This document shows, piece by piece, positions 1 to 64,000 of a stretch of DNA of 64,000 nucleotides. Where the stretch lies: NCBI GenBank assembly GCA_021806235.1, contig JAJZXU010000002.1, positions 1 to 64,000 of the forward strand. The letters run 5' to 3'. A program made the position numbers and the translations under genes. The notes under the pieces are model-generated. The model searched no databases and was not told where the DNA came from. It worked only from the letters and a program-made list of their open reading frames with translations. The first letter of the stretch is position 1; the number at the start of each line of letters is the position of its first letter. This DNA is from Thermoplasmata archaeon. Lineage in GTDB: Archaea; Thermoplasmatota; Thermoplasmata; Thermoplasmatales; Thermoplasmataceae.

Positions 1-181
1 ATCCCGGATCTATTCCGAGTTTAACAGGCTGTTTTGCCTCACCTGTTGCGTATAGTAGCTGTATAGTGAATGGTGATCTCTGGACAACCTTTGCCTTGCC
101 TTTCTTTAAGAGTTTTCTCGCCTTAGCCGGTGTTGTTGGCATTAATGGTTGGTTTCGCATGTTTAAAACGGGAACTCTCAT
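1..181 (-). CDS. iscB: IscB RNA-guided nuclease, N-terminal fragment (gene runs off the left edge)
   Basis: IscB proteins are the IS200/IS605-associated ancestors of Cas9 and cut DNA guided by an omega RNA. Reading the minus strand from ATG at 181 gives MRVPVLNMRNQPLMPTTPAK, followed by a basic stretch with ARKLLKKGKAKVV and then LGIDPG at the window edge. The PLMP motif with the following basic helix is the IscB N-terminal domain, and LGIDPG is the start of RuvC-I with its first catalytic Asp. Only about 60 residues are inside the window, so the bridge helix, HNH and RuvC-II/III cannot be judged. An in-frame ATG at 196 would add five residues; 181 is preferred because family members begin just before the VxVL motif. 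No stop or frameshift is seen. Upstream lies a hairpin-rich stretch that fits its guide RNA. Confidence 0.85.
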   Translation of the reverse strand, partial: MRVPVLNMRNQPLMPTTPAKARKLLKKGKAKVVQRSPFTIQLLYATGEAKQPVKLGIDPG

Positions 182-437
182 GTCCCGTACAGTCATGCCT
201 GACTGTAGGTCCACATCGGGGTTGTTAGAAAGGGTTTTTAAACCGTGCACACTGAGAGTTTCCTCTCTGCTTAATGCATGGCCACAGTTGCCACGGGCTT
301 GTGGAGCACCCGTGGGTGTGTATGTATCTCTCTTTCCTAACTTCTGCTTTTCCTTTATGTTTTTCATATTTTCAAGACCCCCTGAGCAACTCTTGCGTTG
401 CCCTCACGGGACAAGCCCACGCCTTTAGTCGTGGGTA
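182..437 (-). ncRNA. HEARO / omega RNA of the iscB element with element left end
   Basis: IscB genes are preceded by a conserved structured RNA (HEARO, omega RNA) that carries the guide at its 5' end. This untranslated stretch upstream of iscB has several clean stems: 416-421 with 430-435 (CCCACG/CGTGGG), 386-390 with 397-401 (GCAAC/GTTGC), 291-297 with 309-315 (CCACGGG/CCCGTGG), and 254-258 with 263-267. The last is closed by a GAAA tetraloop on the minus strand. It is more GC-rich than its surroundings. The outermost hairpin (416-435) probably marks the element end, so the guide would come from the flank beyond about 437. Boundaries are approximate; family assignment comes from position plus structure, not from a covariance search. 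Confidence 0.7.
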
Positions 438-500
438 ACTGACCTATGGAGAATATAAACAATTGATATAATTATTTTTATTAATATATTTTATTTCCCT

Positions 501-1115
501 CTAAAATAATTTTTTATACAGAACATTTTTGTAAGTTTTCCACTGTTTTCTTACAATCTTTCCTATATCAATATTATTTTTTATAGAATATTCCAGAAAT
601 TTTACCGTTCTTTCATCAGATGGATATCCCGACCCGAAGTCGCCATAAATTTCATGCAGTTTTTTTATTTCATTATCACGTATTACCTTGGCTATTATGG
701 ATGCACCGGATACTACTGGATAAATGGCATCAGCATGATGTTTGCATGTAATTTTTTTACCCGTATATTTTTTTAATTTGTTCTCAAGCCTTTTTTCGTC
801 GATATCAAACGAATCAATATAGATGTCATGGGAATTTTCTGCATAACCTATCAATTTTACTGCATATTCTTCCTCCATTACATTTAACTGCCTGTTTTTG
901 ACATATTCATCTATTTTTTCAGGTTCAATTATAAAATATTTATAATTATATTTTGTTAGATAATTAAATATGTACTCCCTTCTTGATGGTGATAATTTTT
1001 TTGAATCCTTCGCACCAAGCTCTTTTATTTCGTTTTCATCACCGCATAAAATTACCATAACCATGGGTCCTATAACTGGCCCGCGGCCAGCTTCATCAAT
1101 ACCGCAGTTTATCAT
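501..1115 (-). CDS. rnhB: Ribonuclease HII
   Basis: This enzyme cleaves the RNA strand of RNA-DNA hybrids and removes single ribonucleotides from DNA. The 204-aa protein opens with GIDEAGRGPVIGP, the RNase HII signature with the first catalytic Asp-Glu pair at residues 7-8. A further acidic residue lies in YIDSFDID near residue 95 and another in the HHADAIYPVVSGASIIAK block near 128. Length matches archaeal RNase HII. It is divergent from the acetyltransferase gene at 1174; the 58-bp gap between them must hold both promoters. Confidence 0.95.
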   Translation of the reverse strand: MINCGIDEAGRGPVIGPMVMVILCGDENEIKELGAKDSKKLSPSRREYIFNYLTKYNYKYFIIEPEKIDEYVKNRQLNVMEEEYAVKLIGYAENSHDIYIDSFDIDEKRLENKLKKYTGKKITCKHHADAIYPVVSGASIIAKVIRDNEIKKLHEIYGDFGSGYPSDERTVKFLEYSIKNNIDIGKIVRKQWKTYKNVLYKKLF

Positions 1116-1173
1116 ATACAGGTTATTATTCAGCGTTTAAAAACATATTTATATTTTTTCTAAATAGTGGAAA

Positions 1174-1707
1174 ATGAAAAATTATGAATTTTATCTGGAT
1201 AATATAAAATTAACAAATGATTTCGATAAAAAATATTTAGATGATTTCATAGAAATTGCAAATGAAAAAAACAGGGGATTTTTATTAATGAGCCATAATT
1301 TTAATTACCCCTATACAGAGGAAGATTTATTAAATTTTATTGAGAAAAACAGGGAAATGCATGATGAAATATTTGAAATAGATTTTTATATATTTTATAA
1401 GGGTGAAATATCAGGTGCAATAGGTTTAAGTGACATTGATTACCTGAATTTAAGATCACATGTTGGCTACTGGGTAGGCAAAAAGTACAGAAATAATGGA
1501 ATAGCAACAAAGGCACTATCAAAAATAATAGAGTTTTCAAAAAAGGAATTAAATATGCATAGCCTATATACCGATGTTCTCACAGATAACATACCATCAA
1601 TAAATGTTTTATTAAAAAACAATTTTGAACTCAGTGGTATTAAGAAAGACTCATTTTATTATAATAATAAATTTTATTCGTCATTTTTATTTTCATTAAT
1701 ATTATGA
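1174..1707 (+). CDS. GNAT-family acetyltransferase (RimJ/RimL-like)
   Basis: A 177-aa protein with the GNAT fold layout. The acetyl-CoA binding region reads VGYWVGKKYRNNGIATKAL (about residues 96-115), the usual (Q/R)xxGxG/A loop, followed by SINVLLKNNFELSGIKKDSF, the typical C-terminal N-x-x-S-x-x-x-x-x-x-x-x-GF strand. It resembles RimJ/RimL-type protein acetyltransferases more than the short RimI type. Substrate is unknown. It is a single gene divergent from rnhB. Confidence 0.85.
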   Translation: MKNYEFYLDNIKLTNDFDKKYLDDFIEIANEKNRGFLLMSHNFNYPYTEEDLLNFIEKNREMHDEIFEIDFYIFYKGEISGAIGLSDIDYLNLRSHVGYWVGKKYRNNGIATKALSKIIEFSKKELNMHSLYTDVLTDNIPSINVLLKNNFELSGIKKDSFYYNNKFYSSFLFSLIL

Positions 1708-1845
1708 TAAAATAATCGACGATTGTTAATTTTCGTTTTTTACGATAGTAAATAGCAATTTTAAAATTTTTTTATATATTTAAAGTTATATTTATATATC
1801 AGACATGAAAATATTTATTAACAATAAAAATATAAGACCTATCAT

Positions 1846-3525
1846 ATGACGAAATACGTTTTGATTTCGGACTCAACGCTGAGCTACGATTACAGGAACT
1901 TCCCTTTAATGGATTTTTTGCCATGTGCTCCGGGGGACAAGGTTCCTGGAAGAGTATATAGATTTCTTAAGGGGCCGGCACCAGCCGTATTGCCAAATGG
2001 AGAAGCAAAGTATGCGCCATACGCCATAAGGAAGATAGAGGCAGCACTATTGAGGAATAATAAAAAGGGAGATGTGGCGGTTGCACACGAAGATTATCTA
2101 TCAAAGTTTATTACAGACGATACAGAAATTATTGGGGTTTCCACAATGGATCCCCTGGGCATAGGCCCTACTACGATGTCATACGCTGCACTGTTCGGTG
2201 GAGATCTCGATTCCTGGGTAAGAAGAGAATGGGACGCACTGATGGAAAGGGTAAATGCCGTAAGGAAGGGCAAAAAAGCTAAGCTTGTAATAGGTGGGCC
2301 GGGTGTGTGGGAGTTCACCATTTTAAGGGATGAAATTGAAAAATATAACTTTGATTACATTGTCCAGGGAGAGATGGATGATATAATATCGGAGTTGTTC
2401 AGGGAAATTTCAGAGGACAGTATAGATAAAAAGCTGTTCATGCGTGGATACATGACATACGATGACCATTTTAGAAAGATATTAAAAAATGATGATTTAT
2501 TTATAGCACGTGGAATAGGCATGAGAGCATATCCACCTCTTGAAGATATACCTGAAATCGTTAAGCCATCAGAAAAGGGCATGGTTGAGGTTATGAGAGG
2601 CTGTGGTGTTGGCTGTGATTTCTGTGAGGTTACACTGAGGCCACTGAGATATTATCCACTGGAAATGATAAAGCATGAGATAGAGGTAAATGTAAATCAG
2701 GGTGGAGTTGATAATGCATGGCTGCATTCAGATGAAATATTTGAATATAAGCACGAAAAAATGTTTACACCTAATGAGGATGCATTAACAGAATTATTCA
2801 AAACTGTAATGGGTATAAAGGGGGTTAAAACCACAAATCCAACACACGGTAGAATATCAATACCGGCAGCTTTTCCAGATTTAATAAAAAAATTAAGTGA
2901 AATAGCCAGAGCAGGACCGAACAACTGGATAGGTATACAGACAGGTGTTGAAACTGGCAGTGACTCACTTGCAATGAAACACATGCCGAATAAGACAATG
3001 CCACTGAGGATCGGACCGGATGGCACATTCCCTGAAATTGTATGGGAAGGTGTATACAATGAAACAAAATACTACTGGAGATCTGCATTTACCATACAGG
3101 TTGGCCAGGATGAAGAGACCGATGAGGATAACTGGGATTCAATAGCTATGATCAATAGATTAAGCAACTCATATGTTGATGGTAGGCCATTTGAGTTTAC
3201 CGTTACACCATTAGTTAATGTACCCTTAGGCAGAATAAAATCAAGGAATTTAAACACATTATTGAATCCGGCACAGCTCGGTGTTTATTATGCATCATAC
3301 AGGCATTTAGCAAAGATGGCAATAAGGGACGGTTTTAGAAATACACACGGCAACCCACTTGCAAGGGTAGGTACCGGCTCAATTATATCCATTGGCGGAG
3401 AACTAATGTTAAAGATCGTTGAAAGAGCTGCTAAGAGAAATGGTGTTGACCTTGAAAAGGTGAAGAGGTACGGAATAGAGAACTCTAAAGAGATATCGTC
3501 TCTGAGCATGATGGCCAGAGCATAA
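1846..3525 (+). CDS. B12-binding-type radical SAM protein
   Basis: The 559-aa protein has a radical SAM cluster motif CGVGCDFC near residue 250, within RGCGVGCDFCEVTLRP (C-x3-C-x2-C). The region before it (about 80-190), with IIGVSTMDPLGIGPTT and KLVIGGPGVWEF, resembles the Rossmann-like cobalamin-binding domain that precedes such cores. The family is widespread in Thermoplasmata without a known substrate; methylthiolation, methylation or another radical reaction cannot be separated by eye. It stands alone with a long AT-rich upstream region. Codon use looks native and relatively GC-rich, consistent with good expression. Confidence 0.8.
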   Translation: MTKYVLISDSTLSYDYRNFPLMDFLPCAPGDKVPGRVYRFLKGPAPAVLPNGEAKYAPYAIRKIEAALLRNNKKGDVAVAHEDYLSKFITDDTEIIGVSTMDPLGIGPTTMSYAALFGGDLDSWVRREWDALMERVNAVRKGKKAKLVIGGPGVWEFTILRDEIEKYNFDYIVQGEMDDIISELFREISEDSIDKKLFMRGYMTYDDHFRKILKNDDLFIARGIGMRAYPPLEDIPEIVKPSEKGMVEVMRGCGVGCDFCEVTLRPLRYYPLEMIKHEIEVNVNQGGVDNAWLHSDEIFEYKHEKMFTPNEDALTELFKTVMGIKGVKTTNPTHGRISIPAAFPDLIKKLSEIARAGPNNWIGIQTGVETGSDSLAMKHMPNKTMPLRIGPDGTFPEIVWEGVYNETKYYWRSAFTIQVGQDEETDEDNWDSIAMINRLSNSYVDGRPFEFTVTPLVNVPLGRIKSRNLNTLLNPAQLGVYYASYRHLAKMAIRDGFRNTHGNPLARVGTGSIISIGGELMLKIVERAAKRNGVDLEKVKRYGIENSKEISSLSMMARA

Positions 3526-3556
3526 ATTCTTTTATATTACTATTTCATATCTTTCC

Positions 3557-4237
3557 ATGGTTAATTATAATTTTTTAAAAAAATTACTTGTTGTCGGTGA
3601 AAAGAATTTATTATTACGGTTATCCGAATACCCCTTACTGGGGATAAACAGCAGCGATAATTTAATATCAATGCTTAAAAATTCACCATTGGATGTAGAA
3701 AAATATAACGGGATTATCAGGGCTAATGAGAAAAAGGGGGATGAAATGGATATAAACTTCAGGCACGAGGTTACAAGTGGGGCGATAAGTTCAAGCCTTA
3801 TGGATAATATGTTACTGCTAATTGAAAAATGTGATGACATTCTTGATAGATCATATTATTCAAGCAGGGAAATAAACAGGTTTAATATAAATTATTCAAA
3901 AAACAAGGATGAACTGAATATAATAGATTATGCATACAACAAATTTATTGAAATACTGGAAAATAATAAGAGGGCTTTAAATTTTGTACATAAAATACTG
4001 AACGAAACAGACTTATCAAAGATGAAGGTGGACCGTAAAAATATAGAGACAATAGAAGAAACTGTTGATGAAATAAAGGATGGTGTAATAGATTATACAT
4101 ATAAAAACTCAAACAAAATTTCATATTTGGTTTTTGAGCATTTAAATACACTGTCACATGCCCTGGATGATCTATTAGATGACTGTGAAGACATATCTGA
4201 TTTAGTATTCACAATAATGTTATCGGTGACAAATTGA
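3557..4237 (+). CDS. PhoU-like / DUF47 phosphate transport accessory protein
   Basis: A 226-aa, largely helical protein rich in Asp and Glu, with repeated helix pairs of the PhoU/DUF47 (TIGR00153) kind, such as MLLLIEKCDDILDRSYY near residue 90 and HALDDLLDDCEDISDLVF near the C-terminus. Members bind metal and adjust Pit-type phosphate uptake. The stop codon overlaps the TTG start of the next gene, a phosphate permease, so the two are translationally coupled. This pairing is the main support for the function. Confidence 0.85.
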   Translation: MVNYNFLKKLLVVGEKNLLLRLSEYPLLGINSSDNLISMLKNSPLDVEKYNGIIRANEKKGDEMDINFRHEVTSGAISSSLMDNMLLLIEKCDDILDRSYYSSREINRFNINYSKNKDELNIIDYAYNKFIEILENNKRALNFVHKILNETDLSKMKVDRKNIETIEETVDEIKDGVIDYTYKNSNKISYLVFEHLNTLSHALDDLLDDCEDISDLVFTIMLSVTN

Positions 4238-5133
4238 TATTTTTTATAGCATCCTTATTACTGACGTTTTTATTAACGGCATTTGTTTCCGGCAACAACC
4301 TATCTGCAGCTGTAGGCACTTTAATAGGTTCACGTATTGTTTCAAGGTATGCAGGAATAATAATAGGTTCATCAGGGTTCCTTCTGGGGTTATTGCTTGA
4401 GGGCAGGTTTTTAAAGGGTGCAGCAATATCATTAGTACCGCATTCCTATTTTTATATATCATATGCCTTTTTTGCATCCTTTTTAATATTCTTCATTGCA
4501 CAGCTAATAAGGTCTCCATTATCACTGACAATGGCACTGGCAGGAACTGCCATAGGCACGGATTTAAGAATAGATTATTCAATAGACTATAAATTTGTTT
4601 TAATAATGGTATTATTCTGGATTATAGCCCCCATAATATCAATAATAGCAGCATATATAATGGAGAGAACAGTTTTTCACAGGGATTATAAAAATGTATG
4701 GGGTGTTGCAAAATACTTAAAAATCTTAATTATAGTTTCCTCATTTTTAACGGCATTTACACTGGGTGCAAATACCTTAGGTTTCATAGCAAACGTGGAG
4801 GGTTTTAATATATATACAATTTTAGTAATGGCGGTTTCAATATTTATCGGGTCGTTTTTCCTGAGCAGCGGTGTAATAAAGCGTGTTGGTGATGAAATGT
4901 ACTCAATGAGATATTCAAATGCACTGATATCACTTATTGTTTCATCATTACTGGTTGAAATTGCAACGTTTTTTTCAGTACCATTATCAAATACGCAGAC
5001 ACTGACATCAAGTGTTTTTGGTGTGGGTATATCGTATAGATATAAGGCAATATATATGAAACCATTCTTTATTATAATAGCTACATGGGTTTTATCACCA
5101 TTACTTGGCCTTATGCTAGGCTACCTTGTATAA
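4234..5133 (+). CDS. pit: Inorganic phosphate transporter, PiT family
   Basis: A 299-aa polytopic membrane protein. It has the two PiT signature regions: SGNNLSAAVGTLIGSR near the N-terminus and the inverted copy near residue 255 containing PLSNTQTLTSSVFGVG. It moves phosphate coupled to H+ or Na+. The start is TTG, overlapping the stop of the PhoU-like gene by 4 nt. At 299 aa it is a short archaeal version without the long cytoplasmic loop of bacterial PitA. Confidence 0.9.
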   Translation: MIFFIASLLLTFLLTAFVSGNNLSAAVGTLIGSRIVSRYAGIIIGSSGFLLGLLLEGRFLKGAAISLVPHSYFYISYAFFASFLIFFIAQLIRSPLSLTMALAGTAIGTDLRIDYSIDYKFVLIMVLFWIIAPIISIIAAYIMERTVFHRDYKNVWGVAKYLKILIIVSSFLTAFTLGANTLGFIANVEGFNIYTILVMAVSIFIGSFFLSSGVIKRVGDEMYSMRYSNALISLIVSSLLVEIATFFSVPLSNTQTLTSSVFGVGISYRYKAIYMKPFFIIIATWVLSPLLGLMLGYLV

Positions 5134-5147
5134 TTAAAAAATAAAAT

Positions 5148-5915
5148 TTATAAACTGTGTGTTAGATTATCTATCCTGCCACCATCGGCAACGATAACCT
5201 GGCCGTTCATATATTTTGATCTTTCTGATGCAAGAAACATTGCAGCATCCGCTATATATTCGGGTTTACCGAACATTTTTAATGTTGTTCTTGAGATAAA
5301 GGAATTTTCCAGATTTTTTATCTCCTCTCCAGTTTTATTTCCTACCGTCATATCGGTCTCAATCCATCCGGGTGCTATGGCATTTACCCTTATGCCATCA
5401 TCCATCAGGTCAAAGGCCAGTCTCTTTGTTAGCATAATTACACCCGCCTTTGTTATTGAATAAAACGTTGTATTTTTTGCTGCTGTTCCGATACCTGCAT
5501 TTGATGCCATGTTTATTATCATGCCCCTGTTTTTCCTTAAATCATTTAGGCATTCCTTTACTGTAAATATCTGGCCAAGAAGGTTAACGTTAAACATCTG
5601 TTCCACCTTTTTATCATCAAATTCATCCCACGATAATAAATGCCACATGCCTGCATTATTTACAAGAATATCTACAGTACCGAGTTTTTTATGTATACCA
5701 TCTATCATGTTTCTTACTTCATCATGATTTGAAACATCAGCTTTGAATATTTCGGATCCCTTTAATTCACTTTTTAATTCATCTGCAGCCTTTTCATTAC
5801 TGTTATAGTTTATTGCTATTCTTGCACCTTCAGAGTGGAACTTTTTTGCTATTGCCCTACCGAGGCCCCTTGATCCACCTGTTATTAATACTATTTTATT
5901 ATCCAGCTCTCCCAT
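5148..5915 (-). CDS. Short-chain dehydrogenase/reductase
   Basis: A 255-aa classical SDR with the cofactor motif ITGGSRGLGRAIA near residue 11, LVNNAGMWHL (NNAG), a catalytic Ser in INMASNAGIG and the YSITK catalytic pair (Y-x3-K). The RIAINYNS region after the second strand suggests NADP preference, which is an inference. FabG-type and glucose-1-dehydrogenase-type enzymes look alike at this level, so substrate is not assigned. It converges on the phosphate transporter gene. Confidence 0.9.
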   Translation of the reverse strand: MGELDNKIVLITGGSRGLGRAIAKKFHSEGARIAINYNSNEKAADELKSELKGSEIFKADVSNHDEVRNMIDGIHKKLGTVDILVNNAGMWHLLSWDEFDDKKVEQMFNVNLLGQIFTVKECLNDLRKNRGMIINMASNAGIGTAAKNTTFYSITKAGVIMLTKRLAFDLMDDGIRVNAIAPGWIETDMTVGNKTGEEIKNLENSFISRTTLKMFGKPEYIADAAMFLASERSKYMNGQVIVADGGRIDNLTHSL

Positions 5916-6016
5916 GATTTATAATATGTACCGGTTATAAATTATTTTTGTAATTATTTTTTATTTCAGTATTTCATTTAAAAGAGTTTAAATACAGTTT
6001 TTAAATTTATAGCACA

Positions 6017-6988
6017 ATGATCAACAACTACAATACAATTTATAAGAAACAGCATTACGGTCTGGTTGGAAATCATTCAGCTGTTAAGGTATGCCACTGG
6101 ACAAAAAGCCAGTTATTAGGCAAGGGGGCATGTTATAAAAATACATTTTATGGCATAAATTCACATCAGTGTATACAGATGACTCCGGCATTAAACCAGT
6201 GTACAGAGAATTGCGATTTCTGCTGGAGATTCCAGGGCTTTGATTCAATGCATATAAATAATGAGGACGATCCTGAATTTATTCTGGAAGAAAGCATAAA
6301 GCAGCATTTAAAGTTAATTTCAGGTTTTAAGGGGAATCCTGAGGTAAAGAAGGAGTTATTTGAGGAGGCCAGGCATCCAAGGCATATGGCGATATCGTTA
6401 ACAGGTGAACCAACGGTATACACCAGGCTGGGTGAATTAATAGAGGCTGCGGCAAGAAAGGGCATATCAACATTTGTTGTAACAAACGGAACACTGCCAA
6501 TGGTTCTTGAAAGATTAGATCCACTGCCAACACAGTTATATGTTACGGTTGCGGGGCCAACAAAGGAAATATTCAATGATGTACTGCATCCTGCAACAGG
6601 CAATGCATGGGAAAATTTCAACAGAACCTTAGAACTGTTACCTTCACTGGATACAAGGAAGGTTATAAGGCATACACTAGTAAAGGATGTTAACATGCCA
6701 TACTATGATGAATATGAGGAAATGGATAGGAAAGCGGATCCGGATTTCATAGAGTCAAAAGGATATGTTCATGTTGGGCAATCCTCTGAAAGATTGCGGT
6801 ATGAAAACATGCCATCACATGAAATGGTTATGGATTTTTCAAATGAACTTGCAAAAAGGCTGGGGTATACACCATATGCCGATAGATTTGAGAGCAGGGT
6901 TGCAATGATAGCTAAAGATCCAGATAATGCAAGGATAGATTTTGATCTGGAAATACAGAAAACACTTAATAAAATAGATAAAGAATAA
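6017..6988 (+). CDS. taw1: tRNA 4-demethylwyosine synthase (Taw1/TYW1)
   Basis: This enzyme builds the tricyclic base of wyosine at G37 of tRNA-Phe from N1-methylguanosine and pyruvate. The 323-aa protein has the radical SAM cluster C62-x3-C66-x2-C69 in CTENCDFCW. The second cluster cysteines fall at C26, C39 and C52, the spacing known for archaeal Taw1. The SLTGEPTVYTRLGELI and FVVTNGTLP segments are also family hallmarks. Length is normal. It is a single-gene unit with a start close to a TATA-like region, so it is likely leaderless. Confidence 0.95.
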   Translation: MINNYNTIYKKQHYGLVGNHSAVKVCHWTKSQLLGKGACYKNTFYGINSHQCIQMTPALNQCTENCDFCWRFQGFDSMHINNEDDPEFILEESIKQHLKLISGFKGNPEVKKELFEEARHPRHMAISLTGEPTVYTRLGELIEAAARKGISTFVVTNGTLPMVLERLDPLPTQLYVTVAGPTKEIFNDVLHPATGNAWENFNRTLELLPSLDTRKVIRHTLVKDVNMPYYDEYEEMDRKADPDFIESKGYVHVGQSSERLRYENMPSHEMVMDFSNELAKRLGYTPYADRFESRVAMIAKDPDNARIDFDLEIQKTLNKIDKE

Positions 6989-6995
6989 AAGTTGA

Positions 6996-7187
6996 TTACT
7001 TTATATTTATTTTCTTTAAAGTTGTTTGTTTTCCCGTATTATTTGAACTTTTATTTGACAGGTACCTCTCACCAAATTTCAGTAATTCAAATCCACCCCT
7101 AACGAACTTAATCGATTCATTCATTGCATAATCAAGTACCTTGGGAACCTCTATATTTATCTGTATTATTGTCTTTTTATCAGCCAT
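6996..7187 (-). CDS. Small conserved-looking protein downstream of arsA
   Basis: A 63-aa basic protein, not recognised. It contains INIEVPKVLDYAMNESIKF and a hydrophobic-aromatic segment FVRGGFELLKFGERYL that could form an amphipathic helix, then a Ser/Asn/Lys-rich tail. It begins 9 bp after the arsA stop on the same strand, so it is probably the last gene of the idsA-arsA operon. A role as a small partner of the Get3-like ATPase is only a contextual guess. Confidence 0.55.
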   Translation of the reverse strand: MADKKTIIQINIEVPKVLDYAMNESIKFVRGGFELLKFGERYLSNKSSNNTGKQTTLKKINIK

Positions 7188-7196
7188 ATATGGTAA

Positions 7197-8354
7197 TCAA
7201 CTTAATGTTATATATAAGTAACCATTTTTAAATTCTGCATTTTCAGGCTGTAGATTTGCCATGGTTTCAGGTAAATACATTATTCTTTTCCAGTTCTCAA
7301 CCTCAACTACTAATTCGCCACTCCGGTTATACAGTTTAAGATTTTCTTTATCTGCAAATGGAAGTTTTAATTTAACTATTGTTTTGCCGTTTTCCCTTGT
7401 AAATTCTACGGGTTTCCCCCTGTAGAATACTGAATACGGATCATTTTTTTCATACATGGTTTCTGCAAATTTTAATAATTTCTCAGTTCCAAGCAGTTCA
7501 TAGTCCTGCAAATAACTTTTAAATATTTTGACCTCGGGAAAAGCGGAGTTGATGTCATTTAATATTTTTTCCTGTGAATTCCTCCATCCCGTAAAGAAGT
7601 CACCGGTATTCTCTGGATATATCTTATTTGCTATTACAGCATCTATCGGGTAACCGTATAATAACAGGTATGTAAATGCCCTTTTTGTCTCATTATAGGA
7701 CATCTGGTCCACATTTGTCACCAGCCTTATTGATGTTATCTCCGGGTCCTGTAAAATTTCATGTACATTGCCCAGGTCATCATACAATGTTTCAGCGTTT
7801 TTGAATACCCTGTCATTCGGCATTGGTATACCTGAGAATGTTTTCATTACAGGCCTTGCTATTTTTGCTGCTGTTCTGCTTATTGGAAATATTTTTACCA
7901 TGTACCATCTCATGACTTCAGGAAAAGATAACAATCTCAAAGCCTCTCCGGTAGGAGCACTATCAACAACTATTATATCATAGTCATTGTTTTTAACGTA
8001 GTCATTTATATATAATAAATATGTGGCCTCTTCAAATCCCGGCAGTATTGCTATTTCATCTGCCGATATTGGATCCAGGCCCTGGTACTGGAATAATGCG
8101 GTTAAATATTCCTTTAAATCATTCCAGTGTGTTTGAATTGCATCATTTATATTTATCTCCTGTGCATATAAATTATCTGAAATTTTTGTTGCCTCTGAAC
8201 CTATACTTACATTTAGGGAATCGCTCAAACTATGTGCCGGATCTGTAGACATAACTATAGTTTTATATTTTTTTGACAGCATAACTGCAGTCGAAGCTGC
8301 AACACTTGTTTTACCAACTCCTCCCTTGCCCGTATACAGTAATACCCTTGACAT
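7197..8354 (-). CDS. ArsA/Get3-family ATPase with C-terminal Hsp20-like domain
   Basis: A 385-aa P-loop ATPase of the ArsA/Get3 class, which in archaea is thought to deliver tail-anchored membrane proteins. The deviant Walker A KGGVGKTS is at residues 9-16, the switch I STDPAHSLSD near 40, and VVDSAPTGEALRLLSFP near 135 (switch II). The last ~85 residues (KPVEFTRENGKTIVKLKLPF to the end) look like the ArsA_HSP20 domain seen in single-copy archaeal and bacterial homologues. Its start overlaps the idsA stop (TAATG), so the two are translationally coupled. Confidence 0.9.
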   Translation of the reverse strand: MSRVLLYTGKGGVGKTSVAASTAVMLSKKYKTIVMSTDPAHSLSDSLNVSIGSEATKISDNLYAQEININDAIQTHWNDLKEYLTALFQYQGLDPISADEIAILPGFEEATYLLYINDYVKNNDYDIIVVDSAPTGEALRLLSFPEVMRWYMVKIFPISRTAAKIARPVMKTFSGIPMPNDRVFKNAETLYDDLGNVHEILQDPEITSIRLVTNVDQMSYNETKRAFTYLLLYGYPIDAVIANKIYPENTGDFFTGWRNSQEKILNDINSAFPEVKIFKSYLQDYELLGTEKLLKFAETMYEKNDPYSVFYRGKPVEFTRENGKTIVKLKLPFADKENLKLYNRSGELVVEVENWKRIMYLPETMANLQPENAEFKNGYLYITLS

Positions 8355-9346
8355 TATACAACACCTGACTCATTTATTCTATCTATTACTATCAATGCTA
8401 AATCCATCAATAGATCTATATCATCCGATCTCCCTATATTATTTAAATTTTCAACGGATTTCATAATATAATCCTTGGCTATTCTAAATGCATAGTCAAT
8501 GGAATCTGTCCTGACCAGTATGTCCTTAAATACCTTTTTATAATCATTACCACGGTATCCATTTTTTAATATTTTTATTAAAATGTCTCTATCCCTATCA
8601 TTTGAATGCCCCAGTGCATATATTATTGGCAGTGTTATAACATCGTGGTTTAAATCTACCATTGTAGGTTTTCCCATATCATTTTCGTTGCCCACAACGT
8701 CTAAAATATCATCGGTTATCTGGAATGCCATCCCCATATTGTATGCAAAACTGGTTAATTTTTCGGAAATATTTTTATCAACCGATGCAGCCATTGTTGC
8801 ACCCATGGAGCATGCCGCAAAGAAATCCGCAGTTTTACTTTTTATTATATTCATATACGTTTCAATATCAAGATTTAAATTGCCTATGTTTACTGCCTCC
8901 AAAATCTGGCCTTCAGCCAATCTTGATGATGCATCAGCCATAACCTTTGATACATCTTTTCCGTATCTTGAACCCAGTTCATATGCCTTTGCAAAGAGAT
9001 AATCCCCAACAACAATTGCATTATTTATTCCATCCCTGGAGCTTAATGTCTCTCTTCCCCTTCTATATGGTGAATTATCTATTATATCGTCATGGATTAA
9101 ACTTGCTGTATGTATTAACTCATAACCTGCAGCAAGGTCAAGAATATTTTTATATGGCTTATCTGATGATATTTCATATGATAAAATTGTTAATAATGGT
9201 CTGAATCTCTTACCACCTGCCTCAATTGTATATTTGGCCAGCTCATATAAATAACTCTGGTCTGTTTTTATTGTTTCCAGGAGTCTTTCATTAACCTCAT
9301 TAATTTTGTCACGTAAACCAGATGACCATTCATAAAAGCTTTTCAT
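8354..9346 (-). CDS. idsA: Geranylgeranyl/farnesyl diphosphate synthase
   Basis: This prenyltransferase makes the isoprenoid chain of archaeal ether lipids. The first Asp-rich motif is HDDIIDNSPYRRGRET and the second is QITDDILDVVG; the GKRFRPLL segment is also present. The start MKSFYEWSSG at 9346 is chosen: a TTTTTAATA box lies about 25-30 bp before it, fitting a leaderless mRNA. An upstream ATG at 9382 would add 12 hydrophobic residues that start inside the promoter. The two residues ahead of the first DDxxD would set chain length but are not decisive here. Confidence 0.92.
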   Translation of the reverse strand: MKSFYEWSSGLRDKINEVNERLLETIKTDQSYLYELAKYTIEAGGKRFRPLLTILSYEISSDKPYKNILDLAAGYELIHTASLIHDDIIDNSPYRRGRETLSSRDGINNAIVVGDYLFAKAYELGSRYGKDVSKVMADASSRLAEGQILEAVNIGNLNLDIETYMNIIKSKTADFFAACSMGATMAASVDKNISEKLTSFAYNMGMAFQITDDILDVVGNENDMGKPTMVDLNHDVITLPIIYALGHSNDRDRDILIKILKNGYRGNDYKKVFKDILVRTDSIDYAFRIAKDYIMKSVENLNNIGRSDDIDLLMDLALIVIDRINESGVV

Positions 9347-9410
9347 TGATACACCGAATAAATAATGTATTAAAAATAACAATTTAAGGTTTGTTAAAAT
9401 TTTTTAATTT

Positions 9411-9683
9411 TTATTTTGCAAGAACAATTTCTATGGATGAAACGTTAGATGTACCTTTTTCTCCCTCTAAAACTTCAGTATCGAGTTTTATGCTTTCGTA
9501 TTTTATCGCCTGGACAAACTTATGCTTTGTTATCTCAGCAATATCAACAGCCTTGCTTATTGCCTTACCCCTGGCTTTTATGACAATACGATTTGTTTCA
9601 GCATTATTAAACTGGGTCACTATAGCAAGCACATAGTTCATAGTTGGTTTCTTTCCCACAAAGATTGTGTTTTCTTCTGCCAT
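9411..9683 (-). CDS. albA: Chromatin protein Alba
   Basis: A 90-aa DNA/RNA-binding chromatin protein. It has the Alba pattern: FVGKKPTMNYVLAIVTQF near the N-terminus (with the conserved Lys acetylated/methylated in some archaea), then IVIKARGKAISKAVDIAEI. A TATA-like stretch around 9708-9720 sits about 29 bp before the ATG, fitting a leaderless transcript. Confidence 0.95.
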   Translation of the reverse strand: MAEENTIFVGKKPTMNYVLAIVTQFNNAETNRIVIKARGKAISKAVDIAEITKHKFVQAIKYESIKLDTEVLEGEKGTSNVSSIEIVLAK

Positions 9684-9704
9684 GAAAATTACCTTATGTG
9701 GTTA

Positions 9705-9720
9705 TTTATTTTAAATATAT
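9705..9720 (-). promoter_or_regulatory. Probable albA promoter (TATA box)
   Basis: On the minus strand this reads ATATATTTAAAATAAA, an archaeal TATA-like box. Its centre is about 29 bp upstream of the albA ATG at 9683, so transcription would begin at or next to the start codon. Inferred from spacing only. Confidence 0.45.
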
Positions 9721-9790
9721 AATTATATCGCTAATGCCGGTAAACATTTCGGAATTTATTAGTAATATTATATGATAGGCTAAAAAGCAA

Positions 9791-10180
9791 TTATTTTAAT
9801 CTTATCATTGTGTCTGTATTTATTACGCCCTCCATATTTCTTATATCATCAACCTCGGAATTAAGCTCATCCAAATTATTTTTTGTTAACCTTATTGCTA
9901 TATCTATACTCCCAGAAAACTCATATAAATCATTATATTTTTTTCTCATTTTTTTTAATACATTTTCCGCCTTTCCCGGGTCTACCTTTATCAAAACGAT
10001 GCTATCAACAGATGATACCGTCTCTATTGTAAATTTTTTAATTATCTTATTCTTATACAGATTCGTAATTCTCTTTCTTATGGTACCCTCAGAAACATTA
10101 AATTTTCTTGCAATCTCAATATTTTTCTCTCTTGAATTATTCCGGAGTGCTTCAAGTATTTTATAATCAAGTTCATCCAT
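9791..10180 (-). CDS. Lrp/AsnC-family transcriptional regulator
   Basis: A 129-aa regulator. Residues 1-50 carry the winged helix-turn-helix (LDYKILEALRNNSR, IARKFNVSEGTIRKRI). The rest is a short RAM-like ligand domain (ETVSSVDSIVLIKV...IRNMEGVINTDTMIRL). Its target and effector are unknown; the lysine operon begins about 7 kb away and is not obviously linked. Confidence 0.88.
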   Translation of the reverse strand: MDELDYKILEALRNNSREKNIEIARKFNVSEGTIRKRITNLYKNKIIKKFTIETVSSVDSIVLIKVDPGKAENVLKKMRKKYNDLYEFSGSIDIAIRLTKNNLDELNSEVDDIRNMEGVINTDTMIRLK

Positions 10181-10219
10181 AAAACTTTATATCAGGTAAA
10201 GATTTAAATTTATTTATTA

Positions 10220-10471
10220 TTATCTGTACATTCCTTTTCCTTCATTGCCTGTCTTTTTTATTAACTCCCTGGGTACCTTCATCAATCTCATTAAATTTGT
10301 TGCCTGCATCTGGTAAATAGGTAAACCAGTATTAATGTCATTACCTGACCTTTCTATTGCCATTATTTCCATTTTTATTTCAAGTACAGTGCCGTCTTCC
10401 AGTGTTACCCTTATCCATTTTGGCTCCTCTTCAAGTTCAAATCCTATTACTCCATTATTTTCATCGTCCAT
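10220..10471 (-). CDS. Small acidic protein of unknown function
   Basis: An 83-aa protein, not recognised. It begins with an acidic stretch, then alternates strands (PKWIRVTLEDGTVLEIKMEI) and ends with a basic segment VPRELIKKTGNEGKGMYR. The pattern suggests a small beta-rich domain. It has its own promoter-like AT-rich upstream region and follows native codon use. No membrane segment or cysteine is present. Confidence 0.65.
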   Translation of the reverse strand: MDDENNGVIGFELEEEPKWIRVTLEDGTVLEIKMEIMAIERSGNDINTGLPIYQMQATNLMRLMKVPRELIKKTGNEGKGMYR

Positions 10472-10616
10472 AATACGTGAATGAAACCTAATATAAAAAC
10501 ATCTTTAAATTTAATATATGTTTACAGGATGATGAATCCAGCATATCATATAAGAGTTAATTCTAATTTGTTATAGTTTTGCAGGATTCTGGCAGGTAAC
10601 TGAATTTCCTGAACAA

Positions 10617-10766
10617 TTAAATAAGATATATAAGGAAACTTTTTATATATTGTTTGCCATATGATGATTTATAATTTAGATTGAATTCATTGCCTAACAG
10701 TATTTTAGAGGAATTTACTGTTACTATGTTTGTATAGATGTATGATGTATTCTTGCTGTTATTACT
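10617..10766 (-). pseudogene. Paralogue fragment of the secreted Asn-rich protein (central part)
   Basis: The minus strand encodes 49 residues including SSKILLGNEFNLNYKSSYG, nearly identical to the central part of the full-length gene at 11018-11893 (about 11400-11510 in DNA). There is no start, signal peptide or C-terminal domain. It abuts the stop codon of the small membrane protein gene. This is the relic of a second copy, and shows the family has duplicated and decayed here. Confidence 0.8.
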
Positions 10767-11016
10767 GAATTTTAGAATTATCATTTTTTTGATCATCTAA
10801 ATTCTGTTTTTTCATGAACTTAAAAATAATTATAAAAGATATAATCATTGTAGCAAGCAAGATGGATAGTATTAAGCTAATAATTTTTACTTCTCTCTTA
10901 ATAAAAAAATCATATAAAAATGTTATAAGGTATAAAACTGATGCCGATGATGCAAAAATTACTGCAAGAATAAAAAGTTTCCGTTGCCTCTTTAACCGTT
11001 TAACAGTGTCCAGCAT
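10762..11016 (-). CDS. Small two-helix membrane protein coupled to the Asn-rich precursor (immunity-like)
   Basis: 84 aa starting MLDTVKRLKRQRKLF. A strongly basic N-terminus is followed by two transmembrane helices (about 14-36 and 43-66) and a polar tail ending KNDNSKIQ. The ATG at 11016 lies one base after the stop of the precursor gene, and a GGAGG sits 8 nt before it, inside the precursor's last codons. Translational coupling is therefore likely. An upstream ATG at 11049 would overlap the precursor by 32 nt. Small two-helix membrane proteins placed like this often give immunity to a bacteriocin-like product; that role is an inference, with no family match recognised. Confidence 0.6.
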   Translation of the reverse strand: MLDTVKRLKRQRKLFILAVIFASSASVLYLITFLYDFFIKREVKIISLILSILLATMIISFIIIFKFMKKQNLDDQKNDNSKIQ

Positions 11017-11017
11017 C

Positions 11018-11893
11018 CTACCAGCCTCCAAAGCAATTATTTCCATCATGGTAAACAGACAATACCAGTGAACCAAACCCAATACCCAAACTAGCCAAGA
11101 CTCCCAATCCAAGAAGCACACTTGTACCTCCAGTTGCAGCATCAAAAATCGCTAATCCGATAGTTATCGCCGCTAATACCAAAATAGTTCCTATCATGCT
11201 TAAAATGCAATTCCAGTTATAGTCTATTATTATTGATTCTGTTTTATCTATCTCCACATTCTTAATATTATTATTTGTATTCTTAAGCATATTACCCATT
11301 GCCAATGCTATATATCCATACTCCATACCGAACTTATGCATTGTATTATTACTGGAACCCATATAATTCATAGATATTAATTCAATAGAATTTATTAATG
11401 TTTTCATCTGATTGCCATATGATGATTTATAATTCAGGTTGAATTCATTGCCCAATAATATTTTAGAGGAATTTATAGGAACTATATTTGCATAGACGTA
11501 TGATGTGTTGGTATTATTGCTACCGGATATTATATCTGCTATTTCTACCTTGTAATTATTAAACCTCTCTGTAAATGCAATGGAATATCTTATATTAGAA
11601 TTGTTATAGTACTGCACTAAATAATTTGTGCTGTTTGTTTTTATATAATCTGATTTGTATGGTGTAATATTATTATTACTGGCATTATCCTTATATGAGT
11701 ATATGCTGTTTATTGATGTTTTATTGATACTGTTAAAATTTATAGCTCCACTCTTTGATACAGCATAATTATGCATGAATGTAATATTATTTATTTTTAC
11801 AGATTTATCTGTATTATTATTTGAAGCTGCTTTTTCATCTATACGGTTAATATTATTTAATGGTGCGGTATTAAAGGATATCATGATAAACAT
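11018..11893 (-). CDS. Secreted Asn-rich protein with Cys-bounded hydrophobic C-terminal peptide
   Basis: 291 aa as an open frame from ATG 11893. The central 200 residues are rich in Asn, Ser, Thr and Tyr, typical of proteins exposed outside an acidophile. The last ~65 residues change character: NWNCILSMIGTILVLAAITI, a Gly-rich hydrophobic stretch (TSVLLGLGVLASLGIGFGSL), then NNCFGGW at the C-terminus. Two cysteines thus bracket two hydrophobic helices. The frame stays open upstream and would complete a signal peptide (IIIAISILVVTMFIMISF), but the only ATG that could start it, at 11940, is out of frame by an apparent slip in an AT-repeat. The gene may therefore be inactive or variable. Confidence 0.6.
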   Translation of the reverse strand: MFIMISFNTAPLNNINRIDEKAASNNNTDKSVKINNITFMHNYAVSKSGAINFNSINKTSINSIYSYKDNASNNNITPYKSDYIKTNSTNYLVQYYNNSNIRYSIAFTERFNNYKVEIADIISGSNNTNTSYVYANIVPINSSKILLGNEFNLNYKSSYGNQMKTLINSIELISMNYMGSSNNTMHKFGMEYGYIALAMGNMLKNTNNNIKNVEIDKTESIIIDYNWNCILSMIGTILVLAAITIGLAIFDAATGGTSVLLGLGVLASLGIGFGSLVLSVYHDGNNCFGGW

Positions 11894-12089
11894 TGTAACT
11901 ACTAAAATGGATATGGCTATTATTATATTATTCTTTCCATAATATAATATATAAATATTTTTATGCGTTCAATAATAGATGATGTTCTGAAATTGATTTA
12001 CATAAAAAGTTACACATAGGTACAAAATTGTTATCAAAATCAGTAAAAAAAGACAGTTACAAATAAGGGTTTAAAAATATCAGTTCCTG

Positions 12090-12227
12090 TTATGTAAAAT
12101 GGACGGGGTTAAGAATTGAAGTAATATTATTAATGTTTATATAACTGCTTTTAACGTTGCTTTTAACATTATTGGCATTGTTTATATCATTATGATTGAC
12201 AGGAGAATAAGCAATCATTATAAACAT
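12090..12227 (-). pseudogene. Paralogue fragment of the secreted Asn-rich protein (N-terminal part)
   Basis: From ATG 12227 the minus strand gives MFIMIAYSPVNHNDINNANN and ends after 45 residues. It matches the start of the gene at 11018-11893 (MFIMISFNTAPLNNINR, then INNIT). The frame is open further upstream to about 12290, where it abuts the lysK stop, and would add a signal-peptide-like IASLIVVA; no start codon was found there. It is a truncated duplicate. Confidence 0.7.
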
Positions 12228-12292
12228 GGCAACAACAATTAACGATGCTATTTGTATTTTTGTTTTATAATAATAATTTGTAATAAGCGTTT

Positions 12293-13360
12293 CTATCTGT
12301 ATTTATTAGAAATAGAAATTAATGAATCAGATATAATATCGGTGCATTTATAGATCTCATTTATGTTTATCACTTCACTGTTAGTATGTGATAATTTTGT
12401 ATCTCCAGGGCCATATGTTATTACCGGTATTCTCCATTTATTGCCAAGTGTATTCATATCACCTGATCCACTTTTAAAGATTAATTTTGGCTTCATGTTG
12501 TTTTTTGCTATGGCATCCTTAAACGATAATACAAGACCACTTTTAAGGTCGGATATATACGGTTCTGTTCTGTTTTCGATGTTATAACTGCAATTATCCT
12601 TTAATATGTCATTTATATACAGTTTCATTTCATTTACAATGTCATTCTCGTTTATGGATTTGGGGTACCTCAAATCTATGTACATCGAGGCTTTTTCCGG
12701 CGTTTTGTTATCATATTCACCACCATTAAATTTTGTGATACCTGCGGTTACACTGTTAAAATCCTTATTATAACCATATTTTAACCTTATTTTTTGCCAT
12801 AGTGCTATCAATGAATCTATTGCATTTTCCTCCATCCATGAGGAGCTTGCATGGTGTGATTCACTTTTTTTCTCTATTTTTAATAGCAATCTTCCCTTAT
12901 AGCCTGCAGTTATATTTTCAGGTCCACCGGGCTCCCCGAATATTGCATAATCATATTTATCATAATTATTTAATATATTGTATATACCCTTGCTATCGCT
13001 CTCTTCACCGGAAGCCGCCGATATTAACAATTTGCCATTGAAACCATTTTTTATTGCCTTGTTTGCTCCCAGGATCAGTGATAACAGTGATGATTTTGCA
13101 TCAACTGCACCACGACCATAAATTAAATCATTATCAATTTTAACATCAAGAAATCCCGGAACAGTATCTTCATGACCGCATAAAAAAACAGATGGTTTGT
13201 TTTTGCCGTTTACCGATATAACATTTAATTTATCGTCTATTACAGGGTCCTCAAAATCCAAATCTACCATATACTCTTTTATTAACCTGGCTATTTCATG
13301 CTCATCACCGCTTGGGGAATAAACATTCAGTAAATTAATTAGCATATCCTTTGCATTCAT
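12293..13360 (-). CDS. lysK: [LysW]-lysine/ornithine hydrolase
   Basis: Last step of LysW-dependent lysine synthesis: it releases the amino acid from the LysW carrier. The 355-aa M20-type metallopeptidase shows FLCGHEDTVPGFL (metal His/Asp), GRGAVDAKSSLL, SAASGEESDSKGI (catalytic Glu pair) and GPGDTKLSHTNSEVI near the C-terminus (last metal His). Its ATG overlaps the lysX stop by 4 nt. It is the distal gene of the operon. Confidence 0.92.
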   Translation of the reverse strand: MNAKDMLINLLNVYSPSGDEHEIARLIKEYMVDLDFEDPVIDDKLNVISVNGKNKPSVFLCGHEDTVPGFLDVKIDNDLIYGRGAVDAKSSLLSLILGANKAIKNGFNGKLLISAASGEESDSKGIYNILNNYDKYDYAIFGEPGGPENITAGYKGRLLLKIEKKSESHHASSSWMEENAIDSLIALWQKIRLKYGYNKDFNSVTAGITKFNGGEYDNKTPEKASMYIDLRYPKSINENDIVNEMKLYINDILKDNCSYNIENRTEPYISDLKSGLVLSFKDAIAKNNMKPKLIFKSGSGDMNTLGNKWRIPVITYGPGDTKLSHTNSEVININEIYKCTDIISDSLISISNKYR

Positions 13361-14205
13361 TTTTTTGCCTCTGATATCAGATAATCTGCTATATAATCTG
13401 GTATATTTATTCCTGTAACCGGAACGGTGTTTTTAAATTCTGTATTGCCATTTATTTCGTTTACAAAATAGCCTTCTTTTGATTCAAGAATATCTATGCC
13501 ATATATTCCCGGCCCTACCGCTTCGGCAGATTTCAGAGCTATTTCCTCTATTTCAGGAGTTATTTCAAGTTTTTCTGCCCTGCCGCCCAGTGCTGTGTTT
13601 GTCCTCCAGTCATCCGGTGCATTGTACCTGTATATACCTGCTACCACATTATCATTAACAACAAAAACTCTCAAATCACGGTTAAAGCCATTTATAAATT
13701 CCTGCGTATAATTTATCTGGTATAAGGGGTACATATAATCCTTATATTCTGAAACATCCATTGCAGCATAGTAATCATTCAATAATGATATCATCCTGCC
13801 CCAGCTACCTGTAACAGGTTTTGTAACCGCTTTATTATTGAAATCACCACTAAATGATTTTAAAAATGTTTCCTTATTAAACGAAACAAATGTTTTGGGT
13901 ATTTTTATGCTATTTTTTGATAACATTAGTGATGTGAACATTTTATTTCCAGTTATAACCGTTGAATTGAAATTATTTACTATTTTATTTCCTGTAAATT
14001 CTACGTACGCAGTAGAATGTAAATTTCTATAATAGCCGGTGGATCTCTGCAATGATATATCTCCGAAATCATAATTATTATCTTTTAAATCTAAATTCAT
14101 GTTTTTAACATCAATCAGGGAAACATCCACATTTTTATCATTTAGGGCCTTAATTATAGACCTTTCTTCCCATCTTATTATATCATAAATCAGAGATATT
14201 CTCAT
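13357..14205 (-). CDS. lysX: [LysW]-aminoadipate ligase (LysX/ArgX)
   Basis: An ATP-grasp ligase that joins the alpha-amino group of aminoadipate (and perhaps glutamate) to the C-terminal Glu of LysW. The 282-aa protein has the ATP-grasp core KPVTGSWGRMISLL, INGFNRDLRVFVV and the metal-binding VNEINGNTEFKNTVPVTGIN. The TEFKN stretch favours the LysX over the ArgX subtype, as an inference; no separate arginine set is seen here, so dual use stays possible. It overlaps lysJ upstream and lysK downstream by 4 nt each. Confidence 0.9.
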   Translation of the reverse strand: MRISLIYDIIRWEERSIIKALNDKNVDVSLIDVKNMNLDLKDNNYDFGDISLQRSTGYYRNLHSTAYVEFTGNKIVNNFNSTVITGNKMFTSLMLSKNSIKIPKTFVSFNKETFLKSFSGDFNNKAVTKPVTGSWGRMISLLNDYYAAMDVSEYKDYMYPLYQINYTQEFINGFNRDLRVFVVNDNVVAGIYRYNAPDDWRTNTALGGRAEKLEITPEIEEIALKSAEAVGPGIYGIDILESKEGYFVNEINGNTEFKNTVPVTGINIPDYIADYLISEAKK

Positions 14206-15383
14206 TTTAAAACCTCCTGATAATATGATTTTATTGAATTCCCCATTATTTCGGAGGCTTCAATTATTTCATCATTGCTGATTATATATGGCGGTAGCAT
14301 CCTTATTATATTTATTCCAGAATATAATGGTAAAACACCATCATTTATCATTTTCATTAAGATGGGTAAGAATTTAATTTTTAACTCTATGGCATCCATT
14401 AATCCCAAACCCCTTATTTCCTTAACTATTTTTATCCCCTCCAAATTCTCATCTAGGGTTTTTCTCAATAACTCGCCTTTTCTGTATACATCATTTAATA
14501 ATTCCGGTGTCAACTGTTCGATAACAGAATAACCTGCAGCACAGGCTATTGGATTTCCACCTGTTGTTGATGATTGTTCACCCTTCTCAAGATTATCCAT
14601 GTATTCCTTTTTGCCTGCAGTTATGGATAATGGTATGCCACCTCCTATGCCCTTGCCTATTGTTATTATATCAGGTTTTATATTAAAGTTTTCATGTGCC
14701 CACATTTTTCCAGTTCTTCCCAAACCAGACTGTATCTCATCTGCGACCAGAATGATATTTTTTTCTGCCGTTATTTCCCCCAGCTGCTCTACATAATCAT
14801 TATCCGGTATGTTTATTCCACCTTCTCCCTGAACTGCCTCAAAGAATACACCTGCAATGTCATCATCATTTTTTATCATATTTAAATCATCATAATTATT
14901 ATATCTGATAAATTCAACATCCTTCATTAAAATATCACCGAAATATTTCCTGTATTTATTTGAATGTGTAATCGATAACGCCCCCAATGTTTTACCATGG
15001 TATGAATTTGTCATTGCAATAATTTTGTGTTTTTTTGATGATTTTTTTATTACCTTTATTGCGGCCTCTATAGCTTCGGCACCGGTATTGCCAAGATAAA
15101 ATTTATTTAAGCCATCTGGAACTATTTTCGATAACTTATCCACAAAGTTTGATCTTGCTTCAGTATACTCCGATGCGTGTGCAATGGGTATCCTGTCGTA
15201 TTGGTTGCATATTGCGTTTTTTACGTTTTTATTTGAATAACCTAAAATTGCAACACCATAACCTCCCATCATATCTATATACTTTTTACCATTTACATCA
15301 AAAAGTGTTGAGTCAACACCCCTTAATATATTAACAGGCAATCTCTGGTATGTATTTGCTATATATTCATCCTCATAATTCAT
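14202..15383 (-). CDS. lysJ: [LysW]-aminoadipate semialdehyde transaminase
   Basis: A class III PLP aminotransferase of 393 aa that converts LysW-bound aminoadipate semialdehyde to LysW-lysine. Visible are GNTGAEAIEAAIKV, MTNSYHGKTLGALS, LVADEIQSGLGRTG (PLP-binding Asp) and the Schiff-base Lys in IITIGKGIGGGIPLS. Like other members it resembles acetylornithine aminotransferase and could serve arginine synthesis too. It overlaps lysZ by 11 nt. Confidence 0.92.
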   Translation of the reverse strand: MNYEDEYIANTYQRLPVNILRGVDSTLFDVNGKKYIDMMGGYGVAILGYSNKNVKNAICNQYDRIPIAHASEYTEARSNFVDKLSKIVPDGLNKFYLGNTGAEAIEAAIKVIKKSSKKHKIIAMTNSYHGKTLGALSITHSNKYRKYFGDILMKDVEFIRYNNYDDLNMIKNDDDIAGVFFEAVQGEGGINIPDNDYVEQLGEITAEKNIILVADEIQSGLGRTGKMWAHENFNIKPDIITIGKGIGGGIPLSITAGKKEYMDNLEKGEQSSTTGGNPIACAAGYSVIEQLTPELLNDVYRKGELLRKTLDENLEGIKIVKEIRGLGLMDAIELKIKFLPILMKMINDGVLPLYSGINIIRMLPPYIISNDEIIEASEIMGNSIKSYYQEVLK

Positions 15384-16137
15384 TGTAAATCACCGTTCCA
15401 TCATAAATATCATTGAATGGATTTGATATTATTACCTTTTTAACCCCATAATCCAGTGCTTCTATTGCAGCCATAAGTTTTTTATCCATTCCATGGCCCA
15501 CATCTTTCATAATGCTCTTTATATACGTTTCATCCGCTTTTTCTATTATTTTATTATTTATATATAAACCATTTACATTTGTTAACAACATCAATGCATC
15601 TGCTCCCATATAACCTGCGACATAAGCGGCTGCACGATCAGCATCAACGTTTAAATAACTTTCATTGCAGTATGCTATTGGTGATATAACAGGTATATAT
15701 CCGGAATCAAGGATATTTTTTAATGGTGCTATATCAACATCTGTGATCTTGCCAGTATATCCACCATCTATTACCATTTTCCTTCCCTTTTCATTTATTA
15801 TTATTAATTTTTCCTTTCTCTTAGCATTTATTATGCCATTTATGGATACTGCTTTTAATCCAGCCCTCCTTAAATTTAAAACAATTTTATTACTTATTAA
15901 ATTCATTACCATTGTAAAAAGTTCTAGGGTTTTCTTATCTGTATACCTGCTTCTTATCCCTTCGGGTGAGGTTACGTATTTTTTTTCATAGTTTAAAATT
16001 TCTGAATGGTTATCCAGATAATTGCCTCCACCATGAACTATTATAATCTCGTCATCTATATTTTTTAAAATATTATAAAAATTTTCATTTTCTATAGCGT
16101 TTTCCAGTATGCTTCCACCTATTTTTATTACTATCAT
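15373..16137 (-). CDS. lysZ: [LysW]-aminoadipate kinase
   Basis: An amino acid kinase of the N-acetylglutamate kinase fold that phosphorylates the side-chain carboxylate of LysW-aminoadipate. The 254-aa protein has VIKIGGSIL at the start, IIVHGGGNYLDNH, then DADRAAAYVAGYMGADALML (nucleotide-binding) and DVGHGMDKKLMAAIEAL. Length is that of archaeal LysZ/ArgB. It is separated from lysY by 3 nt. Confidence 0.92.
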   Translation of the reverse strand: MIVIKIGGSILENAIENENFYNILKNIDDEIIIVHGGGNYLDNHSEILNYEKKYVTSPEGIRSRYTDKKTLELFTMVMNLISNKIVLNLRRAGLKAVSINGIINAKRKEKLIIINEKGRKMVIDGGYTGKITDVDIAPLKNILDSGYIPVISPIAYCNESYLNVDADRAAAYVAGYMGADALMLLTNVNGLYINNKIIEKADETYIKSIMKDVGHGMDKKLMAAIEALDYGVKKVIISNPFNDIYDGTVIYNEL

Positions 16138-16140
16138 TTT

Positions 16141-17187
16141 TTACACCGGAAATAGTGATGGCATTATCAATGATTCATACTCATTGAATTTATACATTAA
16201 ATTCATTGACTGTATTGCATTGCCAGATGCACCTTTTATCATATTATCAATGGCGCCGAAAGAAACTACTCTTTTTATATAATTATCCATAGCAAAACCT
16301 ATATCAACAAAGTTTGACCCTATTACAGTTTTTGGATCAGGATATCTGTAATTACTTTTTTTATCCATTATAAGCCTTACAGATCTTTCATTACCATAAA
16401 ATTCTCTCAATAATGACCATAATTTCATTTCATCTGATACTGCATAAATGCTTGAAGTTGTTAATATGCCTCTGACCATATTAACGGAATGTGCTGATAA
16501 TGCTATTTTTATATCCTTATTGGATACATATTTTAATTCCTGCTCTATCTCTGGAGTATGCCTGTGATGAACAGGTTTGTAGGCCCTTATTGAATTAAAT
16601 CTTTCAGAGAAAACCTTGGATTCATCCAGCCCGGAACCGGATCCAGAGGAACCGACCTTTGCATCAACATTTATTATATTGCTATCCAGGCTTAATGATA
16701 AAAACGGTGCTATGCTATATATTGATGATGATGCTATGCATCCTGGGGTTGCTATGTACTTAGCATTTTTTATTTCATTTCTGTGTAATTCAGGCATGCC
16801 ATAAACAAATTTATTCAGTAAATCCGGGTAATTATGCTCAAATCCATACCATCCAGGATATTTTTCTGGATTCTTTAACCTGAAATCTGCACTCATATCT
16901 ATTATATTAACACCGGTTTCAACAAGATCGGGAACATATTTTATTGACGTCCCATGTGGTAATGCTAAAAATATCACGTCAACATCAGAAGCCACTTCCA
17001 TAGGTGTTTTATCGGAGAATCTTAAATCCGTTAATCCATATAAATCTGGATGTAGTCTTGACACTTTCTCATTTTTATGGCTTTTTGATGTTGCATATTT
17101 TATTTCAATATTTTCATGGTTTATTAGTAATCTTAATAATTCACCGCCAACGTATCCTGATGCACCTACAATGCCCGCTTTTATCAA
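16141..17187 (-). CDS. lysY: [LysW]-aminoadipate 6-phosphate reductase
   Basis: An NADPH-dependent reductase of the ArgC fold, 349 aa. It starts with (L/M)IKAGIVGASGYVGGELLRLL (Rossmann loop), has the catalytic Cys in YIATPGCIASSSIYS and VHHRHTPEIEQEL downstream. The start chosen is TTG at 17187, which follows the lysW TAA by one base and has GGGGAG just upstream; an ATG at 17214 would overlap lysW and add nine atypical residues. Confidence 0.92.
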   Translation of the reverse strand: MIKAGIVGASGYVGGELLRLLINHENIEIKYATSKSHKNEKVSRLHPDLYGLTDLRFSDKTPMEVASDVDVIFLALPHGTSIKYVPDLVETGVNIIDMSADFRLKNPEKYPGWYGFEHNYPDLLNKFVYGMPELHRNEIKNAKYIATPGCIASSSIYSIAPFLSLSLDSNIINVDAKVGSSGSGSGLDESKVFSERFNSIRAYKPVHHRHTPEIEQELKYVSNKDIKIALSAHSVNMVRGILTTSSIYAVSDEMKLWSLLREFYGNERSVRLIMDKKSNYRYPDPKTVIGSNFVDIGFAMDNYIKRVVSFGAIDNMIKGASGNAIQSMNLMYKFNEYESLIMPSLFPV

Positions 17188-17188
17188 T

Positions 17189-17362
17189 TTATTCTCCCCA
17201 GTCCTCTCCAACATTTTCAGCAGTTTTTATGCCAACGATATTTCCATTTATAGATGATATTTCATAGCTCATACCACACGATGAGCATTCTAATAGTTCC
17301 CCAACCATTGAATCGTCAGCCACTTCTACTTTTTCTCCACATATTTTGCATTTTGTTTCCAT
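17189..17362 (-). CDS. lysW: Amino-group carrier protein LysW
   Basis: A 57-aa acidic carrier that protects the amino group of biosynthetic intermediates. It has a zinc-binding pair CKICG (N-terminal) and CSSCG, and ends in EDWGE, whose terminal Glu is the attachment point. The ATG at 17362 is preferred: GGTGA lies 6 nt upstream. A GTG at 17374 is possible. It is the first gene of the lysW-Y-Z-J-X-K operon. Confidence 0.95.
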   Translation of the reverse strand: METKCKICGEKVEVADDSMVGELLECSSCGMSYEISSINGNIVGIKTAENVGEDWGE

Positions 17363-17394
17363 ATATTTCACCACTCTGTTATTTTTTACAGTTG

Positions 17395-17445
17395 TTTATT
17401 AATATTATTTTGTTAATAAACATTTGTATTTATTAATATTATTTT
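17395..17445 (-). promoter_or_regulatory. Direct repeat in the lysW promoter region (candidate operator)
   Basis: TTTATTAATATTATTTT occurs at 17395-17411 and again exactly at 17429-17445, start-to-start distance 34 bp. The pair lies 33-83 bp upstream of the lysW ATG, where a TATA box and regulator sites are expected. Low base complexity weakens the case. An Lrp-type regulator such as LysM controls similar operons in other archaea, which makes this worth noting. Confidence 0.35.
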
Positions 17446-18032
17446 TAATATTATAAGTCTTTAATAGAACTTACAACATTACAATACATAATTAATTCAT
17501 GGTATTTAAAATATACGAATTATGTAAAAATAGTATTAAATTCGTATTAATATATAATTTAGATTTATATGAAAAAAAATCATGCATTTAAAAGTTTCCT
17601 GCAGTATTCTATCTTTTTTTTACTTTCTTTATTTTATTAAATTCATTTTCCTGTTTATGATCGAATTTTTATTTTTCAATTCCTCATATCATAGTTTTCT
17701 GTTTATCTAATAATTTTTTATCTTATTTATATTATGGGTGCCTATTTTATTATCTATAATAAATAAATCTTCCAAAAATCATTATCTGTTTTGCATTTTT
17801 TATGATATCAAGATCAATCTGTTAAAAATAATATAATTGAACCGGCCAGAATGTTTATCCATTATTCCACATAGCTTATTTTTTTACATTTTTAATTTTA
17901 TTAAATCTAACTTTAAATTCTTTTACATTCCGGTCTTTTTTAAATATGCCGAGATCAAAGAACAGGTTATGGTTTAATGGTTTCATGAATATATATTAAA
18001 GAAAATAATATAAATATTACTATAAAATATTT
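17446..18032. other. AT-rich intergenic region without recognised genes
   Basis: About 590 bp between the lysW promoter and the Snf7-like gene. It is very AT-rich with stops in all frames and no convincing start-to-stop unit. Nothing resembling a tRNA, transposase end or structured RNA was seen. Confidence 0.5.
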
Positions 18033-18647
18033 TTATTTTTCTCCTTCCTTTTCTCCATTTATTCCCCTCAACAGTTCATTAAGGCGTTTGTCTTCTTCAG
18101 ATTCCTCAGTGGTTTTGCTCTCTCCTTTTACTCCTTCCATTAGCTCTTTTAGGGTTGCATCTCTTGATGATTCATTTATATCAGAACTCTGTTCCACAGC
18201 AGCCTTTATTGAGTCCAGCTGGTCTCCTAGTGAATCCTGTATTTTTTCCTGAGCCTCTACTATAGAATCTATGCTCTGCGATATATCTGCTATTTGTTTC
18301 TCACTTAATTGATTGCCAACAAGGTCCTGTGAACTCTGTTTTAATCCGGACCATATATCCTTCTGTGTTTTTGAATATTGCAGATTCAGATCAACACTTT
18401 CAAGTAATAATTTATAATCCTTTAATCCCTTTATTGAAGAATCAAGGGATGCTATAAACGATGCAAATAATTTTGCCTTCCTCATATTATTATCCTTTAA
18501 TGCAATTTTTGCGTCATCAATACTTTTAATTTTTAATCTTTCATATTGCCTTACAGTCCTGTCAATATTTGATTTGTTCATGCTTATTCTCGATCGTTTT
18601 TCAAGAATCTTTTCCTCCTCACTTTTACCAAATTTGAAAACTGCCAT
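18033..18647 (-). CDS. ESCRT-III/Snf7-like protein (CdvB-like)
   Basis: 204 aa, entirely helical and coiled-coil. The N-terminal half is basic (MAVFKFGKSEEEKILEKRSR, then DDAKIALKDNNMRKAKLFAS) and the C-terminal half acidic, the charge layout of Snf7 proteins that polymerise on membranes. Near the C-terminus, RLNELLRGI resembles a MIM1 motif that binds MIT domains. The next cluster member upstream (19130-20227) is an AAA ATPase with an N-terminal MIT-like region, which supports the call. A role in division or vesicle budding follows from the family; similarity was judged by eye. Confidence 0.7.
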   Translation of the reverse strand: MAVFKFGKSEEEKILEKRSRISMNKSNIDRTVRQYERLKIKSIDDAKIALKDNNMRKAKLFASFIASLDSSIKGLKDYKLLLESVDLNLQYSKTQKDIWSGLKQSSQDLVGNQLSEKQIADISQSIDSIVEAQEKIQDSLGDQLDSIKAAVEQSSDINESSRDATLKELMEGVKGESKTTEESEEDKRLNELLRGINGEKEGEK

Positions 18648-18927
18648 GAATATGTAACATTATCTTATTTATAAACTTTATGTATGTTTAAATGTCTGAA
18701 AAAGCCCGTTAGTTTTTTCTCATTTTTTGTTTCTATAACAGTAAATATCAATGTAACCTTAATAACTCATAGTTGTGCAAACGTGCCACATAGGATAAAT
18801 AGTGTATCCGTTAAGAATTTTAGCGGGTTTATGATAGAAAATTGTGCAATATCTCTAACCGTTTATTTCCGTAACAAAATAGCCACTTCTTTAGGGGTGA
18901 AAGGAATAGGGGGTTAAATTCAATTCT

Positions 18928-19092
18928 TTACTGTATCTTCTTAGCTTTACCTTTCTCACACTTATATCCACATTTTTCAGTACAGTAGGGGATCTTCCAA
19001 AGGTTATGGCACTGAATACTTTCTGCTTCTTCCCTGAGGGCGTCGAAACTTGCCCCCTCCCAGAATATACTTCTAGAGTCGTAGCAGCCCAT
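18928..19092 (-). CDS. Possible small Cys-rich protein or gene remnant
   Basis: A 54-codon frame starting MGCYDSRSIFWEGASFDALR, with a cysteine cluster YCTEKCGYKCEKGKAKK at the end, capable of binding a metal. The stretch is clearly less AT-rich than its surroundings. A longer overlapping frame (18891-19106) exists but looks less protein-like. The 480-bp gap around it, between the Snf7-like and the AAA ATPase genes, shows no other gene and could hold debris of an insertion. Origin unknown. Confidence 0.3.
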   Translation of the reverse strand: MGCYDSRSIFWEGASFDALREEAESIQCHNLWKIPYCTEKCGYKCEKGKAKKIQ

Positions 19093-19129
19093 TCCATCAC
19101 TGACATTATGTATAATAATAATAATATTT

Positions 19130-20227
19130 TTACATACTCATAATATAGCTCTGATACCTTTTTAGCATTGTTTCATCTATTGATGGTTTTATCTGGGAAA
19201 TAACATTTATTAGATCATCCGTGGTGATATCCCTTTTAGTTCCGGATTTTACAACCTCCATGAAAACATTTTGAACGGATTTTTTGCATATAAATTCTAT
19301 ATCTGCTCCGGAATATCTTTCAGTTACTTTTGAAAGTTTATCATAATTTATATTATTTACATATTTTATTTTTGATAATTTTAATTCAAATAACCTTTTT
19401 CTTGATTCATAATCCGGTGGTGGAACATATATTTTAACATCAAATCTTCCTGGCCTCATTACTGCCTCATCCACTTCCCACGGATTATTTGTGGCAGCTA
19501 TAATGAATATATTTTTATCCTTTTCTGAAGTTAATCCACCAACCTCCGTTAATAGCTGTGATACACCTCTTTTGGCAGCATCCGATTCAGATCCTGACCT
19601 TTTTGGAACCAGTGTATCAATTTCATCAAAAAATATTATTGCTGGCGATAATAAATACGCCGCCTTAAACAGTAAGGATATGTTTTTTTCAAACTGGCCA
19701 AACCACTGGCTATATAATGAGGATGGATTTACGTTTATAAAATTGGCCTTTACCTCATTGGCTATTGCCTTAACAATGAATGTTTTTCCTGTTCCAGGTG
19801 GTCCATATAAAAGCATTCCACCACCAAATTCTATATCGTATTCCTTTGATAATTCCTTATACCTCATCGGGTATATTATTTTTGACATTATTTCAGTTTT
19901 TACATTTTCAAGCCCTGCAACATCATTGAATGTAACTTTGGGTATTTCTGGTTCTTCAATATTTAATGTTTCCAGTATCTTTTTGCCACGGGAAATTTTA
20001 TTATCAGTATTATCTTCTCCATTTAATGATTTATACGTTTTTAATATTATATCTGCCTGTTTTACTCTCTCATTTTTTAATTTTCCGTGTGAGTTTTTTG
20101 CCAGTTCAATTAATTTCTTATATGTTAGCATGTACATTTCTGAGGCGTCCTTTTTTTTGCCTTCAGATTCCATTTTTATTGCATTTTCCAGCAAATTGTT
20201 AATTTCGGTTATTTTTTCATTATCCAT
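19130..20227 (-). CDS. MIT-domain AAA ATPase (Vps4/CdvC-like)
   Basis: 365 aa. Residues 1-75 form a helical hairpin like the MIT domain of Vps4 (NNLLENAIKMESEGKKKDAS, then a Tyr-Lys-rich helix). The AAA core has LLYGPPGTGKT (Walker A), IIFFDEIDTLVPKR (Walker B), and VDEAVMRPGRFDVKIYVPPP (arginine-finger region). The N-terminal domain plus single AAA module is the Vps4/CdvC layout, which disassembles ESCRT-III polymers. The FFDEIDTL and SQWFGQFEKN pore region are normal. It lies in one cluster with the Snf7-like gene. Confidence 0.85.
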   Translation of the reverse strand: MDNEKITEINNLLENAIKMESEGKKKDASEMYMLTYKKLIELAKNSHGKLKNERVKQADIILKTYKSLNGEDNTDNKISRGKKILETLNIEEPEIPKVTFNDVAGLENVKTEIMSKIIYPMRYKELSKEYDIEFGGGMLLYGPPGTGKTFIVKAIANEVKANFINVNPSSLYSQWFGQFEKNISLLFKAAYLLSPAIIFFDEIDTLVPKRSGSESDAAKRGVSQLLTEVGGLTSEKDKNIFIIAATNNPWEVDEAVMRPGRFDVKIYVPPPDYESRKRLFELKLSKIKYVNNINYDKLSKVTERYSGADIEFICKKSVQNVFMEVVKSGTKRDITTDDLINVISQIKPSIDETMLKRYQSYIMSM

Positions 20228-20235
20228 ATAATTAC

Positions 20236-20664
20236 CTACTTATCAATTACAGTCCCCTTGTTGAACAATTTTGTTTTTTTCCATCCACATGCTACAGTGT
20301 TTAATTCAAATTTTAATTCATATTCCTCTGGAAATATTGCAAAACCCACAAGTTTGGACCATAAAGTTTTTGATAGGAAGAGGTAATCCTTTTCACCCTC
20401 ACCCTCAAAATAGATAAGATTTACCTTTAAACCACTCATAATATTAAGGTCAGGCATGGCAACTTCCGTCTGTTTATCCCTGTCAACCGCAGGATTTATT
20501 TCTATTATTTTGCCTTCTATGGTACAACCAGTATGTATTTCATACATATGCAATATCTTCTTTGAAATATAAATATAATTTTCTGATGCGTATTTATCCT
20601 TTATATCGGAATTATAATGGTGCAGTATTCCTAAAACTATCAAAGTCATATTTACTTCAATCAT
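20236..20664 (-). CDS. Unknown protein upstream of the Vps4-like ATPase
   Basis: 142 aa, not recognised. It is mostly beta-strand-like with HTGCTIEGKIIEINPAVDRD and FELNTVACGWKKTKLFNKG; no membrane segment. It ends 8 bp before the AAA ATPase and is on the same strand, so the two are probably one transcript. MTLIVLGILHH at the fifth-sixth codon is an alternative start. A link to the Snf7/Vps4 machinery rests only on position. Confidence 0.6.
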   Translation of the reverse strand: MIEVNMTLIVLGILHHYNSDIKDKYASENYIYISKKILHMYEIHTGCTIEGKIIEINPAVDRDKQTEVAMPDLNIMSGLKVNLIYFEGEGEKDYLFLSKTLWSKLVGFAIFPEEYELKFELNTVACGWKKTKLFNKGTVIDK

Positions 20665-20853
20665 TTATAGAAAGGATTTATATAAATTTATTTACAATAT
20701 CTGTATATAGAATTCTTTATATCTGATAAAAATTTAATTTTTAATCTTTTTTATTCAATTACAATAGCATTGAAAATATAAACTGTACAGATGGTAAAAC
20801 GGTTAAAATAAAAACAATAAGCTTTAATTCAATAAAAATATTACATTATTGTA

Positions 20854-21735
20854 ATGGAGCTATATAATATAAGAAATGTAAGTTTACATACGGAAAATAA
20901 GCTGAAAATATCGTTCTGTGCTACCATAATGGAATCTCATGAAAATCTAAATCATAATATAGACAACATTATAAGTATAGCTGAGGAAATAGGCATAGAC
21001 TATGAAATAATAATATCAACAAATATAAAAGTAAATTTAAATAAAAACGGTGTTAGCTTTATTTATAACAATTTTAAAAGTTATGGTGCAGGCAAGCAAA
21101 TAGCATATTTAAAAAGTACCGGCGATTATATTATAGTTTTTGACCCGCGAATTTCATATAATATTGGCATATCTGATATAATATACAAGTTTATAACAAA
21201 GGGAGAAAAAAAGGCTTTTCTCTATAAAGTTTCAATAATAAACCGTGATTTGCTGAAAAAGTCAGGAGGCTGGAGAAATCTCAGGGAATATGAGGATATC
21301 GATTTATTTGCAAGGTTATCCCAGATATCGGGTTTTGTTTCCTATCCTGATAATAACTATAGTATTTTAAGTTATAAAAGGTATAAAAGAACATTCATTG
21401 ATAATATTTTAAACGAACGTGATGCAATAATATCATGCAATTATAGTTTAAATGACGTTTTTATTTTAAAACACGTTTCATATTTTTCTATACTGGTAGC
21501 ATATCTACTCAGCAGAATATCAAAAAACAGGCCATATAAATACGGCAAAAATAATTACATAATAGTTGTAGAAAGCATCATAGAATCATTAATATTGAAG
21601 GATTATGAGGTATATAGCATACCGGATAAAGTTCCGAAATTAAAATTTACAGAAAAGGAAATAAAATATCTTGAAAAGAAAAGTTATCTATGGTCAAAGG
21701 TTCATAAGAGCATTAATGAATTAATAGAAAAATAG
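20854..21735 (+). CDS. Family 2-like glycosyltransferase
   Basis: 293 aa resembling a GT-A fold transferase. It has a nucleotide-binding first half (ISFCATIMESHENL...DYEIIISTN, then YGAGKQIAYLKSTGDYIIVF) and the acceptor-side motif GGWRNLREYEDIDLFARL with the catalytic ED pair. The donor DxD is weak (FDPRIS). No clear membrane helix, so it is probably cytosolic or peripheral. It could work on surface glycans; substrate unknown. Confidence 0.75.
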   Translation: MELYNIRNVSLHTENKLKISFCATIMESHENLNHNIDNIISIAEEIGIDYEIIISTNIKVNLNKNGVSFIYNNFKSYGAGKQIAYLKSTGDYIIVFDPRISYNIGISDIIYKFITKGEKKAFLYKVSIINRDLLKKSGGWRNLREYEDIDLFARLSQISGFVSYPDNNYSILSYKRYKRTFIDNILNERDAIISCNYSLNDVFILKHVSYFSILVAYLLSRISKNRPYKYGKNNYIIVVESIIESLILKDYEVYSIPDKVPKLKFTEKEIKYLEKKSYLWSKVHKSINELIEK

Positions 21736-21739
21736 GGAA

Positions 21740-22384
21740 TTATTTTAATTTAAAACCGCAATTGGGGCAGTACGTCATTGTGTTATCAACTTCAAAACCA
21801 CAATTCGGGCAGTTAAATGTATTTTTTGCAGGTAAATTTTCATTGCTGGTGTTATTCTCTATAATGTTTTCCCTCAAATTATCGTATGGATTTTTGTTTT
21901 TATTTTTATTATCGCTGAAAATCGCCATACCTATGTTTGCTTTGGGTGCCTTTGCCTTTGCCATTTCAAGCTCCCTTCTTTTCTCCTCTATTCTATTATT
22001 TTCTCTTTTAGCGGATTCTTCTTTCTTTGCCAGGGAAGCCAGCCTTGTAATCTGGATTACCCACGTTTTCGGGTCCTTCATTGTAAAGTCTACTCTCTGT
22101 AATTTATTGCTATCGTCATAATATTCAAAACTGAATATTTTCTTTGTAAATAATGGAAATCTCGGTAGTGCAGATGTTGAATTTTCAACATTGTATAGAT
22201 AAACATTAACATCGGTTACCGCAGGAGAAGCCCTTATAAGTGATCTTTTGCCATTTTTTTCAAAAATTATTCTCTTCTCTGTAAGGAATAAACTACCGTT
22301 TATAAATGAATTGTTTTCAAGTTTTCTTACCTTTGCATTTAAATATTCGTGTTCATCATTTTCATATATAGGCATTAAATACAC
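21740..22384 (-). CDS. PH/GRAM-like domain protein with C-terminal zinc ribbon
   Basis: 214 aa. Residues 10-110 form a beta-rich unit (INGSLFLTEKRIIFEKNGKR) like a bacterial PH/GRAM domain. A charged linker (about 125-185) is helical. The last 25 residues are a zinc ribbon with CPNCGFEVDNTMTYCPNCGF. MPIYENDEHEYL at the fourth codon is an equally good start. Such proteins often sit at membranes, but function is not known. Confidence 0.65.
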   Translation of the reverse strand: MYLMPIYENDEHEYLNAKVRKLENNSFINGSLFLTEKRIIFEKNGKRSLIRASPAVTDVNVYLYNVENSTSALPRFPLFTKKIFSFEYYDDSNKLQRVDFTMKDPKTWVIQITRLASLAKKEESAKRENNRIEEKRRELEMAKAKAPKANIGMAIFSDNKNKNKNPYDNLRENIIENNTSNENLPAKNTFNCPNCGFEVDNTMTYCPNCGFKLK

Positions 22385-22457
22385 ATATTAAATTAGATTA
22401 TAAATTTTATTATAATTATTATACTGTACGGGAATAATAACAAAAACAAAAAAATAA

Positions 22458-23255
22458 ATGTTAATTATATATCATGGTTCGATGATAATTAAATATTACA
22501 ATAATAATATAACATTATCCGATGATTTTGACTATATAATGTTCACGGATTTAAAATTAAATGATGATTATATAAATAAACTCTTTAGGGATATTTCAGA
22601 CAATAATTATGATAGTATAATTATAGAATGTAAAAAAAGTTTTATAAGCAAATTAACCGAAATATTGTTGAAACTATCATTATCGGTTAAGAAAGGTTCT
22701 CTTCTTTCATGCATAAACATATATTCAAAAGCAACGTATAAATTTTTAAGGGAAAACAATGCACTACCAGAAAATGAGAAAAAAAGAATTATGGGCAATT
22801 CACTGTTATTTAAAAATAATTTCAATGTAAAGTTTTTAAAGTTGAATGATAAGGGAAATAATAAAATAGGGCTAAAAAATTTATTAGCTTTAACACTCAT
22901 GGAAGGAACCATCTTAAAATATCTCATTGTAGGTGTCTCTGGTGTTGCTGTTAATGAGGGCATTTTATTACTGTTACATACAACCTTTGGGCCATATATA
23001 AGCATCATACCTGCTATTGAAATATCTATTATTTACAATTTTATCCTGAATAATAGATATACATTTAAGGGTAGCGGCCATTTTCTTACAAAGTTAGTTA
23101 AATACAACGCATTCAATTTAATAGGTTACGGGGTGAACCTTCTCATATATTATTCGGCTATATCCTACAAAACCAATATATATCTGGCGGATTTATTCGG
23201 AATAATTGTTGCATTTATTATAACATATACAACAGCAACACTTCTGGTCTGGTGA
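22458..23255 (+). CDS. GtrA-family membrane protein with N-terminal extension
   Basis: 265 aa. Residues ~150-265 carry the GtrA domain with four helices (LKYLIVGVSGVAVNEGILLL; YNFILNNRYTFKG), which helps move polyprenyl-linked sugars. Residues 1-140 are charged and soluble; in archaea such regions are often a DPM1-type glycosyltransferase, but here no DxD or acceptor motif is visible, so it would be a degenerate one. The end LLVW coincides with a 95-bp IS-like insertion that supplies the stop codon. A start at 22482 (MIIKYY) is possible. Confidence 0.75.
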   Translation: MLIIYHGSMIIKYYNNNITLSDDFDYIMFTDLKLNDDYINKLFRDISDNNYDSIIIECKKSFISKLTEILLKLSLSVKKGSLLSCINIYSKATYKFLRENNALPENEKKRIMGNSLLFKNNFNVKFLKLNDKGNNKIGLKNLLALTLMEGTILKYLIVGVSGVAVNEGILLLLHTTFGPYISIIPAIEISIIYNFILNNRYTFKGSGHFLTKLVKYNAFNLIGYGVNLLIYYSAISYKTNIYLADLFGIIVAFIITYTTATLLVW

Positions 23256-23346
23256 CATACCGGTCAAATATGCTGGTTTCCACGTCTCATTCAGTACGTT
23301 TGTACTCATTTTACAGCTCAGGCTGTAGGATTCCCACATGTTTGTG
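23252..23346 (-). mobile_element. 95-bp minimal element with IS200/IS605-like ends
   Basis: On the minus strand it starts CACAAACATG right after TTTAT and ends TATGTCAC. The full IS at 33498-35550 and the relic at 62951-63175 start CACAGTGAG after TTTAT and end GATGTCAC. Two hairpins, ACAGC/GCTGT and GTAC/GTAC, lie inside. It has no coding capacity. It provides the stop codon of the GtrA gene. Probably a deletion derivative or distant relative of the same family. Confidence 0.5.
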
Positions 23347-23353
23347 ATAAAAA

Positions 23354-24316
23354 TTATTTATGATTTTTTATATAATCCTCTGTGAAGTAATTTATGGCAA
23401 GATCTGCACCTGCCCTGAATACCGAGGTTAAAGCCTCATCTATGACATTTTCATTCAACAGCCCGGATAATACCGAATTCTTTATCATTGTATACTCACC
23501 GCTAACCATATATGTTGCAACCGGCAAATTATAATGTTTTTTTGCCTCATGTATCAAATCCAGATAGAACAGGGCGGGTTTTACCATTATTATGTCAGCA
23601 CCTTCCTTAATATCAAGATTCATTTCCCTTAATGCTTCCCTGCCATTGCCATAATCCATCTGATAACTTCTCCTATCACCGAATTGTGGTGTTGAATCTG
23701 CGGCATCCCTGAATGGGCCATATAAATTTGATGCAAATTTTGAACTGTAGGCCATTATTATCGTATTTATGTAATTATTATCATCCAGTGATTTCCTTAT
23801 TGCCTTAACCTGCCCGTCCATCATTCCACTGGGTGCTATAATATCAACACCGGAATCGGCATAGCTTATGGCTTCTTTTCCATATATTTCCAGGGTTTTA
23901 TCATTATTTACATAATTGTTTTCTATAACCCCGCAATGGCCTGTGTCGGTATATTCACATAAACATAAATCGGCAATAATATTCATTTTAGTATTGTCCC
24001 TGGCTATTCTTATTGACCTCTGGACAATGCCATTTTTATCATATGATGAGGATCCAGTAGAATCTTTATTTTTCGGTATTCCAAACAGTATAATATTTTT
24101 CACACCGATTTCATCTAAATATTTTACATAATTTTCATATTCTTCTATGGAATATCTATAAATCCCGGGCATTGATTTTATTTCTTTTTTGCCCCTTTCA
24201 TTTTCATCTATAAAAACAGGCATTATTAATTTATCTTTATTTATATAGGTTTCTTTAAGCATTGACCTTATATTTTCATTTAACCTGTATCTTCTCATTC
24301 TTTCTACTGGGAACAT
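23354..24316 (-). CDS. hemB: Porphobilinogen synthase (delta-aminolevulinate dehydratase)
   Basis: Condenses two 5-aminolevulinate molecules to porphobilinogen in heme/siroheme synthesis. The 320-aa protein has the catalytic lysines in YSSKFASNLYGPFRDA and MVKPALFYLD, and the zinc site cysteines in LCLCEYTDTGHCGV. Length and layout are normal. No other heme genes are adjacent. Confidence 0.95.
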   Translation of the reverse strand: MFPVERMRRYRLNENIRSMLKETYINKDKLIMPVFIDENERGKKEIKSMPGIYRYSIEEYENYVKYLDEIGVKNIILFGIPKNKDSTGSSSYDKNGIVQRSIRIARDNTKMNIIADLCLCEYTDTGHCGVIENNYVNNDKTLEIYGKEAISYADSGVDIIAPSGMMDGQVKAIRKSLDDNNYINTIIMAYSSKFASNLYGPFRDAADSTPQFGDRRSYQMDYGNGREALREMNLDIKEGADIIMVKPALFYLDLIHEAKKHYNLPVATYMVSGEYTMIKNSVLSGLLNENVIDEALTSVFRAGADLAINYFTEDYIKNHK

Positions 24317-24356
24317 AAATATAATAATATCAAATTAATAATTAAATATTTTCAAA

Positions 24357-25076
24357 TCATAATCTGTGATTTCTTCTTAGGTATTCATCATAAAAATCGG
24401 GGTAATTTTCATACTCTATTTCATCGAAATCATCTGCATCCATAAACCCCTTCAATCTTAGCAGGCAGGAATCGCATTTGCCGCATGCTTTTTCCCTTCC
24501 ATTATAGCATGACCATGTATATTTATACGGAACTCCAAGTTTCTTCCCGAGTTTTATTATTTCGGATTTTGTTAAATACTGTAACGGTACATTTATACTT
24601 ATTTTATTTTTTAACCCAAGTTCAGTACCTAAATTTATTGCTTTTTCCATGGCATTAAAATATTCTGGCCTGCAATCAGGATATCCAGAATAATCTATTG
24701 CATTGGCACCAATAAATATGTTACCTGCACCAACTGTTTCGGCATATGCAGACGCTATAGATAAAAATATTGTATTCCTTGCAGGAACGTATGTTACAGG
24801 TATCTCATTTTTTATTCCATTTAATTCTCTTTCAGGAACATTTATATTATCAGTTAAGGCCGAACCACCGATCTGCCTTAAATCCACATTTATTATTTTT
24901 AATTTTAAATTATAATAATCACATATTTTCTTTGATGATAATAACTCCTTTTTATGCCTCTGGTTATAATCAAAGCTTACCGGTTCAACCATGTAATTAT
25001 TTTTTAATGCGTATGCCAGTACTGTTGGGGAATCCAGTCCACCGGATATTAATACTACCGCCTTTTTATTTTCCAT
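24357..25076 (-). CDS. queC: 7-cyano-7-deazaguanine synthase
   Basis: Makes preQ0, the precursor of archaeosine in archaeal tRNA. The 239-aa PP-loop enzyme has ISGGLDSPT near the N-terminus and a C-terminal zinc site of four cysteines in CYNGREKACGKCDSC. VPARNTIFLSIASAYAE is another family block. It stands alone; other preQ0 genes are not in the window. Confidence 0.93.
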   Translation of the reverse strand: MENKKAVVLISGGLDSPTVLAYALKNNYMVEPVSFDYNQRHKKELLSSKKICDYYNLKLKIINVDLRQIGGSALTDNINVPERELNGIKNEIPVTYVPARNTIFLSIASAYAETVGAGNIFIGANAIDYSGYPDCRPEYFNAMEKAINLGTELGLKNKISINVPLQYLTKSEIIKLGKKLGVPYKYTWSCYNGREKACGKCDSCLLRLKGFMDADDFDEIEYENYPDFYDEYLRRNHRL

Positions 25077-25107
25077 GCGGGTATATCAGATAATATTATT
25101 AAAGATA

Positions 25108-26052
25108 TTATACCTTATATAACGGCTCCTCGCCGTTCAAAACATTTAATAAATTTTTAACGGCAACTTCCGCCATTTTACTTCTTGTTTCCAGTGTTGC
25201 ACTTCCTAAATGTGGTGTTAATACAACATTTTTCATTTTTATCAGGGGATTATCAGGATCCAGAGGTTCATTCTCAAAAACATCTAAGGCGGCACCTTTT
25301 ATAATTTTCTCATTCAGCGCTTTAATCAAATCTTTTTCATTTATTATTTTCCCCCTTGTTCCATTTATCAAATAGGCATCAGATTTCATAAGTCTTATTT
25401 TATCATAATCCATAAAATGGTAGGTTTCATTATTTAAATTCAGGGCAATAACAACAAAATCTGAATTTTTCAGTAAATAATTTAAATCTACATAATTTAT
25501 ATTCACATCATGTTTATGTTTACTGTAATAAATTGTTTCCATATCAAAACCCCCTGCCCTTTTCAGTATAGCCCTGCCTATTCTACCCATGCCTATTATT
25601 CCTATGGTTTTACCATGTATTTCTGTCCCCAGCATGTAGTATGGGTTCCATTCAGATGCCCACTGATTATTTTTTATTATTTCATTGCCCTCCACAATTC
25701 TTCTTGACACAGCCAACATTATTCCAAATATTAAATCGGCGGTTGCATCGGTTAAAACTTCAGGTGTATTTGTTACAGCAATACTTTTTGATTTTGCATA
25801 GTTTACATCAATATGGTCATAACCTACACTGTATGTACTTATAATCTTCAATTTAGTAGCATTATCTATTATCTCCTTATCTATTCTATCATTTAAAGTT
25901 ATTAATATTCCATCGGCATCCTTTATATTTTCTATTAACCACTGCCTTATGTTTTTTCTGCCATCATAGAACAGTATATCTGCATCTATCTTATTCTTCA
26001 TTTCATTTATGTGATTGCCAGGCAATTCGTGTGTAACGAGTATTTTATACAT
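25108..26052 (-). CDS. D-2-hydroxyacid dehydrogenase (glyoxylate reductase-like)
   Basis: 314 aa. It shows the NAD(P) loop GIIGMGRIGRAIL, the catalytic Arg in INGTRGKIINE, Glu in DVFENEPLDPDNPL and His in LTPHLGSATLETR. This is the glyoxylate/hydroxypyruvate reductase group, with YYSKH after the loop suggesting NADP use. Substrate is inferred at group level. Confidence 0.88.
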   Translation of the reverse strand: MYKILVTHELPGNHINEMKNKIDADILFYDGRKNIRQWLIENIKDADGILITLNDRIDKEIIDNATKLKIISTYSVGYDHIDVNYAKSKSIAVTNTPEVLTDATADLIFGIMLAVSRRIVEGNEIIKNNQWASEWNPYYMLGTEIHGKTIGIIGMGRIGRAILKRAGGFDMETIYYSKHKHDVNINYVDLNYLLKNSDFVVIALNLNNETYHFMDYDKIRLMKSDAYLINGTRGKIINEKDLIKALNEKIIKGAALDVFENEPLDPDNPLIKMKNVVLTPHLGSATLETRSKMAEVAVKNLLNVLNGEEPLYKV

Positions 26053-26147
26053 ATTTTAATAATATAACAATAAATATAAAATTTTATGCATTAACTTTCA
26101 AACAACAAAAACTTTAATACTTTAATTTCCATACGCAAAAGAAAAAT

Positions 26148-26813
26148 TTGAGTATTATAACTATTATCGCTGTGGATTTAATAAAATTCGTCGAAGATAT
26201 CATTGTAAGCCTTGGCTATTCAGGTGTATTCTTTTTAATGTTACTGGAAGGAATGCTATTGCCTATACCATCAGAGGTTGTGATGACATTTTCAGGTTAT
26301 CTTGCATATTACGGTTTTATGGACCCGTTTAATCCCATTATATCGGTAACTCTGTTATTGATAATAGGTTCTGTTGGGGATTTAGTAGGTGCATGGATTG
26401 CATATGTAATAGGAAAATATGGTGGAGACCCATTTATAATAAGATACGGCAAATATCTATTTTTAAAGCCGGATACAATAGACAGAACAAAAAAATGGTT
26501 CAATAAATATGGTGATTTATCTGTATTTACAACAAGATTTTTACCTGTTTTTAGAACATTTATATCAATACCGGCGGGAATAGCCACAATGGATTTCAAA
26601 AAATTCTCTTTTTATACATTAACAGGAGACCTGGTATACGATGCTGTTTTAATTTATATAGGTATTATTTTAGGCTCTAACTGGAAAATATTACTGGTAT
26701 ATTTCAATGAATTTTCATACGTTGCTGTTGCAGCCTTTGTTATTGCAATTATCTATGTATTTTTAAAACTCAAGAGAAAAAAATTTACAAAAAAAGGACA
26801 AACAAATAAATAA
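26148..26813 (+). CDS. DedA-family membrane protein
   Basis: A 221-aa polytopic protein with the DedA/SNARE-associated core: FLMLLEGMLLPIPSEVVM, then the acidic-Gly motif around LIIGSVGDLVGAWIAYVIG and TTRFLPVFRTFISIPAG. DedA proteins scramble or transport lipids and support membrane homeostasis. The start is TTG at 26148, which fits a TATA-like stretch about 35 bp upstream; a GTG at 26171 is an alternative. Confidence 0.88.
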   Translation: MSIITIIAVDLIKFVEDIIVSLGYSGVFFLMLLEGMLLPIPSEVVMTFSGYLAYYGFMDPFNPIISVTLLLIIGSVGDLVGAWIAYVIGKYGGDPFIIRYGKYLFLKPDTIDRTKKWFNKYGDLSVFTTRFLPVFRTFISIPAGIATMDFKKFSFYTLTGDLVYDAVLIYIGIILGSNWKILLVYFNEFSYVAVAAFVIAIIYVFLKLKRKKFTKKGQTNK

Positions 26814-26839
26814 TATACTAATAAACAATATACTGTAAT

Positions 26840-28069
26840 ATGTTTTCAGATTCCCCGGCTGTTGTAAACAAATCGTTCAGGTACCTATTAATTTCAAGGG
26901 CCACAAGGAGTTCCGGACTCATATTTGTTACACTGGCATTACCGTTATATCTGCATTATCTACATTTCTCTGTTGTATTTATAGGACTTTTATACGTTCC
27001 AATAATATTATTTAATGTTTTTTTAGTACTGGTTTTAGGAAGATTGGGAGATAAAATAGGCTATTCAAAGATATTGTTTATAAGTGAAATATTCCCCGCA
27101 GTAGGAATATTATTGATGACGTTATCAACGAATATATATTTTATCGCTGTTGGTGCAACAATAGCCGGGATATCTGGAGGCGCCGGCGGATTAAGAGGGG
27201 CTTTTTCCCCTGGGATGACTGCGTTTATAGCAAACAATTATGGCATAGAAAATGACAGGGTTGGAAAACTATCATTATTATTTGCAACATCTTCAATTTT
27301 TTCTGTATTTGGAGGAATATTTTTAAGTACATATGTGTTAATAGAGAATGTAATAGGTGGAATATTATTCTACAGGTTATTCTTTTTTATATCATTCTTA
27401 CTTATATTAACATCAGTAATATCACTATCCCGGCTAAGGGAATATAAAAGGCCTAAGAAAACAACAAAGATTATGAAAAAAGAGAGCTTCAAATATTTAT
27501 TGAGAATAATATTGCCAAATAGCATAAACGCCGCTGCAATAGGTATATCAATGCCATTATTGCCATTATTTTTTGAATTAAAATATCATGTAGACCCCAG
27601 TGTTGTAGGATATGTTTATACATTAGCGTATGCTTCTACAGCAATAGGGTCATTCGTATCAGGAAAATACATAAATGGCAGATTTAATAATTTAAAGATT
27701 GCATCTATAGCACATATTTTGCAGGGTGCACTGTTTATAATACTGGCTTTCACACCATTTCTGTTCCTGGCAGGTTTTGTATATATTATGAGGATGGGTG
27801 TAGCCGGTATAGGCTCTCCGATGCGTGGTGCAATAAACGTGCGTGGCATAGATAAGGAGGACTATGGGACATCAACATCAATTCAGGGTGTTTCCGGCAG
27901 GAGTTCACAGTTAACATCTGGTGCTTCGGGTTATTTATTTGATATTAATCTGGCATTTCCACTGGTTATAGGTGGTTCTTTACAGGCTTTAGGTGGCGTT
28001 CTGTATTATACAATGATAAGATCATGGCATCCGGTAAATGGTAATAAAACGGATAAATCGAAGGTGTAA
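26840..28069 (+). CDS. MFS transporter (first of pair)
   Basis: A 409-aa protein with 12 predicted helices. The loop 2-3 motif is LGRLGDKIGYSKIL, as in the major facilitator superfamily, and a basic central loop (EYKRPKKTTKIMKK) splits the two halves. It is followed after 4 bp by a second, distantly similar MFS gene of the same length. Substrate is unknown; both may be drug or sugar exporters. Confidence 0.85.
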   Translation: MFSDSPAVVNKSFRYLLISRATRSSGLIFVTLALPLYLHYLHFSVVFIGLLYVPIILFNVFLVLVLGRLGDKIGYSKILFISEIFPAVGILLMTLSTNIYFIAVGATIAGISGGAGGLRGAFSPGMTAFIANNYGIENDRVGKLSLLFATSSIFSVFGGIFLSTYVLIENVIGGILFYRLFFFISFLLILTSVISLSRLREYKRPKKTTKIMKKESFKYLLRIILPNSINAAAIGISMPLLPLFFELKYHVDPSVVGYVYTLAYASTAIGSFVSGKYINGRFNNLKIASIAHILQGALFIILAFTPFLFLAGFVYIMRMGVAGIGSPMRGAINVRGIDKEDYGTSTSIQGVSGRSSQLTSGASGYLFDINLAFPLVIGGSLQALGGVLYYTMIRSWHPVNGNKTDKSKV

Positions 28070-28073
28070 ATAA

Positions 28074-29303
28074 TTGGATAAAAGGGTATTTTATCTGGGT
28101 TTAACCAGGCTTATCAGAGCCTCCGGAAGGGTTTCGGCATTCATATTTTTACCGTTAATATTTGTTTTTATATACCACATATCATTCATTAAAACTGGAA
28201 TAGTACTGGGAATCGCAATTTTATTGATGTCTGTAATTCAATATTATTCGGGCATACTTACAGATAAAATTGGGAGAAGAATATTTTTAATACTAATACC
28301 TGTACCTGCAGGATTACTGTATATATTCATGTACTTTGTTGTTCTTTACAGGCTGCCTGTTATGCTGTTAATACTATTATTTTATTCTACGATTGTAATA
28401 AATGCCCTGCAGTATCCTGCAATACAGGCGTCAATAGCAGATGTTACATCATTAAATCAGAGGTTATCCGGGTATACTGAAATAAGGGTAATGGCAAATG
28501 CCGGTGCAGCCATAGGTCCAATACTCGGGGCTATTTTATCTGTGTATGGTTTTCAGTACATATTTCTAATGGCTGGTATAGCAACGTTTATAGAAATAAT
28601 AATACTGTATTTTAACGTAATGGAAACGTATTTTCCATCAAAGATAGAATACTTAACAGGAAAGGATATTAAGGCTGCATATAGAGACAGGTTCTTCATT
28701 CTATTCATAGTTATAGGTATAATAATGGCTTTTGTCATGAGGCAGAGAGGTGCATCATTAACATTATACGCATTTGATTTTGAAGGGCTGCCCATATTAT
28801 ATCTGGCGTATATATATTCATTAAATGGGATTCTGGTAGTTTTATTGCAGTATCCCATATTTAAGGTAATGAATAGGGAAACAAGACCAGTTTTTTTCAG
28901 GTTTATCGGAATGTTATTTTACTTTTTAGGGTTTATAGTACTGATGTTTTCAAAAAATATTGATTATTTTTTATTATCCATGGGGATAATGACTGTAGGT
29001 GAGGATTTCGTTGCTCCAACAACACAGACAATAATTACATCAATAGCCCCAAACAACATGAAGGGAACATATATAGGCATATACAATTTATTTATAAGCT
29101 TCGGGTCTTTTTCCGGCTCCATAGTGGGATTATACATGCTATCATATTATGCAGGTGCAACTGCTACATTCTGGCTTTTAATTGCACTGGCCAGTTTTAT
29201 GGTTTCGTTTCTATACCTTGCGATAAATAATCTATTTTTAAAGCGTATGAATATACATATAGGCAAAAAAATTACAGCACATAAAAAATTATTCAAACAG
29301 TAA
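28074..29303 (+). CDS. MFS transporter (second of pair)
   Basis: Another 409-aa 12-helix MFS protein, starting with TTG 4 bp after the first. The loop 2-3 motif reads GILTDKIGRRIFLI. It shares length and layout with its neighbour, suggesting an old tandem duplication; the sequences differ considerably. The C-terminal tail HIGKKITAHKKLFKQ is basic. Confidence 0.85.
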   Translation: MDKRVFYLGLTRLIRASGRVSAFIFLPLIFVFIYHISFIKTGIVLGIAILLMSVIQYYSGILTDKIGRRIFLILIPVPAGLLYIFMYFVVLYRLPVMLLILLFYSTIVINALQYPAIQASIADVTSLNQRLSGYTEIRVMANAGAAIGPILGAILSVYGFQYIFLMAGIATFIEIIILYFNVMETYFPSKIEYLTGKDIKAAYRDRFFILFIVIGIIMAFVMRQRGASLTLYAFDFEGLPILYLAYIYSLNGILVVLLQYPIFKVMNRETRPVFFRFIGMLFYFLGFIVLMFSKNIDYFLLSMGIMTVGEDFVAPTTQTIITSIAPNNMKGTYIGIYNLFISFGSFSGSIVGLYMLSYYAGATATFWLLIALASFMVSFLYLAINNLFLKRMNIHIGKKITAHKKLFKQ

Positions 29304-29882
29304 TTTTATTTTACTGTCAATATTTATTGCACCTAAACACAATACATTATTTTCTGATATAGCCGTCATTGATGCATTTTTTATTGAAATGCCATAGCTA
29401 TCATCCTCATTAAATCCAAGGTAATATGAACCTATAGCTCTTATAGGGTCGGAATGTGATACAAAAATGTATCTTCCATTATAATCATTCATGCAGTCCT
29501 TTACCCTCAATATTAATTTATCCCAGTCCTCCATTTCAATTTTTTTTCTCATATCTCCAGTTATATGCGAACTCGTATATAAACTGTCTAGGAATTCATT
29601 TATATTACGGCCGTTGGCATTACCCAAACCAACTTCACGCAATCTATTATCTATTTTAATATCCAGGTTTACATATTCTGATATAATTTTAGCGGTTTCA
29701 TATGCCCTTGTGATGGGGCTTGAAATAATTCCATCAAATTTTAGGCTCTTTAATTGTTCTCCTGTTCTTCTTGCCTGTTTTATTCCCTTTTCGGTTAAAT
29801 GATTTTTATTGATTTCATCAGATAATGTGCCTGCAACGTTTATAGTACTTTCACCATGCCTTATAAATAAATATGACCCCAT
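29289..29882 (-). CDS. Histidine phosphatase (phosphoglycerate mutase-like)
   Basis: 197 aa with the catalytic RHGE box (FIRHGESTINVAG), LSDEINKNHLTEKG, the helper Arg/Glu in RLREVGLGNANG and the second His in FVSHSDPIRAIG. This is the broad-specificity co-factor-independent-of-name branch-1 histidine phosphatase family, which includes cofactor-dependent mutases and phosphatases. It overlaps the end of the second MFS gene by 15 bp in convergent orientation. Confidence 0.88.
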   Translation of the reverse strand: MGSYLFIRHGESTINVAGTLSDEINKNHLTEKGIKQARRTGEQLKSLKFDGIISSPITRAYETAKIISEYVNLDIKIDNRLREVGLGNANGRNINEFLDSLYTSSHITGDMRKKIEMEDWDKLILRVKDCMNDYNGRYIFVSHSDPIRAIGSYYLGFNEDDSYGISIKNASMTAISENNVLCLGAINIDSKIKLLFE

Positions 29883-29966
29883 TTAATGGATATAACAAAT
29901 CTGTTTATTATATTTTTTATATTATTTTAAACTGTACAGGAAAAATAACTACAATGCAATAAAACA

Positions 29967-30041
29967 CGGGCTCAGTGGGATTTGGACCCACGATCACCGA
30001 CTTAGAAGGACGGTGCCTTATCCATACTAGGCCATGAGCCC
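29967..30041 (-). tRNA. tRNA-Arg (TCT)
   Basis: The minus strand folds as a full cloverleaf: acceptor GGGCTCA/TGAGCCC with discriminator G, T-arm GTGGG/CCCAC with loop TCCAAAT, and anticodon loop CTTCTAA giving TCT. The anticodon stem CCGTC/GTCGG has one T-T mismatch. CCA is not encoded. No intron. Confidence 0.9.
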
Positions 30042-30059
30042 AGTACCATAATTTAAAGA

Positions 30060-30400
30060 TTAAATATAAGTATTTCTATTGGTAACAGCGAATTGCCAGG
30101 TTGTATCTAACGATTTTCCTGTTCCAACTACTGGCATTCACCCGTATGTATATACTCTATGCATATCGGAAGCAGTTATTTCTTCCGATAAGAGGGTTAA
30201 TATAATACTCTTCATAGGGAAGAGGTAATTTATTATTACAATTATAGGAGAAGGCATATGGTAGCACCGTCCATGCTATATGGGAAAAAAGGAGGCAAAC
30301 TAAATGTTAAGGAATGATAAGTATATATGAGAAATTACTCATTTCAGGATACCACATTTATGTAATAAATTATAAATGATTATATAACAATAAAACATTA
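30060..30400 (+). ncRNA. Untranslated, hairpin-rich stretch; possible structured RNA
   Basis: About 340 bp between tRNA-Arg and pcc1 with no plausible gene on either strand. It is less AT-rich than other spacers and shows stems: TGCCAG/CTGGCA (30094-30099 with 30131-30136), TATCGGAAG/CTTCCGATA (30164-30172 with 30182-30190) and CTCTTC/GAAGAG (30208-30213 with 30219-30224). It may be a noncoding RNA or an insertion relic. Strand is uncertain; no known family was recognised. Confidence 0.35.
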
Positions 30401-30410
30401 TGATTTAAAG

Positions 30411-30644
30411 ATGTTTAAGGTTAAATTGACCCTTGAGAGAAATAAATACAACGACTATATAAAATCAATAGAACCTGAAATAGAAGAAACTTTTGGCAGA
30501 TCAAAAGTGTATATAGAAAATGACAGTAAGAATATATATATAATAATTAAAGCACCGGACACTTCATCGTTAAGAGCGAGTGTATCATCAATTACAAGGG
30601 TTTTAAGCGTTGTCAAAAAAATAATGGAGGTAAATGTATGGTAG
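30411..30644 (+). CDS. pcc1: KEOPS complex subunit Pcc1
   Basis: 77 aa. Pcc1 is the small dimerising subunit of KEOPS, which makes the t6A base of tRNA. The layout fits: a strand pair ending in VYIENDSKNIYIIIKAPD, then a long helix TSSLRASVSSITRVLSVVKK. The stop overlaps the next ATG (7 nt), so it is co-translated with prefoldin beta, an arrangement seen in other archaea. Confidence 0.85.
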   Translation: MFKVKLTLERNKYNDYIKSIEPEIEETFGRSKVYIENDSKNIYIIIKAPDTSSLRASVSSITRVLSVVKKIMEVNVW

Positions 30645-31015
30645 AACCAAATTTAAATGCATATTTGCAGAATCAGATAAAGCAGGCACAGGATTTACAG
30701 GCTCAGATAGAGCAGGTCGCAAATCAGAGGTATCAGTTAGATTTAAAGGTAAAGGAACTGGATAAAACTCTAAAGGAGTTAAATAATATCGGGAATGATA
30801 CACCAGTCTATAAAAACGTCGGTCCAGTTATATACAAAATTGATGACAAAAACAAATTAATATCGGATCTGGAAGAGCAAAAAGAACTTGGGCAGATGAG
30901 GTTAAAAACTTTAGAGAGCCAACAAAAATCAATGGAGAGTAAATATAAGGAACTAGAAGAAACCATACAGAAAAAATATGAAGAATCCACAAAGGGAAAT
31001 CAGGGGATAAATTAA
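30638..31015 (+). CDS. pfdB: Prefoldin beta subunit
   Basis: 125 aa. Two long coiled-coil helices flank a beta hairpin (TPVYKNVGPVIYKIDDKN), the prefoldin beta layout. It forms the hexameric chaperone with the alpha subunit, which is not in this window. GGAGGT lies just ahead of the ATG, inside pcc1, supporting this start. Confidence 0.93.
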   Translation: MVEPNLNAYLQNQIKQAQDLQAQIEQVANQRYQLDLKVKELDKTLKELNNIGNDTPVYKNVGPVIYKIDDKNKLISDLEEQKELGQMRLKTLESQQKSMESKYKELEETIQKKYEESTKGNQGIN

Positions 31016-31123
31016 AATTGATTAATTGACTCCCTACATATTCTTTGAACCTTTATTTTCTGATATTTCTGGGACACGAGAGTTTCCGTTTTAAACATAC
31101 ACATTAAAAAAGGTGAAAAAAAG

Positions 31124-31189
31124 ATGGATGTAAATGTGGGAAAGGTAAAACTAAGAAAGTACGGTAAGGGGTTGAAAATATGTCGATAA
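31124..31189 (+). pseudogene. Possible VapB (AbrB-type) antitoxin start, truncated
   Basis: A short frame MDVNVGKVKLRKYGKGLKI that resembles the first strands of AbrB-type antitoxins and then stops. It overlaps the start of the SnoaL-like gene. A VapC-like C-terminal remnant lies 460 bp downstream (31651). The pair suggests a VapBC module whose middle has been replaced. It is short, so the call is tentative. Confidence 0.35.
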
Positions 31190-31590
31190 ACCAAAATGTC
31201 CACATCATTGGACGATTCTACAATGAGATGTGGAATCAATTTGACAAACGCCTTTTCCCCACATTGTTGACCGAGGATATTCGGTTCCGTGGTTCCTTGG
31301 GACAATCTGCCCTTGGCTACGGCGAATTCGGTCAATATGTAGACTACATCCGCAACGCTTTCCCCGATTTCAAAAATTACATCAAGGACGTGGTCACAGA
31401 AGGAGATAAGTCCTTTGCTCGATTGACCTACAAGGGGACGCATCAAGGAGAAATTTTCGGGATACCCCCCACGCATAAAGCGATTGAGTATACCGGTGCA
31501 GCCTTGTTCCATTTCCGCGACGGGAAAATCGCGGAGGTGTGGGTCTTGGGTGATATCTACGACCTCTTACGGCAATTACACGGCGATTAA
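31180..31590 (+). CDS. SnoaL-like ester cyclase-fold protein of foreign composition
   Basis: 136 aa with the SnoaL/NTF2-like layout: IIGRFYNEMWNQFDKRLFPT, DFKNYIKDVVTEGDKSFARL, YKGTHQGEIFGIPPTHKAIE and the final FRDGKIAEVWVLGDIYDLLRQL. Members hydrolyse or cyclise small esters or polyketides, but many are uncharacterised. Codon and base use are strikingly GC-rich compared with every neighbour, indicating recent transfer, probably from a bacterium sharing acidic habitats (inference). It sits between remnants of a toxin-antitoxin module. Confidence 0.8.
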   Translation: MSINQNVHIIGRFYNEMWNQFDKRLFPTLLTEDIRFRGSLGQSALGYGEFGQYVDYIRNAFPDFKNYIKDVVTEGDKSFARLTYKGTHQGEIFGIPPTHKAIEYTGAALFHFRDGKIAEVWVLGDIYDLLRQLHGD

Positions 31591-31650
31591 TCCCGTACCC
31601 AAAATGGGCGGGGTGGAACGAGTAAAGCTGTACGGGAGAGAGGTGGTCAG

Positions 31651-31812
31651 ATGAAGATTTTACTCTCAACGGGGCTTACACTTTATGACGCACCGTACGT
31701 TTTCTACTGTAAATCTCATTAACTGGCTTTAATGACCGATGATAAGGAAATGTATAGGGAGGCTTTGAAACTGGGATTGGAGGTTAAGAAGGTAGAGGAG
31801 GTTTTCAATTGA
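31651..31812 (+). pseudogene. VapC-like PIN-domain toxin, C-terminal remnant with internal stop
   Basis: One reading frame gives TGLTLYDAPYVFYCKSH, an in-frame TAA, then MTDDKEMYREALKLGLEVKK and EEVFN with a stop at 31812. The pattern LTLYDA...(L)MTDD..MY.EA.KLG matches the C-terminal half of VapC PIN nucleases, including the acidic cluster. The N-terminal half is missing and an internal stop is present, so it is dead. Confidence 0.65.
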
Positions 31813-31882
31813 GTCGGGGGTAGTTCCAGCGTCATATAAAACTAATCATGGAGAGGCAATGCCTGTTTTCAGTATTCACTTA

Positions 31883-32302
31883 TTACATAGATTCCATAAT
31901 TTTTTGTTTTATTTTTGATGAACTATTTATACTGCCATCATAGGGTGAAGTTCTTCTTACAATTGTTTTTAACCCAAGTTTCTTACATTTATTTTCTATA
32001 AATTCATCATCAAATTTCTGGTTATATCCCAGTGTAATTATATCTGGTTTTATTTCATTAACGGTTTGAAAAATATCATCAGTACTATGGCCTATAATTG
32101 CCTCATTAACAATTTTCAGCTCAGATACCAGACCCTTTCTTTCATTTTCATTAAATATGAGATTTTTACCATGTTTTTTTGCAGTATAATCTGAGGCCAC
32201 CACTACAATTAAATAATCGCCAAAGGATTTAGACTCCTTTAAATAATGTATATGCCCCAGATGCAGTATATCGAATACCCCGGATGCCATGACCTTTATC
32301 AT
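31883..32302 (-). CDS. ribL: Archaeal FAD synthetase (cytidylyltransferase fold)
   Basis: 139 aa. The nucleotidyltransferase motif is GVFDILHLGHIHYL (HxGH), and INSSSKIKQKIM near the C-terminus corresponds to the second (ISSTxI-like) signature. TLGYNQKFDDE is the RibL-type block. It adenylates FMN to FAD. FAD synthetase fits its size; glycerol-3-phosphate cytidylyltransferase is the main alternative. Confidence 0.85.
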   Translation of the reverse strand: MIKVMASGVFDILHLGHIHYLKESKSFGDYLIVVVASDYTAKKHGKNLIFNENERKGLVSELKIVNEAIIGHSTDDIFQTVNEIKPDIITLGYNQKFDDEFIENKCKKLGLKTIVRRTSPYDGSINSSSKIKQKIMESM

Positions 32303-32621
32303 AGTAACGTGAGTACTTTAATAATTATAAACTTTAATGTAAAGCAAATTTTTATAATTTTTATTTTAATAATTTGTTTTAATACACCATCAAAAAGAAT
32401 TCCAGCTCAAAATATATTTTATATAAACCCTGAGGATAACAGTTTTATTAATTTTAATGAGGGCGAGTTTGATTTTATAATATATTCATATAAGTAAATG
32501 GCAGATCTTGATAGAAACACAATTTATAACAATTTGAATCAAGATAATCATGAAACAATTTCACCACATTTTTGGATATTTTGTTCCATAAAAATTATAT
32601 ATATTATATGAACTATTAAAT
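32303..32621. other. Spacer between ribL and the AbiE pair
   Basis: About 320 bp, strongly AT-rich. A plus-strand frame runs to 32497 and ends with NPEDNSFINFNEGEFDFIIY, which looks protein-like, but it has no credible start and overlaps the ribL 5' end. It may be the tail of a decayed gene. Promoters of ribL and abiEi must lie here. Confidence 0.35.
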
Positions 32622-33241
32622 ATGAAATACAACAAGATGCAGGATATTTTACTGGAATTAAAAAATCACAGGTATAATGTATTCAATCTAAACGATGCCG
32701 CAAAATTAATGAATAAACCAAATAAATTGCCTCAAAATTATTAAATTCAAATAAACGTATTAAAAAAATAGAAAACGGCAAATATTATATTGATGAAGGA
32801 ACAGGAATAGATTTATATCAAATTGCATCGAATATTGTTTATCCATCATATATAAGCCTATTTTCTGCCTTTGAATTTTATTCAATTACCGAACAAACCG
32901 TAAAAAAATGTAGTGTTATTACCCCTATAAGGCATAGAAACCTAGTTATTGATAATAATATAATAGAATTTAATTTTATCAAAAGGGAACGGTTCTTTGG
33001 ATACACCAGGGACAATAATATTTATATTGCTACAGTAGAAAAAGCAATAATAGACTCGTTATATTTTCAAAGCTCTGAATTATCTTATGTCGTGGAGGCG
33101 TTTAACAGGGCTATCGACCTGGGTATAATGGACATTAATAAATTAATTGGGTATACCAAAAAAATGAATTCCAAAATATTGGAAAGAAAAGGTGACTCCC
33201 TGATACATAATTATAATAATAGAGATGATAAAAATGATTGA
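32622..33241 (+). pseudogene. AbiEi-type antitoxin, broken by a 1-bp deletion
   Basis: The frame starts MKYNKMQDILLELKNHRYNV (winged HTH) and stops after about 40 codons. Adding a single A in the run at about 32,722-32,725 restores one continuous frame: ...NKPNK IASKLLNSNKRIKKIENG ... DRGIDLYQIA-type core, VEKAIIDSLYFQ, to a stop at 33241. The 620-nt length is one short of 207 codons, as expected. AbiEi proteins repress the operon and neutralise AbiEii. The end overlaps the toxin gene start. Confidence 0.75.
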
Positions 33242-33497
33242 TGAATCACTGCTTCTTGGGCAGTCTAACAAATTTCAGAATATAAGACAGCTGGAAAAGG
33301 ATTATTTGCTTACTTTGTTTTTATATGAAATATATAATGAATTTAACAATGACTTAATCTTCAAGGGTGGAACCTCTTTGAAATATTTCTATAATTTAAA
33401 CAGGTTTTCTGAAGACCCGGATTTTTCTTATAAAATTAAGGATAATAAATCTGAAATAAATTTGATCTATAAAAAAATAGAACGTGCTATTGGACAC

Positions 33498-33640
33498 GTG
33501 ACATCCTCCCACGACTAAAGCCGTGGGCTTCCTGTTTCAACGACGGGAGTTGCCCTTGCGGGTAGAGCCCCAATCTCCTCAGGCGTAAATTCGGAAGTGA
33601 CCCTTCCTACTTTCTTAAAGTGTTTCTGTAAATATACGTA
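33498..33640 (-). ncRNA. Predicted TnpB omega RNA (right end of the IS)
   Basis: TnpB nucleases use an RNA made from the 3' end of tnpB and the right end of the element, with the guide read from flanking DNA. Here the right end folds: TACCCGCAAGGG region, then CCCACGGCTTTAGTCGTGGG, then GAGGATGTCAC. The guide would begin at 33497 going leftward (GTGTCCAATAGCACG). The 5' boundary is uncertain; the assignment is from family knowledge. Confidence 0.5.
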
Positions 33641-34780
33641 TGCATACAGGAATAATAATAAACCCCTATTTTTTATATTTATAGCTGCATTCTCATCCCT
33701 ATCGATAGTGAGTTCACATGCATTGCATTTGTATATACGATCTGAAAGCTTTAAGTCTTTTTTTATATTTCCACATTTAGAGCACATTTTAGATGTATTC
33801 CCTGGATCAACCTGTAAAACAACCTTACCGGCACTTTCAGCCTTGTAGGTTGTTTTCCTTATGATATCGTACCATGATGCATCTGCTATGCTCTTTGCTA
33901 AATGATGGTTCCTTACCATTCCCTGTATATTTAGTGCCTCAAAAACTATTAGATTTCCATTGGAAGCTATATCTCTTGATAATTTATTTGAGTAATCATC
34001 CCTCTGCCTTACGGTCTTCCTGTAGACCCTTGATAGTCTCAGATTGGCTTTGAACCAGTTTTTAGAGTACTTCTTTTTTCTTGAGAGGTTTCTATTTGCC
34101 TTTGCCAATATTTTCTCTGATTTCCTGAGGTACTTTGGTGCCTCTGTATGTTCTCCATTGCTGTCTGTTATAAGTGACTTTAATCCCACATCATAACCCA
34201 CGGGATTCATATCTTCGTTGAGTATTGAAAAGTGATCCTCAACAGTCTGTTCCTTATCAGGATCGCCAGCTGTAATAATTGCATACCACTCACCTGCACC
34301 GTTTCTCTTAAATGTAAGTGTCCTGATCTTTCCATCTACAGGGCGGTGCATGAACATTCTTATCTCACCAATCTTTGATGCCCATATATGGCCATTCTCA
34401 AGTATTTTAAATCCGGACTGTGGATAGGTGATTGAATTATACCTCTTCCTTGATTTGAATCTTGGGAAACCTGCCTTTATGTTCCTGCCATTTTTCTTCT
34501 TATCTACCCTTTCAAAAAAGTTATCGTATGCCTTATCAAGCCTCACTGGAACTTCCTGTATTACCTGTGAATGGATGTTATTGAATTCTGGAAATGCTTT
34601 CTTTACCTCAGGTATTTCATTTACCTGGGAATAACGGGTTACCTTCCTTCCCATTCTGTATGCGTATATTCTCTGCTGAAGCATGGCGTTATACAGCTCA
34701 CGGCATGCGTTAAGGGTGGATTCAAGGTTCTGGATCTGCTCTTTATCCGGATAGATCCTGAACTTATACGCTTTTATCAT
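33515..34780 (-). CDS. tnpB: TnpB RNA-guided nuclease of the IS200/IS605 element
   Basis: 421 aa from ATG 34780 (MIKAYKFRIYPDKEQ), which overlaps the tnpA stop by 4 nt. A longer frame back to 34861 is only readthrough into tnpA. The RuvC residues are all present: Asp in VGYDVGLKSLITDS, Glu in IVFEALNIQGM and Asp in LTIDRDENAAINIK. The zinc ribbon is CSKCGNI...YKCNAC. It looks fully functional. TnpB cuts the empty donor site to favour retention of the element. Confidence 0.92.
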   Translation of the reverse strand: MIKAYKFRIYPDKEQIQNLESTLNACRELYNAMLQQRIYAYRMGRKVTRYSQVNEIPEVKKAFPEFNNIHSQVIQEVPVRLDKAYDNFFERVDKKKNGRNIKAGFPRFKSRKRYNSITYPQSGFKILENGHIWASKIGEIRMFMHRPVDGKIRTLTFKRNGAGEWYAIITAGDPDKEQTVEDHFSILNEDMNPVGYDVGLKSLITDSNGEHTEAPKYLRKSEKILAKANRNLSRKKKYSKNWFKANLRLSRVYRKTVRQRDDYSNKLSRDIASNGNLIVFEALNIQGMVRNHHLAKSIADASWYDIIRKTTYKAESAGKVVLQVDPGNTSKMCSKCGNIKKDLKLSDRIYKCNACELTIDRDENAAINIKNRGLLLFLYAYVYLQKHFKKVGRVTSEFTPEEIGALPARATPVVETGSPRL

Positions 34781-35172
34781 ATCCCCTTCTGTTCCTCCAC
34801 GTATTTCTTGATAGTATCTAATGAAACATGACGGGTGGACACAAAATAACTCCTTGTCCACAGGGTTGGCAGCTTTCTCTTCAGTTCAGGGAACTCTAAC
34901 CTGAGTAATCTTGATGTTCTGCCCTTTATTTTCGCAATCACCCTGTTTGGTGCTATTGTTGGGTCTGCTTTGGTGAAGAGGTGCACATGGTCTGGCATGG
35001 TTTCCAGTGCTATGACCTCCCGGTTATTTTCCCGTACAATATCCCCTATTATCTCTTTCAGCCTCAGTTCAATGTCTGGAGTGATGATTTTTCTTCTATA
35101 TTTTGGGCACCAGACAAAATGATAGTTCATGAAATGAACCGATGTGTTTGAACTGCTGTAACCCTTTGGCAT
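34777..35172 (-). CDS. tnpA: TnpA Y1 transposase of the IS200/IS605 element
   Basis: 131 aa. The HUH metal motif is MPDHVHLFTKAD and the catalytic Tyr lies in TIKKYVEEQKG. The N-terminal half NYHFVWCPKYRRKII is typical. It excises and inserts single-stranded DNA next to a short target, here TTTAT. The gene is intact, but a 285-bp MITE sits 42 bp upstream and may alter its promoter. Confidence 0.93.
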   Translation of the reverse strand: MPKGYSSSNTSVHFMNYHFVWCPKYRRKIITPDIELRLKEIIGDIVRENNREVIALETMPDHVHLFTKADPTIAPNRVIAKIKGRTSRLLRLEFPELKRKLPTLWTRSYFVSTRHVSLDTIKKYVEEQKGI

Positions 35173-35214
35173 AATTGTAGATATATTATCCGTATATAAT
35201 ATTATTGGTTCGCT

Positions 35215-35499
35215 CTATGGCGGAAATAAATGGTTATTCATTTATTTTTATATAATTCATTATATTTTTCATGTTTTTATCCCGATATAGCGTATTATTT
35301 ATGTTACCGGCAGTATTATACCATCTTCCTGTCAACAGGCTTATAATAGCTGTTTTTGCCCCACATATTTACCTTTTTTACAATCAGTGTCACGTATCCC
35401 ATATGTATGGGATACACATAAATCCCTCTCTCAGGTAATAAATCACAGGGTCAGAAAGAAAAATTATACGAAATTCCTAGCGGCTTATTTCCGCCATAG
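35215..35499. mobile_element. 285-bp MITE nested in the IS left end
   Basis: Perfect 15-bp terminal inverted repeats CTATGGCGGAAATAA (35215-35229) and TTATTTCCGCCATAG (35485-35499) are flanked by an exact 8-bp target duplication GGTTCGCT (35207-35214 and 35500-35507). It carries no open frame of note. Removing it and one duplication gives an IS left end continuous with that of the relic at 62951. The parental transposase is not in the window; the 8-bp duplication fits several DDE families. Confidence 0.88.
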
Positions 35500-36132
35500 G
35501 GTTCGCTCTCATCCCACCCATAAATGGTGTGGGTTTTCTCGCTCACTGTGATAAATTCTCAGTACAGCATAGAGAAGGTTGAACACAGAGGCCATAAAAT
35601 AAATAACGATGTTGCCGGGATTAATTTTGAAATCAGGGCAAAAGGTCCGTTATATAATCGATTGAATCATATGGAAAATATAGATATAGATATAAGTTTA
35701 AGAAATGATATAATTTTTACCCCTGATATCAAATATTTAATGCCAGCATATATTGACATACCTGTCTTTCCTGTCCCAATCATGAATATAAACGAGATAT
35801 CGATTGAAAAAGCAATTTCAATAATTGAAAGGGATAAAATGAGGGATATATACGATTTGTATTTTTTATTTAAATTTAGAAAAATAAAAGCTGATATGGC
35901 AGTTATCAACAGGAAAATGGAGTTAAGGCACGAAGTATTTAATAAAAATGAATTCCTTCTTAAACTCGATGCAGCTCTGGAGCTAAGGAAATGGGCATCA
36001 GAACTTTCTTATTTAATTCGCCCATCACCAGATAATAAAGAAGTAGTGAAATTTTTACATGACCAGTTTTAGGACCCGGATTTTACAAAAAAGAAGAATG
36101 AAAATCACAACATAAAGTGTGGGAGTATATTT

Positions 36133-36240
36133 GTGAAAGATCAGGCTCTGATGGTTGAGACCGTTAACTCGAATTTCATTGGCCTGTCAAAGAGAAAGAC
36201 ATTCTGTCAGGAATGGATGGAGGCATTCATGAATCAGTAA
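36133..36240 (+). pseudogene. Short coding remnant of unknown origin
   Basis: A 35-residue frame from GTG: VKDQALMVETVNSNFIGLS, then RKTFCQEWMEAFMNQ and stop. Its base use is less AT-rich than its flanks, and its position after a broken toxin gene suggests the tail of a lost gene, perhaps a transposase. Not recognised. The remaining spacer (36073-36304) shows nothing else. Confidence 0.3.
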
Positions 36241-36304
36241 AGATATAATGCTATATCAAACACGATAATATTAAGTTTAAATATCCAGTTATAATTAATA
36301 ATGC

Positions 36305-37015
36305 ATGAACGAAGTTGTAGATGAAGTTTATTCTTACTTAAAATCAGAAATGGAGAAAACAAAGGGTCAATCATATGCACTTGCATATTCAGGTGGTCTG
36401 GATAGTTCATTGTTATTTGCGTTATCTGATTATAAATTAATTCCATACTCTCTCGGTTTTTCCGATTCAAGGGATATAGAAAACGTTGACAACTCATCAC
36501 TTATATTAAACATACATGTTAAAAAAATATATTTAGATGATGTAGATATAAATAATTATATCGATGAATTATATAAAATAGATAAAAAGATTACAAAGCT
36601 TGAATTGGGTTATGAGCTGGTTCTATTCATATTGATGGATTATATATCAGAAAAACGTGTTGTAACGGGTCAGGGAGCAGATGAATTATTTTATGGATAT
36701 CACAGATTCATGGATAGTCCCAATTTAAGAAATGATTCCTATTTAAACAGGCTATTGAATGTAACATTGCCAAGGGAAAAAAAGATGGCAGAGTATTATG
36801 ATAAGGAATTAATAACTCCCTATTTATCACCGGATATATTGAAAATAAGGTATAAGATAACAAGGGATCTTAATATATACAATAATAAAAACAAAATGGT
36901 TCTGAGAGAAATAGCACAGAAAATAAACATGCCTGAGGAATTATACAACAGAAATAAAACGGCAGCACAATACGGTTCAGGAATTAATAAATTTATATTG
37001 AAAAATTTAAAATAA
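36305..37015 (+). CDS. Asparagine synthase-like PP-loop protein (no glutaminase domain)
   Basis: 236 aa. The PP-loop is YSGGLDSSLLFAL near residue 28, and VVTGQGADELFYGYHRF (about 118) is the second synthetase block that binds the acidic substrate. YNRNKTAAQYGSGINKF near the end is also family-like. It corresponds to the C-terminal half of AsnB only; the Gln-hydrolysing half is absent, so ammonia or another donor would be used. Substrate is uncertain. Confidence 0.75.
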   Translation: MNEVVDEVYSYLKSEMEKTKGQSYALAYSGGLDSSLLFALSDYKLIPYSLGFSDSRDIENVDNSSLILNIHVKKIYLDDVDINNYIDELYKIDKKITKLELGYELVLFILMDYISEKRVVTGQGADELFYGYHRFMDSPNLRNDSYLNRLLNVTLPREKKMAEYYDKELITPYLSPDILKIRYKITRDLNIYNNKNKMVLREIAQKINMPEELYNRNKTAAQYGSGINKFILKNLK

Positions 37016-37073
37016 TTATTAGAAATGAATAAATATTATTGTAGTATATGGTATATAAATAATGGGATAAATA

Positions 37074-37847
37074 ATGACATATATAGGAATAATTGGTGGC
37101 AGTGGGTTATATAATATAATGGATAACAAGGAATTAATGAATATAGACACGCCATATGGCAACACATCGGATAAAATAGAGGTAGGAAAAATAAACAATA
37201 TTGATGTAGCATTTTTACCCAGGCATGGTAAAAAACATACAATACCACCACATAAAGTTAATTATAAGGCAAACATTTTTGCATTGCATAAGCTGGGAGT
37301 TGAAAGGATAATAGGTTTAAATGCAGTTGGTTCTTTAAATGAAGATTACCATCCAGGTGATATAGTAATTCCAGATCAATTTATAGATTTCACAAAGAGA
37401 AGGGATTTAACATATTATGACGGCCCTGATGTTTATCACACATCAATGGCAGACCCATTCTGTAGTGATATAAACAAAAAAGCATATGAAACAGGCAAAA
37501 AATTGAATTACAGAATTCATGATACCGGATCATATCTATGTATAGAGGGTCCAAGATTCTCAACAAGGTCTGAATCAAAGATGTTTAAGAATTTTGCGGA
37601 TATAATAGGCATGACCTTAGTGCCTGAAATAAACCTGGCAGCAGAATTATCATTATGTTATGGTATGATAGCAACGGTTACAGATTATGATGCCTGGTCA
37701 ACAAAACCTGTAGAGGTATCCGATGTAATAAACATAATGAAAGAAAGTGAGGAGAAGGTATCAAATATGTTATATAATTTAATTCCAGAAATTAACGATC
37801 AAAGGAGTTGTAATTGTTCTTTGAGATTAGAAAATGCAAAGGCGTGA
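37074..37847 (+). CDS. mtnP: S-methyl-5'-thioadenosine phosphorylase
   Basis: Phosphorolysis of methylthioadenosine in methionine/polyamine salvage. The 257-aa protein has [51 protein letters not shown] and [17 protein letters not shown], all characteristic of archaeal MTAP. The C-terminus has two cysteines in RSCNCS, as in the disulphide-stabilised thermophilic enzymes. It ends 6 bp before the next gene. Confidence 0.95.
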
Positions 37848-37853
37848 TAAAAA

Positions 37854-39083
37854 ATGAAAATAAAATTTCTAGGCGGAGCAGAAGAAGTTGGAAGACTTGC
37901 AATAAAAATAGAAGATAGAGATAGTAAGATAATGATAGATTATGGTATAGAACCTGAAAAACCCCCTGAGTATCCATTACCACCTGAGCATGTGAATGAT
38001 ATATTCGTAACACATGCACATCTGGATCATACTGGGGCTTTGCCGGTATATTACCATAACTTTAAGGCAAATCTGCATGCTACAGCAATGACAGCAAACA
38101 GTATAAAGCCCATATTAAATGATTCATTGAAAATAATGAGACTGGAGAATTATACAAAGGTTTTTAACGAGGACGATGTTGATAACCTGTTCAAATCCCT
38201 GGTGACATCAAAATACGGTGAATCAATGGAAGTGGGTAGTTTAACTGCAATACCATACACTGCAGGTCATATACCAGGGTCATCAATGTGGTGGTTCCAG
38301 AATTCAAAATCATTTATGATAACAGGTGATTTATACACAAAGGATACAAATTTGTTATCCGGTGCAAAACCAGTAAAAACAGATATTCTGATGATGGAGT
38401 CCACATATGCAGGCAGGGATCATGAGGATAGAGACGAGGTAATACAGAGGTTAAAGGATAGCATTAAAGAAGTAGTAGAGAGTGGTGGTAAGGTAATACT
38501 GCCTACATTCGCAATAGGCAGGACCCAGGAAATGGTAATGATACTGAAGGATATGAACTATACAATATATGTTGATGGTATGGGTAATAGCATATCAAGA
38601 ATATATATGGAAACACCAGGATTTTTAAAGGATCCAAAACTATTCAGAAGGTCAATAGGAAGGGTAATACAGGTAAGGAATAACAGGATGAGAAAAGAGG
38701 CAATAGAAGAGGCGGATGTAATCGTAACAACCTCAGGTATGCTTGACGGTGGACCTGTTTTAGGTTATATAGATGCATATGCACAGGATTCTAAATCCGC
38801 CATATTCCTGACAGGTTACCAGGTTCAGGGAACAAATGGAAGGAGCTTACTGGAGAACGGTACAATTCAAATTGCAGGTGCAACAATAAAGCCCGCAATG
38901 AAAATAGATTTCTTCGATTTATCGGCACATGCAGGGCATTCAGATCTGGTAAAATTCATAAAGGATGTAGATCCGGAAACAATAGTACTATGCCACGGTG
39001 ACCAGAGGGAAAAATTACAGGAATCATTGCCTGAATATAACTTTATACTGCCATACAACGGCCATGAGTTTGAAATAAATTAA
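37854..39083 (+). CDS. aCPSF2-like beta-CASP ribonuclease
   Basis: 409 aa, metallo-beta-lactamase plus beta-CASP fold. The metal motif is VTHAHLDHTGALP, a second His lies in YTAGHIPGSSMW, Asp in ITGDLYTKDTNLL, and the beta-CASP blocks are ESTYAGRDHED, LPTFAIGRTQEM and LSAHAGHSDLVKF. There are no N-terminal KH domains, so it matches the aCPSF2 rather than the aCPSF1 group. These enzymes act as 5'-3' exonucleases or endonucleases in RNA decay. Confidence 0.9.
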   Translation: MKIKFLGGAEEVGRLAIKIEDRDSKIMIDYGIEPEKPPEYPLPPEHVNDIFVTHAHLDHTGALPVYYHNFKANLHATAMTANSIKPILNDSLKIMRLENYTKVFNEDDVDNLFKSLVTSKYGESMEVGSLTAIPYTAGHIPGSSMWWFQNSKSFMITGDLYTKDTNLLSGAKPVKTDILMMESTYAGRDHEDRDEVIQRLKDSIKEVVESGGKVILPTFAIGRTQEMVMILKDMNYTIYVDGMGNSISRIYMETPGFLKDPKLFRRSIGRVIQVRNNRMRKEAIEEADVIVTTSGMLDGGPVLGYIDAYAQDSKSAIFLTGYQVQGTNGRSLLENGTIQIAGATIKPAMKIDFFDLSAHAGHSDLVKFIKDVDPETIVLCHGDQREKLQESLPEYNFILPYNGHEFEIN

Positions 39084-39085
39084 AT

Positions 39086-39811
39086 TTATTTATATTTTTC
39101 ATATAAATATTCATAGGCATTATTTATTTCTTTTATTTTTTGTTCAAAATCATTTTTATACTGATCTTCAGCAAGATCAGGATGATATTTTCTTACCAGT
39201 TTTATATACGAATTCCTTATATCATTTGCATTTGTTGTGGGATTCATTTCGAGTATAGAAAATAATTTTTCCACATCATTCATTTCTATTTCATTATTAT
39301 TTTCATTACTTTTCTCGAAATCTTCTTTATAATCCTCATTGATGTAATCATAGAAAACATAATTTTCCTTCAGGGGAAATCCATATTCTTCAAAGGCTTT
39401 TAACAGTATTTCACCTATTTTTTTTATATATTTTCTCTTATTATGTTTATTCAATAATAAATATGAAAATTTTTCGGAGAAATTATTGTTATGGTAATAA
39501 CATAATATCAATGCATTGTTTATACTATCAGGTAAACTAAATGCCCATTCCACAGTTTCAGTCTTATCAAAAAGGCTTTTTCTAAATAGTGTTTTTCTGT
39601 TAAATAATGTACCGTTTACCAGAATTCTTTTTATCTTCTTTTTATCAAAAATAATGGAATCATCGGTTATCCAGTATATAAATATATCCTGATAGATCTT
39701 TTTGCCAGAAAAGTTATTTAATTCATTAATAAAAAGCAATCTATTGCCTGATTTTTCTATTTTGTATGGTTCGTTAAATTCTGAATATGATATACTATTA
39801 ATATTCGCCAT
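39086..39811 (-). CDS. Protein with C-terminal J domain
   Basis: 241 aa. The last ~65 residues are a J domain: FSILEMNPTTNANDIRNSYI, then KLVRKYHPDLAEDQ with the HPD triplet that stimulates DnaK/Hsp70, and a closing helix INNAYEYLYEKYK. Residues 1-175 have no recognised domain and may bind a client. This is not DnaJ itself (no Gly/Phe or zinc region). It converges on the aCPSF2 gene. Confidence 0.82.
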   Translation of the reverse strand: MANINSISYSEFNEPYKIEKSGNRLLFINELNNFSGKKIYQDIFIYWITDDSIIFDKKKIKRILVNGTLFNRKTLFRKSLFDKTETVEWAFSLPDSINNALILCYYHNNNFSEKFSYLLLNKHNKRKYIKKIGEILLKAFEEYGFPLKENYVFYDYINEDYKEDFEKSNENNNEIEMNDVEKLFSILEMNPTTNANDIRNSYIKLVRKYHPDLAEDQYKNDFEQKIKEINNAYEYLYEKYK

Positions 39812-39900
39812 TCATTTATCATTTTAAATTCTTATAAAATATTTATTATAGTAAGATGAAAATTTAAAAATATTTATATTTTAACAAAAACTAAACAACG

Positions 39901-40383
39901 GTGAATTATACAATACCCATATTGTTAATCTTCGTTATATACATACTTATAAGAAGGGTACAGAGAGGATTAAAGGGAAGGCAATTCAAAATTGTAAGGT
40001 TATTTTCCCTACCACTTATTTACCTTTTATTATTACTATTCTTCCTTGCAGTATTCATGGATGATGTATACTATTTAACCATAATAATAGTTTTAATATT
40101 TGCAGGCATAACACCCGGATATATTTATGGGGAGCAGGTATCATTTTTTATGAAGGACAATTTATTATATTATAAAAGATCTCCATATATACTGGTTACA
40201 TGGGTCGTAACATTTATGGGAAGAATTATACTGGAAATAGTTTATCCATATAATATAACAGCAGATTTTATTGTTGATGCTTTACTGGCAGTAACACTGG
40301 GATTAATAATAGGGGAGTCAGTAAAAACCTATTATAAATACAGGGAATATATAAATGACAAAAATTCAATTATAGGTTTATAG
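39901..40383 (+). CDS. Four- or five-helix membrane protein of unknown function
   Basis: 160 aa from GTG. The layout is one helix, a basic loop RRVQRGLKGRQFKIVR, then several further helices and a cytoplasmic tail KTYYKYREYIND. The pattern recalls DUF1453/CcdC-like proteins, but no diagnostic residues are seen. It converges on the next gene with a 14-bp overlap. Confidence 0.6.
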   Translation: MNYTIPILLIFVIYILIRRVQRGLKGRQFKIVRLFSLPLIYLLLLLFFLAVFMDDVYYLTIIIVLIFAGITPGYIYGEQVSFFMKDNLLYYKRSPYILVTWVVTFMGRIILEIVYPYNITADFIVDALLAVTLGLIIGESVKTYYKYREYINDKNSIIGL

Positions 40384-41068
40384 AATTGTATTTACAGCTT
40401 TTATTTAAAAAACACTGTCTGCATACAGGTTTTTTCCTGCAATAATCCTTTGATATTTCAACTATCATGCCATGTAAATTTTTCAATTCATAATTATATT
40501 TAAATTCATTTTCAATTATATCCCTTAATTCATTACGCTTTAAATCTATATTTAAATATCTTTTAAAAAATCTGAATGTGTAACTATCTATTACAAAAAC
40601 ATGGTAATCCAGGGCATATAGCATTATGGATTCCATGGTTTCGTTGCCAACGCCCCTTAAATTTATTATAAATTTTAACGTTTCATCCCTATTTTTATTC
40701 TTCATATTATTTATATTTCCATATTTTTCAATAATGCTTTTTGAAACATTCATTAAATATTTGCCCTTTGTATTATAGAAACCAGAACTTTTTATTAAAT
40801 TTTTTAAATTATCCTCATCAAGTTTTACAATATCATTCAGTGTTTTTATATTATTCTCCTTCAAATTTTTTATTGATTTCTCAACATTTTTCCATGAAGT
40901 ATTCTGTGTTAATATACACCCCATTACTGTTTCATCATCATTTTCTGATGGCCACCACCCCAGATCTCCATAGTAGCTGTATAAATCCCTGTATAGCTTT
41001 TTGAACACAGATGATAATATAATATTATTATAATATATTATCCTGAATTGAGTTATTAAAGAAGACAA
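40370..41068 (-). CDS. Endonuclease III-like DNA glycosylase
   Basis: 232 aa. The helix-hairpin-helix reads LRGVGNETMESIMLYAL, with the catalytic Asp in VFVIDSYTFRFFKR, and the C-terminal iron-sulphur cluster has four cysteines in CRKKPVCRQCFLNKSC. In true EndoIII the hairpin has a catalytic Lys (GxGRKT); here it is Glu (GNET), so a lyase-free glycosylase activity is likely, as in related archaeal enzymes. The start is uncertain; the N-terminal 20 residues may not be used. Confidence 0.82.
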   Translation of the reverse strand: MSSLITQFRIIYYNNIILSSVFKKLYRDLYSYYGDLGWWPSENDDETVMGCILTQNTSWKNVEKSIKNLKENNIKTLNDIVKLDEDNLKNLIKSSGFYNTKGKYLMNVSKSIIEKYGNINNMKNKNRDETLKFIINLRGVGNETMESIMLYALDYHVFVIDSYTFRFFKRYLNIDLKRNELRDIIENEFKYNYELKNLHGMIVEISKDYCRKKPVCRQCFLNKSCKYNSINL

Positions 41069-41188
41069 TGATCCAGTAAATGTGGGTATAAATAATAACT
41101 ATAATTTCTGTGCAACTAAGGGCGCATCTTAAATTTTTATTAATCCGATAAACAATAAAGTATATTTAATTATAATATATTTTGATTT

Positions 41189-42151
41189 ATGGAATATACA
41201 ACAATAGGGAATACAGATTTAAAAGTATCAAAACTATGCCTCGGTGGCATGTCATTCGGTAATTCAAAATGGATGGCGGATGAAGAAAATTCAATAAAAA
41301 TTATTAAGAAAGCAATAGACTATGGTATAAACTATATAGACACTGCAAACATTTATTCAGGTGGTAAATCCGAGGAAATAATAGGGAAAGCAATAGATGG
41401 TTACCGTGATAATTTAATAATCTCAACAAAGGGTGCAGGAAAAATGAATGATTTTTATTACGGTTTCAATAATAAATACCTAAATAAAGCAATAAATGAC
41501 AGCCTAAAAAGATTGAAAACTGATTATACTGATATTTATTATTTACACACAATGCTTGATAATGTGGATATGGAAAGCACATTGAAACTGCTGGATAATA
41601 ATATAAAAAACAATAAAATAGGTTATCTTGGTGCAAGCAATTTCTCGGGGTATCAATTAGCAGAATTTTTTACAATATCTGATAAATTATTCAATAACAG
41701 AATAGAAATAGTACAGAATCATTATAATGCGGTTTACAGGGAAGATGAAAGAGAGGTAATACCATTCTGTAAAAAGAAAAATATTACCTATTCTCCATTT
41801 TCACCACTGGCCGCAGGGTTTTTATCGGGCAAATATAAGAGGAATGAAAATAATGAAAGTACCAGAACAGAATCATATCCCGTAATGAAGAAAAGATATT
41901 TTAAAGATTATGATTTTGATGTTCTTGATAATATAATTGAAATATCCAAGGAAAAGGGGGTTAAACCGGTAAATATTGCTCTAGCATATATAATTAAAAA
42001 GGGTTTTCTACCAGTAATCGGTGTTAATAAACCTGAATACTTTGAGGATAATATAAATTCACTGGATGTAAATTTAAATGATGACGATATGGGAAGAATA
42101 GATGAAAGATATGTTCCACACAATATAATAAAGGGCACTGCCGGATATTAA
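41189..42151 (+). CDS. Aldo/keto reductase
   Basis: 320 aa with the TIM-barrel signature: catalytic DTANIYSGGKSEEIIGKAI (Asp, Tyr), Lys in LIISTKGAGKMN, His in IYYLHTMLDN, then VQNHYNAVYREDEREVIPFC and GVNKPEYFEDN. NADP use is expected from the family. Substrate is not predictable. It converges with marC at zero distance. Confidence 0.9.
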   Translation: MEYTTIGNTDLKVSKLCLGGMSFGNSKWMADEENSIKIIKKAIDYGINYIDTANIYSGGKSEEIIGKAIDGYRDNLIISTKGAGKMNDFYYGFNNKYLNKAINDSLKRLKTDYTDIYYLHTMLDNVDMESTLKLLDNNIKNNKIGYLGASNFSGYQLAEFFTISDKLFNNRIEIVQNHYNAVYREDEREVIPFCKKKNITYSPFSPLAAGFLSGKYKRNENNESTRTESYPVMKKRYFKDYDFDVLDNIIEISKEKGVKPVNIALAYIIKKGFLPVIGVNKPEYFEDNINSLDVNLNDDDMGRIDERYVPHNIIKGTAGY

Positions 42152-42754
42152 TTATTTTATTACACTTAATGCTATCAGTGCATCAATGAAATACTGTATT
42201 GCAAAGCCAGCTACCAAAAGGCCAAAGATCCTGGTTATTGCTGTCATTACTTTATCCCCTATTAGTTCCAGAATTTTTGCCGAAAAAATAAAGAATATAT
42301 AAACAATAGCAAGAACAAGCAATGCTGAGACTACTGTCAGAACCCTTGTTTCATATGAACCCTTCATCAGTATTATTACCAGCGATATGGCTCCGGGTCC
42401 AGCTAAAAATGGTGTTGCAAATGGGACTATACCCATATTCTGTGTGTTTTCTGTTGTTGTATCAGGTTTTGCACCCTCCCTTACCATCTCTATTCCCATC
42501 AGCAACAATATTATACCCCCGGCTATTTCCAGGGCTTCTATTGATATTCCGAAAAACTGTATTACTATATCCCCTACCAGTGCAAATAACATTATTATAA
42601 CTGTAGCATATATAACTGCATCCCTGGCTATTGACCTTCTCGTAACCCTGTTAAAAGACCCTGTCATAGCAACAAAAATTGCCAGGGTGCCGAATGGGTC
42701 TATTACAACAAGTAATGGCATGAATACCTTAAGAAAGTCAACAATTAACGACAT
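42152..42754 (-). CDS. MarC-family integral membrane protein
   Basis: 200 aa, six helices. Family blocks PLLVVIDPFGTLAIFVAMTG at the N-terminus and FATPFLAGPGAISLVIIL in the second half are both present. MarC proteins are membrane proteins of unknown transport activity, despite the old link to antibiotic resistance. Confidence 0.9.
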   Translation of the reverse strand: MSLIVDFLKVFMPLLVVIDPFGTLAIFVAMTGSFNRVTRRSIARDAVIYATVIIMLFALVGDIVIQFFGISIEALEIAGGIILLLMGIEMVREGAKPDTTTENTQNMGIVPFATPFLAGPGAISLVIILMKGSYETRVLTVVSALLVLAIVYIFFIFSAKILELIGDKVMTAITRIFGLLVAGFAIQYFIDALIALSVIK

Positions 42755-42827
42755 ACCGGTATATAGTAATTAAATATATTAACATATATAAGGAAAGAAT
42801 ATTATATACATTTTTTATATAGCTCTG

Positions 42828-43967
42828 ATGAAAGTACTTATTTTAGGTATTGATGGGTATATAGGATTTCCACTGGCATTGAGATTAATTGATAACGGTG
42901 TAGATGTTTATGGCGCAGATAATTTCTACACAAGAAAAAGGGTAAGGGAAGTAAAATCAAAATCGGCAATCAGGATAAATTCCATGGATGAAAGAATATC
43001 AAAACTAAATAACAGAATAAAATTTTATAGGGGGGATGTGAGCAATTCCAAATTTGTTTACGATTTAATAAGGGACATAAAGCCGGATGCAGTAGTTCAT
43101 CTGGCAGAGCAGAGAAGTGCACCATATTCCATGATTTCCCTGAAAACCGCAAATGAAACCTTAGAAAAAAATATTAAGAGCACAATGAATATCATTTATG
43201 CGGTTAAGGATTTAAAAAGAGATACACACATAGTAAAATTAGGATCTATGGGAGAGTATGGAACACCGAATATAGATATTCCAGAGGGATTTTTTGATGT
43301 AAATTATAATAATAGAAACGATTATATGGTTTTTCCAAGGATGGGACAGTCATGGTACCATCTATCAAAGGTATTTGACACATATAACCTGATCCTGGCT
43401 AATAAAATATGGGATTTAAACGTTTCAGATGTTATGCAGGGTGTTGTTTACGGATCAAGGACAAGAGAGATAAATAAATATGGTTTATTCACAAGGTTTG
43501 ATATAGATGAGGTTTATGGTACAGTATTGAATAGATTTGTTGCGGAATCAGTTATAGGAGACCCATTAACGGTTTACGGTGAGGGTAACCAGAAAAGAAC
43601 ATTCCTATCCTTAGAGGACAGTATTTACTGCCTAAATCTAATTTTAAATAATCCACCGGATCATGAATATAAGGTTTATAATCAATTTGATGAATATTAT
43701 TCCTTAAATTATCTGGCAGGCAGAGTAAAGGAATACGCCGATGAGATATTGGACAAAAATGTTAAAATAGACCATCTAGAAGATCCTAGGATCGAATCAG
43801 GAAATCATTATTACAATCCTGTGAATGAAAATCTTAAAAAAATAGGGTACAGAAGACAGAGGTCACTGGACGAAGAGATCCCATTAATGCTGAAGGATTT
43901 AAACAGTAATAAAAACAGGTTATTATCCTTAAGAAATACAGTAAGGCCAAAAACATTATGGAAATAA
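42828..43967 (+). CDS. UDP-sulfoquinovose synthase-like dehydratase/epimerase (Agl3/SQD1)
   Basis: 379 aa SDR-extended enzyme. It begins VLILGIDGYIGFPLALRL, has the SQD1 active-site block LGSMGEYGTPNIDIPEGFF and YHLSK (Tyr/Lys), and VMQGVVYGSRTREI with the adjoining substrate loop. In Sulfolobus the homologue Agl3 makes UDP-sulfoquinovose from UDP-glucose and sulfite for the surface N-glycan. The next gene, on the opposite strand, is a sugar nucleotidyltransferase that could supply the substrate. Confidence 0.88.
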   Translation: MKVLILGIDGYIGFPLALRLIDNGVDVYGADNFYTRKRVREVKSKSAIRINSMDERISKLNNRIKFYRGDVSNSKFVYDLIRDIKPDAVVHLAEQRSAPYSMISLKTANETLEKNIKSTMNIIYAVKDLKRDTHIVKLGSMGEYGTPNIDIPEGFFDVNYNNRNDYMVFPRMGQSWYHLSKVFDTYNLILANKIWDLNVSDVMQGVVYGSRTREINKYGLFTRFDIDEVYGTVLNRFVAESVIGDPLTVYGEGNQKRTFLSLEDSIYCLNLILNNPPDHEYKVYNQFDEYYSLNYLAGRVKEYADEILDKNVKIDHLEDPRIESGNHYYNPVNENLKKIGYRRQRSLDEEIPLMLKDLNSNKNRLLSLRNTVRPKTLWK

Positions 43968-44675
43968 TTTCCTGTAATATTTATAGGTTCTCTCAAGAAT
44001 TTTATAATAATTATTGCTATTTCCAATGCTTGCCCATTCATACCTATTTATTTTAACATAATTTGTTTTTATGCTATTTCTGATCATTTCATTTATTGCA
44101 GGCGTCAGTTCCGCGTATTTTATATAATCAAATATTTCATTTTTCAGGAGATAAAATGCGGCCAGTGCATAGTTAGATTCTGGTTTTTCAGGTTTTTCAT
44201 CAACCCGTAATATATAATCCCTATTTACTGTTGCAATGCCATAGTTTTCAGGATTATTTACCCTCATCAATGTCAGGACATTATGCTTTTTACTGTTATA
44301 TATATCAATTACATCTTTTACCTTTTTTGAATTTAATATAATTCCATCTCCGGCATTCAGGATAAAATCATTTTTGATATAATCCTTTGCCAGCAACACT
44401 GCTTTTCCAAAGCCCCCAGCTCTATTCTGGTATATAAATTCTATATTATAATTCAATGATTTTAAATAATTCCCGGTGTAACTATCATTTTTATTTAAAA
44501 TTACAAAGAATTTTTTTATATTAACTCTACTTAAATTATATATTATGCAGTCCAGCATTGGCCTTAAAACAATTTTTTCATTCCTTATTGAATATACGGG
44601 CAACATTTCCTTTCTCATATTTTCAGGTAAATTGGCTCTTGTGCCTTTTCCTGCAGCTGTAATCAATGCATCCAT
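43956..44675 (-). CDS. Sugar-phosphate nucleotidyltransferase
   Basis: 239 aa. The N-terminal loop is ITAAGKGTRANLPENMRKEML, FILNAGDGII corresponds to the metal-binding region, and AAFYLLKNEIFDYI lies in the substrate half. UTP-glucose-1-phosphate uridylyltransferase is the most likely activity because of the adjacent UDP-sulfoquinovose synthase; this is an inference. It converges with that gene, overlapping 12 bp. Confidence 0.85.
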   Translation of the reverse strand: MDALITAAGKGTRANLPENMRKEMLPVYSIRNEKIVLRPMLDCIIYNLSRVNIKKFFVILNKNDSYTGNYLKSLNYNIEFIYQNRAGGFGKAVLLAKDYIKNDFILNAGDGIILNSKKVKDVIDIYNSKKHNVLTLMRVNNPENYGIATVNRDYILRVDEKPEKPESNYALAAFYLLKNEIFDYIKYAELTPAINEMIRNSIKTNYVKINRYEWASIGNSNNYYKILERTYKYYRKLFP

Positions 44676-44726
44676 TATGGTTTATTATAATATAATTATT
44701 AATACCTTTTTAGCATTTATAGTACA

Positions 44727-45662
44727 ATGGAATGTTCAATATGCAATAATAAAGCTGTATACGAGGTAAAATATAATGGTTCATTTCTATGCAAAAAGCA
44801 TTTCATAGAATATGTTGAAAAAAGAGTGAAACGGGAAATAAGAAATCAGATGGATTTCAATAAAAAAAATATAAAAATATCTGTTGCAATTTCCGGTGGA
44901 AAGGATAGCTCGGCAACATTATACCTGTTAAATAAAATACTTGGCAGTAGAAGAAACCTTGAATTAAAAGCATTTACAGTTGATGAGGGTATAGCAGATT
45001 ACAGAAGCTCAGGGCTGGAAAAGGCAAAAAAACTATGTGATTCATTAAAGATTGAGCATGAAGTTATATCGTATAAGGAAAATTTCGGTTATACCCTTGA
45101 TGAGATAATGGAAATAGATAAAAAAACAATTTCCTGTTCACACTGTGGTCCCATGAGAAGGAATTTAATGAATAAAATATCGGAATATAACAAATCTGAT
45201 TATGTTGCCCTGGGCTTAAATTTAGACGACTACGCCCAGTCGATTTTAATGAATATTGCCAGGGGTGATGTATCAAGATATATTAGAATGGCTCCACATG
45301 CCTATGTCAGGGAGGGTTTAGTTCCAAGGATATTGCCCCTAAGAAAAATACCTGAAAAGGAAGTTGTTTTATATTCCATATTAAATGGCATAGACTTCGA
45401 CCATAGCTGGTGCCCCTATTATAACATGGCACAGAGAAATACATACAGGGATATAATAGATAAACTCGAAAGGGAAACACCAGGAACGAAATATGCAGTA
45501 GTAAAATTCTTCGATGAAACCAGGCAGCCTCTGAGAGAATATTATAAACAGGAAGATATAAAATTAAACAAATGTAAAATATGTGGCTCACCAACGGCAG
45601 GAGATGTATGTGAGGTCTGTAAGGATCTTGAAAATATAAAAAAACTGGAAGTAAAACCATAG
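44727..45662 (+). CDS. ncsA: tRNA 2-thiolation protein (TtuA/NcsA/Ctu1 family)
   Basis: 311 aa. An N-terminal zinc finger (CSICNNKAVYEV...CKKH), PP-loop ISGGKDSSATLYLL, catalytic cysteine block ISCSHCGPMRRNLMN, a second Cys in SWCPYYNM, and a C-terminal zinc finger CKICGSPTAGDVCEVC. This is the two-finger TtuA type that thiolates a tRNA uridine using an iron-sulphur cluster. A tRNA-Ile gene follows 37 bp later. Confidence 0.92.
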   Translation: MECSICNNKAVYEVKYNGSFLCKKHFIEYVEKRVKREIRNQMDFNKKNIKISVAISGGKDSSATLYLLNKILGSRRNLELKAFTVDEGIADYRSSGLEKAKKLCDSLKIEHEVISYKENFGYTLDEIMEIDKKTISCSHCGPMRRNLMNKISEYNKSDYVALGLNLDDYAQSILMNIARGDVSRYIRMAPHAYVREGLVPRILPLRKIPEKEVVLYSILNGIDFDHSWCPYYNMAQRNTYRDIIDKLERETPGTKYAVVKFFDETRQPLREYYKQEDIKLNKCKICGSPTAGDVCEVCKDLENIKKLEVKP

Positions 45663-45699
45663 AAATATTTATTAAATTTCTAAGGATAGGGGTCAGTAT

Positions 45700-45774
45700 G
45701 GGGCTGTAGCTTAGCTTGGTTGGAGCACCCGGCTGATAACCGGGAGGTCACCGGTTCAAATCCGGTCAGCCCCA
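45700..45774 (+). tRNA. tRNA-Ile (GAT)
   Basis: A complete cloverleaf: acceptor GGGGCTG/CAGCCCC with discriminator A, anticodon stem CCGGC... with loop CTGATAA (GAT), T-arm CCGGT/CCGGT-type stem with TTCAAAT. CCA is not encoded. No intron. Confidence 0.95.
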
Positions 45775-45853
45775 TTTATAGCTATAAACAAGTCTTTATG
45801 TCTTGGGAATTCCGCGTAAACTTTTTGATTACAGGAACAAAAAAACTTAATAA

Positions 45854-48568
45854 ATGGAATATTATATAATCAATGTGGTTAACCAAAAGGATGGTAAAGA
45901 TAACCGGTCAAAATCAGTAAATCCCCATGACTCTGTGAGTATCTCAAAACGTTCTATACAGTCCATTCTTGAAGATACTGGAACTAATCCTGGCAAGGGA
46001 CTTACATCTGAGGAAAGCAGGAAACAACTATCAATTTATGGAAGCAATAAACCCGTTGAAACCAGAAGGCATGGTCTATTGTGGCTGGCACTCCAGCAGA
46101 TAAGGGAACCTATGATTCTAATTCTGGTAATAATCGCTGCTATATATGCCTTTATTGGGAAACCTGAGGACATTATTACAATTATCGTAATAATAGTAAT
46201 TATAATTGCCACCGAAACATATACTGTAAACAGAGCCCGAAAATCACTGGATGCATTAAGAAAATTTGCATCTCCAACATGCATGGCAGTAAGAGATGGA
46301 AAACAAAAAGAAATCACAACTGCGGACATAGTTCCGGGTGATATTCTGCTTATTGCCGCTGGTGACAGGGTAGCTGCAGACGCAAGACTCATAGAGGATT
46401 ATGGGCTGAAGATAGACGAATCCTCACTTACAGGAGAATCATTCCCCGTGATAAAGGATTCAGAAAAAATTCCAACAAGCTCTGCCGTTGCCGATCTTAA
46501 CAACATGATATTTTCCGGGACGCTGATCATTCAAGGTTCTGGAAGAGCGGTCGTAACAGCTACAGGAAAGAGCACCGAAATAGGTAAAATAACCCAACTT
46601 CTTGAAAACCAGGAAATTGAGAAAACCCCACTTACCAGAGCAATGAACAAAATAATAATCATCCTTGCTTTTATTGCAGTTTTTTTCAGTATTTTTATTC
46701 CACTGATCGGTTATATTAGGGGCTTTGGTCTCAAAAGCATGATGCTTATTGGGCTATCACTTGCCTTTGCTATAGTTCCTGAGGAGTTGCCAGTAGTTAT
46801 TTCCCTGACCTTTGCACGCGGAGCATACACACTAACCCGTAAGAATGTAATAGTGAAAAATCTTAAGGCCACAGAGATACTTGGAAATGTTACAGTAATT
46901 GCAACCGACAAAACAGGTACGCTTACCGAGAATAAAATGAGCGTAAGCCACACATATGATTTGGATAGCGGAGTCCGGAATTCTAATTTTTACAATAAAT
47001 TTCTATCGGAAAGTGCTTTATTAGCCACTGGAAACTTGATTGGAGGTCGCGAAGCAGCATTGGGTCATAGGGATCCTATGGAAGTTGCGGTATATAAATG
47101 AGTCGCCGGGCAGGAATTCAATATGGCTGATATCAGTAACTCTTTCAAACCGGTGGATCAGTTTGGATTTGACAACAGGCTCAAGCTTGCCACGTACCTT
47201 TACTCACATTCTGGCTCATACTCGGTATATATAAGCGGTGCGCCCGAAGCAGTTATTGAGAAATCTAAATGCATTTCAAAATCTGGAATTATAACGGAAA
47301 TCAACGACTCTGATAAATTGTCCATAATCTCGGCACTTGATCAATTTTCAGAAATGGGCGAGCGGACGATAGGTATAGCTTACGCTCATGGAAGGAAAAG
47401 AGAAACTGAGAGAAGTAATCTGGAAATGGAACTAACGTTTATAGGACTTATCAGCTTCATGGACCCACCAAGAAGGGAAATAAAGAAATCAATAATGGAA
47501 TGCCAGGAAGCCGGAATCAGAGTCCTGATGATCACAGGAGATCATCCAAAGACAGCGATATCCATTGCAAAACAGATTGGAATTAACAATTCGTTTGAGG
47601 CTATAACTGGATCCGAGCTGAAACAAATGAGTGATAATCAGGTTTTGGATGCAACAAAAAAAACCACAATTTTTGCCAGAATAACATCCGAAGATAAACT
47701 GCGGATTGTGAATTTATTGGAGTCAACTGGGGAAACTGTTGCCGTTACCGGAGATGGGGTAAACGATGCACCGGCTCTACGGTCAGCCAAAATTGGAATA
47801 GCCATGGGAATACGTGGAACAGACGTTGCAAAGGAATCATCCGACATAATACTTGCTGATGACAATTTTTCTACAATTGTGAAAGCGATTCAGATTGGAA
47901 GGCAGATAAATCAAACTCTCAGGAAAAGTGTTACTTTTTACGTCACTGTCCAGTTTGCACTGGTAAGTATGTTTTTGGTACCACTTGCACTCTCTCTTCC
48001 ATTCCCCCTTTCCCCAATTCAGATAGTTATCATAGAATTCCTCATGGATATTGGTGCACTATGGGGATTCACATCAGAGCCGCCAGAAGAAGGGCTTATG
48101 GAGGGAACTCCAAGGAACACGCAAAATAGATTTATTGATGCGAGAATGAAAAAAAATATTGCGATGGCAACTGTGGGCCTGGTTATAGCGGTTATGGGAC
48201 TTTATATATATACAATATACACCTCAGAAAACATCATTGAGGCCCAGGCAATAGCATTTTCCACATGGGTTCTGTCTCAGGTTGTATTTGCACAGAATAT
48301 GAGAACAGAGAGCGAATCTGTAATAAGGAGGGGATTTTTTTCAAACCTCCCGCTACTTATCTGGGCAGTTGCTGTGATTTTTGTGTTTATCCTTATTGCA
48401 TTTTTCCCTGTACTGGAGGTCATCACACGTACATCATATATAACATACCGGGATTGGTTACTGATAATACCTGCCGCAATAGCTTCAACTTCCTGGATGG
48501 AAATATTCAAATTCCGCAATAAAGAAGGAAACAAGCATCAGAATCCTGGGCGAATAAATACAATATAA
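45854..48568 (+). pseudogene. P-type (P2-like) cation-transporting ATPase with one in-frame stop
   Basis: Two open frames, 45854-47101 and 47123-48568, lie in one phase and are separated only by a TGA at 47099-47101. Together they make about 904 residues, the normal length. Part one has the TGES loop (SSLTGESFPVI), VPEELPVVISL in TM4 and the phosphorylation site DKTGTLTENKM; part two has SGAPEAVIEK (nucleotide domain), MITGDHPKTA and TGDGVNDAPALRSA. The stop falls in the nucleotide-binding domain. Codon use (more CTC, CTT, CGG, GTC) differs from native neighbours, so the gene was probably acquired from a related acidophile. Sequencing error must be excluded. Confidence 0.85.
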
Positions 48569-48594
48569 AACACGTATAATAGAGGTAATTCTCA

Positions 48595-49038
48595 TTGCCG
48601 ATCAGAAATAAAATTGTCCTGATAACCAATATCATTCGTGGTTCTAAATATTCCATAGTTAGTATCATAAGCTTTGGCATAGAGGAGGGGGTACTGGCCG
48701 CAGTATTGTATTCGGTTGGATTGGGCTACATCATCCTAGCAAACATTGCAGCTATATTCATTAGCGTTGCATTCAGTTTCTTCATGAATGAATGGTGGGT
48801 AGTCAAGAATGAGGGATATCATGGAATGGGGATGGCAGGACTTATAGTAAGGATGCTAAAGTTCCAGGCGATCTACGCTTTTGGGAGTGCTGTAGGAGTA
48901 ATAACCCAGCTTATTATCTATCATTTCTCTGGTATAAATCCAGTGATAGCTAATATAGGAGGTGCAATTATAGCATATCCAATAAATTATGTATTTAGCC
49001 TGCTCATTGTTTGGAAGATTAGGATCTGGAAAGAATGA
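48595..49038 (+). CDS. GtrA-family membrane protein
   Basis: 147 aa from TTG, with AGAGGTAA about 8 nt upstream. Four helices with SKYSIVSIISFGIEEGVLAA, FFMNEWWVVKNEG and a basic end WKIRIWKE, the GtrA layout. It shares the less AT-rich codon use of the P-type ATPase before it, and follows it by 26 bp. It may take part in polyprenyl-linked sugar movement. Confidence 0.8.
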   Translation: MPIRNKIVLITNIIRGSKYSIVSIISFGIEEGVLAAVLYSVGLGYIILANIAAIFISVAFSFFMNEWWVVKNEGYHGMGMAGLIVRMLKFQAIYAFGSAVGVITQLIIYHFSGINPVIANIGGAIIAYPINYVFSLLIVWKIRIWKE

Positions 49039-49423
49039 CTGGGTGCATAAAAATAAACTGCGTTGCATAACCAAGTATGTGTCTTCATTGATAATGGCAA
49101 CGTAAAAATTATAACGTATATTACATAAAATTCGATACCGATAGTGGCAATAACAACTCTAACAATAGCAAATGCAATTATGACGGCTATCACCGATCTT
49201 TCAATTATAAACCTTCATTTCGAATGTATATATTTCCTATTTTTTTATTTACCCCCTACTTATTGAGGAAATTTCGGACATTTTCTAACAGCTCCTGTTT
49301 ACTGATGTGATCCGTTAATTTGTTGCTGGTACCATGAGTAAATGTTTCCGTTGCAGAGATGTAAAATAACTGGTTTATGAAGCAAATCCATATACAAAAG
49401 CATAAAAAAGAGCATCAGAAATT
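49039..49423. other. Spacer with possible gene remnant
   Basis: About 385 bp. A minus-strand frame ending near 49,080 begins at 49193 and reads IIAFAIVRVVIATIGIEFYV, which looks like a membrane helix, but it runs into the GtrA gene and is not a complete gene. The rest is AT-rich with no signal. It marks the end of the foreign-looking stretch. Confidence 0.3.
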
Positions 49424-50509
49424 TTATATTAATTTAACCTTATCAACTGTATATTTATTTAAACAGTCCCCATCAATATCAATTCCAATGCCATCATAAT
49501 CATATGGTTTTATTTCACCGTTATTCATACTAAATACGTTTTTGACTATATCATTTTTGAAATATTTCTCATTTGGTGAAGTATCTCCGGGGTAATCCAC
49601 ATTATTTAATGATGCTATAGCCACATTATATGATCTGCCTATACCCGTCTCTAACATACCACCTATCCACGTGTGCCCATTATATTTTTTAACTATATCT
49701 ATTATTTTTAATGAACTGTAAAAGCCGCCTACCCTTCCAGGTTTTATATTAATAACCTTGCATGCATCGATTTCAAATGCTTTTTCTGCTTTTTCAGGTG
49801 ATGTTATAGATTCATCTAAACATATTGGCGTACTTATTTCTTTAGCTAATTTGGCATGGTATATCAGGTCATCATGGTATAATGGTTGTTCTAAATATGT
49901 TAAATCATATCTATCTATCTTTTTGATCAAATCGAAATCATTTATTGTATAATCACTATTTGCATCTGCGGTTAAATTTATATCGGGAAAATGATCTCTA
50001 ACCTCTTTTAATATTTTAATTTCTTCACCTTTTTTTATCTTTACCTTTATTCTTTTATATTTTTTATTTAAAGCATCCTCTATTTTTTTAACTGTTATAT
50101 TTATATCATCCATACCTAATGATATACCAACATTTGCATATCCTCTTGTTTTTCCTATGTATTTATATAAAGGTTTTTTATTTAATTTTGAATAATAGTC
50201 GTACAGTAACATTTCGATGGCCGCTTTAGCCATATTATTTTCTTTTACAAACTTTATTTTTCCATTGAACTGTTCTATATCAGGCAAATCCTTTAAAACA
50301 TTAATTAAATAATCTTTTATTATATGGAAGACCGTAAAATTATCTTCGGGTCCATAAAAAGGGTTTTCATCCGTTACAGCTTCTGAATATGCCGTTATTC
50401 CATTATTAATTAATTTAAGCACCAGCACATCCTTATTTATATCAGTTCCGAAACTTGTTGTAAATTTGCTTATCAATGGCATTTTCAATTTATAACAATA
50501 TAATTCCAT
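49424..50509 (-). CDS. Enolase-superfamily enzyme (OSBS / N-acylamino acid racemase type)
   Basis: 361 aa, muconate-lactonizing subgroup. The catalytic Lys pair is KRIKVKIKKG (KxK), metal ligands are Asp in LTADANSDY, Glu in TYLEQPLY and Asp in CLDESITSPEKA, and the second Lys is NIKPGRVGGF. WIGGMLETGIG is the final block. o-Succinylbenzoate synthase for menaquinone is likely, since Thermoplasmatales use menaquinones; racemase activity is the known side function. No other men gene is nearby. Confidence 0.85.
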   Translation of the reverse strand: MELYCYKLKMPLISKFTTSFGTDINKDVLVLKLINNGITAYSEAVTDENPFYGPEDNFTVFHIIKDYLINVLKDLPDIEQFNGKIKFVKENNMAKAAIEMLLYDYYSKLNKKPLYKYIGKTRGYANVGISLGMDDINITVKKIEDALNKKYKRIKVKIKKGEEIKILKEVRDHFPDINLTADANSDYTINDFDLIKKIDRYDLTYLEQPLYHDDLIYHAKLAKEISTPICLDESITSPEKAEKAFEIDACKVINIKPGRVGGFYSSLKIIDIVKKYNGHTWIGGMLETGIGRSYNVAIASLNNVDYPGDTSPNEKYFKNDIVKNVFSMNNGEIKPYDYDGIGIDIDGDCLNKYTVDKVKLI

Positions 50510-50788
50510 TATTTATAATAAAAACTCCATATAAAAATCTATCCTTAAAAATTACAGAATTTTCCTATATCGGTATTGATAATATATTAATGTATTGCTG
50601 GAAAATCTCCCGTTGTAATAACGATGAGAAGGAAAATAAGGAAATAGATGGCTATGTACCCATAGCATTTTAATTTTTATTTCTGGTTACATAGTATAAT
50701 TTATCCACACTATATCACTATTTGTTCCAACCAATATCTGCAATTTTACAACCTGATAAATGTAATAGGATTTACTTACATTCCTAAA

Positions 50789-50861
50789 TGGGCCCGACCG
50801 GATTTGAACCGGTGACCACCGCCTTGTAAGGGCGGTATCATAACCACTAGACTACGAGCCC
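50789..50861 (-). tRNA. tRNA-Val (TAC)
   Basis: The minus strand folds with acceptor GGGCTCG/CGGGCCC (one G-T pair) and discriminator A, anticodon stem CCGCC/GGCGG with loop CTTACAA (TAC), and T-arm CCGGT... No encoded CCA, no intron. Confidence 0.95.
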
Positions 50862-50950
50862 ATAGCACTCAATTGATTAACAACATAATAATTTTTACGT
50901 TTATTAATTTATGCCCATAACATTTTAAATATATAATGTTTATCTAACCA

Positions 50951-51349
50951 ATGGCAGGCAAAATCAAAATTCGTGGAAAAGTATTTTTGGATGGTAAGGA
51001 ATTAATAAATGCAAATGTATATATACACATAAAGGGGTACTCAAGGGCAAGGGTAACGCACATAGATATTCAGGACCCTGAATTAAGAAAAATTATTCCG
51101 CCAAGGCACAGTGATTATCCGGAAATATTGTGGGGGGTCAGTACAGTAAATATACCTGTTAAGGACCATAATCTAACAATAATTAACTGTACCCTCGGAA
51201 AGTTAATCAAACTGAATGGAAATATATACGTTGGTGGAAAGGGTAAGGGCATATTTCTCGGATTACATAAGGAACAGATAAAAAACCTTGAAAACTATGG
51301 GTCCTCAATAGGCATAACTCCAAAAAAATTAAAAAAGAATTTAAAATAA
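50951..51349 (+). CDS. Unknown protein, beta-rich
   Basis: 132 aa, not recognised. It is predominantly strand-like (KIRGKVFLDGKELINANVYI, NLTIINCTLGKLIKLNGNIY) with IIPPRHSDYPEILWGVSTVN in the middle and a basic end LKKNLK. The start seems secure: a TATA-like region about 25 bp upstream. A small archaeal family of unknown role. Confidence 0.65.
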   Translation: MAGKIKIRGKVFLDGKELINANVYIHIKGYSRARVTHIDIQDPELRKIIPPRHSDYPEILWGVSTVNIPVKDHNLTIINCTLGKLIKLNGNIYVGGKGKGIFLGLHKEQIKNLENYGSSIGITPKKLKKNLK

Positions 51350-51616
51350 CCCTTTTTTGTATTTCTGTTCTACTTCTATTGCATTTATTTCCCACGTAAG
51401 TTTAAATGATTTTACGGTTTCCATCAAATGATCTAAACTGTCTGCATTCCATCTGCATACTGCTTCGTTCTCCTTTTCTCCAAGGAATAATTCTTCCAGT
51501 TTTAATCCTGCAGGTAATTTCTTTGTCTTTGCCATATCCATAATCTTTGTTGCGAATCCCATTACATCATCTTTCTGGTTATCCTTCCATTTATGAATTA
51601 CTATTACCTCAACCAT
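51341..51616 (-). CDS. Small alpha-beta protein of unknown function
   Basis: 91 aa. The order of elements (VEVIVIHKWKDNQKDDVMGF helix, EELFLGEKENEAVCRWNA strands, DSLDHLMETVKSFKLTWEI) looks like a ferredoxin-like dimeric alpha/beta-barrel fold. No catalytic residue is obvious. It converges with the previous gene, overlapping 9 bp. Confidence 0.65.
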   Translation of the reverse strand: MVEVIVIHKWKDNQKDDVMGFATKIMDMAKTKKLPAGLKLEELFLGEKENEAVCRWNADSLDHLMETVKSFKLTWEINAIEVEQKYKKGLF

Positions 51617-51723
51617 AATAATATAATAAATAGAAGTATTTAAATATTAGTCAAATTATTTTTTACTGATTATAAAAAAATCAAAAATATTTAATTAGTA
51701 TTGTTTATTATTAGTAGATTATC

Positions 51724-53991
51724 TTGGCTTTAAATTTAATAATTGCAGAGAAAATGGACGCTGGTCGTAGAATATCTTACATATTATCTGATAAAACTTC
51801 AAAACAGAAAAGATCAAAAAATATAAACTACATAGAATTTGATTCTAACAATGATAGAAATATTATGATTTCACTGAGTGGCCATATTCTGGAAACCGAT
51901 TTTCCTGAGGAATTCAGGGACTGGATAAAATCAGACTTAAATAAATTAATAGATTCAAATATTATATACAATGTAAAAAATAAAAGGGCAGAGACTGCCT
52001 TAAAATCCTTCAACGGTATAGATAAAATAATTATAGCTACCGATTACGATCGTGAGGGGGAATTAATTGGTGTTGAATCATTAAGGTTCATAAATCAGAA
52101 TAATACACTGATAAAGAGGGCAAAATTCAGTGCATTGACATCATCGGAAATCAAAGATGCGTTTAATAATCTGATTGATGTTAATTATGGCCTGGCTGAT
52201 TCCGCACAGGCAAGGGAAGAGATAGATTTATTATGGGGAGCAGTTTTAACAAGATTTTTCTCTGTTGCAAGCAATAGATTATGGAAGGATTTCATATCTG
52301 TTGGTAGGGTTCAGACACCTACACTGGCATTGATAGTCCAGAGAGAGGAGGAAATAACAAATTTTATTCCTAAAAAATATTATGTAATCTCCATATTATT
52401 CAATAAAAAATCTGATTTTACCGGAACATATGAAAAAACCATAGATGATAAAAAACTGGCGGATGAAATTTATAATAAAATCAAGAATCAAAACGGTACA
52501 GTGAAATCATATAAAAAAGAAATAAAGGATGTTTATAAGCCAATACCATTCAGTACAACCGATTTTTTAAGGGAAGCATCAAGAATAGGTGTGACCCCAT
52601 CAAATGCCATGAAAATAGCCGAAAAGTTATATATGAGCGGTTTAATCAGTTATCCGAGGACAGATAATACCGTATATCAGAGGTCAATACCATTGAAAAA
52701 TATAGCAGGCAAATTCAAAAATACTGAATTTGATAAGGAGGCCAATATGGTTTTAAACCAGGAAAAAATAATCCCATCAAGAGGGAAAATAGAAACAACC
52801 GATCACCCTCCAATATATCCTGTATCGGTACCCAAGAATGCACTAACAGGGTCGTACAAAAATATATATGAATTAATTGTAAGAAGATTTTTAGCAACGT
52901 TATATAAAAATGCGAAAATTGAAAAATCCGAGGCCATAATAGATGTCAATGGTTATAATTTCATAGCAAAGGGAGAAAAGATAATAGACAATGGATGGTA
53001 TGATATTTATAAATACAGGAAATTAAAGGAGGCCAAATTGCCCGAATTACAGGAAAATGAAATGGTAAGGGCAAAGGAATGGAATATGGATGAAAAATTA
53101 ACAGAGCCACCAAGAAGATATGATGTTGCATCATTATTGAAATTAATGGAATCATTAAATCTGGGAACAAAGAGTACAAGGCATGATATAATACAGAAGT
53201 TGAATGACAGGAACTTTGCAACTGGCAACCCCTTAAAACCCACGCAGTTAGGAATTGGATTTATTAAGGCTGTTAATTCAATAAATTCATCAATAGCAAA
53301 ACCTGATATGACTGCTGAACTGGAAAACGAAATGAATTCGATAGCCGAAAACAAAAAGAAATTAGACGATGTTGTAAATGATTCCAGGAAAATGCTTCAT
53401 GAGGCATTGAATGGATTCCAGAACAATAAAGTAGATATAAAAAATACAATTAATGATTATGCCAACAGGGGAGAAATAATGGGTAAATGCCCGGTTGATA
53501 ATGGTGATATATCGCTGATAAAATACAGAAACTTTTCAAAGGTTAAATGTTCAAATGAGGATTGCAAAATAAATTTCAATTTAAACATTAGTGGATTAAT
53601 ACAGCTAACAGATAAAAGGTGTGATGTCTGCTCATTGCCATTGATAAAAATAATAAGAAGGGGACAATCACCGGAGTTGAGGTGTATAGACCCTAATTGT
53701 GAATACAATAAAAAGAAATTAACATATGGTGAATGTCCATCTGATGGTGGTAATTTAATATTGAGGCAATCGAGATACGGTAAAAGATTTTTGGGCTGTT
53801 CAAACTACCCTAAATGCACTGTAACATACCCACTGCCACAGAAAGGTTTGATAGTTAACTCCGGTGAAACATGCCCGCATTGCAGTGCACCGTTGCTGAT
53901 AATGATTAATGGAAAAAGGAAATGGAAGTTCTGCCCTAATATGAAATGTGAATATAATAAGAAGGATAAACTTGAAAAAAATAAGCAGTGA
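51724..53991 (+). CDS. topA: DNA topoisomerase I (type IA)
   Basis: 755 aa from TTG. Toprim motif IIATDYDREGELIG near residue 99, active-site Tyr in GLISYPRTDNTVYQ near 318, and at least four C-terminal zinc ribbons (CPVDNGD... CSNEDC; CDVCSLPL ... CIDPNC; CPSDGGN ... CSNYPKC; CPHCSAPL ... CPNMKC). It relaxes negative supercoils. The TTG is the only start that keeps the first strand LNLIIAEKMDAGRRI. Confidence 0.93.
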   Translation: MALNLIIAEKMDAGRRISYILSDKTSKQKRSKNINYIEFDSNNDRNIMISLSGHILETDFPEEFRDWIKSDLNKLIDSNIIYNVKNKRAETALKSFNGIDKIIIATDYDREGELIGVESLRFINQNNTLIKRAKFSALTSSEIKDAFNNLIDVNYGLADSAQAREEIDLLWGAVLTRFFSVASNRLWKDFISVGRVQTPTLALIVQREEEITNFIPKKYYVISILFNKKSDFTGTYEKTIDDKKLADEIYNKIKNQNGTVKSYKKEIKDVYKPIPFSTTDFLREASRIGVTPSNAMKIAEKLYMSGLISYPRTDNTVYQRSIPLKNIAGKFKNTEFDKEANMVLNQEKIIPSRGKIETTDHPPIYPVSVPKNALTGSYKNIYELIVRRFLATLYKNAKIEKSEAIIDVNGYNFIAKGEKIIDNGWYDIYKYRKLKEAKLPELQENEMVRAKEWNMDEKLTEPPRRYDVASLLKLMESLNLGTKSTRHDIIQKLNDRNFATGNPLKPTQLGIGFIKAVNSINSSIAKPDMTAELENEMNSIAENKKKLDDVVNDSRKMLHEALNGFQNNKVDIKNTINDYANRGEIMGKCPVDNGDISLIKYRNFSKVKCSNEDCKINFNLNISGLIQLTDKRCDVCSLPLIKIIRRGQSPELRCIDPNCEYNKKKLTYGECPSDGGNLILRQSRYGKRFLGCSNYPKCTVTYPLPQKGLIVNSGETCPHCSAPLLIMINGKRKWKFCPNMKCEYNKKDKLEKNKQ

Positions 53992-54826
53992 GATTTTTGG
54001 AATAACGTTATTTATACTATCGTCATTATTTTCATTATACCTAGCGTTTAATCTATACGGTATACCGTCAATAAGGGCAGAAAGTAGTGGCATAACACTG
54101 GTATTTGTCCTGTATTATATAGTTTTCATGGTGGTTTTTACATTAATTGTATTATATATCATTAAAAAACATGCAAATATCATGAAGGGCATATTTCTTA
54201 TACTGATAATTTATATGATTTTTGTTGTTTCATCAATAATTTCAGATATAGTTTCGGTTAATTTAATCGAATATTACCTAATAATAGCATTAATAACAGG
54301 CTTCTTTGCATATATGTTAATATTCAGGAATGAATGGTATATAACGGATGCAGCAGGTTTTATAATGATAGCCGGAGCTGCTTCAATTTTAGGCATTTTG
54401 TTAAAAACGTATATAGCCCTTATATTATTAATCGTTTTTGCGGTTTACGATTATATATCAGTTTATAAAACCAAGCATATGATTACACTTGCAAAAGCGG
54501 CGGTAAATAATAACTATCCTCTATTGTTTTTACTGCCGTCAAGCAAAAATTTAAAAATGAAGGACGTTACCTTTGAAAACCGTGGTAAAAATGATATTAT
54601 TATGCTCGGGTTCGGGGATATGGCAATACCGGAACTATTTATAGTATCTGCATCAATGTACAATATAAACCATATAGTATTATTTGCATCATTAACAATG
54701 GCAGGGGGAATAGCGGCATTAATATTCCTGTTCCATTTCAATAACAAGCCAGCTCCTGGACTGCCATATATAAATACCGGTGTGATAATAGGATTTTTAA
54801 TAGCATTATTAATAATAAGAATTTAA
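53972..54826 (+). CDS. Presenilin-type intramembrane aspartyl protease
   Basis: About 284 aa and nine helices. Both catalytic Asp motifs are visible: the YD in FAVYDYISVYKTKH and the GxGD in MLGFGDMAIPELF. The PAL-like motif is KPAPGLPYIN before the last helix. Archaeal presenilin/SPP homologues cleave membrane-spanning peptides. The TTG start at 53972 (LKKISSEIFGI) is chosen; an ATG at 53948 gives eight more basic residues. Either overlaps the topA end. Confidence 0.88.
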   Translation: MKKISSEIFGITLFILSSLFSLYLAFNLYGIPSIRAESSGITLVFVLYYIVFMVVFTLIVLYIIKKHANIMKGIFLILIIYMIFVVSSIISDIVSVNLIEYYLIIALITGFFAYMLIFRNEWYITDAAGFIMIAGAASILGILLKTYIALILLIVFAVYDYISVYKTKHMITLAKAAVNNNYPLLFLLPSSKNLKMKDVTFENRGKNDIIMLGFGDMAIPELFIVSASMYNINHIVLFASLTMAGGIAALIFLFHFNNKPAPGLPYINTGVIIGFLIALLIIRI

Positions 54827-54950
54827 TCCATAAAAATATTGGGCATCCATGGCTAGACCATAACTGTTTTAACAGAATATAATATATGCTATGCCAGGGC
54901 TATCAGCAGTTTGCTGTGCCGGGAATACTGATACCATGGCATGGTATAAA

Positions 54951-56453
54951 TTAATGTAAAAATACCCTTTTATTCGTGAAGTATAGGGGTATATTATACT
55001 CATTTGATCTTTTTATAACATCCTCATCCCTTATTGATCCACCTGGCTCTATTATGGCATTTATTCCATGTTTATCGCATTCTATAACAGAATCATCGAA
55101 TGGTATAAATGCATCTGAGGCCAAAACAGAATCCCTGACATTGCCATTTCCACGGTCTATTGCTATTTTTAAGGCCTCTATTCTGGAGGTCTGCCCTGCT
55201 CCGATGCCTACTGTTGTTTTATTTTTAACCAAAACCATGGCATTGCTTTTTGTATGTGCAACCACCTTCCATGCAAACAACAGATCATTCAATTTTTTAT
55301 CATCTGCTGCTGTATTGCTTTTTAATTCAAGTTTATCATATTTATATGTTAACCTTGTCTGCAGTAATATTCCGCCGGAAACCGATGAAATTGCATAGTC
55401 CTTATCCTTCTCCATACTGGATCTTAATATTCTCAAATTTTTCTTCTTTTTCAGCAAATTTAAAGCATCCTCATCATAATCCGGGGCTATTAAAACCTCA
55501 ATAAATTTATGTTTCATTTCATCTGCAGTTCCTAAATCCAGTTTCCTGTTTACAGCAACAACAAACCCATATGCTGACTCCGGATCTGCATTATATGAAT
55601 TTATAAATGCTTCCTTTAATGTATCTGCCGATGACACACCTGATGGAGTTCTATGCTTAACTATAACCGATGTGGTTTCATCAAAATCCTGTACGGTTTC
55701 CAGGGCTGCATTGGCATCTAAAATATTATTATATGATAATTCTTTGCCATTCAACTGTATACTATTCGGTATTCCATGTTTGCTATCTATTTTATACATT
55801 AATCCCTTCTGATCTGGATTTTCCCCATATCTTAATGGATATTTACCATAACCATGGATAAAAAACTCATCTGGGCACTCTCCGTTTAGTTTATTATATA
55901 GTTTATTATAAATGGCAATATCATAATCTGCGGATCTTGAAAAAGCTTTTAATCCTAAATATTCCCTTGTTTTCATTGATATCTCATTATTTTTTTCTAT
56001 TTCATTCTTAACGTAATCATAGTCTTCAGGGTCAGATAAAACTATTACATTTTTATAATTCTTTGCTCCAGCCCTAATCAATGACAGTCCACCAATATCT
56101 ATATTTTCTATCATATTATCAAGGTTATCTGTTTTCGCCGCCTCCTTAAATGGATATAAATTACATATTAATAAATCAAAATCAAAATAATTATATTTTT
56201 TTAATTGCTCCTCACTTTTTTTATCCCTCTTTGATAGTAATCCAGAAAATATTGCAGGATGCAATGTTTTTACCCTTCCATCCAGCAAGTCATCAAAGCC
56301 GGTTAACGATGAGGAGGATTCTGCCCTTATGTTATTTTCATTCAGGTATTTCAATGTGCCCCCTGTTGCATAAATTTTATCTATCTTATCCTTTAAAGAG
56401 GAAACAAAATCGATTAGGCCATCCTTATCATAAACACTGATCAATGCTTTCAT
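54951..56453 (-). CDS. purH: Bifunctional AICAR transformylase / IMP cyclohydrolase
   Basis: 500 aa. The N-terminal IMP cyclohydrolase (MGS-like) domain begins MKALISVYDKDGLIDFVSSL with YATGGTLKYL; the transformylase domain contains VIVKHRTPSGVSS, where bacterial enzymes read KHxNPCG, and IGAGQTSRIEAL. The Lys-His pair is kept. Last two steps of IMP synthesis. Length is close to the usual 510-530. Confidence 0.9.
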   Translation of the reverse strand: MKALISVYDKDGLIDFVSSLKDKIDKIYATGGTLKYLNENNIRAESSSSLTGFDDLLDGRVKTLHPAIFSGLLSKRDKKSEEQLKKYNYFDFDLLICNLYPFKEAAKTDNLDNMIENIDIGGLSLIRAGAKNYKNVIVLSDPEDYDYVKNEIEKNNEISMKTREYLGLKAFSRSADYDIAIYNKLYNKLNGECPDEFFIHGYGKYPLRYGENPDQKGLMYKIDSKHGIPNSIQLNGKELSYNNILDANAALETVQDFDETTSVIVKHRTPSGVSSADTLKEAFINSYNADPESAYGFVVAVNRKLDLGTADEMKHKFIEVLIAPDYDEDALNLLKKKKNLRILRSSMEKDKDYAISSVSGGILLQTRLTYKYDKLELKSNTAADDKKLNDLLFAWKVVAHTKSNAMVLVKNKTTVGIGAGQTSRIEALKIAIDRGNGNVRDSVLASDAFIPFDDSVIECDKHGINAIIEPGGSIRDEDVIKRSNEYNIPLYFTNKRVFLH

Positions 56454-56559
56454 ATTACTTTATTAAAACTTATAATAAAAATTTATTGATATCTGTTAAT
56501 AATTACCTGAAGTAATAATTTTTAGTAAACAGTAATTTATTAACCATCAATACAAAACA

Positions 56560-56567
56560 TTTAAAAA
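56560..56567 (+). promoter_or_regulatory. Probable promoter of mat (TATA box)
   Basis: TTTAAAAA lies about 24 bp before the mat ATG at 56588, so transcription would start at the initiation codon and give a leaderless mRNA. Based on spacing only. Confidence 0.45.
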
Positions 56568-56587
56568 CAAATATTAATAAGACCATC

Positions 56588-57802
56588 ATGGAGTCACAGT
56601 TAAAAGTTGATAGAAACATACAGGTGGAGGCCATACAGCAGAGCCCTACAGCAAGCAGGGAAGTTGAAATAGTTGAGAGAAAAGGTATTGGTCATCCAGA
56701 TAGTGTTTCCGATGGAATAGCAGAAGCAGTTAGCAGGTCTTTAAGCAAATATTATATTAAAAATTACGGGAGAATTTTGCATCATAATACAGATCAGGTA
56801 GAGGTAGTTGGAGGCCAATCAGACCCGAAATTTAAGGGCGGCAATATTCTGGAACCTACATACATATTACTGAGTGGAAGGGCAACTGCCTCTGTTGGAA
56901 ACGACAGGATACCTGTAAAATCCCTATCAATAAAGGCGGCAAAGGATTATTTAAGTGAACATTTTCCAGATTTAGATATTGATTCAGATATAATGTTGGA
57001 TTCAAGAATAGGAAACGGGTCAATTGATTTAAAGGGTTTATATGATACACAGAAATTTAAGGCAAACGATACATCGTTTGGGGTTGGGTTTGCACCATTT
57101 ACTGACACAGAAAGACTTGTAAAACTAACAGAAAATTACATAAATGGGGATTTAAAAAAGTCACTGCCACAAATTGGTTATGATATAAAGGTTATGGGAT
57201 TCAGGAGAAACAAAACAATAAATCTAACGGTAGCAGCAGCATACGTTGATAAACATGTAAATAATGCCGATGAATACTTCTCAATCAAGGAGGAACTAAC
57301 AGAGAAAATAAAGGATAATGCATCAAAATATACGAATTATGATGTAAATGTATTTGTAAACACAGGAGATTTAAAGGACGACAGTGTTTATTATTTAACA
57401 GTAACCGGTTTATCAATGGAAAATGGCGATGACGGCTCTGTTGGAAGGGGTAACAGGGTAACAGGATTGATAACACCATACAGGCCAATGAGCATGGAGG
57501 CGGCTGCGGGCAAAAATCCAGTCACACACGTTGGAAAATTATACAATGTATTATCAAATATAATAGCTGACAAAATTGTAAAGGAAGAAGGCGGGGATAT
57601 TAAGGAAGTTCTTGTAAGAATTGTTTCACAGATTGGTAGACCAGTGGATGAGCCACACGCCGCTTCATTGCAGGTTATATATGCCAATAACGTCGACCCA
57701 TCAAAGCATAAAAGCAATATAAGAGCAATAGCAGACGATAGACTGGCGCATATATCAGATTTAACAAATATGTTTGTTGAGGGAAAAGCAGAGGTATTTT
57801 AA
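56588..57802 (+). CDS. mat: Archaeal S-adenosylmethionine synthetase
   Basis: 404 aa. It matches the archaeal MAT type: EIVERKGIGHPDSVSDGIAE, VGGQSDPKFKGGN, GVGFAPFTDTERLV and GDDGSVGRGNRVTGLITPYR, where ATP and methionine are condensed. The enzyme supplies SAM for the radical SAM proteins and methyltransferases. Length is typical. It converges with a GNAT gene. Confidence 0.95.
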   Translation: MESQLKVDRNIQVEAIQQSPTASREVEIVERKGIGHPDSVSDGIAEAVSRSLSKYYIKNYGRILHHNTDQVEVVGGQSDPKFKGGNILEPTYILLSGRATASVGNDRIPVKSLSIKAAKDYLSEHFPDLDIDSDIMLDSRIGNGSIDLKGLYDTQKFKANDTSFGVGFAPFTDTERLVKLTENYINGDLKKSLPQIGYDIKVMGFRRNKTINLTVAAAYVDKHVNNADEYFSIKEELTEKIKDNASKYTNYDVNVFVNTGDLKDDSVYYLTVTGLSMENGDDGSVGRGNRVTGLITPYRPMSMEAAAGKNPVTHVGKLYNVLSNIIADKIVKEEGGDIKEVLVRIVSQIGRPVDEPHAASLQVIYANNVDPSKHKSNIRAIADDRLAHISDLTNMFVEGKAEVF

Positions 57803-57805
57803 ATT

Positions 57806-58264
57806 TTATATTATTTTCCACATCAAATATGCATCAGATAAATCCGAATAATAATTTTTTAATGTAGAAATTGTAGAAAATCCATTTTTTTTATAAAATT
57901 TTATTGCATTCTCATTGTCTGTCCTGACTTCAAGCCTTACTGTTGACAATCCTGCATTTAGCATAACCTTTGTAATTCCATCCAGTAAACTTAACCCTAT
58001 TCCATTATTTCTAAAATTCTTTTCAACGGCAAACAACAGTATTCTCCCCTCAGTTCCGGAATACTTTGACCCCACAACAAAGCCCGAAATAGATTCAAAA
58101 TTATCGTAAACTAAAAAGGCTTCGGGCCACGACCTGTACAGGTCAAGAATTAAAGATTTTGTGTAGTATTCTGATAATGAGCACTTTATTATTTCCATTA
58201 CCTTTTCTGCATCCCTTATCTCGAATTTCCTGACAAAACCAAAAAATGTATTGTTAACAGCCAT
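57806..58264 (-). CDS. GNAT-family N-acetyltransferase (RimI-like)
   Basis: 152 aa. FAVEKNFRNNGIGLSLLDGI is the acetyl-CoA loop and RLEVRTDNENAIKFYKKNGF is the C-terminal GNAT block. The order and size suit RimI/Ard1-type N-terminal acetyltransferases. It starts with MAVNNTFFGF. Target unknown. Confidence 0.85.
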   Translation of the reverse strand: MAVNNTFFGFVRKFEIRDAEKVMEIIKCSLSEYYTKSLILDLYRSWPEAFLVYDNFESISGFVVGSKYSGTEGRILLFAVEKNFRNNGIGLSLLDGITKVMLNAGLSTVRLEVRTDNENAIKFYKKNGFSTISTLKNYYSDLSDAYLMWKII

Positions 58265-58349
58265 ATTATATTAAACAATACATTATATTAAAATATTATA
58301 ATTTTTTTATATTTTCACAGGGACATTAATAGAAAATTGTAAAATATTT

Positions 58350-58751
58350 TTAAACTACATACCTGGGTATTACAAGCATTGCAAAGAACAGGTTGAACAG
58401 TACTATGGATGCCATAGCTACATATAAATAGTTTTTATCCTCAAGGAATGATACCCAGCCTATGAAAACAACAGTTATAGGTGTGAATATTAAAACCCAT
58501 AAACCGACAGTTATGAAATATAAGCCGTCCAGGGAGGTCAGGCCATTCGGTATATTGGATAATGAGATTCTTGCAGAATCTATATGGTGATGGTATGCAT
58601 AATTATATGATGATAACTGGCTTAATGTAACTCCATCACCGCCATTTTTCAGAAACATTATTAACACACCTGTTACAAGGAATGATACGCTTATAATAAC
58701 ACCTGCTTTCAGGAAATAACTTATAATTACCTCATCATCATGATTTTTCAT
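58350..58751 (-). CDS. DUF1634-family membrane protein
   Basis: 133 aa, three helices: residues ~12-32, ~75-97 and ~105-127. The sequence FLKAGVIISVSFLVTGVLIM and GLYFITVGLWVLIFTPITVV fit the DUF1634 family, which sits beside TauE/SafE exporters. It overlaps that gene by 4 nt here, so the two likely form one transporter unit. Confidence 0.82.
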   Translation of the reverse strand: MKNHDDEVIISYFLKAGVIISVSFLVTGVLIMFLKNGGDGVTLSQLSSYNYAYHHHIDSARISLSNIPNGLTSLDGLYFITVGLWVLIFTPITVVFIGWVSFLEDKNYLYVAMASIVLFNLFFAMLVIPRYVV

Positions 58752-59740
58752 TTTTTATCACCCTGTTTATCTGCAAATACTTTCCTCTTTGTATGCCAGT
58801 ATAACAAACCTATCATTACTATAGATATTGCTATAGAGATAAAAAACTGCATGGTCAGGGAAAATGTTATTATAAAATTAATCAGGTGAAATCCCTTAAA
58901 TACCATATCAAAACCCAGAAATGATAGTATTGCAAAGAATACCCATCTTATATTTTCATTTGATATTTTAACAAGAACCTTGGCACCCAGATATGCACCT
59001 ATTAATACACCTATTGCGGTTGCGGCTGCAATAAATAGATTTATATATCCTTCATACCAGTATATTGAACTTCCAGTTGCTGCAGTTATGCCTATCATAA
59101 AGTTACTTGATGTTGTTGTTACCTTCATGGGTAAATTCATAGCCCAGTCCATGCCCAGAACCTTCAATGCACCGGAACCTATTCCTAAAAGCCCAGAAAC
59201 AAATCCTGCAAAGAACATTACAATTTCACCGAGCCACCATCTGATGCCATGATACTTTACTCTCTGCTTTAACCTCTCATCATAATATGAGTCCGTTAAC
59301 TGGAAAAGTTTTGTTGTCCAGTCCGGTTTTGTTTCAGGAGGTATTTCCGCCCCAATTTTCTTTATTGTGGGTATTAATGATAATAATAATATAACTCCAA
59401 ATAATATATAAACTACAAATATTAGGTGATTTTTATCTATTGTAACTAATGTTAACGACCCTACTATGGCACCTGTTGTTGTTGCAATTTCCAGCCCAAT
59501 GCCTATTCTTATATTTGCTATCTTCTTCTTTGTATATGCACTCGCAGAACCTGCAGATGTTGCTATTGTTGATATTAAACTTGCTCCCGCAGCAAATATA
59601 AACGGTATCCCGTAGAATAATGTTAAAACGGGTACCAGTACAGTTCCACCGCCCAAACCGGTTAAAGACCCTATAAAACCTGCTATAATTGAACCAAGTA
59701 CAATTGATAGAAATTTCAATATTATAATAATTATTGTCAT
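58748..59740 (-). CDS. TauE/SafE-family sulfite/anion exporter
   Basis: 330 aa, about eight helices, with both TauE/SafE repeats: GFIGSLTGLGGGTVLVPVL at the start and GFVSGLLGIGSGALKVLGM in the second half. The central loop contains KPDWTTKLFQLTDSYYDE. It is co-transcribed with the DUF1634 gene. The ion is unknown; sulfite, sulfonate and organic anions are known for relatives. Confidence 0.9.
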   Translation of the reverse strand: MTIIIIILKFLSIVLGSIIAGFIGSLTGLGGGTVLVPVLTLFYGIPFIFAAGASLISTIATSAGSASAYTKKKIANIRIGIGLEIATTTGAIVGSLTLVTIDKNHLIFVVYILFGVILLLSLIPTIKKIGAEIPPETKPDWTTKLFQLTDSYYDERLKQRVKYHGIRWWLGEIVMFFAGFVSGLLGIGSGALKVLGMDWAMNLPMKVTTTSSNFMIGITAATGSSIYWYEGYINLFIAAATAIGVLIGAYLGAKVLVKISNENIRWVFFAILSFLGFDMVFKGFHLINFIITFSLTMQFFISIAISIVMIGLLYWHTKRKVFADKQGDKK

Positions 59741-59827
59741 TTCTTTGTTATTGCTTTACAATATTTATTATTTTTTAAAAATAAAATTATATTATATAAA
59801 TATTTATTATGATACATTATTAGGTTT

Positions 59828-62500
59828 TTATTTCAGTAAATTTATTAACCTGTTAAATAGGGTATCGTCGTTATTAGAATTAATAAGGTCACTTATATAT
59901 TTTTCAGGGTCGTTCTTATAGTCCAGAAATCTTGATATGTATTCCCTTAATTTTTTTTCAGAATATTTATCAGGTTCCTTATAAACAACACCAATATCAT
60001 TCTTGTGGGTGTTTATATTACCTCTCATGCTTATGTAACCCAGTGCAGTGTTTATTTTGTTTATATTTATACTGTTTTTTATTGAATATAATATTTTATA
60101 CGATAATAACTGAACCCTGTGATGGTTTATATTATTCTCATTTTTATCCGTTTTATAATCCAGTATTAAATATTTATCACCATCGCTGAAAACTGCGTCA
60201 AGCTTACCGAAAAATGTTATTGAATCATCAACGCTTTTAAAATCGTCAAACATCTGATTAACCCGTATTGCTGCACCAACTTCGGCTGCTATCTGTTCCA
60301 TATTAAATCTTGTTTTTATTTCATTAATAACGGATTTTATGTTTGTTATAACCCCTTTATAATTCTCAGGAATAGTTTGCAGATCCAGACTATCTTCATA
60401 TATTGCCTCAGCAAAATCATGTGCATTTGACCCATAATATAGGGCATCTGTTTTTTCATTCAATTTCAATATATAATTTTTTAAAAACCAGTATGGATTA
60501 TCTATGCTTATCAACGAAAATGACAGTTTGGATTTATCCCTGAAAAAGTTATAAATTAACCCTCTTAACCAGTCATCTTTTTTATTTAAAATTCCCTTTG
60601 ATTCCTTAAATTTTCCGTTAACAAATAGGAAATACGCCTCATCATATTTATTTTTATCGGGTATGGCAATACTGTTTTCCACACTTGATAGTTTTTTTAC
60701 TATGGAATAATCAGGAATATAATAATAATCGGATTCCCTGGGTTTTAAAAGTATGGATAAATTATATCTTGCCCTTGTAAAGGCTACAAAATTAACTCTT
60801 ATATCCTCTCCCATTAATTCATTGTCCACATCTATATTTTTTATTACACTAATAATTGATGATGTTATTATGTCTATATATGAATCGGTCTTTCTCTTCT
60901 TTTTTGGTAAATATATGGCACTGTCAAATTCACGTCCTTTGGCCTTATGCACGGTTGTTAATGTTATTTTACTTTCATTTGATTCATTCTCATTTTCAGA
61001 ATATGCTAATTCTAAATAATCGAAAAAGTTTTTTCCTGTATAATTACTCTCAACATCAAAGAATTCCCTTAAGGATGATTTTATTGTTGTGGCGGTTAAA
61101 AAATATTCCCTGCTAATTGATGCGGCTATGGGCAATATATTTTTATCAAATATTTTATTTATTGTTTCCTTATTGAAGTTCTCTTTCCTTAGGGAAAAAA
61201 ACGGTGTATCATAAAAATCCAGTGAACTATTTCCATCATTTAACCCCTCAGAAATTTCAAATGCTTCTCGTAACGTGAAACCAGAAAATGGTGAGAATAT
61301 AGCTTTTATCGTATCATCATTATTGTTATAAAATATTCCCTTGAACAAATTTATTATGTCCTTTTTTGCCTGATTTACCGTATGTATATTTGAATCACTT
61401 GTATATTCTATGTTGTAATTATCCAGTATTTTTGATATTTTATCTATCTGGTCATTTGTTCTTGCAATTACACCAATATTTCCATCATACTTCTTCTGCA
61501 ATTCATTTATAACCTCTATTATTGAACTTTCAGGTTCATCCGTTTCTATTATTTCTACAGGTTCCCCATTACCTTTAATACCACTAAATTCCGTTAATTC
61601 ATTTACCGAATCATCATCTGAGTATTTTAAATAGAATTCCTTTGAATAGTTCAGTATACTATCTGTACTTCTATAATTTTTTTCCAGATATTTTTTATTT
61701 ATTTTGCTATTATCACTAAGTTTTTTAAAAACCGATAATGCACCCCCCTGAAATCCAAATATCGATTGTTTCTTATCACCCACAAAGTACTTTTTATTGC
61801 CAGATATACTGGCTATTTCGGCCTCTATGTTATTTACATCCTGCAGTTCATCAACAAATATATATTCATATTTACTTTTATTTTTCTTTTTAATAAATTC
61901 AAACAGTAAATCATTATAATCATAATATTTTTTGTTGTTTTCATAATAATTGAAAGCTTCGTAGAAATAATTGAATAAATATTTTTCCTCTTCCCGACTT
62001 ATATTTCTGACACTTTCAAGATGTTTTTTAATTATCAATTTTTCAATTTCGTCCCTATTATTTTTAATATCGTCCGGTTTTATTCCAAAACTTTTCAGGT
62101 ACCTTATTGCATTTTCCAGTTTAGGTATTATCTCATTTATTACATATTCCTTTGAATAATTAAATGCCTTCAGTTCGCTTAATTTTTTATAAATTAAATA
62201 TCTTACAAGGTTATATGATATGATATCATTTATGGTACCGTCTTCATTTAATTCCTCATATGCAAAACTATGGAATGTCCTTATTTTTAAATCGTTGGCC
62301 GTTACATTTTTTATGTTTCTGTCATTCAATTCCTTATTTATTTTTTTCTCTAAACCCTCCACAGCCTTATTTGTAAATGTTATGCATAATATTTTATCCG
62401 GCGGGACATTATTTTTAATAAGTTCAACAACCTCACCTGCAATGTTTGTTGTTTTTCCAGTTCCCGGATTGGCTATTACCAGCGTATCATCATCTATCAT
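59828..62500 (-). CDS. UvrD-type helicase with C-terminal RecB-like nuclease
   Basis: 890 aa. Superfamily 1 helicase: Walker A VIANPGTGKTTNIAG, TNKAVEGLEKK, motif II FVDELQDVNNIEAEI, motif III GDKKQSIFGFQGG, motif IV KNYRSTDSIL, TLTTVHKAKGREFDSAI and the final VAFTRARYNLS. The last ~230 residues have the PD-(D/E)xK motif FFGKLDAVFSDGD...LILDYKTDK. A one-polypeptide helicase-nuclease like AddA, probably for break processing; no partner gene is adjacent. Confidence 0.88.
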   Translation of the reverse strand: MIDDDTLVIANPGTGKTTNIAGEVVELIKNNVPPDKILCITFTNKAVEGLEKKINKELNDRNIKNVTANDLKIRTFHSFAYEELNEDGTINDIISYNLVRYLIYKKLSELKAFNYSKEYVINEIIPKLENAIRYLKSFGIKPDDIKNNRDEIEKLIIKKHLESVRNISREEEKYLFNYFYEAFNYYENNKKYYDYNDLLFEFIKKKNKSKYEYIFVDELQDVNNIEAEIASISGNKKYFVGDKKQSIFGFQGGALSVFKKLSDNSKINKKYLEKNYRSTDSILNYSKEFYLKYSDDDSVNELTEFSGIKGNGEPVEIIETDEPESSIIEVINELQKKYDGNIGVIARTNDQIDKISKILDNYNIEYTSDSNIHTVNQAKKDIINLFKGIFYNNNDDTIKAIFSPFSGFTLREAFEISEGLNDGNSSLDFYDTPFFSLRKENFNKETINKIFDKNILPIAASISREYFLTATTIKSSLREFFDVESNYTGKNFFDYLELAYSENENESNESKITLTTVHKAKGREFDSAIYLPKKKRKTDSYIDIITSSIISVIKNIDVDNELMGEDIRVNFVAFTRARYNLSILLKPRESDYYYIPDYSIVKKLSSVENSIAIPDKNKYDEAYFLFVNGKFKESKGILNKKDDWLRGLIYNFFRDKSKLSFSLISIDNPYWFLKNYILKLNEKTDALYYGSNAHDFAEAIYEDSLDLQTIPENYKGVITNIKSVINEIKTRFNMEQIAAEVGAAIRVNQMFDDFKSVDDSITFFGKLDAVFSDGDKYLILDYKTDKNENNINHHRVQLLSYKILYSIKNSININKINTALGYISMRGNINTHKNDIGVVYKEPDKYSEKKLREYISRFLDYKNDPEKYISDLINSNNDDTLFNRLINLLK

Positions 62501-62593
62501 CTAAACAATGATTATAATATCATTAATAAATCTTGTATTGTATAAATTTATAATTAATTATAAAGTTAATATATTTTAAAAACATATAGAGGT

Positions 62594-62678
62594 GCAGAGG
62601 TTACCGAGTTAGGACAAAGGCGCTAGATTAAGGGTCTAGTCTCGAAGGAGTTCGCGGGTTCAAATCCCGTCCTCTGCA
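62594..62678 (+). tRNA. tRNA-Leu, apparent anticodon AAG
   Basis: An 85-nt tRNA with long variable arm typical of Leu: acceptor GCAGAGG/CCTCTGC and discriminator A, D-arm with GCC/GGC-type pairs, T-arm GCGGG/CCCGT with TTCAAAT. The anticodon stem is CTAGA/TCTAG, all five pairs matched, with loop TTAAGGG, which gives AAG. A34 is very rare in Archaea; GAG is the usual one, differing by one G-to-A change. A shifted stem that would give TAA does not pair. Confidence 0.85.
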
Positions 62679-62779
62679 TAATTATAAAAATTTAAATTTT
62701 AAAACATAATGATTTTCATCACAAATTAAAACACATCATATTAAAGCAACAACAATCCGATGGTTTTTTAATATTAGTT

Positions 62780-63445
62780 TTAATACCTGGTATACAATAT
62801 AATATGTGCATTTTTAGTAATATTATATTCAATATGCCAGATGCCGAATGTGAATACCACTGATGGTGGATCTGAATGGAGCCGGGATTCCGAGCACTTA
62901 GATCCATTATGTATGGGTACACCAGTTTCAACATGCCCCTGGGGATTTATCACAGTGAGCGAGAAAACCCACCCCATTTATGGGTGGGATGAAAGCGAAC
63001 ATATATAAATGAATAAGTACTTACATACTTGAGTACCCACGGGCAGTGGGGATTTGAAGCCTGATAAACCACCCAAAAATGGTGGCGGGAGATGGAGTAA
63101 GACCTCTGGAATACATGAAAGAGGCACTGTCGATGAAACAGGAAGCCCACGGCTTTAGTCGTGGGAGGATGTCACAAGTTTGATATTGCCGGATGTATCA
63201 TTGCTATATATAACTAAAAGCAACTCCGTGGCATTCTTTTCCAGAATTAAACTTACATCTGAATTGCCCAGAATATTTTTATTTTCTATCATTTTTAAAT
63301 TATCCGTATTTATTTTATGATTTACTGGTAATGATTTCTGGTTATTATCTATTATTGAATAATAGTCAGAAATTGCCAGTATTATTAGGATTGTTATAAC
63401 AATGGAGATTATTATTTTTAATTTTTTTTCTTTTTTCCTATTCAT
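62780..63445 (-). pseudogene. Membrane-anchored protein gene split by an IS relic
   Basis: The 5' part (63176-63445) gives MNRKKEKKLKIIISIVITIL, an N-terminal anchor, then a polar exported domain ending at SGNIKL. Beyond the 225-bp relic the same frame continues at 62950 with INPQGHVETGVPIHNG ... HSDPPSVVFTFGIWHIEYNI and ends at 62780. Joined, it is about 147 aa without base loss. Function is unknown. It overlaps the upstream membrane gene by 8 bp. Confidence 0.8.
62951..63175 (+). mobile_element. 225-bp IS200/IS605 relic with tnpB 3' end / omega-RNA scaffold
   Basis: It starts CACAGTGAGCGAG after TTTAT, with a 7-bp hairpin CCCACCC/GGGTGGG (62968-62988), and ends with CCCACG/CGTGGG and AGGATGTCAC, as in the full IS at 33498. 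Inside, the frame VPTGSGDLKPDKPPKNGGGR ... VDETGSPRL is the C-terminal part of a TnpB different from the neighbouring IS, whose end is VVETGSPRL. The omega-RNA part of the right end is thus kept. No transposase. Mobilised in trans by TnpA, presumably. Confidence 0.88.
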
Positions 63446-64000
63446 TATTGAACCTCCATTTTCCTATCAGGTATGCTATAATTAGAAATATTACTGAAAT
63501 AGCCAAAACTAATTCTATATATCCATAGAAATGCAGGAAACTTGTAAAATCTGGTGATGAGGTGCTAATTCTTGTTGAATTATCTATGTGCTTTATTACT
63601 ACATTTTCATCTGGTAAATCGATGGCCTCGGCTATAAAACCAGAAATAATCTGTGGGGTTATCGCAAATACTGGGTATAACATGTAAGGTATGCTATAGT
63701 ATGCAGTGTAACCTATATGGTATTTTGAAAAATAACCCAAACTTAAAGGTTCCACAAAATACAACGTTGTAATAAATATGAATGCACCTACTATGACCAC
63801 ATCGCTACGCTTTACCAGAACATATGATAATAATATGATAAGCGATGCAACCGGCATAAATATAAGCAATAATGGTAAACACGCTCTCATAAGTGGAATT
63901 ACCAGTTCAGGCATCTTATCTAAATCATTGTGATAAAAAAATGCATATATTATGATAAAGGATAAAATTGAAATTAATATTAATAATAGATATATAATAA
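63438..64000 (-). CDS. Polytopic membrane protein, truncated at the right window edge
   Basis: At least 187 residues open to the edge; ATG 63914 (MPELVIPLMRACLPLL) may be internal, because the frame continues upstream with a further helix, LISILSFIIIYAFFYHNDLD. Four or more helices are visible; an exported loop (VVIKHIDNSTRISTSSPDF) lies before the last. Not recognised. It overlaps the next gene by 8 bp, making a two-gene unit of unknown role. Confidence 0.65.
   Translation of the reverse strand, partial: IIYLLLILISILSFIIIYAFFYHNDLDKMPELVIPLMRACLPLLLIFMPVASLIILLSYVLVKRSDVVIVGAFIFITTLYFVEPLSLGYFSKYHIGYTAYYSIPYMLYPVFAITPQIISGFIAEAIDLPDENVVIKHIDNSTRISTSSPDFTSFLHFYGYIELVLAISVIFLIIAYLIGKWRFNNE

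Follow-up and report, generated by a model that had tools for sequence, protein, structure and literature searches.

Archaeocins are known mainly from haloarchaea and Sulfolobales. A 2019 catalogue of archaeal antimicrobial peptides and polymorphic toxins by Makarova et al. reportedly predicts members of both classes by locus layout. Halocin C8 combines a secreted archaeal precursor with a Cys-containing hydrophobic C-terminal peptide, and in Thermoplasmata (L145–L148) small membrane genes follow the precursor gene. Polymorphic toxins of the CdiA, Rhs and MafB types consist of a constant N-terminal carrier and a variable C-terminal toxin with the immunity gene directly downstream; signal-less orphan C-terminal cassettes with their own immunity genes recombine in a shared 5' segment, and near-identical tails are paired with near-identical partners (PMC3482391, PMC4287609). 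MafB-CT cassettes provide the parallel for this layout (PMC4287609). Zhang et al. explained in 2012 why toxin and immunity must be swapped jointly, and reported that, a few exceptions aside, most archaea generally lack polymorphic toxins (PMC3482391). The CDI ionophore toxins have polymorphic helical C-termini that act on membranes, and their immunity proteins are very hydrophobic two-helix membrane proteins of only 72–100 residues that vary from pair to pair (PMC11630599). In Thermococcales, the large Ig-domain protein VARTIG carries a hypervariable C-terminus and is followed by membrane-protein genes that are matched to its branches (PMC8416519).

The locus described here lies on the minus strand of the window (the whole 64,000-nucleotide stretch of DNA that was analysed), in a genome of the genus that includes Ferroplasma acidarmanus Fer1 (NC_021592.1), and hence in a species of Ferroplasma. 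The initial annotation had presented it as a single archaeocin gene with a coupled immunity gene. We found a family with orphan cassettes instead, and we consider it rather likely that the locus is one unit of a polymorphic peptide-toxin (archaeocin-like) system with a membrane-active tail and a membrane immunity protein. As in the CdiA, Rhs and MafB systems, a constant carrier precedes a variable C-terminus, the gene directly downstream covaries with this C-terminus such that near-identical tails go with near-identical partners, and signal-less orphan cassettes with their own partner genes recombine in a segment that they share. Archaeocins are secreted archaeal peptides that inhibit other archaea; the Ferroplasma proteins have a signal-like N-terminus and a peptide-like C-terminus, both predicted from sequence. 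In contrast to CdiA, Rhs and MafB proteins, the Ferroplasma carrier measures about 245 residues and is not a long filamentous or Rhs protein, no known delivery apparatus goes with it, the predicted toxin is a bacteriocin-sized hydrophobic peptide rather than an enzyme and shows no similarity in sequence or fold, and the hosts are acidophilic wall-less archaea. The resemblance to CDI ionophores is found in the polymorphic C-termini, here predicted to be helical and membrane-acting, and in the very small two-helix partners that change from pair to pair. However, a CDI ionophore is a bundle of five helices and has separate entry domains, carried on a huge CdiA, whereas the Ferroplasma tail is a two-helix hairpin of about 60 residues with two Cys. 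VARTIG shares the archaeal hypervariable C-terminus with matched membrane-protein genes, but the Ferroplasma family has no Ig domain and no similarity to VARTIG, which in turn lacks orphan half-carrier cassettes of this type. Polymorphic toxin systems as such are known. For Thermoplasmatales, the libraries and literature consulted contained no system that unites a short secreted carrier, bacteriocin-sized two-Cys peptides, membrane immunity proteins and cassette arrays, although the catalogue by Makarova et al. may list this family.

The open frame of the precursor extends on the minus strand from ~11950 to 11018. It encodes an Asn-rich protein that starts with a hydrophobic segment and ends with YNWNC...CFGGW. 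The 67 C-terminal residues (YNWNCILSMIGTILVLAAITIGLAIFDAATGGTSVLLGLGVLASLGIGFGSLVLSVYHDGNNCFGGW) contain Cys at tail positions 5 and 63 and two predicted transmembrane (TM) segments. The stop codon (11020–11018) is separated by one base from the ATG (11016–11014) of the partner gene, which codes for 84 residues with a net charge of +8 and two predicted TM segments. These findings confirm what had been described from the letters of this DNA, namely a pair of an Asn-rich precursor with a Cys-bounded hydrophobic C-terminus and a coupled gene for a basic two-helix membrane protein, which starts one base after the precursor's stop codon and has a GGAGG inside the precursor. The pair is part of an insertion of about 1.8 kb (Table 1) with an M20 peptidase gene and a gene for an 83-residue protein as neighbours. 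At the orthologous site of a related species (G005) the insertion is missing and 77 bp are found; another genome (G002) contains a family copy at this site, at its contig end.

Table 1. Features of the insertion (positions in the window)
Feature	Position	Strand	Remark
Whole insertion	10520..12286		blastn of L043 vs L136 resumes at ~10519 and ~12287
N-terminal remnant (signal segment) of another family member	12108..12269	-	also 5' of the C8 paralogue
TATA-like element ATTTATAT, start	11951..11956	-	
(ATATT)x2 pentanucleotide repeat	11941..11950	-	abuts the ATG
Family start codon ATG, out of frame in the window copy	11938..11940	-	reads MERII-stop
Open frame of the polymorphic toxin precursor (putative), stop included	11018..11937	-	homologous to the full-length family
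Hydrophobic signal/anchor segment	11873..11932	-	helix in the structure model
Conserved carrier domain, residues 100-244	11222..11656	-	beta-rich part and helical hairpin; from alignment and AF2
Recombination anchor	11288..11407	-	full-length copies and orphan cassettes share 90-98% of the DNA here (block medians) and less to either side
Variable tail, predicted active peptide YNWNC...CFGGW	11021..11221	-	67 aa, two-helix hairpin
GGAGG, Shine-Dalgarno-like site for the partner	11025..11029	-	within the precursor's last codons
Predicted cognate immunity protein, 84 aa	10762..11016	-	two TM segments, charge +8
Orphan cassette, decayed, with homology to residues ~141-192	10614..10796	-	overlaps the end of the immunity gene

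That no known family had been recognized in the pair is in line with our searches, since Pfam, NCBIfam, PADLOC and PHROGs contain no family that covers the precursor or the partner. The scanned family members gave no match above the curated cut-offs of Pfam or NCBIfam to carrier, toxin or immunity domains of CdiA, Rhs, MafB or LXG systems. Bacteriocin, immunity, defence and phage families were also considered and gave nothing above curated cut-offs, and weak matches to the membrane-protein families Reticulon, 2TM and SLATT stayed below the cut-offs and look compositional. For the carrier, neither a sequence search of the PDB nor fold searches of PDB and viral structure libraries gave a match at E <= 0.001, and we found no dedicated export or protease gene beside the loci.

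Comparison of the copies within one genome revealed how the precursor is built. The full-length design consists of a conserved, presumably secreted carrier of ~245 residues and a variable hydrophobic tail, usually with two Cys. Five full-length copies in the window's genome have the first ~245 residues in common and then become completely different. The window copy is 96% identical to the C23 copy over the carrier, 28% over the tail and 20% over the partner (C6: 94, 42 and 24%). The C8a copy alone shares the tail type of the window copy, with 92% identity over the carrier, 91% over the tail and 92% over the partner. In this one genome the backbones are 92–96% identical and the tails 25–42%, and at window position ~11225 the DNA identity falls from 90–100% to ~40%. 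In an alignment of ten full-length proteins the carrier ends with T..I.ID; after it, two invariant Cys, the second of them final, enclose a hydrophobic stretch that varies. Most tails measure 52–75 residues, are hydrophobic (GRAVY 1.0–1.8) and are neutral or acidic; among the curated tails, 34 of 38 have Cys at position 5 and 37 of 38 have Cys near the end. The partners in the curated set are all basic membrane proteins of 60–150 residues with two to four TM segments.

A first structure model, based on 10 sequences, was too poor (pLDDT 43) and was set aside. The AF2 model that we used has an overall pLDDT of 61, with values of 70–88 over most of carrier residues 100–244. The tail appears in this model as two long helices (residues 247–272 and 278–308) with moderate confidence (pLDDT about 65–70).

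In the curated pairs, tails and partners vary together. Tail and partner similarities are correlated with a Mantel r of 0.70 for 37 pairs from seven genomes, a value that 0 of 20,000 permutations reached (maximum 0.28); removal of near-duplicates left 33 pairs and an r of 0.58 (again 0/20,000). Tails of the AHACGW type go with partners of ~148 residues in both G000 and G008, and LWGCF tails go with ~130-residue partners in both G002 and G006. A search for the pair in related genomes, as the initial annotation had proposed, showed that homologues retain a C-terminal peptide of the same design and that the pair recurs in the same order, so that the conditions it had named for a refutation turned out in its favour. 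Coupling is tight: the partner begins −10 to +13 nt from the end of the toxin gene (median 1) in 38 curated pairs, 32 of which have a purine-rich site resembling a ribosome-binding site within or just past the last codons of the toxin. Because the loci were curated as pairs, the share of tails with a partner is not an unbiased count, and one orphan in G026 has none. The C8b cassette of the window's genome is mispaired, in that its tail resembles that of G5_C17a (0.82) but its partner does not (0.23). Further downstream in the same array, at the end of the C8 array, we observed an immunity-like gene that stands alone and has no intact toxin tail (L038:8328-8558). It is 55% identical to a G005 partner, the type expected for C8b, and is possibly an orphan immunity gene.

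Full-length genes are followed by orphan cassettes, in which the signal segment and half of the carrier, its first part, are missing and a new tail comes with its own partner. They typically open at residue 183 (MKTLINS.., first Met) or later. Arrays occur in G000, G002, G005, G006, G008, G026 and G078, with four orphans behind a full-length gene in G008 and three in G006; G026 and G078 contain similar arrays. Over residues 181–220 the median DNA identity among all cassettes amounts to 90–98% in four genome sets, compared to 51–74% for residues 161–180 and 33–52% for the tails, and a sliding comparison revealed mosaics on either side of this anchor. Orthologous sites show the outcome of such exchanges. 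At the RNase Z site, G002:C12 and the C23 locus of the window's genome share 98% identity that begins in the flanking gene, runs across partner and tail and ends at about residue 219, where the two diverge. The next immunity gene in G002 is another one, of the AHACGW type, so that the toxin found full-length in the window's genome is an orphan in G002. At the gcvH site both genomes share both flanks, but the cassettes differ. The window and C8a copies, with dS values of 0.26 for the carrier, 0.04 for the tail and 0.08 for the partner, are mosaic as judged by this inequality across the modules.

These observations could also be read as surface-antigen or adhesin variation, in which the tail serves as a C-terminal membrane anchor or surface module, varied to evade viruses or used for kin recognition, and the partner acts as a chaperone or assembly protein. 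An Asn-rich secreted carrier, orphans that look like silent cassettes and a simple repeat at the start codon would suit this reading, and VARTIG is similarly polymorphic in layout but has no recognized toxin (PMC8416519). Yet it is the buried hydrophobic peptide that varies, while the exposed carrier is conserved; a specific basic membrane partner that moves one-to-one with each tail fits immunity better; and acidic or neutral Cys-bounded hairpins of ~60 residues are more bacteriocin-like than anchor-like. We consider this explanation improbable. The tight translational coupling and the opposite net charges of tail and partner might alternatively indicate a two-component peptide, with the basic membrane partner as a second toxic or translocating subunit that acts together with the tail. 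This seems very improbable to us, given that the partners show no signal peptide that can be told apart from a TM segment, differ in size (60–150 residues) and TM number, and are kept beside signal-less orphans in the same way as immunity genes of polymorphic systems (PMC3482391). Least probable of all is a toxin-antitoxin or selfish module that acts inside the cell to secure its own maintenance and that of its neighbourhood, as its multiple, patchy copies at sites that are empty in relatives might suggest, because an intracellular toxin would need neither the conserved hydrophobic N-terminal signal segment nor the large carrier, and C-terminal polymorphism with orphan cassettes is atypical of such modules.

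For the favoured reading, a polymorphic peptide-toxin system, we propose the following mechanism. The signal-bearing carrier would be exported, and the hydrophobic C-terminal peptide (~60 residues, usually with two Cys) would be presented or released, possibly by cleavage near residue 244, before NWNC, and closed by a disulfide. The peptide may then insert as a helical hairpin into the membranes of neighbouring related archaea and act there as a toxin. Cells of Thermoplasmatales lack a wall. The partner, a small basic membrane protein whose translation is coupled to that of the precursor, would remain in the membrane of the producer and block only its own peptide. A new specificity could arise when an orphan cassette, composed of half a carrier, a new tail and the matching immunity gene, recombines at the anchor (residues ~181–220). 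Such an event would swap tail and immunity gene jointly and displace the old pair downstream as an orphan. A more far-reaching version, which we put forward tentatively and rate at slightly under an even chance, is that of an archaeal system not described before, where a single secreted carrier displays a large repertoire of peptides that insert into membranes and are closed by a disulfide. Recombination would drive this repertoire, each peptide would move with a private two- to four-helix immunity protein by way of a short near-identical DNA anchor, and it would be a pentanucleotide repeat at the start codon that switches or tunes the full-length copies. If the favoured reading is true, toxin polymorphism by cassette exchange would extend to wall-less hyperacidophiles, with bacteriocin-sized membrane peptides in place of enzymes. 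The family would provide dozens of natural, predicted toxin-immunity pairs for specificity tests, the table of tails and partners together with the anchor yields testable predictions, and the system could plausibly drive the turnover of strains in acid mine drainage communities.

The window copy itself has lost its start. Family members begin with ATG and continue as MRRSN/MNRNN-IVIAIS. In the window copy a frameshift has put this ATG (11940–11938) one base off the carrier frame. The first ATG in that frame (11893) falls within the signal segment, so that the carrier frame could be entered only there or at a non-canonical codon. Without its in-frame start codon this copy probably stays silent, whether through decay or because it has been switched off; an error in sequencing or assembly could also account for the frameshift. 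Its immunity gene may still be protective. The earlier description of the precursor as exported is consistent with the signal-bearing design of the family, but does not fit the window copy, which is probably untranslated. In the family, (ATATT)n spans the distance from the TATA-like element to the ATG. Five units are found in C8a, C23 and C6, and 4, 6 and 7 in three copies of G002. Including the 6 units before an A4 peptidase gene of the window's genome, the range in seven other copies is 4–7, compared to 2 in the window; TRF counted 5.6 copies in the C8 paralogue. The C6 copy has ATA in place of ATG. The position of the repeat between TATA box and start codon suggests that it may tune or switch expression.

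The A4 peptidase gene (L040:5591-6520, at ~123.6 kb of contig C8 of the window's genome) encodes an acid peptidase of the A4 family (PF01828, E 7e-29). It starts with the promoter, the 6-unit repeat and the signal segment of the toxin family, and the remainder is unrelated. An acquired A4 gene seems to have captured the 5' end of the toxin gene, or the reverse. We considered this enzyme as a dedicated processing protease and rejected it, because within the genus it occurs only in the window's genome and is therefore not a conserved partner.

By sequence the family is unrelated to halocin C8. The halocin C8 model TIGR04449 matched none of 10 Ferroplasma genomes, while five other genomes of the same order scored above its cut-off, which provides positive controls in sister genera. 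In the opposite direction, the profile of our family gave no significant match to those halocin C8 proteins. The resemblance is one of layout; the Ferroplasma tails have two Cys as opposed to about ten, the precursor is unrelated, and the halocin C8 loci in these genomes are not polymorphic arrays. True halocin C8 precursors followed by small membrane genes do occur in other Thermoplasmatales (L145:1108-1755, L146:1135-2240, L148:1120-2886), and the near-identity of some of these loci across genera suggests recent transfer.

The family itself occupies 10 places in the window's genome and occurs in 17 of the 117 genomes of the order Thermoplasmatales, which belong to 6 of its 33 genera. When 390 genomes sampled evenly across the phylum were searched, one further, more distant relative (G200) was added, and we conclude that the family is lineage-restricted and patchy. 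A search of a viral contig collection found no relatives, so there is no sign of a viral carrier in that collection. Between near relatives, dN/dS amounts to about 0.1–0.3 for the backbones and mostly 0.2–0.6 for tails and partners. This coding constraint on all three modules (carrier, tail and partner) indicates that precursor and partner are real genes. In Fer1 (G009, L053:8443-12081) an inserted element that carries two transposase-like genes interrupts the sole family member just past the signal region; G004, from the same genus, contains an intact copy with tail and partner identical to those of Fer1. Other genera of the taxonomic family contain a single-copy homologue (L068:7238-8591, L069:1310-2645, L119:4635-5970) whose tail (..DGSLAACIAELASLG..NYAC) is conserved rather than polymorphic and whose partner, of 130–138 residues, is likewise conserved; this is possibly the ancestral non-swapping form. 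Very distant relatives of 470 and 351 residues in G098 (L120:3587-5445) and G200 (L123:341-2250) keep the layout of a secreted precursor with a hydrophobic, Cys-ended C-terminal peptide and then a membrane protein gene.
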